Shown piece by piece: positions 1 to 55,417 of a stretch of DNA of 55,417 bases. Where the stretch lies: NCBI RefSeq assembly GCF_000787815.1, contig NZ_BBPO01000019.1:61964-117380 (forward strand), in the 5' to 3' direction. This DNA comes from Streptacidiphilus neutrinimicus. GTDB lineage: Bacteria > Actinomycetota > Actinomycetes > Streptomycetales > Streptomycetaceae. Positions within the stretch are counted from its first letter, which is position 1. Each line of letters opens with the position of its first letter. Under the pieces are notes generated by a model. It saw only the letters and a program-made list of their open reading frames with translations. It was not told the origin of the DNA and ran no database searches. The translations under genes and the position numbers were made by a program.

Positions 1-353
1 GGCCAGCGCGACCAGGCCGCCCAGCAGCTGACGCGCCGCGCCGCGCACCGCGAAGACGGCGACCACCGAGGCGAGGGCCACCAGCGCCATCGCGCCCGGG
101 ACGCCGCTGACCTCGCTGCCGTGGGCGGTGACGGCCCTGGTCGCGCCCTGCGCCTGGACCGTGCCGGACACCCAGGTCTGCCCGCCCGCGACCAGCAGCA
201 GCGTCGCCCCGACGACCGACAGCAGCAGCGTCACCGCGAGGGTGCGACGCCATGTGGCCGACGCGGGCTGCGGCTCGGCGGCCTGCTCCGCGGTCCGGTC
301 TGCCGTCGGGTCTGCGGGCTGGGCTGCGGTCTGGGCTGGGGTCTGCTCGGGGG

Positions 354-357
<4 letters not shown>
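1..357 (-). CDS. Trp-operon-associated membrane protein (TIGR02234 / PF09534 type), partial
   Basis: The 3' end of this gene runs off the window; 119 residues are visible. A GTG start overlaps the trpE stop in a GTGA junction, so translation is probably coupled to trpE. The N-terminus is polar and Q/A/P-rich (about 35 residues). It is followed by one membrane helix (about residues 38-58), a short external segment containing QTWVSGTVQ, and a second helix beginning near residue 83. This layout and the position directly after trpE match the conserved actinobacterial Trp_oprn_chp family, whose function is unknown. A role linked to tryptophan metabolism is inferred only from context. The missing C-terminus should carry one or two more helices. 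Confidence 0.82.
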
Positions 358-1922
<1,565 letters not shown>

Positions 1923-1930
1923 GCCCAGGA

Positions 1931-1936
1931 AGCCTA
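1931..1936 (-). promoter_or_regulatory. -10 box of trpE, leaderless type
   Basis: On the minus strand TAGGCT ends 8 bases before the trpE ATG. This places transcription initiation at or next to the start codon. No convincing -35 box is visible. Confidence 0.5.
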
Positions 1937-1963
1937 GCGGCTCGACCTCCGCCCGGCCGGAGC

Positions 1964-2041
1964 GTCTCAGCGCCGGAGGGCGGGTGTCTCAGCGGCGTGA
2001 GGCGGCTGTCCCAGCGGCGCGGCGCGGGTGTCTCAGCCGCC
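1964..2041. repeat. 22-bp imperfect tandem repeat between hisI and trpE
   Basis: Three full copies and part of a fourth, all in exact 22-bp register, begin at 1964, 1986, 2008 and 2030. Each starts GTCTCAG or GTCCCAG followed by C/G-rich sequence. The last copy contains the hisI stop codon, so the array looks like reiterated duplication of the hisI 3' end. It fills most of the hisI-trpE gap upstream of the trpE promoter. Confidence 0.8.
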
Positions 2042-2410
2042 GGTGACCGGGAGCGTGCCGGCGTCGAAGCAGGTGCGGTCGCCGGTGTGGCAGGCCGCGC
2101 CGAGCTGGTCGACCCGGACCAGGACGGTGTCCCCGTCGCAGTCCAGCGCCACCGACTTGACCAGCTGGACGTGGCCGGAGGTGTCGCCCTTGACCCAGTA
2201 CTCGGAGCGGCTGCGGCTCCAGTAGGTGCAGCGTCCGGTGGTGAGGGTGCGATGCAGCGCCTCGTCGTCCATCCAGCCCATCATCAGCACCTCGCCCGTG
2301 TCGTACTGCTGGGCGACGGCGGGGACCAGCCCGTCGGCGTCGCGCTTGAGGCGGGCGGCGATCGCCGGGTCGAGCTCGGTGGTGTTCGGTGCGGCGGGTG
2401 TGGCGGACAT
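2033..2410 (-). CDS. hisI: Phosphoribosyl-AMP cyclohydrolase
   Basis: HisI, 125 aa, opens the adenine ring of PR-AMP to give ProFAR, the third step of histidine synthesis. The sequence shows [17 protein letters not shown], the [16 protein letters not shown] block and the metal ligands in DCDGDT and [10 protein letters not shown]. There is no fused HisE domain, as is usual in actinobacteria. I chose the internal ATG at 2410 (MSATPAAPN...) because the nine residues upstream are not conserved-looking. The Shine-Dalgarno sequence is weak (GGTGGT). It lies upstream of trpE and is separated from the main his operon by about 9 kb of unrelated genes. Confidence 0.95.
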
Positions 2411-2475
2411 ACCACCAATGCAACCACAGTGACGCACCCTGTCGCGGACACGCCCGGAGGCGGCATGCTGGGCGC

Positions 2476-3033
2476 ATGGGGCTTGCTGGGGGGTTCGGAC
2501 GGCTGCGCGGCTCTCGTCTCGGCCTGGCCGCGACGCTGGTGGCGGTGCTCGCGGCGGTGGCGCTGGTCCTGGTCTTCGCGCTGCGCTCCAAACCGGCTGC
2601 GACGCCGCAGGCGAAGCCGTCGCCGTCCCCGTCGCGGACGGCCCCGTCGCCGTCTCCCTCGCCGACGCTGCCGAACACCTTCGCCTACATCTCGCTGCAG
2701 CCGGGCGACTGCTTCGACTCGCCGGCGTTCACCAAGACGCTCAAGCTGCTGGCCAAGCGCTCGTGCACCGACCCGCACGACGCCGAGGTCACCCAACTCG
2801 CCACGCTGCCGGACGGTCTGACGGACTACCCGGCGATCCTGCAGAAGTCGCTGGCCCTGTGCGAGCCGCTGAACGCCGCGGCCTACCACAAGCAGAGCGT
2901 GACGGAGCTCCAGTACTACCAGCTGTATCCGAGCCTGGCCGAATACAAGGGCGGACGACACACCGTCACCTGCGCACTCTCCGGCGGCAGTTACCAGGGC
3001 GCTCGGAAGCTGACGGCGCCGCTCAAGCGGTGA
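2476..3033 (+). CDS. Membrane-anchored protein with septum-formation-type domain
   Basis: 185 aa. A short basic N-terminus is followed by one membrane helix (about residues 16-37), a P/S-rich linker ([18 protein letters not shown]) and an external C-terminal domain. That domain has [21 protein letters not shown] and CEPLN, the Cys and PHDAEV pattern of the PF13845 septum-formation family. It is probably anchored in the membrane with the domain outside the cell and the cysteines paired. The biochemical role is not known. The ATG at 2476 is chosen because the helix follows at the right distance. A CATGCT hexamer six bases upstream could be a leaderless -10 box. It is divergent from hisI, with only 65 bp between the two starts. 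Confidence 0.75.
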
Positions 3034-3043
3034 GCCGGGGCAA

Positions 3044-3059
3044 GTTGGTCTAGTCCTAT
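3044..3059. promoter_or_regulatory. Candidate DasR operator (dre) upstream of the chitinase
   Basis: The 16-mer GTTGGTCTAGTCCTAT matches the remembered dre consensus (A-S-TGGTCTAGACCA-S-T) at 11 of 16 positions, including TGGTCTAG and the following CC. It touches TTGACG at 3059-3064, a plausible -35 box, so binding would block transcription. DasR is the GlcNAc-responsive repressor of chitinase genes in Streptomyces. Assignment to this site is inference. Confidence 0.55.
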
Positions 3060-3131
3060 TGACGCGGACTCATGAACGCTGTTTCGTAGACCCGCCAGGC
3101 CTGGACGCACGGACTCCCCCACACCCCCGCA

Positions 3132-3153
3132 CCCTTGGGGCATCCCCGAAGGG
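3132..3153 (+). promoter_or_regulatory. Leader hairpin covering the chitinase ribosome binding site
   Basis: CCCTTGGGG (3132-3140) can pair with CCCC-G-AAGGG (3144-3153) around the loop CAT, with G3148 bulged. The right arm overlaps the Shine-Dalgarno sequence GAAGGGA (3148-3154), 8 bases before the ATG. The hairpin would therefore mask the ribosome binding site when folded. Confidence 0.5.
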
Positions 3154-3162
3154 ATCACTGTC

Positions 3163-4878
3163 ATGCGCTTGGCGAGACTCACCGGCTCCGCGTGCGCGCT
3201 CGCGCTCGCCACCGCCGGAGCGGTCGGCCTGCTGGCCCCCACCAGCAGCTCCGCCGCGACGAGCGTCTACTCGGTGGCACCGTACGTCGACATGTCGAAC
3301 GGTCAGGAGGGCCTGCTCGACACCGCGATCACCGGTCACCACCTCAAGGCCTACACCGCCGCCTTCGTGCTCGGCGAGGGCTGCAACCAGATCTGGGGCG
3401 ACACCCTGCCCATCGGCGCCGACTCCTACACCGATCCGGAGATCGCCAAGGCGAAGTCCGAGGGCGCCTCGCTGATCATCTCCTCCGGCGGCGCCAGCGG
3501 CGAGCCGCTGGCGTGGACCTGCACCACCCAGAGCAGCATCGACGCCGGCTACCAGGCCATCATCAACGACTACGGCGTCAACCAGCTCGACTTCGACGTT
3601 GAGGGCGCGGCCGTCGCCGACACCGCGTCGGCGGCCCGCCAGATGCAGGCCATGAAGGACCTGAAGGCCGCCAACCCGGGCCTGACGTTCTCCATGACGC
3701 TGCCGGTGCTGACCAGCGGCCTGACCGGCGACGGCGTCAACATCCTCAAGGCGGCGAAGAACGCCGGGATCAGGATCGACGTGGTCAACATCATGGCCAT
3801 GGACTACTACGCGGGCAGCGGCACCGAGATGGGCCAGGGCGCGGTCTCCGCCGCCCAGGCCACGCTCGCGCAGATGCAGTCCGTCGACCCCGGCTACACC
3901 TATGCCAACCTCGGCATCACGCCGATGATCGGCAAGAACGACGACGGCTCGACCTTCACCCTCGCCGACGCGCAGACGGTGGAGACCTTCGCCGCGCAGA
4001 ACGGCGTGGGCCGCCTGGCCTTCTGGTCCGTCGACCGCGACCAGCCGTGCAGCGGCAGCGCCAACTCGTTGTCCACCTGCAGTGAGATCAGCCAGAACAG
4101 TCTCGCCTTCACCGACGCCTTCGTGCCCTACGAGGGCAGCTCGGGCGGCGGCGGGGGCGGCGGCAGCTCCAGCGACTTCTCGGTGTCCGTCGCCCCCGGC
4201 TCGGCGTCCGTCGCGCAGGGCGGCAGCACGACCGCGTCCGTCGCCACGGCCGTGACGGCGGGCAGCGCCGAGAGCGTGAGCCTCGCAGCCTCCGGCGCGC
4301 CCTCCGGCGTCAGCGTCTCGTTCAGCCCCGGCTCGGTCACCTCCGGCGGCAGCTCCACGATGACGGCTTCCGTCGGCTCCTCGGTGGCCGCCGGCGCCTA
4401 CCCGATCACCGTGACCGGCACGGCCGCCTCGGGCAGCCACACCGCGACTTATACGCTCACCGTCACCTCCTCCGGCGGCGGTGGCGGAACGGGCGGCGGC
4501 GCGCTCGCCAACGCCGGGTTCGAGTCCGGCAGTCTGAGCCCGTGGACCTGCCAGTCCGGCAGCGCCGTGGTGAGCAGCCCGGTGCATTCGGGCAGCCACG
4601 CGCTCCAGGTCGCCCCGTCCTCCGGCACCACCGGCGAGTGCGACCAGAGCCTCACCCTGCAGCCCAACCACAGCTACACGCTCACCGGTTGGGTGCAGGG
4701 GCCCTACGCCTACATCGGCGTGAGCGGCGGCGCGAGCGCCAGCACCTGGTCGAACAGCACCAGTTGGAACCAGCTGACGGTCTCGTTCACCACCGGCGGC
4801 AGCGGCGCGGTCACCGTGTACGTCCACGGCTGGTACGGCCAGGGCGACGTGTACGCGGACGACTTCTCGGTCGCCTAG
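3163..4878 (+). CDS. Secreted GH18 chitinase with Ig-like and carbohydrate-binding domains
   Basis: 571 aa. Residues 1-31 form a secretion signal ending in SSAA. The GH18 domain (about 35-325) contains SLIISSGGASGEP and LDFDVE (E147 the likely acid, D143 and D145 supporting). The first position of the usual DxxDxDxE motif is Asn140. A G/S linker leads to an Ig-like module (about 338-432), then a second G-rich linker and a C-terminal beta-sandwich carbohydrate-binding domain (about 445-571, ANAGFESGSLSPWTC...YADDFSVA). The predicted role is extracellular hydrolysis of chitin or chitooligosaccharides. The candidate DasR site and an RBS-masking hairpin lie upstream. A perfect hairpin follows the stop. 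Substrate specificity is inferred from family resemblance. Confidence 0.9.
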   Translation: MRLARLTGSACALALATAGAVGLLAPTSSSAATSVYSVAPYVDMSNGQEGLLDTAITGHHLKAYTAAFVLGEGCNQIWGDTLPIGADSYTDPEIAKAKSEGASLIISSGGASGEPLAWTCTTQSSIDAGYQAIINDYGVNQLDFDVEGAAVADTASAARQMQAMKDLKAANPGLTFSMTLPVLTSGLTGDGVNILKAAKNAGIRIDVVNIMAMDYYAGSGTEMGQGAVSAAQATLAQMQSVDPGYTYANLGITPMIGKNDDGSTFTLADAQTVETFAAQNGVGRLAFWSVDRDQPCSGSANSLSTCSEISQNSLAFTDAFVPYEGSSGGGGGGGSSSDFSVSVAPGSASVAQGGSTTASVATAVTAGSAESVSLAASGAPSGVSVSFSPGSVTSGGSSTMTASVGSSVAAGAYPITVTGTAASGSHTATYTLTVTSSGGGGGTGGGALANAGFESGSLSPWTCQSGSAVVSSPVHSGSHALQVAPSSGTTGECDQSLTLQPNHSYTLTGWVQGPYAYIGVSGGASASTWSNSTSWNQLTVSFTTGGSGAVTVYVHGWYGQGDVYADDFSVA

Positions 4879-4891
4879 CGGGCGACGCGAC

Positions 4892-4925
4892 CCGGTGCCC
4901 GGCCGCACGCGCGCCCGGGCACCGG
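4892..4925. terminator. Hairpin terminator between chitinase and CAP gene
   Basis: Perfect 11-bp arms CCGGTGCCCGG (4892-4902) and CCGGGCACCGG (4915-4925) flank a 12-base loop. It lies between two convergent genes and probably serves both. There is no U-tract, as is usual in streptomycetes. Confidence 0.75.
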
Positions 4926-4933
4926 CGCGCGGC

Positions 4934-5860
4934 TCAGTCCGAGAAGTCCTGGGTCATGTAGACCGTGCCCGAGGCGGTCCGCTGGACCACGATGCCGATG
5001 TGGTGGAACGCGCTGCTCAGGATGTTGCGGCGGTGGCCGTCGTTCGGCGGCTGCTCCGCCAGCATGCTCTGGGTGAGGCCCACCGCCATCTGGGCTATCG
5101 CGGCGTCGGTGTCCGCCATCGGGCCGCCCTCGCCGATGTTCTCGCCGCAGGCGCCCCAGTGGACGCCCGCGTCCGTGATCCGGGTGCCGAGATCGGCTTC
5201 GCCGGGGCACTGGTGCGACAGGCCGCAGCCGCCCATCATCACCGCGTTGTGCGCGCCGGCGCTGGCGGTGAGGCCGCTGGTGATCGTGTAGGCGGGCAGG
5301 CCGGCCTGGGCGCGGGCCTGGTTGATCACCGCGAGCACCTGCTGGACGGCGTAGGAGGAGCCGGGTCCCGACACGGCCGGGGCCGAACCGCTCGTGGCTC
5401 CGGGCGTCTGCGAGTTCGACCCGCCGGGGTTCGACGCCCCGGTGGGGCGGCTCGGCGCGGAGCTCGCCATCGACCTCGGCGTGGCGCTGTGCGCCGGGGT
5501 GACCCGGACCGAGGGCGTCGGCGAGGCGGAGGCGGAGGCGGACGCGGACCCGGAGCTCGACGCCGCCGCCGAAGCGCCGTCCGCCGAGTCGACCGCGGTG
5601 GTGGGGCCGGCCGCGGGAGCGGCCTGCGGGTTGCCGACCGGACCACGGGACGCGGCCGGGGAGAGCGCGACCGCCCCGACGGCCCCCGCGCACACGACCG
5701 CGGCGGCGGCGACCAGCGGCGTGACCGACCAGCGCGCTCGTTTGCGGTGCCGGCTTCCGGCGTGCGCCGCGCGCCGGGACGACGCCCGGCGCCCGGTGCG
5801 GGGCCCGGCCCACTGCCCCTGCGTCTCCTCGGTCCCCTGCCAGTCCGTCTGCCAGTCCAT
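4934..5860 (-). CDS. CAP (SCP/PR-1-like) domain protein, membrane-anchored or secreted
   Basis: 308 aa. A basic cytoplasmic N-terminus (RRASSRRAAHAGSRHRKRAR) precedes one membrane helix (about residues 45-67). A low-complexity A/S/P linker (about 70-165) follows, then a CAP domain (about 175-308). The CAP domain shows VLAVINQARAQAGLPAY, LTASAGAHN, CGLSH, GENIGEGG, and GHRRNILSSAFHHIGI ending in YMTQDFSD. These are the hallmark histidine and glutamate cleft residues of bacterial SCP proteins. The ATG has GGAGG at a 5-base spacing. The function of bacterial CAP proteins is largely unknown; an extracellular role is inferred from topology. It is convergent with the chitinase. Confidence 0.88.
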   Translation of the reverse strand: MDWQTDWQGTEETQGQWAGPRTGRRASSRRAAHAGSRHRKRARWSVTPLVAAAAVVCAGAVGAVALSPAASRGPVGNPQAAPAAGPTTAVDSADGASAAASSSGSASASASASPTPSVRVTPAHSATPRSMASSAPSRPTGASNPGGSNSQTPGATSGSAPAVSGPGSSYAVQQVLAVINQARAQAGLPAYTITSGLTASAGAHNAVMMGGCGLSHQCPGEADLGTRITDAGVHWGACGENIGEGGPMADTDAAIAQMAVGLTQSMLAEQPPNDGHRRNILSSAFHHIGIVVQRTASGTVYMTQDFSD

Positions 5861-6006
5861 GCGCGCCTCCGTCGTCGGTTCGGTTTCGTCCTGTCACATC
5901 GGAGACCTGCCAGCGCGGCGCCAGGTCACACAAAACGACGATCGAATCCTCGAGGGCCGTTCGCAGCCCGAACCGCCCGAACGGCCCCGCCGTCGGCGGA
6001 TCGCTC

Positions 6007-6012
6007 TAGGCT
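6007..6012 (+). promoter_or_regulatory. -10 box, leaderless type, for the TIGR03085-like gene
   Basis: TAGGCT lies six bases before the ATG at 6019 and there is no Shine-Dalgarno sequence between them. This is the same hexamer as at trpE. Confidence 0.5.
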
Positions 6013-6018
6013 TGGGTC

Positions 6019-6651
6019 ATGTCGAATCTGGGGCGGCGTGAGCGCCTGCTGCTGGCCGATCTGCTGGAGGGCGTCGGGCCGGACGCGCCCACGCTGTGCG
6101 AGGGGTGGCGGACCACCGACCTGGCCGCGCACGTGGTGGTGAGGGAACGGCGGCCCGACGCCGCCGGAGGCATCCTGATCAAGCCGCTGGCGGCGCGGCT
6201 GGAGCGAGTGCAGGCGGAGTACGCCGCCAAGCCCTACGCGGAGCTGCTCGAGGCGATCCGGGTGGGGCCGCCGGCCTACTCGCCGTTCCGGCTGCCCGGC
6301 GCGGAGGACGCGGGCAACACCGTGGAGTTCTTCGTCCACGGCGAGGACGTGCGCCGCGCCCAGCCGGGCTGGTCGCCGCGGGTGCTGGACGAGGAGCTGA
6401 GCGAGTACCTGTGGAAGCGCCTGGCGGCGACGGCCCGGCTGAACGGGCGGCGCTCGCCGGTCGGCCTGGTGCTGCGGCGCCCCGACGGGCAGACCGCGGT
6501 CGCCCGCAAGGGCGCCCCGGTGGTCACGGTGACCGGCGAACCGGGCGAGCTCCTGCTGTTCATGATGGGCCGCCAGTCCGAGGCGCACGTCGAGTACGAG
6601 GGGCCCGAGGACGCGACGGCGCAGGTGCGCCAGGTGAAGTTCGGCATCTAG
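6019..6651 (+). CDS. TIGR03085-type metal-binding protein (mycothiol maleylpyruvate isomerase / DinB-like fold)
   Basis: 210 aa. The N-terminal half resembles the MDMPI/DinB four-helix bundle: RERLLLADLLEGVGPDAPTLCEGWRTTDLAAHVVVRER, with the metal-ligand-type His in the AAHVVVRE segment, and a later EFFVHGEDVRRAQPGW segment. The C-terminal half (QTAVARKGAPVVTVTGEPGELLLFMMGRQS) is typical of the actinobacterial TIGR03085 group. Members of the wider superfamily use mycothiol as a cofactor; the substrate here is unknown. The ATG follows a leaderless-type -10 box. It converges on the PucR-type regulator gene downstream. Confidence 0.82.
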   Translation: MSNLGRRERLLLADLLEGVGPDAPTLCEGWRTTDLAAHVVVRERRPDAAGGILIKPLAARLERVQAEYAAKPYAELLEAIRVGPPAYSPFRLPGAEDAGNTVEFFVHGEDVRRAQPGWSPRVLDEELSEYLWKRLAATARLNGRRSPVGLVLRRPDGQTAVARKGAPVVTVTGEPGELLLFMMGRQSEAHVEYEGPEDATAQVRQVKFGI

Positions 6652-6672
6652 CGCCCGCTGGGTCAGGTCGCC

Positions 6673-7863
6673 TCAGCCGTCCTGCTGGGCTTCTCGCGCG
6701 CGCAGGGCGATCTCCAGCTCGAAGCGGGCGTCCGCGTCGGCGAGGGCCGGGCCGAAGATGCGCTGCACCTGGTGCAGGCGCTGGCGCGCGGTCTGCGGGT
6801 GGATGCCCAGACGGGCGGCCACGTCCGGCGCACTGCCGCGGTCGGACTGCAGCCAGGCGAGCAGGGTCTCGCCGAGGCGTCGGCGCTGCTTGGGCGTCAG
6901 GTCGTCGAGGGGGCGCAGTCTTCGGGCCGCGATCAGGCGGACCAGAGCCGGGTCGGCGAGCAGCAGCAGCGCGGCGAGGTGCGCCCCGCCGTCCACCGGG
7001 CCCTCGGCCGTCCGAGGCGGGCGGGCGCGCAGGGTGCGGGCCCAGCGCAGCGAGTCGCCGGTCTGCTCGGGCGGAACGGTCGGGCCGATGACGCCGCCGC
7101 GCGCCTCCAGCAGGGCGCGGACCTGGCCGTCGCGTAGGTAGAGGTCGGGCTCGGGGATCACCAACCAGGGCTCGGGTCCGTGGAGTTCGGCGAGCACGAG
7201 GTCGGGCAGCGCCGGTCTTCGGGCTTCTGTCGGCCGGACGCCCATCGGCCGGCCGCCCGCGTCCGGCGCGAGCGCGACCGCGCACAGCTCCCAGGGCAGC
7301 GGCCAGTCGGCGAGGTCGGCCGCGGCCTCGAGTTCGGCGCGGCCGCCGCCACGGGCCAGCAGCGTCAGCAGGTGCGAGCGGGAGCGTCCGAGCGCGCCGG
7401 CCTCGTCGGCCTGGGCGCGGGCGTAGCCCTGGACGGAGGCGGCGGCCAGCTCGTCGATATGGGCGAAGATCGCCTCAGCGAGCACCACCAGTTGCTCGGT
7501 GCCGAGCCCGACGCGCCGGGCGACGCGCGCGTAGCGGCGCCAGGCGACGCGGGCGCCGAGGCGGTAGGCGGCCTGCAACGCGTCGAGGCTGCGGCCTTCG
7601 GCGAGCTCGCCGCGACCGAGCGCGCGATAGACGCGCATGCGTTCGGTATTCTCGCTCCGCGCGCCCTCGATCAGTTCGGTGAATTCCGCGAGCGCGGTCT
7701 CGACCCCGTGCTGGATTCCCGCGCCGAATTGACCCGCGAGCGGCCGGGAGAATTCCGGGACCTGCTTCCTGATCTCCCTGATGATTTCCGCGGCGATCGT
7801 CTGCTGCTCCCTGCGCAGTTCCGCCGCGAGCCCTCTGGGCAGGGCGCTCCACGGGCCGCTCAA
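6673..7863 (-). CDS. PucR/CdaR-type transcriptional regulator
   Basis: 396 aa. The N-terminal region (about 1-160) is helical, with ELRREQQTIAAEIIREIRKQVPEFSRPL and RALGRGELAEGRSLDALQAAYRLGARVAWRR, typical of actinobacterial PucR-like regulators. The C-terminus holds a PucR helix-turn-helix: LGETLLAWLQSD, DVAARLGIHPQTARQRLHQVQ, FELEIALRARE. The start is a TTG, supported by the strong Shine-Dalgarno GAGGGAG six bases upstream and by the conserved-looking MSGPWSALPRGL start. It is divergent from the secreted lipase gene, with 250 bp between the two starts containing two GTTACCGG repeats. It is therefore a good candidate to control the lipase and itself; this is inference. Confidence 0.85.
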   Translation of the reverse strand: MSGPWSALPRGLAAELRREQQTIAAEIIREIRKQVPEFSRPLAGQFGAGIQHGVETALAEFTELIEGARSENTERMRVYRALGRGELAEGRSLDALQAAYRLGARVAWRRYARVARRVGLGTEQLVVLAEAIFAHIDELAAASVQGYARAQADEAGALGRSRSHLLTLLARGGGRAELEAAADLADWPLPWELCAVALAPDAGGRPMGVRPTEARRPALPDLVLAELHGPEPWLVIPEPDLYLRDGQVRALLEARGGVIGPTVPPEQTGDSLRWARTLRARPPRTAEGPVDGGAHLAALLLLADPALVRLIAARRLRPLDDLTPKQRRRLGETLLAWLQSDRGSAPDVAARLGIHPQTARQRLHQVQRIFGPALADADARFELEIALRAREAQQDG

Positions 7864-7891
7864 AGACCGCTCCCTCGCTGCTCCCTCCGAC

Positions 7892-7930
7892 GTTACCGGT
7901 CAGTATGCGGCGATGTTACCGGCTGGTCAA
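7892..7930. promoter_or_regulatory. Direct repeats GTTACCGG in the PucR-lipase divergent region
   Basis: GTTACCGG occurs at 7892-7899 and 7915-7922, 23 bp apart, about two helical turns on the same DNA face. The sequence after each copy is also related (TCAG versus CTGGTCAA). It is a candidate operator for the adjacent regulator. The rest of the 7864-8113 gap shows only the lipase Shine-Dalgarno GGACGGAG. Confidence 0.4.
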
Positions 7931-8113
7931 TAGCCGTGTACGTCCACGTTTCGCTAGGTCTCGTGAGTGTTTCGGAAGCACGCCGGACGAGTTGCCCGCA
8001 CCCATGTGCACGATTCGCCTTAGCACGGTCTTTCTGCTTGACCCCGCCCCGGGATCCGCTTCACCATCACCGCCGAAATCCCCACGCAATACCGGACCGG
8101 GACGGAGTCCACG

Positions 8114-9061
8114 ATGCGTAGTAGAAGCCGAAACCGAACCCTCGGCGCGACCGCGACCGCCCTCATCGGAATCGCCGCCTTCGCGGCGGAGCCCGCTGCC
8201 GCCGCCTGGTACCCCGTGAACCTCCACTTCGACACCGGGTTCACCGCCGGTTTCTTCTTCCCCGGCAGCGCTCCGGCGGGTGCGAACGACTGGAGCTGCC
8301 GGCCCTCGGCCGCCCACCCCGAGCCGGTGGTCCTGGTGCACGGCACGCTGGAGAACGGGAACGACAACTGGGGCGGCGCCGCGCCCCTGCTCGCCGACAA
8401 CGGCTACTGCGTCTACACCTTCGACTACGGCGGCCCCTCCCCCTCCTCCCCCGTCCAGGGGGTCGGCTCCGTCGAGGGCGGCGCCGCCGTGCTCGCGTCC
8501 TTCGTCGACCAGGTGCGGGCCGCGACCGGCGCCGCCAAGGTCGACCTGGTCGGCCACTCCCAGGGCGGCATGATGCCGCGTTACTACATCAAGAACCTCG
8601 GCGGCGCGGACAAGGTGGCCAAGCTGGTCGCGCTCTCCCCGAGCAACAACGGGACCACGCTCGACGGCATCACCGAACTGGCGAGCAAGCTCGGCGCGTT
8701 GGAGCCGGGCAACGCGTTCCTCTCGGGCCCGTGCGACGCCTGCGTGGAGCAGGAGGTCGGCTCGCCGTTCCTCACCGCGCTGAACGCGGGCGGCGAGACC
8801 GTGCCGGGCATCGACTACACCGTCATCGCTACCGAGGACGACGAGGTCGTGACGCCCTACACCAACGCGTTCCTCCCCGCCGCGCCCAACGTCACCGACA
8901 TCACCGTCCAGGACCAGTGCGGGCTGGACCAGTCCGACCACCTGGAGATCGCCTACGACCCGGTCGCCCTCACCGACATGCTCAACGCCCTGGACCCGGC
9001 CCGCCCGCAGCCGATCCCGTGTCAGATCGTGCTGCCGGTGACCGGGCCCGTGATCGGCTAG
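8114..9061 (+). CDS. Secreted triacylglycerol lipase/esterase (lipase class 2, alpha/beta hydrolase)
   Basis: 315 aa. The signal peptide (residues 1-31, basic start, ending EPAAAA) is cleaved before WYPVNLHFD. The hydrolase core shows PVVLVHGTLE (oxyanion strand, about 71-80), VDLVGHSQGGMM with nucleophile Ser149, an acidic residue in ATEDDEVVTPY (about 240), and catalytic His276 in DQSDHLEIAYDP. Cysteine pairs (SCRPS/GYCV; PCDACVEQE) suggest extracellular disulfides. It resembles the class 2 lipases common in Streptomyces, which release fatty acids outside the cell. GGACGGAG precedes the ATG by six bases. It is divergent from the PucR-type regulator, which probably controls it. Confidence 0.9.
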   Translation: MRSRSRNRTLGATATALIGIAAFAAEPAAAAWYPVNLHFDTGFTAGFFFPGSAPAGANDWSCRPSAAHPEPVVLVHGTLENGNDNWGGAAPLLADNGYCVYTFDYGGPSPSSPVQGVGSVEGGAAVLASFVDQVRAATGAAKVDLVGHSQGGMMPRYYIKNLGGADKVAKLVALSPSNNGTTLDGITELASKLGALEPGNAFLSGPCDACVEQEVGSPFLTALNAGGETVPGIDYTVIATEDDEVVTPYTNAFLPAAPNVTDITVQDQCGLDQSDHLEIAYDPVALTDMLNALDPARPQPIPCQIVLPVTGPVIG

Positions 9062-9077
9062 ACAGCGCTCGCGGTCG

Positions 9078-9091
9078 GCCGCCGCGGCGGC
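9078..9091. terminator. GC palindrome between lipase and MMPL gene
   Basis: GCCGCCGCGGCGGC is a perfect 14-bp palindrome between two convergent stop codons, and its last base is the first base of the MMPL stop triplet. It may act as a bidirectional terminator, although no real loop is present. Confidence 0.35.
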
Positions 9092-11343
9092 TACTTCTGC
9101 GACATCTGCGTCGCCTGGTGGAGCGCCTCCTCGCCCTCGGTGTCGAGGTGCGGCAGGATCCGGTCCAGCCACCGTGGCACCCACCAGGCGTGCCGCCCGA
9201 GCAGCGTCATCACGGCCGGGACCAGCAGCAGCCGGACGACGGTGGCGTCCACCAGGACGCTGACCGCCAGACCCAGGCCCAGCATCTTGACCACGATGTT
9301 GTCGCTCAGGATGAAGGCCGCGAAGACGCTGAACATGATCAGCGCCGCGCAGGTGATCACCCGTGCGGTGATCTCCAGGCCGTAGGCGACGCTGTCCTCG
9401 GCCCGCTTGGTGCGGATCCACGCCTCGTGGACCCGGGAGAGCAGGAAGATCTCGTAGTCCATGCTCAGCCCGAAAATGATCGCGAACATCATCATCGGCA
9501 CGTAGCTCTCGATCGGCACCTTCCCGGCGACGCCCAGCGCGGTGCCGCCCCAGCCCCACTGGAAGACCGCCACCACCACGCCGTAGGAGGCGCCGATCGA
9601 GAAGAGGTTCAGCACCGCCGCCTTGACCGCGACCAGCAGGCCCCGGAAGACCGCGAGGATGATCAGGAAGGCGAGACAGACGACGACCACGATGATCAGC
9701 GCCAGCCGCGAACTGATGATCTCGGTGAAGTCCTGCTGGGCCGCGGTCACGCCGGTCACGTAGGTCGTGGCCGCCGTCCCCTTGGCGCCCTGCGGCAGCG
9801 ACACGTCCTTCAGGTGGTTGAACAGGTGGGTGGTGTCCGCGGCCTGCGGCCGCTGGGTCGAGAGCGCGGTACCGGTCAGCACGTTCCCGTTGCTGGTGGG
9901 CTGGAGCGGGCTGATGCTGGCCGCGTTCGGGACGCCGGTCAGCGACTTCTGCAGGTTGGAGAGGAGTGAGGAGCGCTGGCTCGACGGCACGTTGGTCTGG
10001 TCGATCACGAGGGTGAGCGGTCCGTTGGCGCCCGGCCCGAAGCCCTGGCTGATCAGGTCGAAGGCGCGGCGGTCGGTGAAGGACGTCGGGTCGGCGCCGT
10101 CGTCGATGTGGTCGAGCCGCATCGAGAACAGCGGGATCGCCAGGATCCCGAGCACCACCACGCCGCTCGCCAGGAACCACCACGGGCGGCGTTCGACGCG
10201 CTTGGCGTAGCGGTGCCAGAAGCCGTGCTGCTCCTCCTCGGCCTCCTCGGACTTCTTCCCGGCGTCCTCGCCGGCCACCGGGCCGCCCTCGGCCACGGGG
10301 GTCTTCAGGCAGAACCGGTCGATCCGCCGCCCGATCAACCCGGCCAGCGCCGGCACCAGCGTCAGCGCGCCCGCGACCGCGGTCACCACCGTGACCGCGG
10401 CCGCGATGCCGAGACGGCCGATGAAGCTGAGCCCCGAGACGTAGAGGCCGGCCAGGGCCACGATGACGGTGCAGCCCGAGACCAGGACCGCGCGTCCACT
10501 GGTGGTGACCGCGATGCCCGCCGCGACGTGGGGTTCCACCCGGTCCATGATCAGCTGTCGGTAGCGGGTGATCAGGAACAGCGCGTAGTCGATGCCCACG
10601 CCGAGCCCGATCATGGTCGCCAGGGTCGGCGAGACGCTGGCGAAGTCGATCGCGGCCGCGAGCAGGCTGAGGCAGCTCAGGCCCACGATCACGCTGATCA
10701 GCGCCGTCACCAGCGGCAGGCCGGCCGCGATCAGACTGCCGAAGCCGATGATCAGGACCACGATCGCCACGGCGAAGCCGATGGCCTCACTGGTGAGGTC
10801 CTTCGCGTGGGGTCTGGCCGCCTCGCCGAGCGGTCCGCCGTACTCGACGTCCACGCCCGCCGAGCGCAACGGCTGGACCGCGGTGTCGACGCCGTGCAGG
10901 TAGTCGCTGCCCAGCGCGGTGGGGTTCTCGTCGAAGCGGACGGTGATGTACCCGATCGTGCCGTTGCTGGACAGCGCCCCGGTCGGGGTCGTGCCCCCGG
11001 AGGAGTTCGGCTGCGGCAGCGGGTTCTGCACGGACAGCACGTGGTCGAGCTTCTGCAAGTTGGCGACCACCTGGTTCACCTGGGTGGTGAAGTCCGTCAG
11101 GGGCTTCGCGTCCTGCATCACCACCGTCGAACTGGTGCCGCCGATGCTGGGCGCGTTCGCCTGGAGGACGTTGGCGCCCTTCTGCGACTGGCTGTCGGGC
11201 AGGTTGAAGTCGTCCGAGTACGTGCCGCCGAAACTGTTCTGCAGTCCGTGGAGCACGCCCAGGACCGCCAGCCACACCACGAGCACGATGATCGCGTGGC
11301 GGGCGCACCATTCGCCGAGTCGTTGCAGGATGCCTTTTCGCAC
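9091..11343 (-). CDS. MMPL/RND-family membrane transporter
   Basis: 750 aa, an actinobacterial MMPL exporter. It has two repeats of one N-terminal helix, a large external loop and five helices. Helix 1 is at about 17-36 (HAIIVLVVWLAVLGVL). The first helical block contains GLGVGIDYALFLITRYRQ (about 248-265); the second contains FGLSMDYEIFLLSRVHEAW. The Asp-Tyr pairs are the expected proton-relay positions. The family exports lipids, siderophores or hydrophobic compounds; the substrate is not evident. The GTG start lies six bases after GATACT, a leaderless arrangement. Convergence with the lipase gene does not prove a shared role, though a lipid-related substrate would fit. Confidence 0.92.
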   Translation of the reverse strand: MRKGILQRLGEWCARHAIIVLVVWLAVLGVLHGLQNSFGGTYSDDFNLPDSQSQKGANVLQANAPSIGGTSSTVVMQDAKPLTDFTTQVNQVVANLQKLDHVLSVQNPLPQPNSSGGTTPTGALSSNGTIGYITVRFDENPTALGSDYLHGVDTAVQPLRSAGVDVEYGGPLGEAARPHAKDLTSEAIGFAVAIVVLIIGFGSLIAAGLPLVTALISVIVGLSCLSLLAAAIDFASVSPTLATMIGLGVGIDYALFLITRYRQLIMDRVEPHVAAGIAVTTSGRAVLVSGCTVIVALAGLYVSGLSFIGRLGIAAAVTVVTAVAGALTLVPALAGLIGRRIDRFCLKTPVAEGGPVAGEDAGKKSEEAEEEQHGFWHRYAKRVERRPWWFLASGVVVLGILAIPLFSMRLDHIDDGADPTSFTDRRAFDLISQGFGPGANGPLTLVIDQTNVPSSQRSSLLSNLQKSLTGVPNAASISPLQPTSNGNVLTGTALSTQRPQAADTTHLFNHLKDVSLPQGAKGTAATTYVTGVTAAQQDFTEIISSRLALIIVVVVCLAFLIILAVFRGLLVAVKAAVLNLFSIGASYGVVVAVFQWGWGGTALGVAGKVPIESYVPMMMFAIIFGLSMDYEIFLLSRVHEAWIRTKRAEDSVAYGLEITARVITCAALIMFSVFAAFILSDNIVVKMLGLGLAVSVLVDATVVRLLLVPAVMTLLGRHAWWVPRWLDRILPHLDTEGEEALHQATQMSQK

Positions 11344-11429
11344 CTGTTCAGTATCAGAGCGTCACCATCGACCCCCGCAATTCGGACAGAGCCGTTCGGA
11401 GGTCGGACCTGATCCCGACTCAGCCCTGC

Positions 11430-12218
11430 TCAGAGCCGGACGGGGTGCCCCGCCCCGCGCAGGGACTCCTTCACCTCAGCGATCGTCAGATCGCCGAAGT
11501 GGAAGACGCTGGCGGCCAGCACCGCGTCCGCGCCCGCGCCCACGGCCGGGGCGAAGTCGGCGACCTTGCCCGCGCCGCCGCTGGCGATGACCGGGACCGA
11601 GACCGCCTTGCGCACGGCCGCGATCATCTCCAGGTCGTAGCCGTCCTTGGTGCCGTCGGCGTCCATGGAGTTCAGCAGGATCTCGCCCGCGCCGAGCTCC
11701 GCGGCGCGCGTCGCCCACTCCACCGCGTCGATCCCGGTGCCGGTGCGGCCGCCGTGCGTGGTGACCTCGAAGCCGGAGGCGGTCCCGGCGCCCTCGGCGC
11801 GGTCCTGGTCGACGACGCGGCGGGCGTCCACCGACAGCACCAGCACCTGACGGCCGAAGCGCCGCGCGATCTCGCGGATCAGCTCGGGCCGGGCGATGGC
11901 CGCGGTGTTGACGCCGACCTTGTCCGCGCCCGCGCGCAGCAGCCGGTCGACGTCCTCGACGGTGCGCACGCCGCCGCCGACGGTCAGGGGGATGAACACC
12001 TGCTCGGCGGTGCGGCGCACGATGTCGTACGTGGTCTCGCGGTCGCCGGAGGAGGCGGTGATGTCCAGGAAGGTCAGTTCGTCGGCGCCCTGCGCGTCGT
12101 AGATCTTGGCCAGCTCGACCGGGTCGCCGGCGTCGCGCAGGTTCTGGAAGTTGACGCCCTTGACCACCCGCCCGGCGTCGACGTCCAGGCAGGGGATCAC
12201 GCGGACCGCGAGGGTCAT
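11430..12218 (-). CDS. hisF: Imidazole glycerol phosphate synthase, cyclase subunit
   Basis: HisF, 262 aa, is the (beta/alpha)8 cyclase that uses HisH-derived ammonia to make IGP and AICAR from PRFAR. It shows the N-terminal [19 protein letters not shown] with the catalytic Asp, [43 protein letters not shown] (second catalytic Asp) and [16 protein letters not shown]. The slightly long middle segment ([20 protein letters not shown]) is typical of actinobacterial HisF. Its ATG overlaps the ridA-like stop by 4 bases, so it is translationally coupled as the last gene of the his operon. An 86-bp gap to the MMPL gene start shows no clear terminator. Confidence 0.97.
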
Positions 12219-12622
12219 CTCAGGAGCTCCACATTCTTCTTGTACGCGTCGACCTCGACCTCGACGCTCATTCTCGAGTCGACGAGGGCGTTGATGACGA
12301 CCATGGTGCAGGCCGGCCGGATCTCCCCCAGCAGGTCCCGGTGGGCCCGGCCGACCTCGTCGGTGTCGCGGGCGTGGGTGACGTAGAGGCGGGTGCGGAC
12401 GATGTCCGCCTTGTCCAGGCCGAACCGGGAGAGCGCGTCGAGGGCGACCCCGAAGGCGGCCACGGTCTGCTCGTAGGGCGAGCCCTCGAACCGGACCGAG
12501 CCGTCGTCCCAGGCGGTGCAGCCGGAGACGAAGACGAAGTCCCCTATCGCGACGGCACGTGCGAAGCCGTACTGGTCCTCCCAGGGGGAGTAACCGCCCA
12601 CGTGCCGCCGATCCTGCGTCAT
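12215..12622 (-). CDS. RidA/YjgF-family protein inside the his operon
   Basis: 135 aa. The RidA fold shows [24 protein letters not shown] near the N-terminus, [21 protein letters not shown], and the C-terminal [28 protein letters not shown]. The Arg before PACTMV is the substrate-carboxylate binder of RidA enzymes. RidA proteins hydrolyse reactive enamine/imine intermediates that can damage PLP enzymes. Location between priA and hisF suggests protection of, or a link to, histidine synthesis; this is inference. The ATG at 12622 has GGAGG at a 7-base spacing. The stop overlaps the hisF start. The subgroup with an extended YSPWED start differs from classical RidA. Confidence 0.88.
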
Positions 12623-12641
12623 CCCGCGACCTCCATCGGTG

Positions 12642-13373
12642 TCAGGACACTGCTGCGAGAGCCTCTTCGAGCGTGAACGCCTGCGCGTAGAGGGCCTTGC
12701 CCACGATGGCCCCCTCCACACCTTCGGGCACCAGCGTCGCGATGTCACGGAGGTCCGGCAGCGAGGACACGCCGCCGGAGGCGACGACCGCACGGTCGGT
12801 GGCGGCGCAGACGTTGCGCAGCAGCTCCAGGTTGGGGCCGGTGAGCGTGCCGTCCTTGTCCACGTCGGTGACGACGTAGCGGGCGCAGCCCTCGGCGTCG
12901 AGGCGGGCCAGCGCCTCGTACAGGTCGCCGCCCTCGCTGGTCCAGCCGCGGCCGCGCAGCGTGGTGCCGACGACGTCGAGGCCGACCGCGATCCGGTCGC
13001 CGTACTCGGCGATGACCTTGGCGACCCACTCCGGGGACTCCAGAGCCGCGGTGCCGAGGTTGACCCGGGCGCAGCCGGTGGCGAGCGCGGCGCGCAGCGA
13101 GGCGTCGTCGCGGATGCCGCCGGAGAGCTCGACCTTGACGTCCAGTCGGCCGGTGACCTCCGCGAGGAGCTCGCGGTTGTCGCCGGTGCCGAAGGCGGCG
13201 TCGAGGTCGACCAGGTGGATCCACTCGGCGCCCGCGTTCTGCCACGCCAGCGCGGCCGCCAGCGGCTCGCCGTAGGAGGTCTCCGAGCCGGAGGCGCCCT
13301 TGACCAGGCGCACGGCCTGACCGTCGCGGACGTCGACGGCAGGGAGGAGAACGAGCTTGGAGGTGTCGCTCAC
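12642..13373 (-). CDS. priA: Bifunctional ProFAR isomerase / phosphoribosylanthranilate isomerase (HisA/PriA)
   Basis: 243 aa (beta/alpha)8 isomerase. Motifs include [20 protein letters not shown] with the N-terminal catalytic Asp, [48 protein letters not shown] with the C-terminal catalytic Asp, and [13 protein letters not shown]. In Streptomyces and mycobacteria this enzyme serves both histidine (HisA) and tryptophan (TrpF) synthesis, and no trpF is visible here, so PriA is the preferred name. The true start is the GTG at 13373, which overlaps the hisH stop in GTGA. Bifunctionality is inferred from the taxon, not proved by the sequence. Confidence 0.94.
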
Positions 13374-14005
13374 AGCGTGTCGATCCAGTTCTTGAGGAGG
13401 GCGGCGCCGGCGTCGCCGGACTTCTCGGGGTGGAACTGCGTGGCGGAGAGCGGGCCGTTCTCCACCGCGGCGACGAACGGCTCGCCGTGCTCGGCCCAGG
13501 TGACCTTGGGCGGCCGCAGCTGCTCGATCGGGTCCATCTCCCAGCGGCGGACGCCGTAGGAGTGCACGAAGTAGTAGCGGGCGTCCTCGGGCAGCCCGGC
13601 GAAGAGGACGGTGCCCTCGGCCGGGGTGACGGTGTTCCAGCCCATGTGCGGCACGACGGGCGCACGCAGCGGCTCGACGGTGCCGGGCCACTCGTCGCAG
13701 CCCTCCGTGTCGACGCCGTGCTCGACGCCGTGGGCGAAGAGGATCTGCATGCCGACGCAGATGCCCAGCACCGGGCGGCCGCCGGAGAGGCGGCGGCCGA
13801 TCAGCCGGTCGCCCTTGACGGCCCTCAGGCCCTCCATGCAGGCGGCGAAGGCGCCGACGCCGGGCACCAGCAGCCCGTCGGCGTTCAGCGCCTCGGTGAA
13901 GTCGGAGCTGATGACGGCCTCCGCGCCGACGCGCTCGAGGGCGCGCTGCGCGGAGCGGACGTTGCCGGAGCCGTAGTCGAGGACGACCACGCTCTTGGCG
14001 GTCAT
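13370..14005 (-). CDS. hisH: Imidazole glycerol phosphate synthase, glutamine amidotransferase subunit
   Basis: HisH, 211 aa, hydrolyses glutamine and feeds ammonia to HisF. It is a class I amidotransferase with the nucleophile elbow [10 protein letters not shown] (Cys83) and the His192/Glu194 dyad in TQFHPEKSG. It also has the N-terminal [17 protein letters not shown] and [10 protein letters not shown]. The length is normal. Its stop overlaps the priA GTG by 4 bases. The gene upstream is a small membrane protein, with a 19-bp gap holding AAGGGA before the ATG. Confidence 0.96.
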
Positions 14006-14024
14006 GTCGTACGTCCCTTCCGGG

Positions 14025-14177
14025 TCAGATGCGGAGCAGGCCCGCGGCGAGACTCATCACGGCACAGATCGCGAGCAGCACGATCACGCCCTTCGGCAGC
14101 TTCTGCCTCCAGAACGAGTACGCGCCGCCGGCGAGGAACAGGCCGAGGAAGATCAGAACGAAGGAGGTGCCGCTCAC
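14025..14177 (-). CDS. 50-aa membrane protein between hisB and hisH
   Basis: This short gene starts at a GTG that overlaps the hisB stop (GTGA) and ends 19 bp before hisH. The product is 50 aa. A first hydrophobic helix ([19 protein letters not shown], about residues 5-23) is followed by a basic loop (RQKLPKG) and a second helix ([18 protein letters not shown], about 31-48). Standard gene calling may miss it because of its size. The two-helix hairpin, normal codon bias and both junctions support real translation. I do not recognise a characterised family. The position suggests co-expression with histidine synthesis, possibly only by operon hitch-hiking. Confidence 0.85.
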
Positions 14178-14782
14178 AGTGCGCCCTTGGTCGACGGGAT
14201 GATGCCCGCCGCGCGCGGATCCAGCTCGGAGGCGTAGCGCAGTGCGCGCGCCAGCGCCTTGAACTGTGCCTCGACGATGTGGTGGGCGTTACGTCCATAC
14301 GGTACGTGGACGTGGAGGGCGACCTGTGCCTGGGCCACGAAGGACTCCAGGATGTGCCGCGTCATCGTGGTGTCGTACGAGCCGATCATCGGGGCCATGC
14401 CCTCGGGCTCGGTGTGCACCAGGTACGGACGGCCGGACAGGTCGACGGTCACCTGCGCGAGCGACTCGTCCAGCGGCACGGAGGCGTCGGCGAAGCGGCG
14501 GATGCCCACCTTGTCGCCCAGCGCCTGCTTGAAGGCGGCGCCGAGTGCCAGCGAGGTGTCCTCGATGGTGTGGTGGGTGTCGATGTGCAGGTCGCCGTCG
14601 GTCTTCACGGTGAGGTCGAAGAAGCCGTGGCGGCCGAGCTGGTCGAGCATGTGGTCGTAGAAGCCGACACCGGTGGAGATGTCGGTCTTCCCGGTGCCGT
14701 CCAGGTCTATCTCGACCTTGACGGAGGTCTCCTTGGTGGTGCGCTCGACGCGGCCCACACGGTGCTGGTCGCTGCGGGACAT
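14174..14782 (-). CDS. hisB: Imidazoleglycerol-phosphate dehydratase
   Basis: HisB, 202 aa, is the monofunctional dehydratase without the HisN phosphatase domain. It converts IGP to imidazole-acetol phosphate. The paired Mn-binding motifs are intact: FYDHMLDQLGRHGFFDL, DTHHTIEDTSLALG, RHILESFVAQAQ and NAHHIVEAQFKALARALR. The N-terminus RVGRVERTTKETSVKVEIDLDG is typical. hisC ends directly next to the start. Its stop overlaps the GTG of the 50-aa membrane protein. Confidence 0.97.
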   Translation of the reverse strand: MSRSDQHRVGRVERTTKETSVKVEIDLDGTGKTDISTGVGFYDHMLDQLGRHGFFDLTVKTDGDLHIDTHHTIEDTSLALGAAFKQALGDKVGIRRFADASVPLDESLAQVTVDLSGRPYLVHTEPEGMAPMIGSYDTTMTRHILESFVAQAQVALHVHVPYGRNAHHIVEAQFKALARALRYASELDPRAAGIIPSTKGAL

Positions 14783-15946
14783 TTAGCGGTTCTCCAAAAG
14801 GGAGGAGCGCGCGGAGCGCGTCGTTGAAAGGGTGGCGGCGGGCGACGGGAGGGCTGTGCGGACGGCGTCGAGGAAGGCGTCGTTCTCGGCGGGGGTGCCC
14901 GCGGTGACCCGGAGCCGTCCGGGCACGCCGTTGTCGCGTACCAGCACGCCCTGGGCCAGGATCGCCTGCCAGATCGCGTGGGTGTCCTCGAAGCGGCCGA
15001 ACTGCACGAAGTTGGCGTCGGAGTCGGTGACCTCCAGGCCCATCGCGCGCAGCTCGGTGACGATGCGGTCGCGCTCGGACTTGAGCTTGTCGACGTAGCC
15101 GAGCAGGACGTCGGTGAACTCCAGCGCGGCCAGCGCCGTCGCCTGCGTCACCGCGGAGAGGTGGTAGGGCAGCCTGACCAGCTGCACGGCGTCGACGACG
15201 GCCGGCGTCGCGGCGAAGTAGCCCAGACGCAGACCGGCCGCGCCGAAGGCCTTCGACATGGTCCGGGTGACGACCATGAGCGGGCGGCCGTCGAGCAGTT
15301 CCAGCAGCGAGGGCCGGTGCGAGAACTCGACGTAGGCCTCGTCGACGATGACCAGCGTCGGCTTGACCGCCTGCGCGGCGTCGTAGAGGCGGATCACCGT
15401 CTCGCGCTCGACGGCCGTGCCGGTCGGGTTGTTGGGCGAGCAGACGAAGAGCACGTCCGGACGCTCGGCGTGCAGGGTCGCCTCGGCGGCCTCGACGTCG
15501 ATGGTGAAGTCCGCGCGGCGCGGGCCCTCGATCCAACGGGTGCCGGTGCCGCGCGAGATCAGGTCGTGCATCTGGTACGTCGGCGAGAAGCCGAGCGCGG
15601 TGCGCCCGGAGCCGCCGAAGGTCTGCATCAGCTGCTGGATGATCTCGTTGGAGCCGTTGGCGGCCCAGACCTGCTCCCGCGTCACCGTCCGTCCGGTGGA
15701 CCGCGACAGGTACGCCGCCAGCTGCGTGCGCAGCTCCACCGCGTCGCGGTCGGGGTAGCGGTTGAGGTCCCGCGCCGCCTCGGCGACCCGCTCGGCGATG
15801 CGGGCGACGAGGTCCTCGGGCAGCGAGTACGGGTTCTCGTTGGTGTTCAGCAGCACCGGCACGTGCAACTGCGGCGCGCCGTACGGGGACTTGCCCTTGA
15901 GCTCGTCGCGGATGGGCAGGTCGTCGATCTGCAGGTCGTCACTCAC
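14783..15946 (-). CDS. hisC: Histidinol-phosphate aminotransferase
   Basis: HisC, 387 aa from the chosen start, is a PLP fold-type I aminotransferase acting on imidazole-acetol phosphate with glutamate. It shows [72 protein letters not shown] and [17 protein letters not shown], with Lys232 the PLP lysine. I place the start at the GTG at 15946, which overlaps the end of hisD by 8 bases. A reading frame extends to 15988 with 14 more residues that do not look conserved. It probably depends on translational coupling to hisD. Confidence 0.95.
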
Positions 15947-17249
15947 TCTTCGGCACACTCCAGTCGAAGCGGGCACGGATCGCGTCACCGTGGCCCGGAA
16001 GGTCCTCCGCGTTGGCGAGCGTGACCACGTGCCCGGCCACCTCGGCCAGGGCGTCGCGGTCGTAGCTGACCACGTGGATGCCGCGCAGGAAGGACTGGAC
16101 GGAGAGCCCCGAGGAGTGGCAGGCGCAGCCGCCGGTGGGCAGGACGTGGTTGGACCCGGCCGCGTAGTCGCCGAGCGACACGGGCGCGAACGGACCGACG
16201 AAGACCGCGCCCGCGTTGACCACGCGCGCGGCGACGGCCTCGGCGTCGGCGGTCTGGATCTCCAGGTGCTCGGCCGCGTAGGCGTTGACGATCTCGAGCC
16301 CCTGCTCCAGGTCGCGCACCAGGACGATGCCGGACTGCGGGCCCGCCAGCGCGGTGGCGATCCGCTCGCTGTGCTTGGTCGCCTCGACCTGCTGGGGCAG
16401 CTCGGCCTCGACGGCCTCGGCGAGCTCGACGGAGTCGGTGACCAGGACGGCCGCGGCCATCGGGTCGTGCTCGGCCTGGCTGATCATGTCGGCCGCGACG
16501 TGACGCGGGTCTGCGGTGGCGTCCGCCAGGATCGCGATCTCCGTCGGCCCGGCCTCGGCGTCGATGCCGATCCGGCCCTTGAGCAGGCGCTTCGCGGAGG
16601 CGACCCAGATGTTGCCCGGGCCGGTGACCAGGTTGACCGGGCGGCACTCGCCGGCGCCGTAGGCGAACATCGCGATCGCCTGGGCGCCGCCGACGGCGTA
16701 GACCTCGTCGACGCCCAGCAGCGCGCACGCCGCCAGGATCGTCGGGTGCGGCAGCCCGCCGAACTCCTTCTGCGGCGGCGAGGTCACGGCCAGGGAGCCG
16801 ACTCCGGCCTCCTGCGCCGGGACGACGTTCATGACCACCGAGGACGGGTAGACGGCCAGGCCGCCCGGCACGTACAGGCCGACGCGCTCGACCGGCACCC
16901 AGCGCTCGGTGACGGTGCCGCCGGGCACCACCTGGGTGGTGTGGTCGGTGCGGCGCTGCTCGCGGTGCACCAGGCGGGCGCGGCGGATCGACTCCTCCAG
17001 CGCGGCCCGGACGGCGGGGTCCAGCGTCTCCAGTGCGGCGGCGATCGTCGCCTTGGGCACGCGGATGTCGGTCAGCCGAACCCCGTCGAAGCGCTCCGTG
17101 ATCTCGATCAGCGCCTCGACGCCGCGATGATGGACGTCCTCGCAGATGGGCCGCACCTTCTCCAGGGCGGCCTCGACATCGAGCTCGGCGCGCGGCAGCA
17201 CGGCGCGCGGGTCCTCGGTGGAGCTGCGGAGGTCGATTCGAGAAATCAC
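15939..17249 (-). CDS. hisD: Histidinol dehydrogenase
   Basis: HisD, 436 aa, oxidises L-histidinol to L-histidine with two NAD+ and is the first gene of the his operon. Conserved segments include [81 protein letters not shown] (zinc and catalytic residues), [10 protein letters not shown] and [15 protein letters not shown]. The start is the GTG at 17249 ([10 protein letters not shown]...). A TAGACT -10 box ends 7 bases before it and no Shine-Dalgarno sequence is present, so a leaderless mRNA is likely. The reading frame upstream of this GTG is not conserved-looking. Confidence 0.96.
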
Positions 17250-17256
17250 GCTGTCG

Positions 17257-17262
17257 AGTCTA
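17257..17262 (-). promoter_or_regulatory. -10 box of the his operon, leaderless type
   Basis: On the minus strand TAGACT ends 7 bases before the hisD GTG. The -35 region has no clear match. This implies a leaderless operon transcript. Confidence 0.5.
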
Positions 17263-17291
17263 GTGAGGCGTGGGAAAAGACTGCCGATCCA

Positions 17292-17306
17292 TATCACTCT
17301 CTGATA
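17292..17306. promoter_or_regulatory. Inverted repeat TATCA-N5-TGATA upstream of hisD
   Basis: This perfect 5+5 inverted repeat sits 43-57 bp upstream of the hisD start, just beyond the expected -35 region. It stands out as AT-rich in GC-rich DNA and could be an operator. The rest of the gap (17307-17546) shows nothing I can name. Confidence 0.35.
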
Positions 17307-17546
17307 CGTGTCCTGAGACGGGCGGTGACATCATCGGCCCGGACCGCCCCGTGGAGGCCGCAGCCGCGCCCGACCGTGACCGACGACACGTTCGGCCGCG
17401 CCGGACTCGCCGGGCCCGTGCGGCGAGGGCAGCGTGGTCTTCGGTCCCCGAACCGGAGACCCCCGAACACCCGTACCGGCGAGCTGCCCCGAGCGCGACC
17501 CGGTACGGGCACCGGAACCCCGGCACGGCGACCCGCCGGTAGCCCT

Positions 17547-17552
17547 TACGCT
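17547..17552 (+). promoter_or_regulatory. -10 box, leaderless type, for the Lon-substrate-domain gene
   Basis: TACGCT precedes the GTG at 17561 by 8 bases with no Shine-Dalgarno sequence between them. Confidence 0.4.
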
Positions 17553-17560
17553 TGCGCACT

Positions 17561-18268
17561 GTGACGGAACGGCTCCCCCTCTTCCCGCTGGGCTCGGTGC
17601 TCTACCCGGGGCTGGTGCTCCCCCTCCACGTGTTCGAGGAGCGCTACCGCCGGCTGATGGCCGACCTGACCGCCCAGCCCGAGCCGCACCGCTTCGGTGT
17701 CGTGGCGATCCGCGACGGCCGCGAGGTCGCGCCGACGGGCGTCGACGGCGCTCCCGCGCTGGCCGGGCTCGGCCCCGACCCGCACCGGGCGCTGTTCGAG
17801 ATCGGCTGCGTCGCCGAGATCGCCCAGCTCCAGTCGCACCGCGACGGCCGCTACGAGCTGATCGCCACCGGCACCACCCGCTTCCGCGTCCTGTCCATCG
17901 ACGCGACCGGCCCCTACCTCACCGCCGAGGTCGAGGACGTCCCGGAGGAGACAGGGCCGGAGGCGAAGGTCCTGGCCGCCGGGGTGGAGCGGGTGTTCCG
18001 CACCTACCGCAAGCGCCTGGCGGGCGCGCAGGAGAGCACCGTCGCGGGCGAGCGCGAATTGCCGGACGACCCGAACATCCTCTCCTACCTGGTCGCGGCG
18101 GCCTCGGTGCTGGACACCGGGGACAAGCAGCGCCTGCTGGCCGCCGGCTCCGCCAGCGACCGGCTCCGCGCGGAGCTCCGCCTGCTGCGCCGCGAGGCGG
18201 CGGTCCTCGCCAAGCTCCCCTCCCTCCCGGCGGTCGAGCTGACCCGACAGGCCTTCAGCCCCAACTAG
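17561..18268 (+). CDS. Lon substrate-binding-domain protein (LON N-terminal domain only)
   Basis: 235 aa. It starts VTERLPLFPLGSVLYPGLVLPLHVFEERYR, the hallmark of the PF02190 Lon N-terminal domain. It continues through FGVVAIRDGREV, GCVAEIAQLQSHRDGRYELIATGTTRFRV and a helical C-terminal part. There is no ATPase or protease domain. Stand-alone LON-domain proteins are widespread in actinobacteria and may bind unfolded proteins; their role is not established. The GTG at 17561 is chosen over a frame start 9 bases upstream because of the conserved-looking start and the leaderless -10 box. The ybaK-type gene follows after 63 bp. Confidence 0.85.
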   Translation: MTERLPLFPLGSVLYPGLVLPLHVFEERYRRLMADLTAQPEPHRFGVVAIRDGREVAPTGVDGAPALAGLGPDPHRALFEIGCVAEIAQLQSHRDGRYELIATGTTRFRVLSIDATGPYLTAEVEDVPEETGPEAKVLAAGVERVFRTYRKRLAGAQESTVAGERELPDDPNILSYLVAAASVLDTGDKQRLLAAGSASDRLRAELRLLRREAAVLAKLPSLPAVELTRQAFSPN

Positions 18269-18331
18269 GGCCGGCGGCGGCACAGGCGCCGAGCCCCCAG
18301 AGCGAGACGACCGGACAGGAGCGCGGCGCAC

Positions 18332-18826
18332 GTGGCGAAGAAGAGCAAGGGCGGGCAGGGCACGCCCGCGACCGTCGCGCTGGAGCGGGCCGGGGTCGGG
18401 TTCAGCGTGCACGACTACGTCCACGACCCGACCGCCGAGTCGTACGGCGGCGAGGCGGCGCAGGCGATGGGCGTCGCCCCGGAGCGGGTGTTCAAGACCC
18501 TGGTGGCCGAGGTCGACGGCGCACTGGCGGTCGGGATCGTGCCCGTCGCGGGCCAGCTGGATCTCAAGGCGCTGGCGTCGGCGCTCGGCGGCAAGCGCGC
18601 CGCGATGGCCGATCCGGCCGCCGCCGAGCGCAGCAGCGGCTACGTGCGGGGCGGCATCTCCCCGCTCGGCCAGCGCAAGGCGCTGCCGACGGTGCTGGAC
18701 GCCTCCGCGCTGGAGCACCCGACGGTCTTCGTCTCGGCGGGACGCCGCGGCCTGGAGGTGGAGCTCGCCCCGGGGGACCTGGCGACGCTGACGGGGGCCG
18801 TCGTCGCGCCGATCAGTCGACGCTGA
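18332..18826 (+). CDS. ybaK: Cys-tRNA(Pro)/aminoacyl-tRNA deacylase, YbaK type
   Basis: 164 aa. The YbaK/EbsC editing domain shows ALERAGVGFSVHDYVHD, AAQAMGVAPERVFKTLVAEVDG, VGIVPVAGQLDLKALASALGGKRAAMADP, SSGYVRGGISPLGQRK and HPTVFVSAGRRGLEVELAPGDL. The Lys in VFKTL and the GGISPLGQRK segment are the expected active-site positions. The enzyme removes Cys (or Ala) from mischarged tRNA(Pro). The GTG start is preceded by GGACAGGAG. The 3' end overlaps the convergent downstream gene by 14 bp. Confidence 0.93.
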   Translation: MAKKSKGGQGTPATVALERAGVGFSVHDYVHDPTAESYGGEAAQAMGVAPERVFKTLVAEVDGALAVGIVPVAGQLDLKALASALGGKRAAMADPAAAERSSGYVRGGISPLGQRKALPTVLDASALEHPTVFVSAGRRGLEVELAPGDLATLTGAVVAPISRR

Positions 18827-19580
18827 CCTGCGCCGCCGCGCTGGTCACCGGCACCGACCAGTCCTTGCCCGCGAAGTACCAGGCGTAGGTGCCCGTCGTG
18901 GTGGCCTTGGTCTCGGCCCGCATGTAGCCGTGCGAGTCGGTCTTGGTGCGCGCCACTATCCGCCACGCGGAGCTGCCCGCCGGCTTGAAGCGCAGCTGGA
19001 CCGGCTGGTAGGGGTCCCAGGTCCACAGCCCGGACTTCCAGTTGGGCTGCATCAGCTGGCCCTCGATGTCCAGCAGCGTGCCGGGGGCGGCGGTTGACTG
19101 GGTGCCGGTCAGGGTCGCGTAGCCGTCCTTCTTGATGAAGAACTTGCCCGCCGTGTCGGACTCGAAGCGGTCGCCGTCGTTGGCGGTCGCGGTGGCCTGG
19201 ATGAACCACCGGCCGGCCATGTTGTCGTAGACGTCGTGGTCGGCCAGGTTCACCGTGAAGGAGCCGGTGCAGACCGAGACCGTTCTGCTCCTGGCCACGC
19301 AGGGCGCGGGGGACGGCCGCAGCACGCCGTAGTTGCTGCCCCAGACGCCGATCTTGTCGACGGACTTGATGCCGGACTTGTCCTGCGCGGTGATGGCGAA
19401 GGTGACCGTGGCGCTGTCCTTGCCCTTCAGCACCACGGGCTTGCCGCCGTTCACCACGACGTGGGTGATCCGGGTGGAACCGCTGGACTGCTGCTCCCCG
19501 ATCGAGGGCAGCACGATGCCGCCCACCGCGAGCACCACGGAGGCCAGCAGGAGCACGGACCGTCTGCGCATCTTCCTCAT
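18813..19580 (-). CDS. Exported protein of unknown function with Ig-like repeats
   Basis: 255 aa. A basic MRKMRRR start and a hydrophobic segment (about residues 8-26) form a signal peptide or anchor. The rest is beta-rich: an N-terminal module (about 35-150, VTFAITAQDKSGIKSVDKIGVW, cysteine pair CVARSRTVSVC) and a C-terminal module (about 155-255) with repeated tyrosine/tryptophan strands (DSHGYMRAETKATTTGTYAWYFAG). The second half resembles Ig-like beta-sandwich domains of actinobacterial surface proteins. I do not recognise a named family. It has no operon partner, converges on ybaK with 14 bp of overlap, and diverges from the ABC transporter pair. Function is open. Confidence 0.7.
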   Translation of the reverse strand: MRKMRRRSVLLLASVVLAVGGIVLPSIGEQQSSGSTRITHVVVNGGKPVVLKGKDSATVTFAITAQDKSGIKSVDKIGVWGSNYGVLRPSPAPCVARSRTVSVCTGSFTVNLADHDVYDNMAGRWFIQATATANDGDRFESDTAGKFFIKKDGYATLTGTQSTAAPGTLLDIEGQLMQPNWKSGLWTWDPYQPVQLRFKPAGSSAWRIVARTKTDSHGYMRAETKATTTGTYAWYFAGKDWSVPVTSAAAQVSVD

Positions 19581-19667
19581 CCTCGATCAGGCGTCGACCC
19601 GACCCATTGTCCCCGACGCCGGACGCGTCCCCTCCGCCCCCGGCGACATCGATCCCCGCGGGCGGCG

Positions 19668-19673
19668 TAGGCT
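19668..19673 (+). promoter_or_regulatory. -10-like box before the ABC transporter operon
   Basis: TAGGCT at 19668-19673 would start a transcript near 19680, about 40 bases before the ABC gene start. The -35 region is not clear. Confidence 0.3.
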
Positions 19674-19721
19674 CTACGCGGTCCGGGTCTTCCCCAGCGT
19701 GCCCGGACGGTGAGGGAGCAC

Positions 19722-20735
19722 GTGAACACGGTGGCAGCAGAACCGCAGGCGGCGACGGCCACGCCCGCGACCGCCGTCTGCTGTGCGCTGCGGGACGTGG
19801 TGAAGACCTACCGCGTCGGCCGGGGCGCGAAGGCCACGCACATCCGCGCCAACGACGGCGTGTCGCTGGAGATCGCCCGCGGCGAGGTCTTCGGCCTCCT
19901 CGGTCCGAACGGCGCCGGCAAGTCCACCCTGGTCCGCCAGCTGACCGGGCTGCTGCGTCCCGACTCCGGCAGCATCGAGATCCTGGGCCACGACATCGTC
20001 CGCCGTCCGGAGCTGGCCGCGCGCCTGCTCGCCTACCTCGGCCAGGAGTCGACGGCGCTGGACGAGCTGACGGTCCGCCTCGCCGTCGAGACCACCGCCC
20101 GCCTGCGCGGCCTGACGGCCGCCGCGGCCCGCGGCGTGACCGCCGAGGTGATCGACGAGCTGGCGCTCGGCCCGATCGCCGCCCGCCCGCTGGCCAAGCT
20201 CTCCGGCGGCCAGCGCCGCCTGGCCTGCTTCGGCGCCGCGATCGCCGGACCGCGCCCGCTGCTGGTGCTGGACGAGCCGACGACGGGCATGGACCCGGTC
20301 GCCCGGCGCGCGGTCTGGTCGGCCGTCGACCGACGCCGCCGCGAGGACGGCGTGACGGTCCTGCTGGTCACCCACAACGTCATCGAGGCGGAGACCGTCC
20401 TCGACCGCGTCGCCGTCGTCGACGAGGGCCGGATCATCGCCTGCGACACCCCCGGCGGCCTCAAGGCCATGGTCGACGGCTCGGTCCGGCTGGACCTGGT
20501 CTGGCGCGAGGAGGCTCCGACGGGGCTGCCGCTCGTCGCCGCGCTGGCCGGCCGCGCCACCGTGAACGGCCGCCGGTGGGCCGTGCGCGCCGAGCCCGAC
20601 GAGGCGCGCGAGCTGGTCGCCGAGGTGACCGGCGGCCCCGCGTTCGCGGCGCTGGACGACTTCTCGCTGTCCACGCCCAGCCTGGAGGACGTCTACCTGC
20701 TGCTCGGCGGCAGACACGAGGGACTGGAGAAGTGA
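19722..20735 (+). CDS. ABC transporter ATP-binding protein (exporter type)
   Basis: 337 aa from the chosen GTG. The nucleotide-binding domain (about 20-240) has Walker A GPNGAGKST, the Q-loop region YLGQES, signature LSGGQRR, Walker B LLVLDEP and the D-loop TGMDP, followed by VLLVTHNVIEAE with the switch His. The C-terminal about 90 residues are the DrrA-type accessory tail (FAALDDFSLSTPSLEDVYLLL). It forms an exporter with the permease encoded next. Three in-frame GTG codons lie at 19710, 19722 and 19731; AGGGAG at 19713-19718 fits 19731 or 19722. The substrate is unknown; drug or lipid export is usual for this subfamily. The stop overlaps the permease GTG. Confidence 0.9.
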   Translation: MNTVAAEPQAATATPATAVCCALRDVVKTYRVGRGAKATHIRANDGVSLEIARGEVFGLLGPNGAGKSTLVRQLTGLLRPDSGSIEILGHDIVRRPELAARLLAYLGQESTALDELTVRLAVETTARLRGLTAAAARGVTAEVIDELALGPIAARPLAKLSGGQRRLACFGAAIAGPRPLLVLDEPTTGMDPVARRAVWSAVDRRRREDGVTVLLVTHNVIEAETVLDRVAVVDEGRIIACDTPGGLKAMVDGSVRLDLVWREEAPTGLPLVAALAGRATVNGRRWAVRAEPDEARELVAEVTGGPAFAALDDFSLSTPSLEDVYLLLGGRHEGLEK

Positions 20736-21541
20736 GCGCTCCCTTCGAGACCGTCGAGGGCTTTTCGGCCTTCGAGCCGTTCGCGCCCGCGCCGCGCGCC
20801 GCGCTGCTGCCCTCGCTCGGGGCCGTCTACCGCGCGCAGCTCTCCCGGGCCAGGGTGGCCCGGATCCCGCTGATGTTCGTGGCGACGTTCCAGTCCCTCG
20901 GCATCCTGGTCATGATGCGCGGCGTGGTCGGCGCCCACGACACCGAGGCCGCGCGCGACGTGGTCGCCGGATCGGCGGTGCTGGTCGTGGCGTTCGTGGC
21001 GCTGAACCTGTTCGCCCAGTACTTCGGCAAACTGCGGGCCACCGGCGGCCTCGACCACTACGCGACGCTGCCCGTCCCGGCCGCGTCGGTGGTGCTGGGC
21101 ACTGCGGCGGCGTACGCGTCCTTCACCGTACCGGGCACGCTGGTGACGGCGGCCGTGGGCTGCGCGATGTTCCAGCTCCCCTGGGTGCATGTGTGGATCG
21201 TGCTGGCGGTGATCCCGCTCGCGGGCGCGGCGCTGGCCGGGGTCGGCGCCGCGCTCGGCCTGCTGGCGCCGAGGCAGGAGATCGCGACGCTGCTGGGGCA
21301 GCTCGGCATGTCGGCCGCGCTGCTGCTCGGCGTCCTGCCCGCGAGCCACATGCCGACGGCGCTCCAGTGGCTGCGCGACCTGCTCCCCTCCACCTACGGC
21401 GTGGAGGCGTTCGCCCGCACCTTCACCGCCCGGCCGGACTGGGCGGCCGTCGCCGGCGACCTCGCCGTCTGCGCGGCGGTGGGCGTGCTGTCGCTGGCGC
21501 TGTCCACCTGGGCCTACCGCAAGGCCGCGACGCGCGCCTGA
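20732..21541 (+). CDS. ABC-2 type transporter permease
   Basis: 269 aa with about six membrane helices, the first near residues 48-65 after a soluble N-terminus (VSAPFETVEGFSAFEPF). The ABC-2 fold is indicated by GVGAALGLLAPRQEIATLLGQLGMSAALLLGVLPASHMP, then LRDLLPSTYGVEAFARTF near the end. It starts at the GTG in the GTGA overlap with the ATPase gene, preceded by GGAGA. It forms the membrane half of the exporter. No substrate can be deduced. Confidence 0.9.
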   Translation: MSAPFETVEGFSAFEPFAPAPRAALLPSLGAVYRAQLSRARVARIPLMFVATFQSLGILVMMRGVVGAHDTEAARDVVAGSAVLVVAFVALNLFAQYFGKLRATGGLDHYATLPVPAASVVLGTAAAYASFTVPGTLVTAAVGCAMFQLPWVHVWIVLAVIPLAGAALAGVGAALGLLAPRQEIATLLGQLGMSAALLLGVLPASHMPTALQWLRDLLPSTYGVEAFARTFTARPDWAAVAGDLAVCAAVGVLSLALSTWAYRKAATRA

Positions 21542-21611
21542 CGCCCGCCTGGGCGGCGGCGATCGCGGGTCCGTCCGCGCGGCCGCCGGACGGACGTGCG
21601 ACCATGTCCCG

Positions 21612-22232
21612 GTGACCGCACCCAACACCCCCGAGGGCCCCAGCCGCCAGCCGTCCGCACCTCCGGCCCCGCCCGGGGACGGCCCGCGCTGGGAGGCTCC
21701 GGACGACGCGGCCGACGCCGCGCGGCCGCGCCCGGACCACCGCCGCGAGATCCTCATCGGCCTCGCCCTGGTGGTCGGTTCGGCGGTCGCCGGTCTCCTC
21801 TTCGGCCTGCTGTGGCACGCGGTGGCGCCCCGCGTCCCGCTGTACTCCGACGGCACCGCGGTCTACCTGCGCGACCCCGAGGGCGAGCAGCAGATCGCCG
21901 CGGACGGCTACTTCGCCCTGATCGGCGGCTGCTTCGGCATCGTCGCGGCCGCGCTCGCCTACTTCCTCACCCGTCGCCGGGGCGCGGGCCTGGCCGTCCC
22001 GATCGGCCTCACCCTCGGCGGTCTCGCGGCGGGTTGGATCGCCTGGCAGCTTGCCGTGCACATCGGCCAGCAGGACCTGCTCAAGCTGGCGGCCTCGGTC
22101 CCGACGAACAAGGACTTCTCCCGCCCCCTCGCCCTCGGCGCGAAGACGGCGATCGTCGCCTGGCCCATGGCGGCCCTGCTGACCTTCCTGGCGGCCACGG
22201 CCCTGTTCACGCCGAAGGAAGAACGCCACTGA
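21612..22232 (+). CDS. DUF2567-like integral membrane protein
   Basis: 206 aa. The N-terminal about 45 residues are proline-rich and polar. Four membrane helices follow (about 48-68, 98-118, 127-148, 178-196). Between helices 1 and 2 lies an external segment VPLYSDGTAVYLRDPEGEQQIAADGYF, which recalls the actinobacterial DUF2567 family. No catalytic residues can be named. The start is GTG. It lies 70 bp after the ABC permease and before the terminator shared with dnaE. Function unknown. Confidence 0.7.
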   Translation: MTAPNTPEGPSRQPSAPPAPPGDGPRWEAPDDAADAARPRPDHRREILIGLALVVGSAVAGLLFGLLWHAVAPRVPLYSDGTAVYLRDPEGEQQIAADGYFALIGGCFGIVAAALAYFLTRRRGAGLAVPIGLTLGGLAAGWIAWQLAVHIGQQDLLKLAASVPTNKDFSRPLALGAKTAIVAWPMAALLTFLAATALFTPKEERH

Positions 22233-22251
22233 GGCGTCGGGCACGCCCTGG

Positions 22252-22296
22252 GTCCGGCGCGCGGGCGACCTGCACGGTCGGCCGCGCGCCCCGGAC
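22252..22296. terminator. Bidirectional hairpin terminator before dnaE 3' end
   Basis: GTCCGGCGCGCGG (22252-22264) pairs with CCGCGCGCCCCGGAC (22282-22296) with a 2-base bulge. Inside, CGACC and GGTCG close a TGCAC loop. It lies between the convergent DUF2567-like and dnaE genes. Confidence 0.75.
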
Positions 22297-22309
22297 GCCC
22301 GCCCGACGG

Positions 22310-25300
22310 CTACAGCGTCGCCCAGGCGCCGGCGCCGAGCATGCCCTTGATGTCGCTCGCGAAGCCGTTGTCCGGGTCCACCAGGAAGCCCAGCTCGAAC
22401 AGGACGCTGCGTGAGTGGCCCTCCATCAGCAGGCGGACCGGGACGTCGCCCGGGTGGGCGCGGAGCGCGCGCTTGAGCTCGGAGACCAACTGGGCGTTGA
22501 TCTTCCGCTCGTTGATGTTCAGCTGGATCGGCGGCTTGCCGCCGTGCTCCGCGGCGGAGATGTCGAGCATCTGCATCTCCGAGCCGAAGATGCTCAGCGC
22601 GCCGTCGCGCTCGTTCAGGCGGCCCTTGACCGCGACGACGTTGTCCTCCACCAGCATCTCGCTGAGCAGCATGTACGTCTTGGGGAAGAACAGCACCTCG
22701 ACCGAGCCGTCACGGTCGGCGAGGGTGATCAGGGCCCAGGCGTTGCCCGCCTTGTTGATCCGGCGGTCCACCGAGGTGATCAGCCCGGAGAGCTTGACCT
22801 CGCCCTCCGTCCGGCCGGAGCCGAGCAGTTCGGCGATCGAGGTGTCACGGTTGCGGGCAAGGATGTGCTCCGCGCCGTCCAGCGGGTGGCTGGAGACGTA
22901 CAGGCCGAGCATCTCCCGCTCGGTGGAGAGCAGGTGCTTGCGCGGCCACTCCTTGTCGTCGACCTGGAAGTCCAGGCCGATCGTCGGGGCCCCGGCGCCG
23001 TCGTCGATCGCGCCGAAGAGGTCGTCCTGGCCGATCGCGGCCTGCTTCTTGACGCCGATGACGGCGTCGATCGCGGTCTCCGCCACGGCGACCAGGCCGC
23101 GCCGGGTGTGGCCCAGCGAGTCGAACGCACCGGCCTTGATCAGCGAGTCAACGGCACGCTTGTTGCAGACCGGCAGCTCGACCTTGTCCAGGAAGTCGGC
23201 GAAGGTCGCGTACTTGCCCTTCGACTTGCGGGTGGCGACCAGCGAGTCGATGACGTTCTCACCGACGTTGCGGATGGCCTTGAGACCGAAGCGGACGTCC
23301 TCGCCGACGGCGGTGAAGTCGGTGACGGACTCGTTGATGTCCGGGGAGAGCACCTTGATGCCCTGGGCACGCGCGTCGGCCAGGTAGACGGCCATCTTGT
23401 CCTTGTCGTCGCCGACGGACGTGAGCAGCGCGGCCATGTACTCCGCCGGGTAGTTGGCCTTGAGGTACGCGGTCCAGTAGGAGACCAGCCCGTACGCGGC
23501 GGAGTGCGACTTGTTGAAGGCGTAGCCGGCGAACGGGACCAGCACGTCCCACACCGCCTGGATCGCCTCGTCCGAGTAGCCGCGCTCCTTGCAGCCCGCG
23601 TGGAAGGGCACGAACTCCTTCTCCAGGACCTCCTTCTTCTTCTTGCCCATCGCGCGGCGGAGCAGGTCGGCCTGTCCGAGGCTGTAGCCGGCCAGCACCT
23701 GCGCGGCTCGCTGGACCTGCTCCTGATAGACGATCAGGCCGTACGTGGGGCCGAGGACGTCCTTGAGCGGCTCCTCCAGCTCCGGGTGGATCGGGGTGAT
23801 CTCCTGCTGGCCGTTCTTACGCAGGGCGTAGTTGGTGTGCGAGTTCATGCCCATCGGGCCCGGGCGGTACAGCGCGGAGACGGCGGAGATGTCGGCGAAC
23901 TCGGTCGGCTTCATCAGGCGCAGCAGCGCGCGCATGGGACCGCCATCGAGCTGGAACACGCCCAGGGTGTCACCGCGCTGGAGCAGTTGGAAGGTGACCG
24001 GGTCGTCCAGCGGGATCTCGTCGCAGTCGACGTCGACACCACGGTTGGCCTTGATGACCTTGATGCAGTGATCGATGATGCCCAGGTTCCGCAGACCCAG
24101 GAAGTCCATCTTGATCAGGCCCATGGCTTCGCACGACGGGTAGTCGAAGCCGGTGATGATCGTGCCGTCCTTGTCCCGCATGTGCAGCGGGATCAGGTCG
24201 AGCAGCGGGGTCGAGGAGAGGATGACCGCCGCCGCGTGCACGCCGGTGCCGCGGATCAGGCCCTCGATGCCGATACCGGTGTCGATGATCTTCTTGACGT
24301 CCGGCTCGTTCTCGTAGAGGGCGCGGATCTCGGTGCCCTCGTTGTAGCGCGGGTGCTCGGGATTGAAGAGGTCCTTGAGCGGGACGCCCTTGCCCATCAC
24401 GTCCGGCGGCATCGCCTTGGTGATCTTGTCACCCATGGCGAAGGGGTAGCCGAGGATGCGGGAGGAGTCCTTGACGGCGGCCTTGGCCTTGATCGTGCCG
24501 AAGGTGTTGACCTGCGCGGTGTACGCGGCGCCGTACTTCTCGCCGACGTAGCGCACCATCTGGTCACGCTGGCGGTCGTCGAAGTCGATGTCGACGTCCG
24601 GGGGGTTGATGCGCTCGGGGTTGAGGAACCGCTCGAACAGCAGGTCGTGCTCGATCGGGTCGAGCTGGGTGATGCCGGTGAGGTAGGCGATCATCGAGCC
24701 GGCCGCGGAACCGCGGCCCGGGCCGACGGGGATGCCGTTGTCGCGGGCGTACTGGCAGATGTCCGCGACGACGAGGAAGTAGGAGGAGAAGCCCATCGGG
24801 TCGATGACGGACATCTCCAGCTCGATCCGGTCGAGCACCTCCTGGCCGGGGTCGTCGCCGAAGCGCTTCTTGAGGCCCTCGCCGATCTTCTGACGCAGGT
24901 AGCTGACCTGCGTCTCGCCCTCGGGCACGTCGAACTGCGGCATCCGGTCGACGAAGGCGAAGACCTCGTCGTAGGGCTCGATCATCGACTCGACCAGGAG
25001 CGTGTTGTCGCACGCCTCCGGCAGCTCGCGGAAGAGCTCGCGCATCTCCTCGGCGGTCTTGAGGTAGTAGCCGGAGCCGTTGAACTTGAAGCGGTTCGGG
25101 TCGTCCTTGTTCTTGCCGACGCCGATGCAGAGCAGGTTGTCGTGCGCGTCCGCCTGGTCGGCGGTGACGTAGTGCGAGTCGTTGGTGGCCAGCAGCGGGA
25201 TGTTCAGCTCCTTGGCCAGCCGCAGCAGGTCCGTCCGGACGTCGCGCTCGATGTCGAGCCCGTGGTCCATCAGCTCCAGGAAGTAGTTCTCCTTGCCGAA

Positions 25301-25879
25301 GATGTCCTGGTAGGCGGAGGCGGCCGCGACGGCCTCCTCGTACTGGCCGAGGCGGAGCCGCGTCTGCACCTCGCCCGAGGGGCAGCCGGTGGTCGCGATG
25401 ATGCCCTCGGAGTGCTGCGAGATGATCTCGCGGTCCATGCGGGGCTTCATGTAGTAGCCCTCGATGGAGGCGAGCGAGGAGAGCCTGAACAGGTTCCGCA
25501 GGCCGCCCGCGTTCTTGGCCCACATGGTCATGTGGGTGTACCGGCCACCGCCGGAGACGTCCTTGCCGCCCTCGCCGCTGGCGTCCCCCCCGGCCATCCG
25601 GCCGCCCTGCTGGCCCCAGAAGGTCTGCTTCTTGTGGGTGCGGCTGCCGGGCGCCACGTAGGCCTCGATGCCGATGATCGGCTTGACCGGGTGCTTCTGC
25701 GCGATCTGGAAGAACTCGTAGGCGCCGAACATGTTGCCGTGGTCGGACATCGCGATCGCGGGCATGCCCTGCCGCTCCACCTCAGCGAACATCTTGCCGT
25801 TCTTCGCGGCCCCGTCCAGCATCGAGAACTCAGTGTGAACGTGCAGGTGAACGAAGCTGTCGGCCACGGCGGACGGCAC
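22310..25879 (-). CDS. dnaE: DNA polymerase III alpha subunit
   Basis: DnaE, 1189 aa, is the replicative polymerase. The N-terminal PHP domain has FVHLHVHTEFSMLDGAAKNG and MSDHGNMFGAYEF. The polymerase core contains PVGPGRGSAAGSMIAYLTGI, PPDVDIDFDDRQRDQM (catalytic Asp cluster, about residues 424-432) and the YQEQVQRAAQVLAGYSLGQADLLRRAMGKKKKEV finger region. An HhH element and an OB-fold domain (EVKLSGLITSVDRRINKAG) follow. Full length and motif-complete. The start is a GTG at 25879; a second GTG 12 bases downstream (VADSFVH) is an alternative with GAGGAG 11 bases upstream. It is monocistronic by layout. Confidence 0.97.
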   Translation of the reverse strand: MPSAVADSFVHLHVHTEFSMLDGAAKNGKMFAEVERQGMPAIAMSDHGNMFGAYEFFQIAQKHPVKPIIGIEAYVAPGSRTHKKQTFWGQQGGRMAGGDASGEGGKDVSGGGRYTHMTMWAKNAGGLRNLFRLSSLASIEGYYMKPRMDREIISQHSEGIIATTGCPSGEVQTRLRLGQYEEAVAAASAYQDIFGKENYFLELMDHGLDIERDVRTDLLRLAKELNIPLLATNDSHYVTADQADAHDNLLCIGVGKNKDDPNRFKFNGSGYYLKTAEEMRELFRELPEACDNTLLVESMIEPYDEVFAFVDRMPQFDVPEGETQVSYLRQKIGEGLKKRFGDDPGQEVLDRIELEMSVIDPMGFSSYFLVVADICQYARDNGIPVGPGRGSAAGSMIAYLTGITQLDPIEHDLLFERFLNPERINPPDVDIDFDDRQRDQMVRYVGEKYGAAYTAQVNTFGTIKAKAAVKDSSRILGYPFAMGDKITKAMPPDVMGKGVPLKDLFNPEHPRYNEGTEIRALYENEPDVKKIIDTGIGIEGLIRGTGVHAAAVILSSTPLLDLIPLHMRDKDGTIITGFDYPSCEAMGLIKMDFLGLRNLGIIDHCIKVIKANRGVDVDCDEIPLDDPVTFQLLQRGDTLGVFQLDGGPMRALLRLMKPTEFADISAVSALYRPGPMGMNSHTNYALRKNGQQEITPIHPELEEPLKDVLGPTYGLIVYQEQVQRAAQVLAGYSLGQADLLRRAMGKKKKEVLEKEFVPFHAGCKERGYSDEAIQAVWDVLVPFAGYAFNKSHSAAYGLVSYWTAYLKANYPAEYMAALLTSVGDDKDKMAVYLADARAQGIKVLSPDINESVTDFTAVGEDVRFGLKAIRNVGENVIDSLVATRKSKGKYATFADFLDKVELPVCNKRAVDSLIKAGAFDSLGHTRRGLVAVAETAIDAVIGVKKQAAIGQDDLFGAIDDGAGAPTIGLDFQVDDKEWPRKHLLSTEREMLGLYVSSHPLDGAEHILARNRDTSIAELLGSGRTEGEVKLSGLITSVDRRINKAGNAWALITLADRDGSVEVLFFPKTYMLLSEMLVEDNVVAVKGRLNERDGALSIFGSEMQMLDISAAEHGGKPPIQLNINERKINAQLVSELKRALRAHPGDVPVRLLMEGHSRSVLFELGFLVDPDNGFASDIKGMLGAGAWATL

Positions 25880-25958
25880 TCCTCACGAGGGCGGCGACTG
25901 GGGTAGAGAACAACCCTAGGGACCCGTGAGCCTGAAGGCAAAGCAGCACGCAGGACCC

Positions 25959-25964
25959 TATGAT
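25959..25964 (+). promoter_or_regulatory. -10 box upstream of the MscS gene
   Basis: TATGAT is an unusually good -10 hexamer for this GC-rich DNA, 53 bases before the mscS-type ATG. No matching -35 hexamer at 17-18 bases is obvious. Confidence 0.4.
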
Positions 25965-26017
25965 GCCGGGAGGATTTCCGGCTGAGCAGACATATCGAGA
26001 CAGGTCCGAAGCCCCGC

Positions 26018-27043
26018 ATGTCGTGGAACGTGATCGGCCAGCTGATCGCCCTCGCGCTGACCATCGGCCTGACCCTGCTCATCGGCTGGCTGGTCGACAA
26101 GGCGCTGCAGCGCGTCGCCGCGCGGCACCCCGAGACGACCGTCTGGCCGATGCTGCGGAGCTGCCGCATCCCGCTGCAGTGCGTCGTCTGCCTCGGCCTG
26201 CTGCTCGCCAACGCGCCGCTGGCGCAGCTCTTCGACAGCCACGCGGGCGACGTCCGGCACGGCCTGCTGCTGGCGCTGATCGCCTCCGTCGGCTGGCTGG
26301 CCGGCCGGGTCGTCGCGGCCGTGCTGACGGCCTTCTTCTCCCGGTACCAGGAGGTCGCCGACGACCCCTCCCGGGTGCAGCGGGTGCGCACGCAGATCAG
26401 CCTGCTACGGCGGACGGCCGGCGCGCTGGTGATCCTGGTCACGGTCGGCGCGATGCTGCTGACCTTCTCGGAGATGCGCGCCGTCGGCGCCTCGCTGCTG
26501 GCCTCGGCCGGACTGATCGGCATCGTCGCCGGCATCGCGGCACAGAGCACGCTGGGCAACTTCTTCTCCGGGCTGGTGATCGCCTTCGGCGACCTGGTCC
26601 GCATCGGCGACACGGTGGTGGTCGAGCAACAGCAGGGCACGGTGGAGGAGATCACCCTCTCCTACCTCGTCGTCCGCCTCTGGGACCAGCGCCGGCTCGT
26701 CGTCCCCGTCTCCTACTTCGTCAGCCGGCCCTTCGAGAACTGGACCCGCGCCGACCCGCACACCACCGGCTGGGTCCTGCTCCACCTCGACCACACCACT
26801 CCCGTCCCGGAGCTGCGCGAGGAGTTCCACCGGTTGCTGCTGGACAGCAAGGAGTGGGACGGCCGGGACTGGGGCCTAGTCGTCTTCGACACCACCCCGT
26901 CCACGATCGTGATCCGCGCGACCATGACGACGCGCAACCCCGACGACGCCTACACCCTCAAGTGCGCGACCCGCGAACACCTCCTCGCCTGGCTCCGCGA
27001 CCACCACCCGGAGGCGCTCCCGCGCGTGCGGACGGCGGGGTGA
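26018..27043 (+). CDS. MscS-family mechanosensitive ion channel
   Basis: 341 aa. Three to four membrane helices occupy about residues 5-160. The pore helix and vestibule follow with LLASAGLIGIVAGIAAQSTLGNFFSGLVIAFGDLVRIGDTVVV (the G/A-packed TM3 and the FGD..RIGD motif), then QQQGTVEEITLSYLVVRLWDQRRLVVPVSYF. The C-terminal soluble domain ends about residue 335. It releases solutes during hypo-osmotic shock. The start codon is ATG with a weak Shine-Dalgarno sequence. It is divergent from dnaE with 138 bp between the starts. Confidence 0.93.
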   Translation: MSWNVIGQLIALALTIGLTLLIGWLVDKALQRVAARHPETTVWPMLRSCRIPLQCVVCLGLLLANAPLAQLFDSHAGDVRHGLLLALIASVGWLAGRVVAAVLTAFFSRYQEVADDPSRVQRVRTQISLLRRTAGALVILVTVGAMLLTFSEMRAVGASLLASAGLIGIVAGIAAQSTLGNFFSGLVIAFGDLVRIGDTVVVEQQQGTVEEITLSYLVVRLWDQRRLVVPVSYFVSRPFENWTRADPHTTGWVLLHLDHTTPVPELREEFHRLLLDSKEWDGRDWGLVVFDTTPSTIVIRATMTTRNPDDAYTLKCATREHLLAWLRDHHPEALPRVRTAG

Positions 27044-27050
27044 GGGGACA

Positions 27051-27068
27051 GCCCCGCCGGGGCGGGGC
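27051..27068. terminator. Short GC hairpin after the MscS gene
   Basis: GCCCCG (27051-27056) and CGGGGC (27063-27068) flank a CCGGGG loop, directly after the MscS stop and before the convergent EamA gene. It is short but well placed. Confidence 0.5.
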
Positions 27069-27136
27069 ACAAGCAGCTTCCGCACCGACTCGTCGTGACC
27101 CCGCCACCACAGGGGGCCGAGGACTCCGCTTGGCTG

Positions 27137-28141
27137 CTACATCCCCCCGGAGTGGACGACGCGTCGATTGGCCAGCATCACGCCGGCCGCGACGAACCCG
27201 GTGCCGGCCAGGACGGGGAGGGTCAGGGGTTCGCCGAGCAGGGGGACGGCGGCTGCGGCCGTCAGGACGGGGCTGAGGCTGCCGACGGTGGTGCAGCGTT
27301 CGGGGCCGAGACGGCGGATCGCCGTGGCATAGAAGAGGCCGGAGCAGACGCCGGTGCCGACGCCCTGGACGAGGACGAAGAGCAGCACGTCGCGCGGCGC
27401 GGCGTGGCTGAGGAGGGTGCTGGGCAGCACGCCGGGCAGAGCCAGCAGGGCGATGACAGCGAAGGTCGGGACGCAGAGCAGCCCCATGGACGCGACGGGG
27501 TCGAGCGAGATCTCCCGCAGGCCGACGGTGTAGATCGCCCAGAGTCCGCTGGCGAGCAGCAGCAGGCCGACCCCGGCGAGGGTGCGCCCGTCCACCCCCG
27601 CGAGACCGGGCCCCGCCAGATCGGGCCCCACCAGGGCGAGCGCGCCCAGACCGATGAGGCCGAGGCCCGCGCCCTGCAGCCCGCGCGGCGCCCGGCCGGC
27701 GCGGACCGCCAGCGCGGCGATGAAGAGCGGGACCATCCCCGGCACCAGCGCGCCGACGAAGGCCGCCGACGTGAGCGCGCCGCCGTAGGTCGCCGCCAGG
27801 TAGAAGGGGACCCCGCCCCCGAGGACGATCTTCAAAGCGGGCGCCCAGCGCAGGCCCGCCGCGCTGGTGAACTGCCCGCGCCGCCGCCAGAGCGCCGGGG
27901 CCAGCACCAGCGCCGGGAGGCCGAAGCGGATCAGCGCCGCGTCCGCCGGGCGCAGCGAGGAGGCGGCGAGCGCCCGGTCGCTGAGCGCGAACGCGCTCCA
28001 CAGGCAGACCGTCGCCAGCAGCGCGGCGACGCCGAGAGGGTCGGCCACCCGCCGCCCGAGCCGACGGGCGGTGGGCTCGGCAGCCGCCGTCCGCTCGGCG
28101 GCGGGCAGGGTCGCGAGGGGCGGGGCGGACGTCGGGGGCAT
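27137..28141 (-). CDS. EamA/DMT-family metabolite exporter
   Basis: 334 aa with about ten membrane helices in two EamA repeats, after a polar N-terminus of about 30 residues. Visible features are ALSDRALAASSLRPADAALIRFGLPALVL, AATYGGALTSAAFVGALVPGMVPLFIAAL (end of repeat 1) and ATAIRRLGPERCTTVGSLSPVLTAAAAVPLLGEPLTLPVLAGTGFVAAGVML (EamA repeat 2 signature). The family exports amino acids or other small metabolites. The divergent Lrp/AsnC regulator makes amino-acid export likely, but this is inference. The ATG is preceded by GGAG at 7 bases. Confidence 0.9.
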   Translation of the reverse strand: MPPTSAPPLATLPAAERTAAAEPTARRLGRRVADPLGVAALLATVCLWSAFALSDRALAASSLRPADAALIRFGLPALVLAPALWRRRGQFTSAAGLRWAPALKIVLGGGVPFYLAATYGGALTSAAFVGALVPGMVPLFIAALAVRAGRAPRGLQGAGLGLIGLGALALVGPDLAGPGLAGVDGRTLAGVGLLLLASGLWAIYTVGLREISLDPVASMGLLCVPTFAVIALLALPGVLPSTLLSHAAPRDVLLFVLVQGVGTGVCSGLFYATAIRRLGPERCTTVGSLSPVLTAAAAVPLLGEPLTLPVLAGTGFVAAGVMLANRRVVHSGGM

Positions 28142-28180
28142 GGCGGCGTGACTCCACTAGCTGCCGAAAATGGCGGGAAC

Positions 28181-28212
28181 GCGGCAATGCTATGGCGACA
28201 GGTGCGGCATGC
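28181..28212. promoter_or_regulatory. Candidate Lrp operator: repeated GCGGCA(A)TGC
   Basis: GCGGCAATGC (28181-28190) and GCGGCATGC (28204-28212) are 23 bp apart in the 148-bp region between the divergent EamA and Lrp genes. GCAAT and ATTGC also form an inverted pair (28184-28188 and 28214-28218). This fits multimeric Lrp binding but is not proof. Confidence 0.35.
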
Positions 28213-28289
28213 GATTGCTAAAAATGTCCCCAGAGACCAGCCAAGAGGCAGGATCTGCCACGATCAGCCATTCAGGAGACCCGAGCACC

Positions 28290-28772
28290 ATGGACGCCGT
28301 CGACCGGTCGATCATCCGCGAGCTGCAGCAGGACGGCCGACTGACCAACCAGGAGCTGGCCGACCGCGTCCGCCTCTCCCCCTCGCCCTGCCTGCGCCGG
28401 GTGCGCCGGCTCGAGGAGGCGGGGGTGATCGAGGGCTACACCGCCCTGGTGGACCAGTCCGTCTTCGGCCTGCCGGTGACCGCCTTCGTGCGGATCGGAC
28501 TGGAACGCCACAACGCCGCCAGCGTCGAGGCCTTCGAGGCGCACGTCCAACGGATCGACCACATCCAGGACTGCTACCTGATGGCCGGCAGCACCGACTA
28601 CCTGCTCCGCATCGTGGTCGAGGACCTCCAGGCCTACGAACGCCTGGTCCGCACCCGCCTCCACGCGATCCCCGGCATCGCCTCCATCGAGTCCGAGTTC
28701 GCCTTCGGCAGCGTCAAGCACACCCGCGTCTTCCCGCAGCCGGCGCCCTCGCGGCCGGCCGCGGTGGAGTGA
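28290..28772 (+). CDS. Lrp/AsnC-family transcriptional regulator
   Basis: 160 aa. The N-terminal winged helix-turn-helix reads AVDRSIIRELQQDGRLTNQELADRVRLSPSPCLRRVRRLEEAGVIEGY (about residues 4-51). The C-terminal RAM ligand-binding domain follows with VQRIDHIQDCYLMAGSTDYLLRIVVEDLQAYERLV and IASIESEFAFGSVKHTRVFP. Such regulators sense amino acids. The ATG at 28290 has AGGAGA at a 10-base spacing. The divergent EamA exporter is the likely target, the standard Lrp-exporter pairing. It ends 3 bp before the convergent amino-acid permease stop. Confidence 0.95.
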   Translation: MDAVDRSIIRELQQDGRLTNQELADRVRLSPSPCLRRVRRLEEAGVIEGYTALVDQSVFGLPVTAFVRIGLERHNAASVEAFEAHVQRIDHIQDCYLMAGSTDYLLRIVVEDLQAYERLVRTRLHAIPGIASIESEFAFGSVKHTRVFPQPAPSRPAAVE

Positions 28773-28775
28773 CCC

Positions 28776-30203
28776 TCAGGCGCGGCGCCGCAGCGCGTAC
28801 CAGCCCGCCGTCAGCGCCGCGGCGATCGGGACGATCAGCAGGACCGTCCAGCGGCCGACGGTGCCGCCGGAGACGCCCATCTCCACCACGACGAAGAGCA
28901 GGAAGGCGATCGTCACCAGCTCGATCCAGGGCGAGAAGCCCAGGCGGTAGGCGGGGCGCTCGGCGTGGCCCGCGCGAGCCCGGCGGACGAAGAGGGCGTG
29001 GCAGACCATGATCATGATCCAGGTCGAGATCACGCCCAGCGAGGCGATGTTCACGACGATCTCGAAGGCCTCACCCGGGAGCCAGGCGTTGAGGGCGACG
29101 CCGATCAGGGCCGCCGTAGCGGTCAGCAGGATGCCGCCGTAGGGGACCTGGGTACGGCTCATCCGGCCGGTGAAGGCGGGCGCCGAGCCCGCCGCGGCCA
29201 GCGAGCGCAGGATGCGGCCGGTCGAGTAGAGGCCGGAGTTGAGGCTGGACATCGCCGCCGTCAGCACGACCGCGTTCATGATGCCCCCGATGCCCGGCAC
29301 GCCCAGCTTGGAGAAGACGGTGACAAAGGGGCTCTCGCCGGCCGAGTACGCGGTCCACGGGAGCAGCAGCACCAGCATGACGATCGATCCGACGTAGAAG
29401 ATCAGGATGCGCCAGGAGATCGAGTTGATCGCCCTCGGGACGACCTTGGCCGGGTCCGCCGTCTCGCCCGCCGTGACGCCGACCATCTCGATCGCCGCGT
29501 AGGCGAAGACCACGCTCTGCAGCACCACGATCATCTGCAGTACGCCGCGCGGGAACCAGCCGCCGTTGTCGCTGATCATGTGCAGGCCGGGCGTCTGCCC
29601 GGCGATCTGGTGCTGGGTCGCCAACAGCACGATGCCGACGACGAGGAAGAGCACGATGGCCGCGACCTTGATGATCGCGAACCAGAACTCCATCTCGCCG
29701 AAGAGGCGGACCGAGATCAGGTTGATCGACAGCACCACCGCCAGTGCGACCAGCGCCAGCACCCACTGCGGGACCGACGAGAAGACCGACCAGTAGTGCA
29801 CGTAGAGGGCGACGGCCGTGATGTCGGCCATGCCGGTGGTCGACCAGTTCAGCACGTACATCCAGCCCGCGATGTACGCGCCCTTCTCGCCCAGGAACTC
29901 GCGCGCGTACGAGACGAACGAGCCCGACGAGGGCCGGTGCAGCACCAGTTCGCCGAGCGCCCGCACCACGAAGAAGGCGAAGACGCCGGCGACCGCGTAG
30001 GAGATGGCCAACGAGGGCCCGGCCTTGGCCAGGTTGCCGCCGGCGCCGAGGAAGAGGCCGGTGCCGATCGCGCCGCCGATGGCGATCATGCTGATGTGAC
30101 GGGGCGCCAGGGTCTTGGCGTAGCCCGCGTCCCCCGAGTCGTCGAGTTCGACGTCGGCCTGCTGCGATGCGATGTCGGACGTCGTCCGCGGGTCGGTGCT
30201 CAC
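28776..30203 (-). CDS. Amino-acid permease (APC superfamily, AAT family)
   Basis: 475 aa, twelve predicted helices. Helix 1 carries the substrate-binding motif RHISMIAIGGAIGTGLFLGAGGNLAKAGPS. Other AAT-type blocks are LVLHRPSSGSFVSYAREFLG, GWMYVLNWSTTGMADITAVALYVHYW, FAYAAIEMVGVTAGETADPAKVVPRAI and SSLNSGLYSTGRILRSLA. The resemblance is closest to GABA/asparagine permeases (GabP/AnsP type), but the exact substrate cannot be fixed. The GTG start has AAGG at 5 bases. The gene for the Na+/H+ antiporter lies 22 bp upstream on the same strand, so co-transcription is possible. Confidence 0.92.
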   Translation of the reverse strand: MSTDPRTTSDIASQQADVELDDSGDAGYAKTLAPRHISMIAIGGAIGTGLFLGAGGNLAKAGPSLAISYAVAGVFAFFVVRALGELVLHRPSSGSFVSYAREFLGEKGAYIAGWMYVLNWSTTGMADITAVALYVHYWSVFSSVPQWVLALVALAVVLSINLISVRLFGEMEFWFAIIKVAAIVLFLVVGIVLLATQHQIAGQTPGLHMISDNGGWFPRGVLQMIVVLQSVVFAYAAIEMVGVTAGETADPAKVVPRAINSISWRILIFYVGSIVMLVLLLPWTAYSAGESPFVTVFSKLGVPGIGGIMNAVVLTAAMSSLNSGLYSTGRILRSLAAAGSAPAFTGRMSRTQVPYGGILLTATAALIGVALNAWLPGEAFEIVVNIASLGVISTWIMIMVCHALFVRRARAGHAERPAYRLGFSPWIELVTIAFLLFVVVEMGVSGGTVGRWTVLLIVPIAAALTAGWYALRRRA

Positions 30204-30225
30204 ACGTGCCTTTCGTGACAGGGAT

Positions 30226-31815
30226 TCAACGTTCGCTGCGCAGGTCGAGCTGGCGGATCACGCGGTCGACCAGCTCCGGGTCGGCGCCCGGCTCCATCCG
30301 CGCGGCCTGCATCTCCTCGCGGGAGGCCGCGAGCATCTGGCCTTCGACCCGGCGCAGGGTCTTGACGACTTTGACCCGCTTCTTCCACTCCTCGCGCTGC
30401 TGCTCGTCGTAGAGGTCGGGGCGGCTGCGCGCGAGGCGGTCGACCTGGCGCTGCTTGAGCCGGTCGACCAGCTCCTCGGGCAGCTCCTCGTTCGCGGCCA
30501 TCTCCTTGAGCCGCATCAACCCGGCCCGGGAGGCCCGGTACCACAGGCGGCGCTCCTCGTGGTCCTCCGCGCTCTGGTCCCGGCTCAGGCCCAGCCAGCG
30601 CACCGCCAGCGGCAGCGTCATGCCCTGGACCACCAGCGTGAAGATGACGACGGAGAAGGCGATGAAGACGATCTCGTAGCGCAGCGGGAAGGTCGCGCCG
30701 CCGTGCACGGTGAAGGGGATGGCCAGCGCCAGCGCGACCGAGGCCACGCCGCGCATCCCCGCCCACCACAGCACCACCGACTCCCGCCAGCCGAGCGGCG
30801 TCACGTCCTCGCGGCGGCCCAGCCGCCGGTCCAGCCAGGCGGCGAACCAGGAACCGGGCAGCAGCCACAGGAAGCGGACCCCGACCACGACGACGATGAC
30901 CAGGGCCGCGTCGCCGATCATCGACGGCCAGGTGCTGCCGGCCTCGTGCAGCACGGTGGACCACTCGAGGCCGATCAGCCCGAAGGCCATGCCGGAGATG
31001 AGCAGCTCGACCACGTCCCAGAACGCGGAGCCGACGAGCCGGAACGCGACGTCGTCCGCGCCCACCGCCCGGTCGTTGATCCACAACGCGCAGACCAGCA
31101 CCGCCAGCACGCCGGAGCCGTGCAGTTGGTCGGCGAGCACGTAGGCGGCGAAGGGGACCAGCAGGCTGAGCCCGACCTGGAGCGTGGCGTCGCTGAGCAG
31201 CGTCATCAACTTGCCGCTGAGCCAGCCGATGCCGACGCCGAAGACGAGGGCCAGCACCGCGGACAGCAGCAGCCGCAGCGCGGCGTGCGCGGTGGAGAAG
31301 TGACCGGTCACCACGGCGTCGATGGCGAGCGCGTAGACGACCAGCGCGGTGACGTCGTTGAACAGCCCCTCGGTCTCCAGGATGCCGAGCAGGCGGCGCG
31401 GCAGGCCGACGCTCTGCGCGACCGCGGCCGCCGCGATCGGGTCGGGCGGGGAGATCAGCGCGCCGAGCGCGACGGCGCCGGCCACCGGCATCGCCGGGGT
31501 GATCCAGTGCATGGCGCCGGCGACCGCGGCGGTGGTGAGCAGGACCAGGGCCACGGCCAGCAGCAGGATGACGCGGGCGTTCTGGCGGTAGTAACGGGCC
31601 GTCGAGCGCTGCGCGGAGGCGTAGATGAGCGGGGGCAGCACGAGCGGCAGGATGAGTTCGGGCTCGATGCTGATGTTCGGCACGAACGGCAGCAGAGCCA
31701 GCACGACGCCGATCACGGTCATCAGCACGGGCTGCGGAATCCGGATCCGCTCGGCGAGCGGGGTGGTGATGATGGCGCAGAGGAAAACCGTGAAGAGGAG
31801 GGTCAGCTGCGCCAC
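30226..31815 (-). CDS. Na+/H+ antiporter (CPA1/NhaP family)
   Basis: 529 aa. About eleven to twelve helices span residues 1-400, followed by a charged cytoplasmic tail (about 405-529, RLKEMAANEELPEELVDRLKQRQVDRL) that is probably coiled-coil. The CPA1 ion site is visible in ALISPPDPIAAAAVAQSVGLPRR (the DP pair) and ETEGLFNDVTALVVYALA (the ND pair). The protein exchanges Na+ or K+ for H+ across the plasma membrane. It starts GTG and follows the GNAT gene by 7 bp on the same strand, so it may share its transcript. Confidence 0.93.
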   Translation of the reverse strand: MAQLTLLFTVFLCAIITTPLAERIRIPQPVLMTVIGVVLALLPFVPNISIEPELILPLVLPPLIYASAQRSTARYYRQNARVILLLAVALVLLTTAAVAGAMHWITPAMPVAGAVALGALISPPDPIAAAAVAQSVGLPRRLLGILETEGLFNDVTALVVYALAIDAVVTGHFSTAHAALRLLLSAVLALVFGVGIGWLSGKLMTLLSDATLQVGLSLLVPFAAYVLADQLHGSGVLAVLVCALWINDRAVGADDVAFRLVGSAFWDVVELLISGMAFGLIGLEWSTVLHEAGSTWPSMIGDAALVIVVVVGVRFLWLLPGSWFAAWLDRRLGRREDVTPLGWRESVVLWWAGMRGVASVALALAIPFTVHGGATFPLRYEIVFIAFSVVIFTLVVQGMTLPLAVRWLGLSRDQSAEDHEERRLWYRASRAGLMRLKEMAANEELPEELVDRLKQRQVDRLARSRPDLYDEQQREEWKKRVKVVKTLRRVEGQMLAASREEMQAARMEPGADPELVDRVIRQLDLRSER

Positions 31816-31822
31816 ACGAGCA

Positions 31823-32302
31823 TCATGCCAGACGCTTCACCATGCTCCGGTGCGGAATACCCGCGTCAGGGTATTCCTCTCCAAAAGCGACATAACCCAG
31901 CCGCTCGTAGAAGCCGAGGGCCTGGACCTGGGCGTGCAGTTCCAGCTCCACGCCGCCGTGTTCACGCCCCGCGGCCTCGATCGCGCGGACCAGCGCGGCC
32001 CCGAGCCCGGTGCCGCGCGCGGGCTGACGGACCGCCAGGCGGCCGAGCAGCACGACGCCCTCGCGGCCGGTCTCGGCCAGCGCCTGCGGACCGTGGATGA
32101 GACGGCCCGTCCCGAGCGGCGTCCCGTCCTCGGCGCGCGCCAGCACGTGGACGCTGGTCGCGTCGAGCTCGTCGTACTCGAGCTCGACGGGGACCCGCTG
32201 CTCCACGACGAAGACCTCGTGGCGCACGGCCCGGACGTCCGCCATGTCCGCCTCGTCGGCGACGGCGATCGTCACCCCGCCGACGGCCTCAGCTCTCGGC
32301 AC
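31823..32302 (-). CDS. GNAT-family N-acetyltransferase
   Basis: 159 aa. The GNAT fold shows [22 protein letters not shown] at the N-terminus, strand 4 with [27 protein letters not shown] (acetyl-CoA loop R-x-x-G-T/x-G-A), and [25 protein letters not shown] near the end. It resembles the ElaA-like subgroup. The substrate is unknown. The frame start is a GTG at 32302, inside the end of the rluD-type gene by 14 bp. A second GTG at 32275 ([11 protein letters not shown]) is a credible alternative. Confidence 0.88.
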
Positions 32303-33233
32303 TGATGATCTCCAGGGCGCGGGCCAGGTCCGCCGGGTACTCGCTGGTGAACTCCACCCAGTCCCCCGTGGCCGGATGCTCGAAGCCGAGCGAGACGGCG
32401 TGCAGCCACTGGCGGGTCAGGCCGAGCCGCTTGGCCAGCGTCGGGTCCGCGCCGTAGGTGGTGTCGCCGACACAGGGGTGGCGCAGCGCCGACATGTGGA
32501 CGCGGATCTGGTGGGTGCGGCCCGTCTCCAGCTTGATGTCCAGCAGCGAGGCGGCGCGGTACGCCTCGATCAGGTCGTAGTGGGTGACGGACGGCTTGCC
32601 GCCGGCCACGACGGCCCACTTCCAGTCGTGGTTGGGGTGGCGGTCGATCGGGGCGTCGACGGTGCCTGACAGCGGGTCCGGGTGGCCCTGGACCAGGGCG
32701 TTGTAGCGCTTCTCCGGCACGCGGTCGCGGAACTGCTGCTTGAGCGAGGTGTACGCCTGCTCGGACTTGGCGACGACCATCAGGCCGGAGGTGCCGACGT
32801 CCAGCCGGTGCACCACGCCCTGGCGCTCGGCCGCGCCGGAGGTGGAGATGCGGTAGCCGGCCCCGGCGAGGCCGCCGATGACCGTCGGGCCGGTCCAGCC
32901 CGGGCTCGGGTGCGCGGCGACGCCGACGGGCTTGTCGACGAGGACGAAGTGCTCGTCGTCGTAGACGATCTTCATGTCGTCGATCTTCTCGGCGACGATC
33001 TGCACCGGCGCCGGCGGAGCGGGGAGCTCGACCTCCAGCCAGGCTCCGGCGGTGACCCGCTCGGACTTTGCGACCTCGGCGCCGTCCACGGTGACCTTGC
33101 CCTCGGCGGCCAGCTCGGCGGCCTTCGTGCGGGAGAAGCCGAACATACGGGCGATCGCGGCGTCGACGCGCTCGCCTTCGAGGCCGTCGGGCACGGGCAG
33201 GGCGCGGATCTGGGGAACGGTGCTCACCGTCAC
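32289..33233 (-). CDS. rluD: RluA-family rRNA pseudouridine synthase (RluD type)
   Basis: 314 aa. An N-terminal S4 RNA-binding domain ([32 protein letters not shown], about residues 20-51) precedes the catalytic domain with [18 protein letters not shown] (catalytic Asp145), [45 protein letters not shown] and [15 protein letters not shown]. It isomerises uridine in large-subunit rRNA; the exact site cannot be read from the sequence. It lies downstream of lspA, a common bacterial pairing, although a hairpin separates the two here. Confidence 0.93.
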
Positions 33234-33291
33234 GAGTATGCCGTATGGACGAAGGACGCCCGGCCGAGCCGGACGCCCCCTCCCACCTGCG

Positions 33292-33312
33292 GGCGCCCGT
33301 CCCCCGGGCGCC
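33292..33312. terminator. Hairpin terminator downstream of lspA
   Basis: GGCGCCCG (33292-33299) and CGGGCGCC (33305-33312) flank a TCCCC loop, just after the lspA stop. It may reduce read-through into rluD. Confidence 0.6.
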
Positions 33313-33314
33313 GC

Positions 33315-33950
33315 TCACTTGTCGCGCTGGACCGTGCCGTCCGGATTGGTGCCGAGGAAGGAGAGCAGGACCACCAGGATGCCGCCGCAGACGATGGCCG
33401 AGTCGGCCAGGTTGAAGACCGCGAAGTGCTTGACCGAGATGAAGTCGACGACCGCGCCGCGGAACAGGCCGGGCGAGCGGACGATGCGGTCGGTCAGGTT
33501 GCCGAACGCTCCGCCGAGCAGCAGGCCGAGCGCGACCGCCCAGGGCAGGCTGTAGAGGCGACGCGACAGACGGATGATCACCACGATGACCGTGGTCGCG
33601 ATGAGCGTGAACACCACGGTCAGCGCCGCGCCCATGCCGAACGCCGCGCCGGGGTTGCGGATGACGGTGAGCTGCACCCAGTCGCCGATCAGCCGGATGG
33701 CGTCCTTGTGCTCCAGTTGGGCCACGACCAGCAGCTTGCTGCCGAGGTCGAGCAGGTAGGCGAGCAGCGCGACGCTCAGCAGGACGCCGATGCGGCGCTT
33801 CTTCACGACCGGCGTCGGCTCCACCGTCTCGACCGTCTCGTCCTCACCCGAGGCGGGAGCGGCAGCCTCGGCGTTCTGGTGACCCTGGGTACTGATGATG
33901 CGCTCCGCGTGACCGTGTCGGTTGGGCTGTCGCCGTCGAGGGTACGGCAC
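33315..33950 (-). CDS. lspA: Lipoprotein signal peptidase (signal peptidase II)
   Basis: LspA, 211 aa in the frame used, cleaves lipoprotein signal peptides after lipidation in the plasma membrane. It has a long polar N-terminal extension (about 50 residues), then four helices. The catalytic Asp pair is in GNLTDRIVR (Asp154) and [12 protein letters not shown] (Asp183), and NPGAAFGMG is the conserved helix-2 motif. The GTG at 33950 is uncertain: the N-terminal about 18 residues are basic and not conserved-looking, but I find no better initiation codon with a clear Shine-Dalgarno before the helices. Confidence 0.93.
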
Positions 33951-33956
33951 GCGACG

Positions 33957-33987
33957 CCCCGGGCGCGGTGTGGGGCCGCACCCGGGG
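33957..33987. terminator. Hairpin terminator downstream of the DksA/TraR-type gene
   Basis: CCCCGGG-C-GCGG (33957-33968) pairs with CCGC-A-CCCGGGG (33976-33987), with one mismatch and a 7-base loop. It lies between the dksA-like stop and the lspA start on the minus strand. Confidence 0.6.
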
Positions 33988-34012
33988 ACGGTGCCTTACT
34001 CGCCGGTACGGC

Positions 34013-34555
34013 TCAGTAGCGGCGTTCCTGCTTCTGCTTGCACTCCACGCAGAGCGTGGCGCGCGGGAACGCCTGGACGCGCGCCTTGCCGATCGCCTTG
34101 CCGCAGGACTCGCAGAGCCCGAACTGCGGTCCGGCCATGCGCAGCAGCGCGCGCTCGGTCTGGGCGAGCATGTCGCGGGCGTTGGCGGCCAGCGACAGCT
34201 CGTGTTCGCGCGAGATGTTCTTGGTACCGGCGTCGACCTGGTCGTCGCCGGCTCCGTCGCCGGAGTCGCGCATCAGTCCGCTGACGGCCTCCTCGGCCGT
34301 GTGGATCTCGGCCCTCAGCTCGGCCGCCTCGGCGGTGAGCTCGGACTGGAGCTCCATGACCTCCTCGGCCGTCCACGGGTCCTCACCCGGGCGGACCGGA
34401 AGCGCGGCCGGGTCCAGACGCGCGCCGGTGGCCTGGTGCGTCGTCCGGGTGGCGGCAGTGGTCTTGTTGCGCGTCACGATGCTCTCCCCCGGGTCGCCCA
34501 CGGACACTCCGGCGCGGCGTGTCCCGCCAGCTCGGCTGCTTGCCTTGTCCGCCAT
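34013..34555 (-). CDS. DksA/TraR-family C4 zinc-finger protein
   Basis: 180 aa. A polar N-terminus (about 50 residues, A/T/R-rich) leads to a coiled coil (WTAEEVMELQSELTAEAAELRAEIHTAEEAVSGLM, about 62-98). The zinc finger CESCGKAIGKARVQAFPRATLCVECK follows (CxxC-x17-CxxC) near the C-terminus. Relatives bind the RNA polymerase secondary channel and alter transcription; whether this one responds to ppGpp is unknown. I chose the ATG at 34555 because AAGGGG sits 8 bases upstream; an ATG at 34576 is an alternative. A good promoter lies upstream. It is divergent from ileS. Confidence 0.9.
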   Translation of the reverse strand: MADKASSRAGGTRRAGVSVGDPGESIVTRNKTTAATRTTHQATGARLDPAALPVRPGEDPWTAEEVMELQSELTAEAAELRAEIHTAEEAVSGLMRDSGDGAGDDQVDAGTKNISREHELSLAANARDMLAQTERALLRMAGPQFGLCESCGKAIGKARVQAFPRATLCVECKQKQERRY

Positions 34556-34604
34556 TCCCTCGACCCCTTCGTGCATGACTGACCGGCCTTCTCTCGGTGC
34601 CGGA

Positions 34605-34633
34605 ACGATAAACCGTGGCGAATGCCACCACAA
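34605..34633 (-). promoter_or_regulatory. Promoter of the DksA/TraR-type gene
   Basis: On the minus strand, TTGTGG (34633-34628), a 17-base spacer and TATCGT (34610-34605) form a sigma70-type (HrdB) promoter about 50 bases before the start. The spacer holds the inverted repeat GTGGC-ATTC-GCCAC, which could be an operator. Confidence 0.6.
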
Positions 34634-34849
34634 CGGGACATACCGAAGTACGCCCTTCCACTCGCCTGGCTGCACCAGCGCGGTTGCCCGGGCCGCGTGG
34701 TCCTGCAGCATGAAGGACGACTGGACGAAGGGAGTTGTGCCCAGAACGTGACGCGATAATCGCCCGGTGTGTCCGTTACCGGCGCGTCACCTCACAGGGG
34801 GCGTGCAGGGGCGCGCGTGCATTGGGCGCGAAATCACGGCGGCGATCCC

Positions 34850-34855
34850 TATAGA
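34850..34855 (+). promoter_or_regulatory. -10 box of the ileS leader transcript
   Basis: TATAGA (overlapping TAGACT) lies about 20 bases before the first conserved T-box element. A TTGGGC hexamer at 34822-34827 is a poor -35 candidate at 22-base spacing. The 34634-34849 stretch upstream shows nothing else I can name. Confidence 0.45.
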
Positions 34856-34875
34856 CTTCTTCCGCAGCAAGGCGT

Positions 34876-35131
34876 GGATGGGGACGAGTACCGCCGAACG
34901 CAGCCAGGAGAGACCCGGGGACGGTGGAAGCCCGGGGGCGTGCGCAGCGAGAAGATCACCCCGGAGCCGTCGGAGGAAACGCCGGGCCCTCGGCCAGGTG
35001 GAGTAGAACCGGCCGCTGACCCCAATGAGGGGGCCGCAGTCCCGTACGTGCGGCCAAGGAGGGTGGTACCGCGGGGCGCGCGTCGCCTCGTCCCTCCGTC
35101 GGAGACAGCTGTTTCGCAGTTCCGCCGGAGG
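34876..35131 (+). ncRNA. T-box riboswitch (tRNA-Ile-sensing leader) of ileS
   Basis: The leader begins GATGGGGACGAGTACC and contains the conserved stem I apical motif GACGGTGGAAGCCCG (about 34920-34934). A candidate specifier ATC (34955-34957, in GAAGATCACC) fits the Ile anticodon GAU. The T-box itself, AAGGAGGGTGGTACCGCGG (35056-35074), carries the TGG that pairs with the tRNA acceptor end. Downstream, CCTCCG (35093-35098) is a perfect complement of the ileS Shine-Dalgarno CGGAGG (35126-35131). This indicates control of translation rather than transcription, as reported for actinobacterial ileS T-boxes. Uncharged tRNA-Ile should free the Shine-Dalgarno. Exact stem boundaries are estimates. 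Confidence 0.9.
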
Positions 35132-35135
35132 AATC

Positions 35136-38273
<3,138 letters not shown>

Positions 38274-38275
38274 GG

Positions 38276-38809
38276 ATGACGACTCTTCAGGTACTGCGCG
38301 CCGCCGACCGCGTGGCCAGTCCCTGGAAGAACGGCGGCGGCGTGACCCGCGAGGTCGCGTCGTCGCCGTCGGGGGCGGGCGAGTTCGACTGGCGGGTCTC
38401 ACTCGCCGATGTCGCCTCCGGCGGTCCGTTCTCGTTCTTCGAGGGCGTCGACCGGATCATCACCGTCGTCCGGGGCGAGGGCATGGCCCTCACGGTCGAC
38501 GGTGTGGAGACGGTCGTCTCGGAGCGCTTCTCGCCGTTCGCCTTCTCCGGCGACGCGCGGACGGACTGCCGTCTTCTCGGCGGCCCGCTGGTCGACTTCA
38601 ACGTGATGACGCGCCGCGGCGCGGTCTCCGCGGACGTCCGGTTCGTCAGGACGAGCACCGCTGTGACGGGCACCACCCTCACCGTCGTCCTCGAGGGCGC
38701 CGCCACTGTCGAGGGCGCCGACCTCGGCCCGCTCGACGCCGCACTCGTGACCGGTGAAGCGGCGCTCGACGTCCACCACGGCGTGGCCGCGGTCGTCACT
38801 CTCTCCTGA
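38276..38809 (+). CDS. HutD-family protein
   Basis: 177 aa. The bicupin-type HutD/DUF886 fold shows LRAADRVASPWKNGGGVTREV, FDWRVSLADVASGGPFSFFEGVDRIITVVRGEGMAL, FSGDARTDCRLLGGPLVDFNVMTRRG. The WKNGGG...E and FDWR..LADV motifs are diagnostic. HutD is linked to histidine use in other bacteria, possibly setting a limit on hut expression; the molecular function is not settled. It starts 2 bp after ileS with AAGG 7 bases upstream, so it is translated from the ileS transcript. No hut genes are nearby. Confidence 0.9.
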   Translation: MTTLQVLRAADRVASPWKNGGGVTREVASSPSGAGEFDWRVSLADVASGGPFSFFEGVDRIITVVRGEGMALTVDGVETVVSERFSPFAFSGDARTDCRLLGGPLVDFNVMTRRGAVSADVRFVRTSTAVTGTTLTVVLEGAATVEGADLGPLDAALVTGEAALDVHHGVAAVVTLS

Positions 38810-38843
38810 GCGACGCAGAAGGGCCGAGCGACGCAGAAGGGCC
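38808..38843. repeat. 18-bp perfect tandem duplication at the hutD-family stop codon
   Basis: GAGCGACGCAGAAGGGCC occurs twice in direct succession (38808-38825 and 38826-38843). The first copy overlaps the stop codon and the second leads into the terminator stem. Confidence 0.85.
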
Positions 38844-38870
38844 CCGCTCCGGTTTCCCGGAACGGGGCCC
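38839..38870. terminator. Bidirectional hairpin terminator between hutD-family gene and divIVA
   Basis: GGGCCCCG (38839-38846) pairs with CGGGGCCC (38863-38870). The inner CCGG (38849-38852) and CCGG (38857-38860) close a TTTC loop. It separates the convergent ileS and divIVA operons and ends in TCTCGT. Confidence 0.85.
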
Positions 38871-38885
38871 TCTCGTATGACGACC

Positions 38886-40139
38886 CTAGTTCTCGTCGTC
38901 CTGGTCGATCAGGAACCCGCGCATCGGCTGGGGCGCCTGCTGCAGCGGGGGCTGCGGACGGACGGCCGCCATCGGCTGGGTCATCGCCGCCGGAGGCGTC
39001 GGCTGAGCGCCGGCCGGCTGGAACGCGTTGCCGCCGAACGACGGGCCGTTCTGGCCGCCGCCGAAGGACTGCTGGCCGCCGAACGTCTGGTTGCCACCGA
39101 AGGAGGGGCCACCCGCGCTCATCGGGGAGGCGCCAACCGGGCTCATCGCCGGCTGGGGCAGGGGAGCAGCCGGGGGGAGCGAAGCCGTGGCCGGGGTCCG
39201 CGGCGGCGCGAGGCTGTCGTCCGCCTGGGACTCCAGCTGACGCAGCTGCGTCTCCAGGTAGGACTTCAGACGCGTGCGGTACTCACGCTCGAACGCCCGC
39301 AGGTCCTCGACCTTGCGCTCCAGCGTGGCCCGCGCGGACTCCAGGGAGCCCATCGCGACGCGGTGCTTCTCCTGCGCGTCCCGCTCCAGCGCGTCCGCCT
39401 TGGCGCGGGCGTCGCGCTCCAGACCCTCGGCGCGGCTGCGGGCCTCGCCGACGATCTTGTTGGCCTCGGAGCGGGCCTCGGCGATCGCCTGGTCGGCGGT
39501 CTGCTGGGCCAGCGCCAGGACGCGGGCAGCGGAGTCGTTGTTCTGCTGCTGCGGCATCATCGGCTGCTGCTGCATGGGGGCGAGACCGCCGCCCATGGTG
39601 TGGCCGCCCATGGGGCCGCCCATCTGCGGGGCCGGCTGCAGCTGCGGGCCGCCCGGGCCACCGGGGCCGGGGAGCGCGGGCTGACCGGGGTGGCCGCCCA
39701 TCTGCTGCTGCATGTGCGGCGGCATGCCCTGCTGCATACCGGGCTGGCCCATGCCCTGCGGGGGCATGCCCGGCTGGCCCATGCCCTGCGGCATGCCGGG
39801 CTGGCCCATGCCCTGCGGCATCCCCTGCTGGGGCATGCCCTGCTGCGGAACCGGCGGGCCGGATATGGCGGCGGGCACGGGTGCGCCGGGGCGCTGCTGC
39901 TGCGGACCGTCCTGCGGGCCGGGCAGCTCCTTGCGCATGTTCTGCTGGTTCTGCGCCTGGGCGGCGGCACGGGTCGCGGCGGCCAGCTTGGCGCGCAGGT
40001 CCTCGTTCTCGCGCAGGAGGCGGGTCAGCTCGCCTTCCACCTCGTCGAGGAAGGCGTCGACCTCGTCCTCGTCATAGCCTTCGCGGAGGCGGACGGTCGT
40101 GAACTGCTTGTTCCGAACGTCCTCGGGGGTCAATGCCAT
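38886..40139 (-). CDS. divIVA: Polar growth / cell division protein DivIVA (Wag31 homologue)
   Basis: 417 aa. The N-terminal DivIVA domain (residues 1-60) reads MALTPEDVRNKQFTTVRLREGY, DEDEVDAFLDEVEGELTRLLREN, with the membrane-binding loop. A Q/G/P/M-rich insert (about 65-185) contains repeats of MGQPGM. A long coiled coil follows (about 190-310, AQQTADQAIAEARSEANKIVGEARSRAEGLERDA), then a disordered P/G-rich tail ending in FLIDQDDEN. It marks hyphal tips and organises polar wall growth in streptomycetes. GAGGTGAAG precedes the ATG. A 19-codon ORF overlaps the start region and links it to yggT. Confidence 0.96.
   Translation of the reverse strand: MALTPEDVRNKQFTTVRLREGYDEDEVDAFLDEVEGELTRLLRENEDLRAKLAAATRAAAQAQNQQNMRKELPGPQDGPQQQRPGAPVPAAISGPPVPQQGMPQQGMPQGMGQPGMPQGMGQPGMPPQGMGQPGMQQGMPPHMQQQMGGHPGQPALPGPGGPGGPQLQPAPQMGGPMGGHTMGGGLAPMQQQPMMPQQQNNDSAARVLALAQQTADQAIAEARSEANKIVGEARSRAEGLERDARAKADALERDAQEKHRVAMGSLESARATLERKVEDLRAFEREYRTRLKSYLETQLRQLESQADDSLAPPRTPATASLPPAAPLPQPAMSPVGASPMSAGGPSFGGNQTFGGQQSFGGGQNGPSFGGNAFQPAGAQPTPPAAMTQPMAAVRPQPPLQQAPQPMRGFLIDQDDEN
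39725..39848. repeat. Low-complexity repeats inside divIVA coding for MGQPGM-type units
   Basis: In this stretch 12-mer-like units (GGGCTGGCCCATGCCCTGCG on the plus strand) recur three times with small changes. They give alternating M, G, Q and P residues in the DivIVA insert. Slippage could change the copy number between strains. Confidence 0.75.
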
Positions 40140-40189
40140 TTCTTCACCTCAACGTGATCGTCGGACAGCCGGGCGTCTGCGTCGGTCAC
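40130..40189 (-). CDS. 19-aa ORF bridging yggT and divIVA
   Basis: A GTG at 40189 overlaps the yggT stop in GTGA. The frame encodes a 19-residue, D/K/H-rich peptide beginning VTDADARLSD and ending VKKWH. It stops at 40130-40132, seven bases past the first base of the divIVA ATG. A ribosome ending here would be right on top of the divIVA start and its GAGGTGAAG. It could serve translational coupling rather than encode a functional peptide. No domain is visible, and translation is unproven. Confidence 0.4.
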   Translation of the reverse strand: MTDADARLSDDHVEVKKWH

Positions 40190-40470
40190 AGTGCCCCCAC
40201 GACCTGGATCAAGATCAACACAATGATGATCAGCAGCATGAAGGCAAGATCGAGGGCCGCTCCCCCGATCCGCACCGGAGGGATCCACCGCCGCAACAAC
40301 TTGAGCGGCGGATCCGTGACGGTGTAGATGCTCTCGAGCAGGACGACCATGGCCCGCCCTGGCCGCCAGTCGCGGGCGAAGAACTGGACCCAGTCCATCA
40401 CCATGCGGGCCAGGAGCAGGACGAAGAAACACATCAGGACGATGTACAGCACCTGCCATACAACGCTCAC
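40186..40470 (-). CDS. YggT-family membrane protein
   Basis: 94 aa with two membrane helices (about 5-23 and 72-92). Between them the family motif MDWVQFFARDWRPGRAMVVLLESIYTVTDPPLKLLRRWIPPVRIGG is visible. YggT proteins occur next to sepF in Gram-positive bacteria and may act in osmotic tolerance or the division machinery, with no firm function. It lies 27 bp after sepF and before divIVA in the dcw operon. Confidence 0.92.
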   Translation of the reverse strand: MSVVWQVLYIVLMCFFVLLLARMVMDWVQFFARDWRPGRAMVVLLESIYTVTDPPLKLLRRWIPPVRIGGAALDLAFMLLIIIVLILIQVVGAL

Positions 40471-40497
40471 CGTGTCTCCCCTCGCCCTTCATGCCTG

Positions 40498-41097
40498 TCA
40501 GCTCTGGTTGAAGAACCCGCCCTCGGCGATCCGTGCCTTGTCCTCCGCCGTTACATCGACGTTAGCAGGAGACAGCAGGAACACCTTCTGCGTCACGCGC
40601 TCGATGCTGCCGTGAAGCCCGAAGACGAGTCCAGCCGCGAAGTCTACGAGGCGCTTGGCGTCCGTGTCGTCCATCTCCGTGAGATTCATGATCACAGGGG
40701 TGTTCTCACGGAAGTGTTCCCCGATGGTACGGGCCTCGTTGTAGGTTCGCGGGTGCAGCGTGGTGATGCGGTACGGCTCCCGCTCGGAGGCGGTCTTGGA
40801 CGTGATCACCGGGGCGCTCTTCTCGACGAGACGACGTTCGGGTGTGATGGACGCCACTGGCGCGATGCGCTGCTCGGGCGCCCGCATCGGGGCGACGACC
40901 GCCGAGGCGGCCACCGGAGCGGCGGCGACCGGGGCGGCCACGGGCGCGGCCGGGCGACGGACCTCCTCGGTCTGTCCGGTCCTCAGCGGCTCGGGCTCGT
41001 GGTCGTAGTCGTCGTCCGGGTCGTAACCCTGGGCGTCGTAGCCATCGTCCTCCACGAGACCGAGGTAGACCGCCATCTTGCGCATTGCGCCGGCCAT
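40498..41097 (-). CDS. sepF: Cell division protein SepF
   Basis: 199 aa. The N-terminus [17 protein letters not shown] is an amphipathic membrane-binding helix. An acidic D/Y-rich linker (about 18-40) and an A/P-rich stretch follow. The C-terminal SepF fold (about 115-199) includes [56 protein letters not shown] and [11 protein letters not shown]. SepF tethers FtsZ to the membrane in bacteria lacking FtsA. The ATG has GGAGG at 8 bases. A long inverted repeat lies in its leader. Confidence 0.95.
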
Positions 41098-41118
41098 ACT
41101 CCTGTCCTCCGCTCTGTG

Positions 41119-41149
41119 GTGGATCGGTCCGGGAGGTACTACGATCCAC
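41119..41149. promoter_or_regulatory. 8+8 inverted repeat in the sepF leader
   Basis: GTGGATCG (41119-41126) and CGATCCAC (41142-41149) are perfect complements with a 15-base spacer, 22-52 bp upstream of the sepF start. It could be an operator or an RNA hairpin near the ribosome binding site. It lies in the 128-bp yggS-sepF gap, in which I see no other motif. Confidence 0.45.
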
Positions 41150-41225
41150 GGTTCCCCTCCGGCTCCCCGGAGAGATTCTGGAATGTCCGGATTTGTTCTC
41201 CGGTCTGATCTTCTAACCGGTGACG

Positions 41226-41981
41226 TTACCGGAGCGTCGGCCGCGCACCCAGTACCGCCGTACCGATGCGTACGTGTGTCGCACCGGCAGCAATGGCTTC
41301 TTCCAGGTCTCCTGACATCCCGGCAGAGACCATCGTGGCAGCAGGATGGGTCTCGCGTACGCGGGATGCGATTTCCGCGAGACGGCCGAAGGCACGGCCT
41401 GCGTCGCCTGCGAACGGTCCCACCAGCGGCGCCACCGCCATCAGACCGTCAAGTCGCAGGCCAGGGGCGGACGCTACGGCCTGCGCCAGCGCCTCGACCT
41501 CACTCGGCGCGGCTCCGCCGCGGTGCGCCCCCTCCGGGGTCTCCGACTCCAGGCCGACCTGAATCAGGCAGCCGAGCTCGGCTCGTCCGGATTTGACCAC
41601 TTCCGCCGAGAGCGCGTCGACGAGCCTGGTCCGGTCCACGGAATGCACGCGGTCGGCGTACCGGAGAACGGAACGGACTTTGTTGGTCTGCAATTGGCCG
41701 ACGAAATGCCAAGCAAGGGCCAGATCCCGGCATTCCGCCGCTTTCGGCGCCGCATCCTGGTCGCGGTTCTCGGCGACGTCGGTCACCCCGAGCTCCGCCA
41801 GCAGCCGGGTGTCGGACGCCGGGTAGGTCTTCGTGACGACCACCAGGGTCACCTCGTCGCGCGGCCGCCCGGCGGCCGCGCAGGCGGCGCCGATGCGCGC
41901 CTCCACTGCGGCGAGGTTTGTCCGGAGTTCTGCCAGTCGGTCTGAAAAGGCCAGACGCTCCGCTGATGTCAGATTTGTCAC
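41226..41981 (-). CDS. YggS-family pyridoxal phosphate homeostasis protein
   Basis: 251 aa PLP-binding TIM-barrel protein (PLPBP/YggS). It contains [14 protein letters not shown] with the PLP lysine at residue 51, [53 protein letters not shown], and [30 protein letters not shown]. It buffers intracellular PLP and has no known enzymatic activity. The start is the GTG at 41981, which overlaps the pgeF-type stop in GTGA. Location between ftsZ and sepF is the conserved Gram-positive order. Confidence 0.95.
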
Positions 41982-42709
41982 TTGGGATCCAGCCAGACGT
42001 AGCTCGCCAGGCGTCCGGTCCGCGACGCCCGCCGGTAGGAGAAGTGGTCCTCGGACTCGAGGGTGCAGACGTGCCGGCCGCTGCGGACCGTCACTCCGCG
42101 CAGGGCGAGTTGGGCGGCGACGCCGGCCGGGATGTCGAGGGACGGCGTCCCCCAGCTCGTCTCGGCGAAGGCTTCCGGCGTCCCGGCCGCCACCTCGGCC
42201 CGGAGCGCCGCCGGCACCTCGTAGCACCGTCCGCACACGCTCGGCCCGATCATCGCCTCGATACCGGTGGCCCCCAGCTCGCGCATCAGCGCCACGACGG
42301 TGTCGGCGACCCCCTTCGCCAGCCCCGGCCGCCCGACGTGCGCGGCGCCGACGACGCCGGCCACGGGGTCGGCGAGGAGGATCGGCGTGCAGTCCGCCGT
42401 GAGAACGGCGAGAGCGAGGCCGGGCACCCGGGTCGCCACGGCGTCGACGCTCGGCGCCTCGCCGTCCGCCTGCCGCCCGCTCGCGATGAAGCCTTCGGCG
42501 CCGTGGACCTGGTTCATCCAGACCACGTCCGCCGGGTCGATCCCGAGCGCGGCCGCCGCGAGCTTCCGGTTCTCCCGGACCGCGGCCGGGTCGTCCCCGA
42601 CCGCGCCCCCGAGATTCAGCTCCGCGTAGGGCTCCGCGCTCACCCCGCCCCACCGGTCCGTGAAGGCGGCGTGCACTCCATGTCCCAGGTCAATCCGCTG
42701 GCCGATCAT
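41978..42709 (-). CDS. pgeF: PgeF/YfiH-family multicopper-type oxidoreductase (peptidoglycan editing factor)
   Basis: 243 aa. The family motifs are present: AAFTDRWGGVSAEPYAELNLG, VVWMNQVHGAEGF, LAVLTADCTPILLADPVAGVVGAAHVGRPGLAKGV, GPSVCGRCYEVP and CTLESEDHFSYRRASRTGRLASYVW. The metal ligands (NQVHG His, TADC Cys, AAHVGRPG His) are in place; the last motif is HVGRPG where enterobacterial members have HAGWRG. Relatives act on purine nucleosides and prevent wrong amino acids (L-Ser) in peptidoglycan in E. coli; this role here is inferred. It lies between ftsZ and yggS with GTGA coupling to the latter. Confidence 0.9.
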   Translation of the reverse strand: MIGQRIDLGHGVHAAFTDRWGGVSAEPYAELNLGGAVGDDPAAVRENRKLAAAALGIDPADVVWMNQVHGAEGFIASGRQADGEAPSVDAVATRVPGLALAVLTADCTPILLADPVAGVVGAAHVGRPGLAKGVADTVVALMRELGATGIEAMIGPSVCGRCYEVPAALRAEVAAGTPEAFAETSWGTPSLDIPAGVAAQLALRGVTVRSGRHVCTLESEDHFSYRRASRTGRLASYVWLDPK

Positions 42710-42741
42710 GGGATCACCTTATGGCACACGGGGAGGAAACC

Positions 42742-42877
42742 GAGGGGCGCGGGGAACTGCGCGACAAGCCACCTGAACTGGTGCGTCGCCGAGCGAGCAG
42801 GGCCATCCGCACTGGGTGGTCGCTCGCGCCCACGCGGCGGAGCCGCATGGTGTTGCAGCCTCGCGCCCCCCGGGGGG
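42742..42877. repeat. Palindromic intergenic element downstream of ftsZ
   Basis: The gap 42710-42896 holds GAGGGGCGCGGGGAACTGCG, which resembles a palindromic intergenic repeat I recall from many Streptomyces genomes. It can fold on itself: GGGGCGCG (42744-42751) with CGCGCCCC (42862-42869), GAGCGA (42791-42796) with TCGCTC (42820-42825), GCGGC-GGA-GCCGC (42834-42846), and a CCCCCCGGGGGG palindrome (42866-42877). It probably also ends or attenuates the ftsZ transcript. Confidence 0.6.
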
Positions 42878-42896
42878 TGCACCTACAGCGACTGCG

Positions 42897-44129
42897 TCAC
42901 TTCAGGAAGTCCGGGACGTCCAGCTCCTCCGCCGCCGAGTCGACGTACGGCGGGCGGGGCGGGGCCTGCTGCGGGACCGGGGGGATGGTGGGCTCGGGGG
43001 CCGGCGTCGGACGGGGGTTGTCCTCGGCCCGCGGCACGCTGCCGAGGGTGTGGATGCTGCGGCCCGTCGCCGTGGAGCCCGCCGCGGACGAACCCGCGCC
43101 TGCCCGCGGGAACTCCGGCGTCGCCGCCGGACGGTCGCTCGACGCGGAGCGGACGATCGGCTCGCGCACGATCGGGGTCGGCTGGCCGCCGTCGAAGCCG
43201 GCCGCGATGACGGTGACGCGGACCTCGTCGCCGAGGGCGTCGTCGATGACCGCACCGAAGATGATGTTGGCCTCGGGGTGCGCGGCCTCGCTGACCAGCT
43301 GCGCCGACTCGTTGATCTCGAACAGGCCCAGGTCCGAGCCGCCGGAGATGGAGAGCAGGACGCCGCGGGCGCCGTCGATGGACGCCTCCAGCAGCGGTGA
43401 GGAGATCGCCATGACCGCCGCCGCCTTCGCGCGGTCCTCGCCGCGCGCCGAACCGATGCCCATGAGCGCGGAACCCGCGCCGCTCATCACGGACTTGACG
43501 TCCGCGAAGTCGAGGTTGATCAGGCCGGGGGTGGTGATCAGGTCGGTGATGCCCTGGACACCGGAGAGCAGCACCTGGTCGGCGCTGCGGAACGCGTCCA
43601 GCACGCTGACCTGGCGGTCCGAGATGGAGAGCAGGCGGTCGTTGGGGATGACGATGAGGGTGTCGACCTCCTCGCGCAGCTGCGCGATGCCGTCCTCCGC
43701 CTGGTTGGCGCGGCGGCGCCCCTCGAAGGTGAACGGGCGGGTGACCACGCCGATCGTCAGCGCGCCGAGCGAGCGGGCGATGTTGGCGACCACGGGCGCG
43801 CCGCCGGTGCCGGTGCCGCCGCCCTCGCCTGCGGTCACGAAGACCATGTCGGCCCCCTTGAGGACCTCCTCGATCTCCTCGCGGTGGTCCTCGGCCGCCT
43901 TGCGGCCGACCTCGGGGTTGGCTCCGGCGCCAAGGCCGCGGGTGAGCTCACGGCCCACGTCGAGCTTCACGTCGGCGTCGCTCATCAGCAGCGCCTGGGC
44001 ATCGGTGTTGATCGCGATGAACTCGACGCCCTTGAGCCCGACCTCGATCATCCGGTTGATGGCGTTGACGCCGCCGCCGCCGATACCGACGACCTTGATG
44101 ACTGCGAGGTAGTTCTGCGGTGCTGCCAC
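42897..44129 (-). CDS. ftsZ: Cell division protein FtsZ
   Basis: 410 aa tubulin-like GTPase. The N-terminus [21 protein letters not shown] binds the nucleotide; the tubulin signature GGGTGTG is at residues 103-109; [20 protein letters not shown] and the T7 loop [11 protein letters not shown] (about 206) are intact. A variable P/A-rich linker (about 320-400) ends in the conserved C-terminal peptide DVPDFLK, which binds SepF/FtsW partners. It forms the Z-ring and, in streptomycetes, the sporulation ladders. A promoter with nearby WhiA-type and inverted-repeat motifs lies upstream in the ftsQ-ftsZ gap. Length is usual for the family. Confidence 0.98.
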
Positions 44130-44203
44130 GTCGAAGGCCTCTCGCCTCGGATCTGTCTACTCATACCGAAGGGGCGGTGCTTTCGACGCTCCCGACCCGA
44201 ACC

Positions 44204-44220
44204 CTAAACATGAGGTTTAG
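44204..44220. promoter_or_regulatory. Inverted repeat CTAAAC-N5-GTTTAG in the ftsZ leader
   Basis: CTAAAC (44204-44209) and GTTTAG (44215-44220) flank ATGAG, about 75-90 bp upstream of ftsZ. AT-rich DNA here is unusual for the window. It would form an RNA hairpin in the leader or serve as an operator. Confidence 0.45.
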
Positions 44221-44262
44221 AGTTAATGCTATGTCACTGCTGCATTATCCACTGTCACTAGG

Positions 44263-44298
44263 ACAGTAGGCATCTGGGCATGCCGGTTCAACGGACAC
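44263..44298 (-). promoter_or_regulatory. ftsZ promoter with an adjacent WhiA-type GACAC motif
   Basis: On the minus strand TTGAAC (44291-44286), a 17-base spacer and TACTGT (44268-44263) make a good sigma70-type promoter about 130 bp upstream of ftsZ. GACAC, the remembered WhiA core motif, lies at 44294-44298 on the plus strand, three bases beyond the -35. ACTGTC-ACTAG-GACAGT (44251-44267) is a perfect inverted repeat covering the -10 and start site. The rest of the 44130-44393 gap includes the T-rich run at 44311-44316. Confidence 0.6.
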
Positions 44299-44393
44299 GC
44301 CGAGCAAGCGGTTTTTTCTTGTGAGCCTATGTGATCTAAGGTCTCCGCGCGTACACGGGGGTCAACAAGCGTCACGGCACAGTAGACGGTCCG

Positions 44394-45293
44394 TCAAGAC
44401 CGCAGCGCGGGATCCGTCGGTGCGCTCACGTCGTATCCGTGTGCGGACTGCTTCAGCAGTGCGCCCAACACGACGGCCTTGCGCGGGCTCTGCTCGGGAC
44501 TGCCCCAATAGACCGTGCCCGAAGGGCCGGTGAGCGTCAGCTCGATGTCGTCGTACGAGTGGACGACGACGAGCGAGGTGCGCCTCGCGACGGCGGGCGG
44601 GAGGGACTTGGCCACCTCGACCGCGCCCGCCACCAGAACCGTCTCGGGGAACTGAGCGAGCTCGCCCCTCCCGGCGTCCGAGAGCGCGAGCTGCACGACG
44701 GGCACGCCGGGCGGCGGCGTCGACAGCGTCACGAACCGCACGCCCGTCGTGTCCTCCAGCGCGTACCGGCCGTCGGCGCCGCGCACCGCCGCGACCGGCA
44801 CCCGCTCGGTGACGGTGATCCGGACCGAGTGCGGCCAGGAGGTGGACACGGCGGCGTGGTCGACGCGCGGCAGCGCCTTCTCCACCCGCGCCTCCACCGC
44901 GCCGGTGTCCAGTTGCTCCAACGGGCCGCCCAGCGGCACCTGGGCGGCCTGCAGCACCTGAGCCCTGGTCAGCGTCCTGAGCCCGGCCACGGAGACCGTG
45001 CGCACGTCGAAGACCGAGGAGAACCAGACCAGCCAGACGCCGGTGCCGAGCAGCGCGGCGACGAGGCCGCACAGCACGACGATCCCCCGGCGGGACAGCC
45101 TGAGCCGGGGCCGGGGCGGGCGCTCCCCTTCAGGGCCCGCCTTCGGCTCCTCGACCCCGACGCGAGACCCTGAGTCGGAACTCCGGCTGTGCTCGGGCCG
45201 CCCTGCGATCGACGGCACCGTGCGACCCGAGCCAGCACGGCGGAGCCGCAGGGGTGGCAGCCAGCCGGGGTTCCGACTCAGGGTCCTAGCCAC
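44394..45293 (-). CDS. ftsQ: Cell division protein FtsQ
   Basis: 299 aa bitopic protein. A long cytoplasmic N-terminus (about 67 residues) is followed by a membrane helix (RRGIVVLCGLVAALLGTGVWLVWFSSVF, about 68-93), a POTRA domain (VRTVSVAGLRTLTRAQVLQAAQVPLGGPL) and a beta-domain (WPHSVRITVTERVPVAAVRG). It recruits late divisome proteins. The GTG at 45293 overlaps the murG stop (GTGGCTAG), which favours it; a GTG at 45218 is an alternative. The N-terminal codons lie in a 24-bp inverted repeat, so this segment may be extra relative to typical FtsQ (about 260-270 aa in streptomycetes, from memory). Confidence 0.93.
   Translation of the reverse strand: MARTLSRNPGWLPPLRLRRAGSGRTVPSIAGRPEHSRSSDSGSRVGVEEPKAGPEGERPPRPRLRLSRRGIVVLCGLVAALLGTGVWLVWFSSVFDVRTVSVAGLRTLTRAQVLQAAQVPLGGPLEQLDTGAVEARVEKALPRVDHAAVSTSWPHSVRITVTERVPVAAVRGADGRYALEDTTGVRFVTLSTPPPGVPVVQLALSDAGRGELAQFPETVLVAGAVEVAKSLPPAVARRTSLVVVHSYDDIELTLTGPSGTVYWGSPEQSPRKAVVLGALLKQSAHGYDVSAPTDPALRS
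45166..45285. repeat. 24-bp inverted repeat inside the 5' end of ftsQ
   Basis: The arms lie at 45166-45189 and 45262-45285 and match at 23 of 24 positions (single C/T difference). The 72-base middle contains further inverted pieces (GTGCT/AGCAC and GCTCGGG/CCCGAGC). Both arms are in the ftsQ reading frame, near codons 3-11 and 35-43. Confidence 0.85.
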
Positions 45294-46392
45294 GGCGGCG
45301 GCCGCTCCGGTGTGCGTCGACCGCCTCGTAGACCATCTGCGCCAGCAGCTGGTCCGCGTCGCGGCGGCCGAACTCGGCCGCGGCGTGGGACATCTGCCAC
45401 AGGCGCTGCGGGTCGGTGAGCACCGGGAGCACGTTCTGCAGCACCCAGTCCGGGGTGAGCTCGGCGTCGTCGATCAGCAGGCCGCCGCCCGCGCGGACGA
45501 CCGGCTGCGCGTTCAGGCGCTGCTCGCCGTTGCCGATCGGCAGCGGCACGAAGACGCCCGGCAGGCCGACGGCGGCGAGCTCGGCGACGGTCATCGCGCC
45601 GGCCCGGCAGAGCATCAGGTCCGCGGCGGCGTAGGCGAGGTCCATCCGGTCCAGGTACGGCACCGCCCGGTAGGGCGGCATGCCCGGCAGGTCGTTGACG
45701 GGCGGCAGCTCGTTCTTCGGGCCGACCGCGTGCAGGATCTGCACGCCGTACTGCTGCAGCCGCGGCGCGACGGCCTGGACCGTCTCGTTCAGGCGCCGCG
45801 CGCCCTGGGAGCCGCCGGAGACCAGCAGGGTGGGCAGGTTCTGCTCCAGGCCGAAGTACTGCCGCGCCTGCGGGCGGGCCATGCCGCGGTCCAGGTTGGC
45901 GATGGTGTGCCGCAGCGGGATGCCGATGTAGCGGGCCTTCTGGAACTTGCTGTCCGGCGTGGCCACGGCCACGTAGTCGGTGTAGCGGGAGCCGATCTTG
46001 TTGGCGACGCCGGGACGGGCGTTCGCCTCGTGGATGACGATCGGCACGCCGCTGCGCTTGGCCGCGAAGTACGCGGACATCGAGACGTAGCCGCCGAAGC
46101 CGACGACCACGTCCGCCTTGGTGCGCTCCAGGATGTCCTGGACGGCCTTGACGGTGTTGCGGAGGCGGCCGGGCAGGGTGATCAGGTCGCCGGAGGGCTT
46201 GCGCGGCAGGGCGACCTTCGGGATCAGCGCGAGCTCGTAGCCGCGCTCGGGAACCAGCCGCGTCTCCAGCCCCGACTCGGTGCCGAGCGCGGTGATGCCG
46301 ACCGTGGGGTCGTTGCGCCGCAGCGCGTCAGCCAACGCGAGTGCGGGCTCGATATGACCGGCGGTGCCACCGCCGGCGAGGACCACATGCAC
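45286..46392 (-). CDS. murG: UDP-GlcNAc:lipid I N-acetylglucosaminyltransferase
   Basis: MurG, 368 aa, GT28 glycosyltransferase that converts lipid I to lipid II at the inner face of the membrane. The first G-loop is HVVLAGGGTAGHIEPALALA (2-21), the second includes VVVGFGGYVSMSAYFAAKRSGVPIVIHEANARPGVANK, and the third is LLVSGGSQGARRLNE. The UDP-GlcNAc site reads LMLCRAGAMTVAELAAVGLPGVFVPLP and NGEQRLNAQPVVRAGGG. The ATG lies 6 bp after the ftsW stop. Its end overlaps the ftsQ GTG by 8 bases. Confidence 0.98.
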   Translation of the reverse strand: MHVVLAGGGTAGHIEPALALADALRRNDPTVGITALGTESGLETRLVPERGYELALIPKVALPRKPSGDLITLPGRLRNTVKAVQDILERTKADVVVGFGGYVSMSAYFAAKRSGVPIVIHEANARPGVANKIGSRYTDYVAVATPDSKFQKARYIGIPLRHTIANLDRGMARPQARQYFGLEQNLPTLLVSGGSQGARRLNETVQAVAPRLQQYGVQILHAVGPKNELPPVNDLPGMPPYRAVPYLDRMDLAYAAADLMLCRAGAMTVAELAAVGLPGVFVPLPIGNGEQRLNAQPVVRAGGGLLIDDAELTPDWVLQNVLPVLTDPQRLWQMSHAAAEFGRRDADQLLAQMVYEAVDAHRSGRRRG

Positions 46393-46398
46393 CGAAAT

Positions 46399-47682
46399 TC
46401 ACCGCTCCTTGTGGGGCCGCCGGAGGAACCGGCGCCGAGCCTGCTTGTTTCCCTTGCTCCTGCGCTTGCTCCGCGCGGCGAGCGTCGCCCTCGCCCTCGG
46501 CTCGCTGCGCGCGAAGCAGAGCAGCAGGCCGATCGCGAACATGGTCGGCAGCAGCGCGGACCCGCCATAGGAGAACATCGGGAGCGGGACGCCCGCGATG
46601 GGCAGAAGTCCCAGCACCGCACCGATGTTGATCATGGCCTGGGCCATGATCCAGGTGGTGGCGCCTCCCGCTGCGTACCTGATGAACGGCTCCTTCGTGC
46701 GTACGGCCACGCGGATACCCGCATACCCTAGTGCCGCGAAGAGAACGAGGACCGACACCGTCCCCGCCAGACCCAACTCTTCACCGGTCACGGCGAAGAT
46801 GAAATCGGTGTGCGGCTCCGGCAGCTGACCCCATTTCTGCACGCTGGCGCCGATCCCGGTCCCGAAGATCCCGCCCGAGGCCAGCGCCCAGATCCCGTGC
46901 ACGGCCTGGAAGCAGGACCCGTCCGCGCCGACGTGCGTGGCGCCGATGCAGCCGAGGCGCGAGAGCCGGTGCGGCACGGTGATGATGAGGACCGCGCTGG
47001 CCAGCAGCGCGAGCAGGGCGCTGGCGCTGAACAGGCGCGTGGGCGCTCCCGCCATCCACAGCAGCCCGAAGAGCAGCGCACAGATGATCATCGCGGTGCC
47101 CATGTCGCCGCCGGCGAGGACGAGCGCGAGCAGCAGGAAACCCACCGGGACGAGCGGGATCAGCAGGTGCTTCCACTCACCGAGAGTTTTCATCTGCTGT
47201 TTACGGGTGAGCAGATCGGCCGCCCAGAGCACGAGCGCCAGCTTGGCGAACTCGGACGGCTGGATCTGGAAGAAGCCGCCCAGCCGGATCCAGTTGCGGT
47301 TGCCGTTCACCTCGACCCCGATGCCCGGGACCATCACCGCCAGCAGCAGCACGACGACGCCGAGCAGCAGCGGGTACGCCAGCGCGCGGTGGGCGCGGAC
47401 GGGCATCCGCACGCCGAGGTACATCAGGCCGGCGCCGATGACGATGGAGATGAGCTGCTTCTTGAAGTAGTAGTCGAACGGCAGCCCGTCCAGCCGCGCC
47501 TGGATCTGGGAGGCGGAGAAGACCATCATCAGGCCCAGCACGAGAATCAGCGCGGAGGACCCGAGAATGAGGTAATACGGCGTCAGCGGTCTTTCGAGGC
47601 CCCGCTGAAAGCTCCGCCAGGCACTTCTGACGCCACTGAGCCGACTGTAGGACCGGAAGGTTGCGACGTTCGCTTCCGGCAC
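46399..47682 (-). CDS. ftsW: SEDS peptidoglycan glycosyltransferase FtsW
   Basis: 427 aa with about ten membrane helices. SEDS hallmarks are GNRNWIRLGGFFQIQPSEFAKLALVLWAADLL, an external loop with LVLAGGDMGTAMI, the KWGQLPEPHTDFIFAVTGEELGLAG motif (catalytic-Asp region) and the signature PMFSYGGSALLPTM. The C-terminus is basic (RSKRRSKGNKQARRRFLRRPHKER). FtsW polymerises glycan strands with FtsI (PBP) during septation. The GTG start has GAGAGG at 9 bases. A cysteine pair in the extended external loop (RLGCIGATHVGADGSCF) is notable. Confidence 0.97.
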   Translation of the reverse strand: MPEANVATFRSYSRLSGVRSAWRSFQRGLERPLTPYYLILGSSALILVLGLMMVFSASQIQARLDGLPFDYYFKKQLISIVIGAGLMYLGVRMPVRAHRALAYPLLLGVVVLLLAVMVPGIGVEVNGNRNWIRLGGFFQIQPSEFAKLALVLWAADLLTRKQQMKTLGEWKHLLIPLVPVGFLLLALVLAGGDMGTAMIICALLFGLLWMAGAPTRLFSASALLALLASAVLIITVPHRLSRLGCIGATHVGADGSCFQAVHGIWALASGGIFGTGIGASVQKWGQLPEPHTDFIFAVTGEELGLAGTVSVLVLFAALGYAGIRVAVRTKEPFIRYAAGGATTWIMAQAMINIGAVLGLLPIAGVPLPMFSYGGSALLPTMFAIGLLLCFARSEPRARATLAARSKRRSKGNKQARRRFLRRPHKER

Positions 47683-47763
47683 TTCGGTGGTCCTCTCCCC
47701 GGCACGACGACTATCGGCGAACGACCCTACCGGGTCATCCGCCGATCAGCGTGGAGGCACTGC

Positions 47764-49188
47764 CTACAGCGCGTGCACCGCCGCGGCGAACAGGTCGCCG
47801 CGCTCGCCGTAGTTCGTGAACATGTCCATGGACGCGCACGCGGGAGCGAGCAGCACGGTGTCGCCGGACTCGGCGAATCCGGCCGCCGCGTTGACGACCG
47901 CCTCCATCGCGGCGGCGCCCACGACGCCGTCCGGGAGCTCGAAGACGGGCACGTGCGGGGCGTGCTCGTCCAGGGCGGCCTTGATCACCGCGCGGTCCGC
48001 GCCCATCAGGACGGCGGCGCGCAGGCGCGGGGCGGCCGTGGCGACGAGGTCGCCCATCTCGGCGCCCTTGGCCAGGCCACCGGCGATCCAGACCACCGAC
48101 TCGTAGGCGGCCAGCGAGGCGGCCGCCGCGTGCGGGTTGGTCGCCTTGGAGTCGTCGACGTAGGCGACGCCGTCCACCTCCGCCACGAAGGCGATGCGGT
48201 GGGCGTCGGGCCGGAAGGCGCGCAGGCCGTCGCGGACGGCGCGCGGCTCGACGCCGTAGGCGCGGGCCAGCGCGGCCGCGGCCAGGGCGTCGGCGATGTT
48301 GTGCGGGGCGCTGGGCTGGACGTCCTCCACGGAGGCCAGCTCGGCGGCCGCGTGGCGGCGGTCGGTGATGAAGGCCCGGTCCACCAGCAGGTTCTCCACG
48401 ACGCCCAGCTGGGACAGGGCCGGCGCGCCGAGGGTGAAGCCGACGGCGCGGCAGCCCTCCTCGACCTCGGCCTCGCGGACCAGCTCCTCGGTCGCCGGGT
48501 CGGCGACGTTGTAGACGCAGGCGACGACGTTGCCCTCGTAGATCCGGCCCTTGGCGGCTGCGTAGGCCTCCATCGAGCCGTGCCAGTCCAGGTGGTCCGG
48601 CGCGATGTTGAGCACGACCGCCGAGTAGGGGCGCACGCTCGGCGCCCAGTGCAACTGGTAGCTGGAGAGCTCCACCGCCAGGACGTCGTACGGCTCCTCG
48701 GCCAGCACGGCGTCCAGCACCGAGACGCCGACGTTGCCGACGGCCGCGGTGCGCTTGCCGGCCGCCGTCAGGATCGAGGCGAGCATGCGGACCGTCGTGG
48801 TCTTGCCGTTGGTGCCGGTGATGGCGAGCCACGGCGCGGGCTCCCCCGTCTCCGGGTGCGGGCGGCGCAGGCGCCAGGCGAGCTCGACGTCGCCCCAGAC
48901 GGGGATGTCCAGCTTCTCCGCGGCCTGGAACAGCGGCGCGTAGGGCGGCCAGCCCGGGGCCGTGACGATCAGCTCGGTGTCGTCGGGCAGGGAGTCGCCG
49001 TCGCCGAGGCGGACGGTGACGCCGAGATCACGCAGCTCCTCGGCCTGGGCCTGCTGACGTGGGCCGTCACCGCCGTCGACGACGGTGACGACCGCGCCGA
49101 GGCTGTGCAGCACCCTGGCCGCGGGGACGCCGGAGACGCCCAGCCCGGCCACCGTGACGTGCAGGTTCTCCCAGTTGATAGCCGTCAT
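47764..49188 (-). CDS. murD: UDP-N-acetylmuramoyl-L-alanine:D-glutamate ligase
   Basis: MurD, 474 aa, adds D-Glu to UDP-MurNAc-L-Ala. The N-terminal UDP-binding domain has VTVAGLGVSGVPAARVLHSLG; the ATPase P-loop is ITGTNGKTTTVRML; further Mur ligase motifs are LNIAPDHLDWHGSMEAYAAAKGRIY and FRPDAHRIAFVAEVDGVAYVDDSKATNPHAA. The C-terminal domain has VVWIAGGLAKGAEMGDLV and LLAPACASMDMFTNYGERGDLF. I use the ATG at 49188 (MTAINWENLHVTV); a frame extends 9 codons further to a TTG. It lies between mraY and ftsW, the usual Streptomyces order. Confidence 0.96.
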   Translation of the reverse strand: MTAINWENLHVTVAGLGVSGVPAARVLHSLGAVVTVVDGGDGPRQQAQAEELRDLGVTVRLGDGDSLPDDTELIVTAPGWPPYAPLFQAAEKLDIPVWGDVELAWRLRRPHPETGEPAPWLAITGTNGKTTTVRMLASILTAAGKRTAAVGNVGVSVLDAVLAEEPYDVLAVELSSYQLHWAPSVRPYSAVVLNIAPDHLDWHGSMEAYAAAKGRIYEGNVVACVYNVADPATEELVREAEVEEGCRAVGFTLGAPALSQLGVVENLLVDRAFITDRRHAAAELASVEDVQPSAPHNIADALAAAALARAYGVEPRAVRDGLRAFRPDAHRIAFVAEVDGVAYVDDSKATNPHAAAASLAAYESVVWIAGGLAKGAEMGDLVATAAPRLRAAVLMGADRAVIKAALDEHAPHVPVFELPDGVVGAAAMEAVVNAAAGFAESGDTVLLAPACASMDMFTNYGERGDLFAAAVHAL

Positions 49189-49233
49189 ACCGTCCGCGAC
49201 CTCACCGCTGCTCAATTACGCTCGCCTGTTCTC

Positions 49234-50295
49234 TTACGACGTGACCCAGCCAGCGTAGAAGAGACCGAGGCCGACGGCGACGCACAGTCCCTGAATGATC
49301 CAGAATCGGACCACGATGAGCACCTCCGACCAGCCCTTCAACTCGAAGTGGTGCTGGAGTGGTGCCATCTTGAAGACGCGTTTGCCGGTCATCCGGAACG
49401 AGCCGACCTGGATGATCACGGACAGGGTGATCAGCACGAACAGGCCGCCGAGGATGGCGAGCAGCATCTCGGTGTGCGAGCAGATCGCCAGACCCGCGAG
49501 CGCGCCACCGAGGGCGAGGGACCCGGTGTCACCCATGAAGATCTTGGCGGGCGAGGTGTTCCACCACAGGAAGCCGAAGCAGGCGCCCATCAGCGCGGCC
49601 GCGACGACGGCCAGGTCGAGCGGGTCGCGGACCTGGTAGCACTGCGCCCCGGCGGTGGCCGCGGTGGCGCAGTTCTGGCCGTACTCCCAGATGCCGATGA
49701 AGACGTAGGCGCCGAAGACCATCACCGAGGCGCCGGTGGCCAGACCGTCCAGGCCGTCGGTCAGGTTCACGCCGTTGGACATGGCCAGGATCATGAACAG
49801 CGCCCAGATGGCGAAGAGCACCGGGCCGAGCGACCAGCCGAAGTCGGTCACGAAGGAGAGCTTGGTGGACGCCGGCGTGGTGCCGGCCGGGTCCGGGAAG
49901 CGCAGGGCGCCGACCGCGAAGACGATGCCGACGATCAGCTGGCCGGCCATCTTGGCCTTGGCCCGCAGACCGAGCGAACGCTGCTTGACGATCTTGATGT
50001 AGTCGTCCAGGAAGCCGACCAGGCCCATCCCCGCGAAGAGGAAGAGCACCAGCAGCCCGGACATGGTGGGCTTGGTCCCCATGATCAGGTGCGTCAGCCC
50101 GTAGCCGACCAGCGTCGCCAGGATGAAGGCGATGCCACCCATGGTGGGCGTGCCGCGCTTGCTGTGGTGCGCCTGCGGGCCGTCGTCGCGGATCATCTGG
50201 CCGTAGCCGTGACGGGCCAGGATCCGGATCAGGACCGGAGTGCCGACCAGCGAGAAGAACAGGCCGAACGCCGAGGCGAAGAGGATCGCCTTCAT
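49234..50295 (-). CDS. mraY: Phospho-N-acetylmuramoyl-pentapeptide transferase
   Basis: MraY, 353 aa, links UDP-MurNAc-pentapeptide to undecaprenyl phosphate, forming lipid I in the plasma membrane. It has about ten helices with [37 protein letters not shown] (Mg-binding DD pair), [17 protein letters not shown] (catalytic Asp), [20 protein letters not shown] and [15 protein letters not shown]. The ATG at 50295 shares one base with the murF stop (TGATG); a TTG one codon upstream, with GGAGG at 7 bases, is an alternative start. Coupling with murF is likely. Confidence 0.97.
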
Positions 50296-51731
50296 CAACG
50301 ACCAGCCTCCCCGACGGCGCCGCCGACCTGCGCGTCCTGCGCGAGCAGGGCCGCGGCGACCTTCTCCAGGCCCACCGAACGGGACGCCTTCACCAGGACC
50401 ACGTCCCCAGGCCGAACCTGCTCCCGGAGCAGCTCGACCGCGCTATCCGCGTCGGGCACCAGCACCGATTCCTCACCCCACGAACCTTCGTTTCTCGCGC
50501 CCAGCTCCATGCAGGCCGCTTCCCGGCCGCCCACCGCGACCAGGGTCGCGATGTTCAACCGGACCGCGAGCCGGCCCACGGCATCGTGTTCGGCGAGGGA
50601 CTCCTCGCCGAGTTCCCGCATCTCCCCGAGGACCGCCCAGGTGCGACGGGCCTCCGGGCCTCTCCCGCCGATCGCGGCGAGCGCGCGCAGGGCGGCTCGC
50701 ATCGAGTCGGGGTTGGCGTTGTACGCGTCATTGATCACGGTGACGCCGTCCGAACGCTCCGTCAGCTCCATCCGCCACTTGGACAGGCTCCCGGCCTCGC
50801 TCAGCGCGGCGGCGATCCGCTCGACGCCCAGCCCGCACACGGTCGCGACCGCGGCGGCGGCGAGGGCGTTGCTCACGTGGTGCTCACCGTAGAGCTTCAG
50901 GGCCACCGGCGCGGAACCGGTGGGTGTGCTCAAGGTGAACGAGGCACGCTGCAGTTGGTCGAATCGGACATCCTCGGCGCGGACGGTCGCGTCCTCGGCC
51001 TCGCCGTAGAAGACGACGCGCGCCTGCGTGCGCGGGACCATGCCGCGCACCAGCGGGTCGTCGCCGTTCAGCACCGCCACGCCGTCGGCGGGCAGCGCCT
51101 CCACCAGCTCGCCCTTGGCCTCGGCGATGCCCTCGCGGCTGCCGAACTCGCCCAGGTGCGCCGTGCCGACGTTGATGACCAGGCCGACCTTGGGCCGGGT
51201 GATCGCGCACAGCTCGGCGATGTGGCCCTTGCCGCGCGCGCCCATCTCCAGCACCAGGAACTCGGTGTCCTGCCTCGCCTTCAGGGCGGTCAGCGGGAAG
51301 CCGATCTCGTTGTTGAACGAGCCCTCGGTGTAGACGCAGCTGCCCTTGGCGCCCAGCACCTGCGCGATGAGGTCCTTGGTGCTGGTCTTGCCGGTCGAGC
51401 CGGTGAGCGCGACGACGGTGGTGTCGGTCAGCCGCGCGGTGACGGCGTGGGCCAGCTTGGCCATGGCCTCCAGCACGTCGGCGACGACCACGGCGGGGAC
51501 GCCGACCGGGCGGCTCGCCAGCACGGCGACGGCGCCTGACTCGGCGACGGCCCGCTGGGCGAAGTCGTGGCCGTCGACCCGCTCGCCGGCCACGGCGACG
51601 AACAGCGCACCGGGCGTGACCTGGCGCGAGTCGTGCACCACCGGGCCGGTGACCCGCGCCTGCGGGTCCGGTGCGTCAACGAGCGTCCCTCCGGTGGCCT
51701 CGGCCACCTCCGCGAGGGTCAGGGGGATCAC
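50295..51731 (-). CDS. murF: UDP-N-acetylmuramoyl-tripeptide:D-alanyl-D-alanine ligase
   Basis: MurF, 478 aa, adds D-Ala-D-Ala to the cytoplasmic precursor. Motifs are [17 protein letters not shown] at the start, the [25 protein letters not shown] substrate domain, [19 protein letters not shown] (P-loop), [62 protein letters not shown] and [17 protein letters not shown]. The GTG at 51731 has GAGGAG about 10 bases upstream, inside the end of murE. The frame upstream of this start is not conserved-looking. It lies between murE and mraY. Confidence 0.97.
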
Positions 51732-51738
51732 GTTGGCT

Positions 51739-53400
51739 CTACTCCTCGACGTCCATGGGGGTGGACTGGGCAATGAGACTGGACTGCGCTGTCTGAGAAG
51801 CGATGGCGTCGCGCAGGACGACGCGGTCGTCGAACGGGCGGGTCTCGCCCTTGGCGTACTGGCCGACCTCGTGTCCCTTGCCGGCCACCAGGATCGAGTC
51901 CCCGGCGTGGGCGCGGGCGACGGCGGCGGCGATGGCCCGCGCGCGGTCGGGCTCGACCAGAACGTCGCCGCGGCTCTCCTCCGGCACCTCGACGGCGCCG
52001 GCGAACATCGCGGCGAGGATCGCGAGCGGGTCCTCCGAACGCGGGTTGTCGCTGGTCAGAATGGCGGTATCGGCGTAGCGGGCGGCGATGGCGCCCATCG
52101 GGCCGCGCTTGAACGGGTCGCGGTCGCCGCCGCAGCCGATGACGACCAGGACCTGGCCCTTGGTCACCTCGCGCAGCGAGCGCAGCGCGCCCTCGAGCGC
52201 GTCCGGTTTGTGCGCGTAGTCGACCACGGCGAGGAACGGCTGTCCGGCGTCGACCTGCTCCATCCGGCCCGGCACGCCCGGCACCGCGGCGACGCCGGCG
52301 ACGGCCGCGTCGAGCGGCAGCCCGGCGGTGACAGCGGCGGCGATGGCGGCGAGCGCGTTGGCGACGTTGAACGGGCCGGGCAGCGGCGAGGACGCGTCGG
52401 CGGCCTGGCCGTCCGGGCCCACCACGCGGAAGTGCGAGTCGGCGTGGCCGAGGTGCACCTGCTCGGCGCGCCAGTCGGCGGCCGGGTCGCCCGAGGCGGA
52501 GTAGGTGAGGACGGGGATCTCGGACTCGGCGGCCAGGCGACGGCCGTAGTGGTCGTCGAGGTTGACCACGCCGACCCGGGCCCGGCGGCGGGTGAACAGC
52601 TGCGCCTTGGCCCGGAAGTAGTCGTCCATGTCCGGGTGGAAGTCAAGGTGCTCGGGCGTCAGGTTGTTGAACACCGCGACGTCGTAGACGACGCCGTCGA
52701 CCCGGCCGAAGACCAGCGCGTGGCTGGAGACCTCCATGGCGACCGCGTCCGCGCCCGCCTCGCGCATCATCGCGAGGACCGCGTGCAGGTCGGTGGCCTC
52801 GGGCGTGGTCCGCTCGCTCTTGATCCGCATCTCGCCCACGCGCATCTCGACGGTGCCGAGCAGGCCGGGGGTGCGGCCGGCGCCGCGCAGCGCGCCCTCG
52901 ATCAGGTAGGCGGTGGTGGTCTTGCCGCTGGTGCCGGTGACGCCGATGGAGAGCAGTTGCTCGGCGGCGCGGCCGTAGATCGCGGCGGCCAGCTCGCCGA
53001 CGCGGGCCCTCGGCTGGGCGACGACCAGCAGCGGGACCCCGGCGTCGGCGGCGCGCTCGGCGCCCTCGGCGTCCGTCAGCAGGGCCACCGCTCCGTTCGC
53101 GACGGCCTGGTCGGCGAAGTCCGCGCCGTGCGCGTTGGCGCCGGGCAGCGCGGCGTAGAGGTCGCCGGGCAGGACCGCTCGGGAGTCGTGGGTGATGCCC
53201 GTCACGCGCGTGTCGTCACTCGCCGGAGCACCCAGACCGAGCTGCTCGGCGACCTGCGCGAGGGCGACGCCGTCGGTGGTCCTGGGGCGGAGCGAGGGCT
53301 GATCACGATGGGGCACGGCGGTGAGGTTACCCGTACCGGTGCTCTCGGAGCCAAGTGGGGAGTTGATTGCCATGTGCATGCCGCCATCCGTGCTGGTCAT
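51739..53400 (-). CDS. murE: UDP-N-acetylmuramoyl-L-alanyl-D-glutamate:diaminopimelate ligase
   Basis: MurE, 553 aa from the chosen ATG, adds diaminopimelate to UDP-MurNAc-dipeptide. Motifs: THDSRAVLPGDLYAALPG, GVTGTSGKTTTAYLIEGAL (P-loop), SERTTPEATDLHAVLAMMREAG, FNNLTPEHLDFHPDMDDYFRAKAQLFT, VVDYAHKPDALEGAL and LTSDNPRSEDPLAILAAM, where DNPR is the DAP-binding motif (streptomycetes use LL-DAP). An N-terminal extension of about 45 residues is typical of streptomycete MurE. The start at 53400 is chosen from MTSTDGGMH; its Shine-Dalgarno is weak. It is 52 bp downstream of ftsI and 8 bp upstream of murF. Confidence 0.96.
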   Translation of the reverse strand: MTSTDGGMHMAINSPLGSESTGTGNLTAVPHRDQPSLRPRTTDGVALAQVAEQLGLGAPASDDTRVTGITHDSRAVLPGDLYAALPGANAHGADFADQAVANGAVALLTDAEGAERAADAGVPLLVVAQPRARVGELAAAIYGRAAEQLLSIGVTGTSGKTTTAYLIEGALRGAGRTPGLLGTVEMRVGEMRIKSERTTPEATDLHAVLAMMREAGADAVAMEVSSHALVFGRVDGVVYDVAVFNNLTPEHLDFHPDMDDYFRAKAQLFTRRRARVGVVNLDDHYGRRLAAESEIPVLTYSASGDPAADWRAEQVHLGHADSHFRVVGPDGQAADASSPLPGPFNVANALAAIAAAVTAGLPLDAAVAGVAAVPGVPGRMEQVDAGQPFLAVVDYAHKPDALEGALRSLREVTKGQVLVVIGCGGDRDPFKRGPMGAIAARYADTAILTSDNPRSEDPLAILAAMFAGAVEVPEESRGDVLVEPDRARAIAAAVARAHAGDSILVAGKGHEVGQYAKGETRPFDDRVVLRDAIASQTAQSSLIAQSTPMDVEE

Positions 53401-53452
53401 GTGAGGGTATCGCCATCCTTTTCCGCCGTCTGCCACCCCGCCGTGACCCATG

Positions 53453-55414
53453 TCACCAGTTGACAGGCAGGTTCGCGGGGGCCGCGCCGGTCGGCGGGAC
53501 GTCGAGTGTCTTCAGCGCGAACTCCATCACCTGCTTGAAGACCGGCCCGCACAGCTCGCCGCCGAAGTGCGCGCCCACCGGCTTCTGGATCACACAGGAG
53601 ACGGTGAGCCGCGGCTTGTCCGCGGGCGCGAAACCGATGAAGGACGCCGTGTAACCGCTGTAACCGGACCCGGTGGCCCTGTTCGCGGTACCGGTCTTGC
53701 CGGCCACCAGATAGCCGGGGATCTGCGCCATGGTGCCGGTGCCCTGCTCGCTGCCGACGACGGACTGCAGCATCTCGGCCAGTTGCTGCGCCACGCCCGT
53801 GCTCACCACGCGCGTGGTGGCCGGCGCGGGCGTCGCGGTGTACCGGCCGTCCGGTCCGGTGATCCCCTCCACCAGCGTCGGCGCGACCCGGACGCCGCCG
53901 TTGGCGATGGTCGAGTAGACCGAGGTGGTCTGCAGCGCGTTGACGGCCAGACCCTGACCGAAGGGGATCGTGTACTGCTGTGAGCCGTTCCACTGCTGCG
54001 GCGGCGGCAGGATGCCCTGCGTCTCCCCGGGGAAGTCCAGCCCCGAGGGCCGGCCGATGCCGAACTTGGACAAGTAGTCGTAGAGCACCTGGTCGGCCTG
54101 GCTCTGGGTCGAGCCCAGGTGCTCCGCCGCCAGGATCGTGCCGATGTTGGACGACTGCGCCAGCACGCCGTTCAGCGTCAGCTGCTCGGTGCCGTGGGCG
54201 ACGTCGTCGTGGAACACCCGGTCCGCGCGCGGCAGCGCGCCCGGCACGGTGACGTGCGTCTCGGGGGTGGCCACGTTCTGCTGGAGCACCGCGGCCATCG
54301 TCATCAGCTTGCTGACCGAGCCGGGCTCGTAGGCGTCGCTGAGGGCGGTGTTGCCGATCGCGGCCGGGCTCGCGTGCGCGAGGTCGTTCGGGTCGAAGCC
54401 GGGAGCGGTCGCCATGGCCAGGATCCGGCCGTCGGTGACGTCCTGGACGATGACGTAGCCGCCGAGGGCCTGGCTCTTGGACACCTGGTCGGAGATGGCC
54501 TTCTGGGCCTCCCACTGGATGTCCCGGTTCAGCGTCAGCCGCAGGCTCGAGCCGGGCACGGGCTCGGTCTCGTGCTGGCCGCCCGCCGTGGGCACCTCGC
54601 GGCCGTTCGCCTGCGCGTACACCTGCTTGCCGTCCACGCCGCGCAGCAGCTTCTCGTACTGCTGCTCCAGCCCGCCGGAGCCGATGCCGTCGGCGTTGAC
54701 GAACCCCAGCACGTTGGCGGCCAGGCCGCCGTCCGGGTAGACGCGCTTGTCGTGCCGGGCGTGGAAGATCGCGGCGAGCGGGTTGGCGCAGGCCTCGTCG
54801 ACGCGTCCCTCGTCCCCGGCCTTGAGCGCCAGCGTGTTCTCGACCAGGCAGTGGCCTGAACCGGCCTTGTACGCGAGCGCGTTGCTGAGCGTGTTGATCT
54901 GGTTCCAGGTCTGCGGGGTCTGCTGCTTGGCGATGAGACGGTACATGTCCGTCTTCGGGTTCTTCGCTGTCAGCGCCTGCTGGAGCGTCTTCTGGTCCTG
55001 CCCCAGGATCGGCGCGAGCAGCGCGGCGGCCTGCGCGGGCCCGTCGGTGACGTGCAGCTGCTGGGGCGTGAGCATGGTCGGGTCGGCGGTGACGTCGTAC
55101 GCGGTGACGGTGGTGGCGAGCACGGCGCCGTCGGCGTCGGTGATCGTGCCGCGCTGCGCCGCGAGCGGCGTCGTCACGTACCGGTTGGCGCTGGCCTCCT
55201 CGGCGAGCGCGGTGGAGTCCAGGAACTGGAGCTGCACCAGCCGGCCGGCGAACAGGGCGAACACCACCGCGAGGGCCACCCACATCCCGCGCAGCCGCTT
55301 CCGGGGCTCACCGAGCCGCAGCCTTGTCCCGCCGGGCCCCGGCCTCCTCGGCGCGGGCGGGCGGGGCCGCGCGGGCGCCTTGCCGCGCACCGGCGCCTCC
55401 GACCGGGAGGCCAC
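53453..55414 (-). CDS. ftsI: Septal penicillin-binding protein (class B PBP, FtsI)
   Basis: 653 aa in the window; the GTG at 55414 lies 3 bases from the edge, so the true start could be further upstream. A basic, proline-rich cytoplasmic N-terminus precedes one membrane helix (GMWVALAVVFALFAGRLVQLQFL, about 43-65). The dimerisation domain has RGTITDADGAVLATTVTAYDV. The transpeptidase domain shows GSVSKLM (nucleophile Ser366, Lys369), AQSSNIGTI (SxN) and VAGKTGTANR (KTG). It cross-links septal peptidoglycan with FtsW. It begins the visible dcw cluster; mraW/ftsL-type genes would be expected beyond the window. Confidence 0.95.
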   Translation of the reverse strand: MASRSEAPVRGKAPARPRPPAPRRPGPGGTRLRLGEPRKRLRGMWVALAVVFALFAGRLVQLQFLDSTALAEEASANRYVTTPLAAQRGTITDADGAVLATTVTAYDVTADPTMLTPQQLHVTDGPAQAAALLAPILGQDQKTLQQALTAKNPKTDMYRLIAKQQTPQTWNQINTLSNALAYKAGSGHCLVENTLALKAGDEGRVDEACANPLAAIFHARHDKRVYPDGGLAANVLGFVNADGIGSGGLEQQYEKLLRGVDGKQVYAQANGREVPTAGGQHETEPVPGSSLRLTLNRDIQWEAQKAISDQVSKSQALGGYVIVQDVTDGRILAMATAPGFDPNDLAHASPAAIGNTALSDAYEPGSVSKLMTMAAVLQQNVATPETHVTVPGALPRADRVFHDDVAHGTEQLTLNGVLAQSSNIGTILAAEHLGSTQSQADQVLYDYLSKFGIGRPSGLDFPGETQGILPPPQQWNGSQQYTIPFGQGLAVNALQTTSVYSTIANGGVRVAPTLVEGITGPDGRYTATPAPATTRVVSTGVAQQLAEMLQSVVGSEQGTGTMAQIPGYLVAGKTGTANRATGSGYSGYTASFIGFAPADKPRLTVSCVIQKPVGAHFGGELCGPVFKQVMEFALKTLDVPPTGAAPANLPVNW

Positions 55415-55417
55415 GGC

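Follow-up and report, generated by a model that had tools for sequence, protein, structure and literature searches.

Palindromic elements placed in frame within genes are already known from Rickettsia, where the Rickettsia palindromic elements (RPE) are described as palindromes of about 150 bp that interrupt protein genes without breaking the frame (PMC10969869). The insertion sequence IS5 is described as duplicating a PyTAPu target, most often CTAG (PMC5493358), and transposition of the IS1272 type is described as being tied to inverted repeats and as producing no target duplication (PMC5678879). The gene ftsQ is reported to be dispensable for growth in Streptomyces (PMC8748795). The locus described here is a palindromic stretch of 120 nt at the overlap of murG and ftsQ in Streptacidiphilus neutrinimicus, located within a window of 55,417 nucleotides, which is the whole stretch of DNA that was analyzed (contig NZ_BBPO01000019.1, positions 61,964 to 117,380 of the forward strand). 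On the comparisons given below, it is probably a non-autonomous palindromic (MITE-like) element, belonging to a family that is spread through the genus and is also found on Streptomyces plasmids, which entered the overlap between murG and ftsQ in the line of descent leading to this genome.

The features of the locus are shown in Table 1. The two arms of the inverted repeat are 24 nt each, are complementary at 23 of 24 positions and are separated by 72 nt, and the near-perfect repeat that the first-pass annotation had reported from the sequence was confirmed and lies above chance. Its inverted-repeat score, on a scale defined by the authors, is 20 and is the highest in the window, compared with 13 for the runner-up and with 12 to 16 for the best repeats of 20 shuffled windows. 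A search of the whole window for the arm with up to three mismatches returned two places, which are the two arms themselves, and the same search of 100 shuffles returned no occurrence. Inverted repeats of such strength are rare but not unique in the genome, with 18 of comparable strength, the junction repeat included, being found in the 1.6 Mb of genome sequence analyzed together with the window. Six of these 18 (L264, L299, L300, L267, L265 and L291) belong to a second palindrome type, CAGGGGCGCGGGGAACTGCGCGA and its variants. The interior of the insert was also considered as a palindrome of its own and was rejected as not significant (33 of 200 shuffles; 202 and 808 of 1000 in a second test).

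Table 1 Features of the murG-ftsQ junction and loci compared elsewhere in the genus (window coordinates unless a locus is named)
Feature	Position	Strand	Basis
murG	45286..46392	-	Pfam Glyco_transf_28 and Glyco_tran_28_C; junction translations
ftsQ	44394..45293	-	Pfam POTRA_1 at residues 95-164
ftsQ GTG start, overlapping the end of murG	45291..45293	-	Same offset in 14/14 genomes
In-frame GTG inside the insert, alternative start of the first-pass annotation	45216..45218	-	Nothing found in favor of its use as a start
CTAG at the element edge, containing the murG stop TAG	45286..45289	unstranded	Sequence; junction and family comparison
Inserted palindromic element, 120 nt	45166..45285	+ (family orientation = window + strand)	Absent from 13/13 same-genus junctions
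Inverted-repeat arm adjoining the ftsQ body	45166..45189	+	Arm-pair comparison
Inverted-repeat arm adjoining the murG stop	45262..45285	-	Arm pairing; 21/25 identical to the L105 arm
Interior of the insert	45190..45261	+	Sub-stretch 45198-45255 80 % identical to part of a family copy in the same genome (G000:C182:128840-128897)
Loci of the G008/G006/G000 filled/empty comparison	L333 about 2226; L192 319-512; L204		

The murG-ftsQ junctions of the 13 other genomes of the genus were compared, as had been proposed with the original observation, and all 13 join without the 120-nt stretch, which is thereby shown by sequence comparison to be a lineage-specific insertion. In the nearest relative by flanking sequence (G007, with flanks 95 % and 92 % identical), both flanking matches meet at one base. 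The ftsQ gene of G007 begins with GTG GCT GAG ACC GTC GGG, and here 42 different codons stand between GTG GCT and GTC GGG, so that 42 codons replace 2 and the net gain is 120 nt, or 40 codons. There is no stop codon in the ftsQ frame across the insert. The earlier suggestion that FtsQ gained residues from a scar of mobile or recombinational origin is therefore supported, by the absence of the stretch from all 13 relatives and the gain of 40 codons in frame. Conservation of the same N-terminal protein sequence without the repeat, which would have spoken against that suggestion, was looked for and was not seen in the 13 relatives. An assembly or sequencing artefact might be considered, as the genome is a draft of 184 contigs and the insert occurs in one genome only, but the insert is flush and in frame, has genomic composition and resembles the family elements described below, and the completeness of the genome is 99.99 %, which makes an artefact extremely improbable.

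No clean target-site duplication was seen at the insert, and the outer GAGACC of its right arm resembles the native GAGACC of the empty junction. Both observations favor a palindrome that arose once, unrelated to any mobile element, as an inverted duplication produced by a template switch or by end joining that took up filler DNA. Such an origin is also favored by the lack of any other exact copy of the arms in the genome and by their chance-level matches elsewhere. The search for further arm copies proposed in the first-pass annotation was carried out, and the only exact occurrences of the arm core CCTGAGTCGGAAC in the whole 8.4-Mb genome are these two arms, with 10 further places at one mismatch. 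The arm gave nine other one-mismatch matches in 394 genomes of the bacterial family, compared with nine for a reversed control, which is no excess, and a 16-nt piece of it is absent from all 13 relatives of the same genus. Matches to a single arm numbered three in genome contigs and 17 in viral contigs, the stretches examined contained no second arm, and there was no match in plasmids and phages. The arm as a dispersed repeat was rejected on the genome count and the reversed control. Two partial arm matches, in G052 and G154, lie within long open frames and were treated as chance; they came from a search of low sensitivity in which two candidates were scored per genome. Elsewhere in the window, a common intergenic repeat motif (CGGCGGAGCCGCA) with further copies in the genome lies downstream of ftsZ at 42835-42860. 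Against a one-off origin, no local source was seen for the arms or for the interior, and the features that the insert has in common with a family of elements, set out below, would be unexpected.

The insert adjoins murG directly, as originally noted, with the arm edge at 45285 and the murG stop at 45288-45286. The C-terminal residues of MurG are unchanged relative to G007, and the stop codon is TAG here compared with TGA in all 13 relatives, this TAG sitting in the CTAG at the edge of the insert. In each of the 14 genomes the GTG start of ftsQ stands at offset -5 relative to the stop of murG and, because this offset is constant, the GTG at 45293 is the likelier start compared with that at 45218. 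Both of the alternative starts proposed in the first-pass annotation exist, but the one at 45218 lies inside the insert and no support for it as a start was found. What sets this locus apart is that ftsQ overlaps the murG stop, so that the element fell inside a coding frame. Translation of ftsQ would begin at the old GTG and run on across the element, which appears to be read as about 40 extra residues at the N-terminus of FtsQ, extending its cytoplasmic tail. The tail ahead of the LSRRG motif is 65 residues long compared with 19 to 44 in the 13 relatives. The GC content at third positions is 0.79 for the inserted codons and 0.94 for the rest of ftsQ, and nine of the 42 residues encoded in the insert are arginine. 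An insertion in ftsQ would be easier to survive in so far as Streptomyces can grow without the gene, and the extension may be tolerated for this reason and because the length of the tail is variable.

Within its own genome, and leaving aside the match to itself, the insert is most similar (58 nt, 80 % identity, E 1.1e-5) to part of an intergenic repeat, which is a copy of a CTAG-ended family, and following this match led to the palindromic elements described here. Full copies are about 142 to 199 nt and shortened copies about 57 to 97 nt, with arms of about 25 nt. Of 23 registered copies, 10 have CTAG at both ends, nine at one end and four at neither, and arm complementarity is 20 to 24 of 25 positions in 22 of the 23, the one exception being L241, the coordinates of which were mis-registered. 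A covariance model, R1, was built from seven family copies and gave matches at E ≤0.01 in 10 of the 14 genomes of the genus, with family-type arms in nine; the three R1 matches inspected in G009 are of another palindrome type. Mean agreement between arms is 0.89 within a copy, a value lowered by the mis-registered L241, and 0.63 between copies (best of four pairings), and this contrast arises partly by selection since R1 favors paired arms. With one full copy as the query, similar sequence was found on 33 plasmid records, every one from Streptomyces, 10 of which cover at least 80 % of the query. A literature search of limited coverage gave no recognised description of a CTAG-ended palindromic family.

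Two observations suggest that the family is mobile. Identical family copies of 166 nt (L194 and L195) lie at different loci of G007, and the L192/L204 site is filled in G008, shortened in G006 and empty with CTAG kept in G000. The filled/empty comparison covered five loci, of which L192/L204 is the one clean pair and the rest are unclear, with CTAG lacking from the compared genome at L258. The empty site in G000 could represent precise loss instead of a separate insertion in the other genomes. Copies are also inherited, judging by one that is common to G000 and G007.

The insert is likely, on its sequence, to be a diverged member of this family, a reading that is supported short of proof. It shares the near-perfect arms of about 25 nt (23 of 24 positions complementary in the insert) and presence against an empty site (in all 13 relatives), and it has CTAG at one end only, the murG edge, as do nine of the 23 copies; at 120 nt its length lies between those of the full and the shortened copies. 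The arm of L105, an element from another genus, matches the insert arm at 21 of 25 positions, which places the insert arm within the range of arms of the family. L105 is one of the nine chance-level matches to the arm pattern, so that 18 of those 25 positions were selected for. The match counts because L105 turned out to belong to the family and carries the match at its end; its R2 model score is 111.9 bits (E 3.6e-20), and it was outside the training set of that model. L105 is without CTAG at its ends. The insert arm agrees with those of 20 other family copies at no more than 16 of 25 positions, and an arm profile made from six copies gave no match to the insert.

Whole-element models were less informative for the insert, which was listed neither by R1 with default filters at E values up to 10 nor by R2 with default filters. 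With the filters off, R2 matched the insert at 45163-45288 with 34.5 bits, compared with 18.5 to 33.5 bits for 11 unrelated strong repeats and 48.7 to 164.2 bits for three true copies in the 1.6 Mb of genome; the model was not accepted as proof of membership, as it is not discriminating and places the insert hardly above unrelated repeats. A weak palindrome at window positions 2092-2177 scores 21.5 bits with R2, within the range of unrelated repeats. A profile of five independent cores gave the insert -1.7 bits, with 37 of 2000 shuffles as good, and a profile of 10 independent cores gave 0.9 bits, with 0 of 2000 shuffles as good. An earlier high-scoring core profile was not used as proof because it is circular, the insert itself having been used to find the sequences that went into it. 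In a BLAST null of the 1.6 Mb, the 46.4 bits of the insert were reached by 0 of 400 shuffles and by 2 of 400 in which the arms were kept, and an equally good match was found for 32 of 398 real 120-mers of the window; the best genome match of the insert falls in a family copy. Neither a CTAG bordering an arm nor an arm agreeing at 21 of 25 positions with that of L105, a genuine member of the family, would be expected of the one-off palindrome, which is judged unlikely, and both favor a family element at this junction.

The CTAG ends of family copies tend to coincide with stop codons. CTAG has a density of 0.16 per kb in the 1.6 Mb of genome, and 11 of 29 CTAG ends, in nine of 22 registered copies, serve as stop codon to a coding-like frame. 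Counted by strand, the figure for all CTAG is 54 of 509 (binomial p 1e-4), where a coding-like frame is defined by a simple rule of GC content by codon position and the copies are not independent, two being identical. Two of five plasmid copies that were opened touch an annotated stop, these two having been opened because a gene showed under the match. Family copies abut gene stop codons above expectation, and the murG TAG within CTAG fits this habit of the family. In L195 two coding-like frames run towards the element from either side, and both CTAG ends read as their stops. A broader reading is that Streptomycetaceae carry mobile 3'-end palindromes with arms that are largely particular to each copy yet complementary, that what is moved or maintained is the structure and not the sequence of the arms, that these elements insert at TAG stops within CTAG and supply the stop, and that one copy was taken into the FtsQ frame; as a whole this is conceivable but doubtful.

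The first-pass annotation had proposed that the arms form a strong hairpin in mRNA, and the predicted RNA fold of the insert, at -116.9 kcal/mol (z -4), agrees with this, as does a predicted DNA fold with a z of -6.7. A regulatory hairpin of any origin, acting as a translational brake or attenuator and favored by selection at the start of ftsQ, would draw on the stability of these folds and on the presence of family copies at gene 3' ends above expectation. The insert is, however, missing in all 13 relatives, and the mean predicted openness from -20 to +15 around the ftsQ start is 0.30, inside the range of 0.15 to 0.36 in the 13 relatives, so that the brake suggested earlier is not indicated by prediction. 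The sequence also has no T run after the arm, and an Rfam scan of the insert gave sub-threshold matches only, among them one to a microRNA model. Selection for such a regulatory role is considered improbable.

A mobile element of the family remains the preferred explanation, and it would most likely have been moved by a transposase with a preference for CTAG, as in IS5-like elements. The family resembles IS5-family elements and their MITEs in its CTAG ends, and the element is without a transposase; a search of viral contigs with one end pattern for an autonomous partner gave no matches. As regards an IS5-type target, CTAG ends are common, and one empty site carries CTAG and one, at L258, is without it. 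The arms of this family differ between copies, which is not known of ordinary terminal repeats. These matched but copy-specific arms, together with the stop-codon bias, raise the question of how such palindromes move and persist. Elements of the IS1272 type have an inverted repeat as their target, whereas no arms are seen at the empty sites examined here. The likeness to RPE lies in the mode of insertion, a palindromic insert in frame in a protein gene, and the differences are that the host belongs to a different phylum and that some copies of the CTAG-ended family abut stop codons, in contrast to the many RPE copies within genes. With an empty junction in 13 relatives, the murG-ftsQ insert provides a clean natural case, outside the Rickettsiales, of a miniature palindrome within the frame of a conserved cell-division gene.
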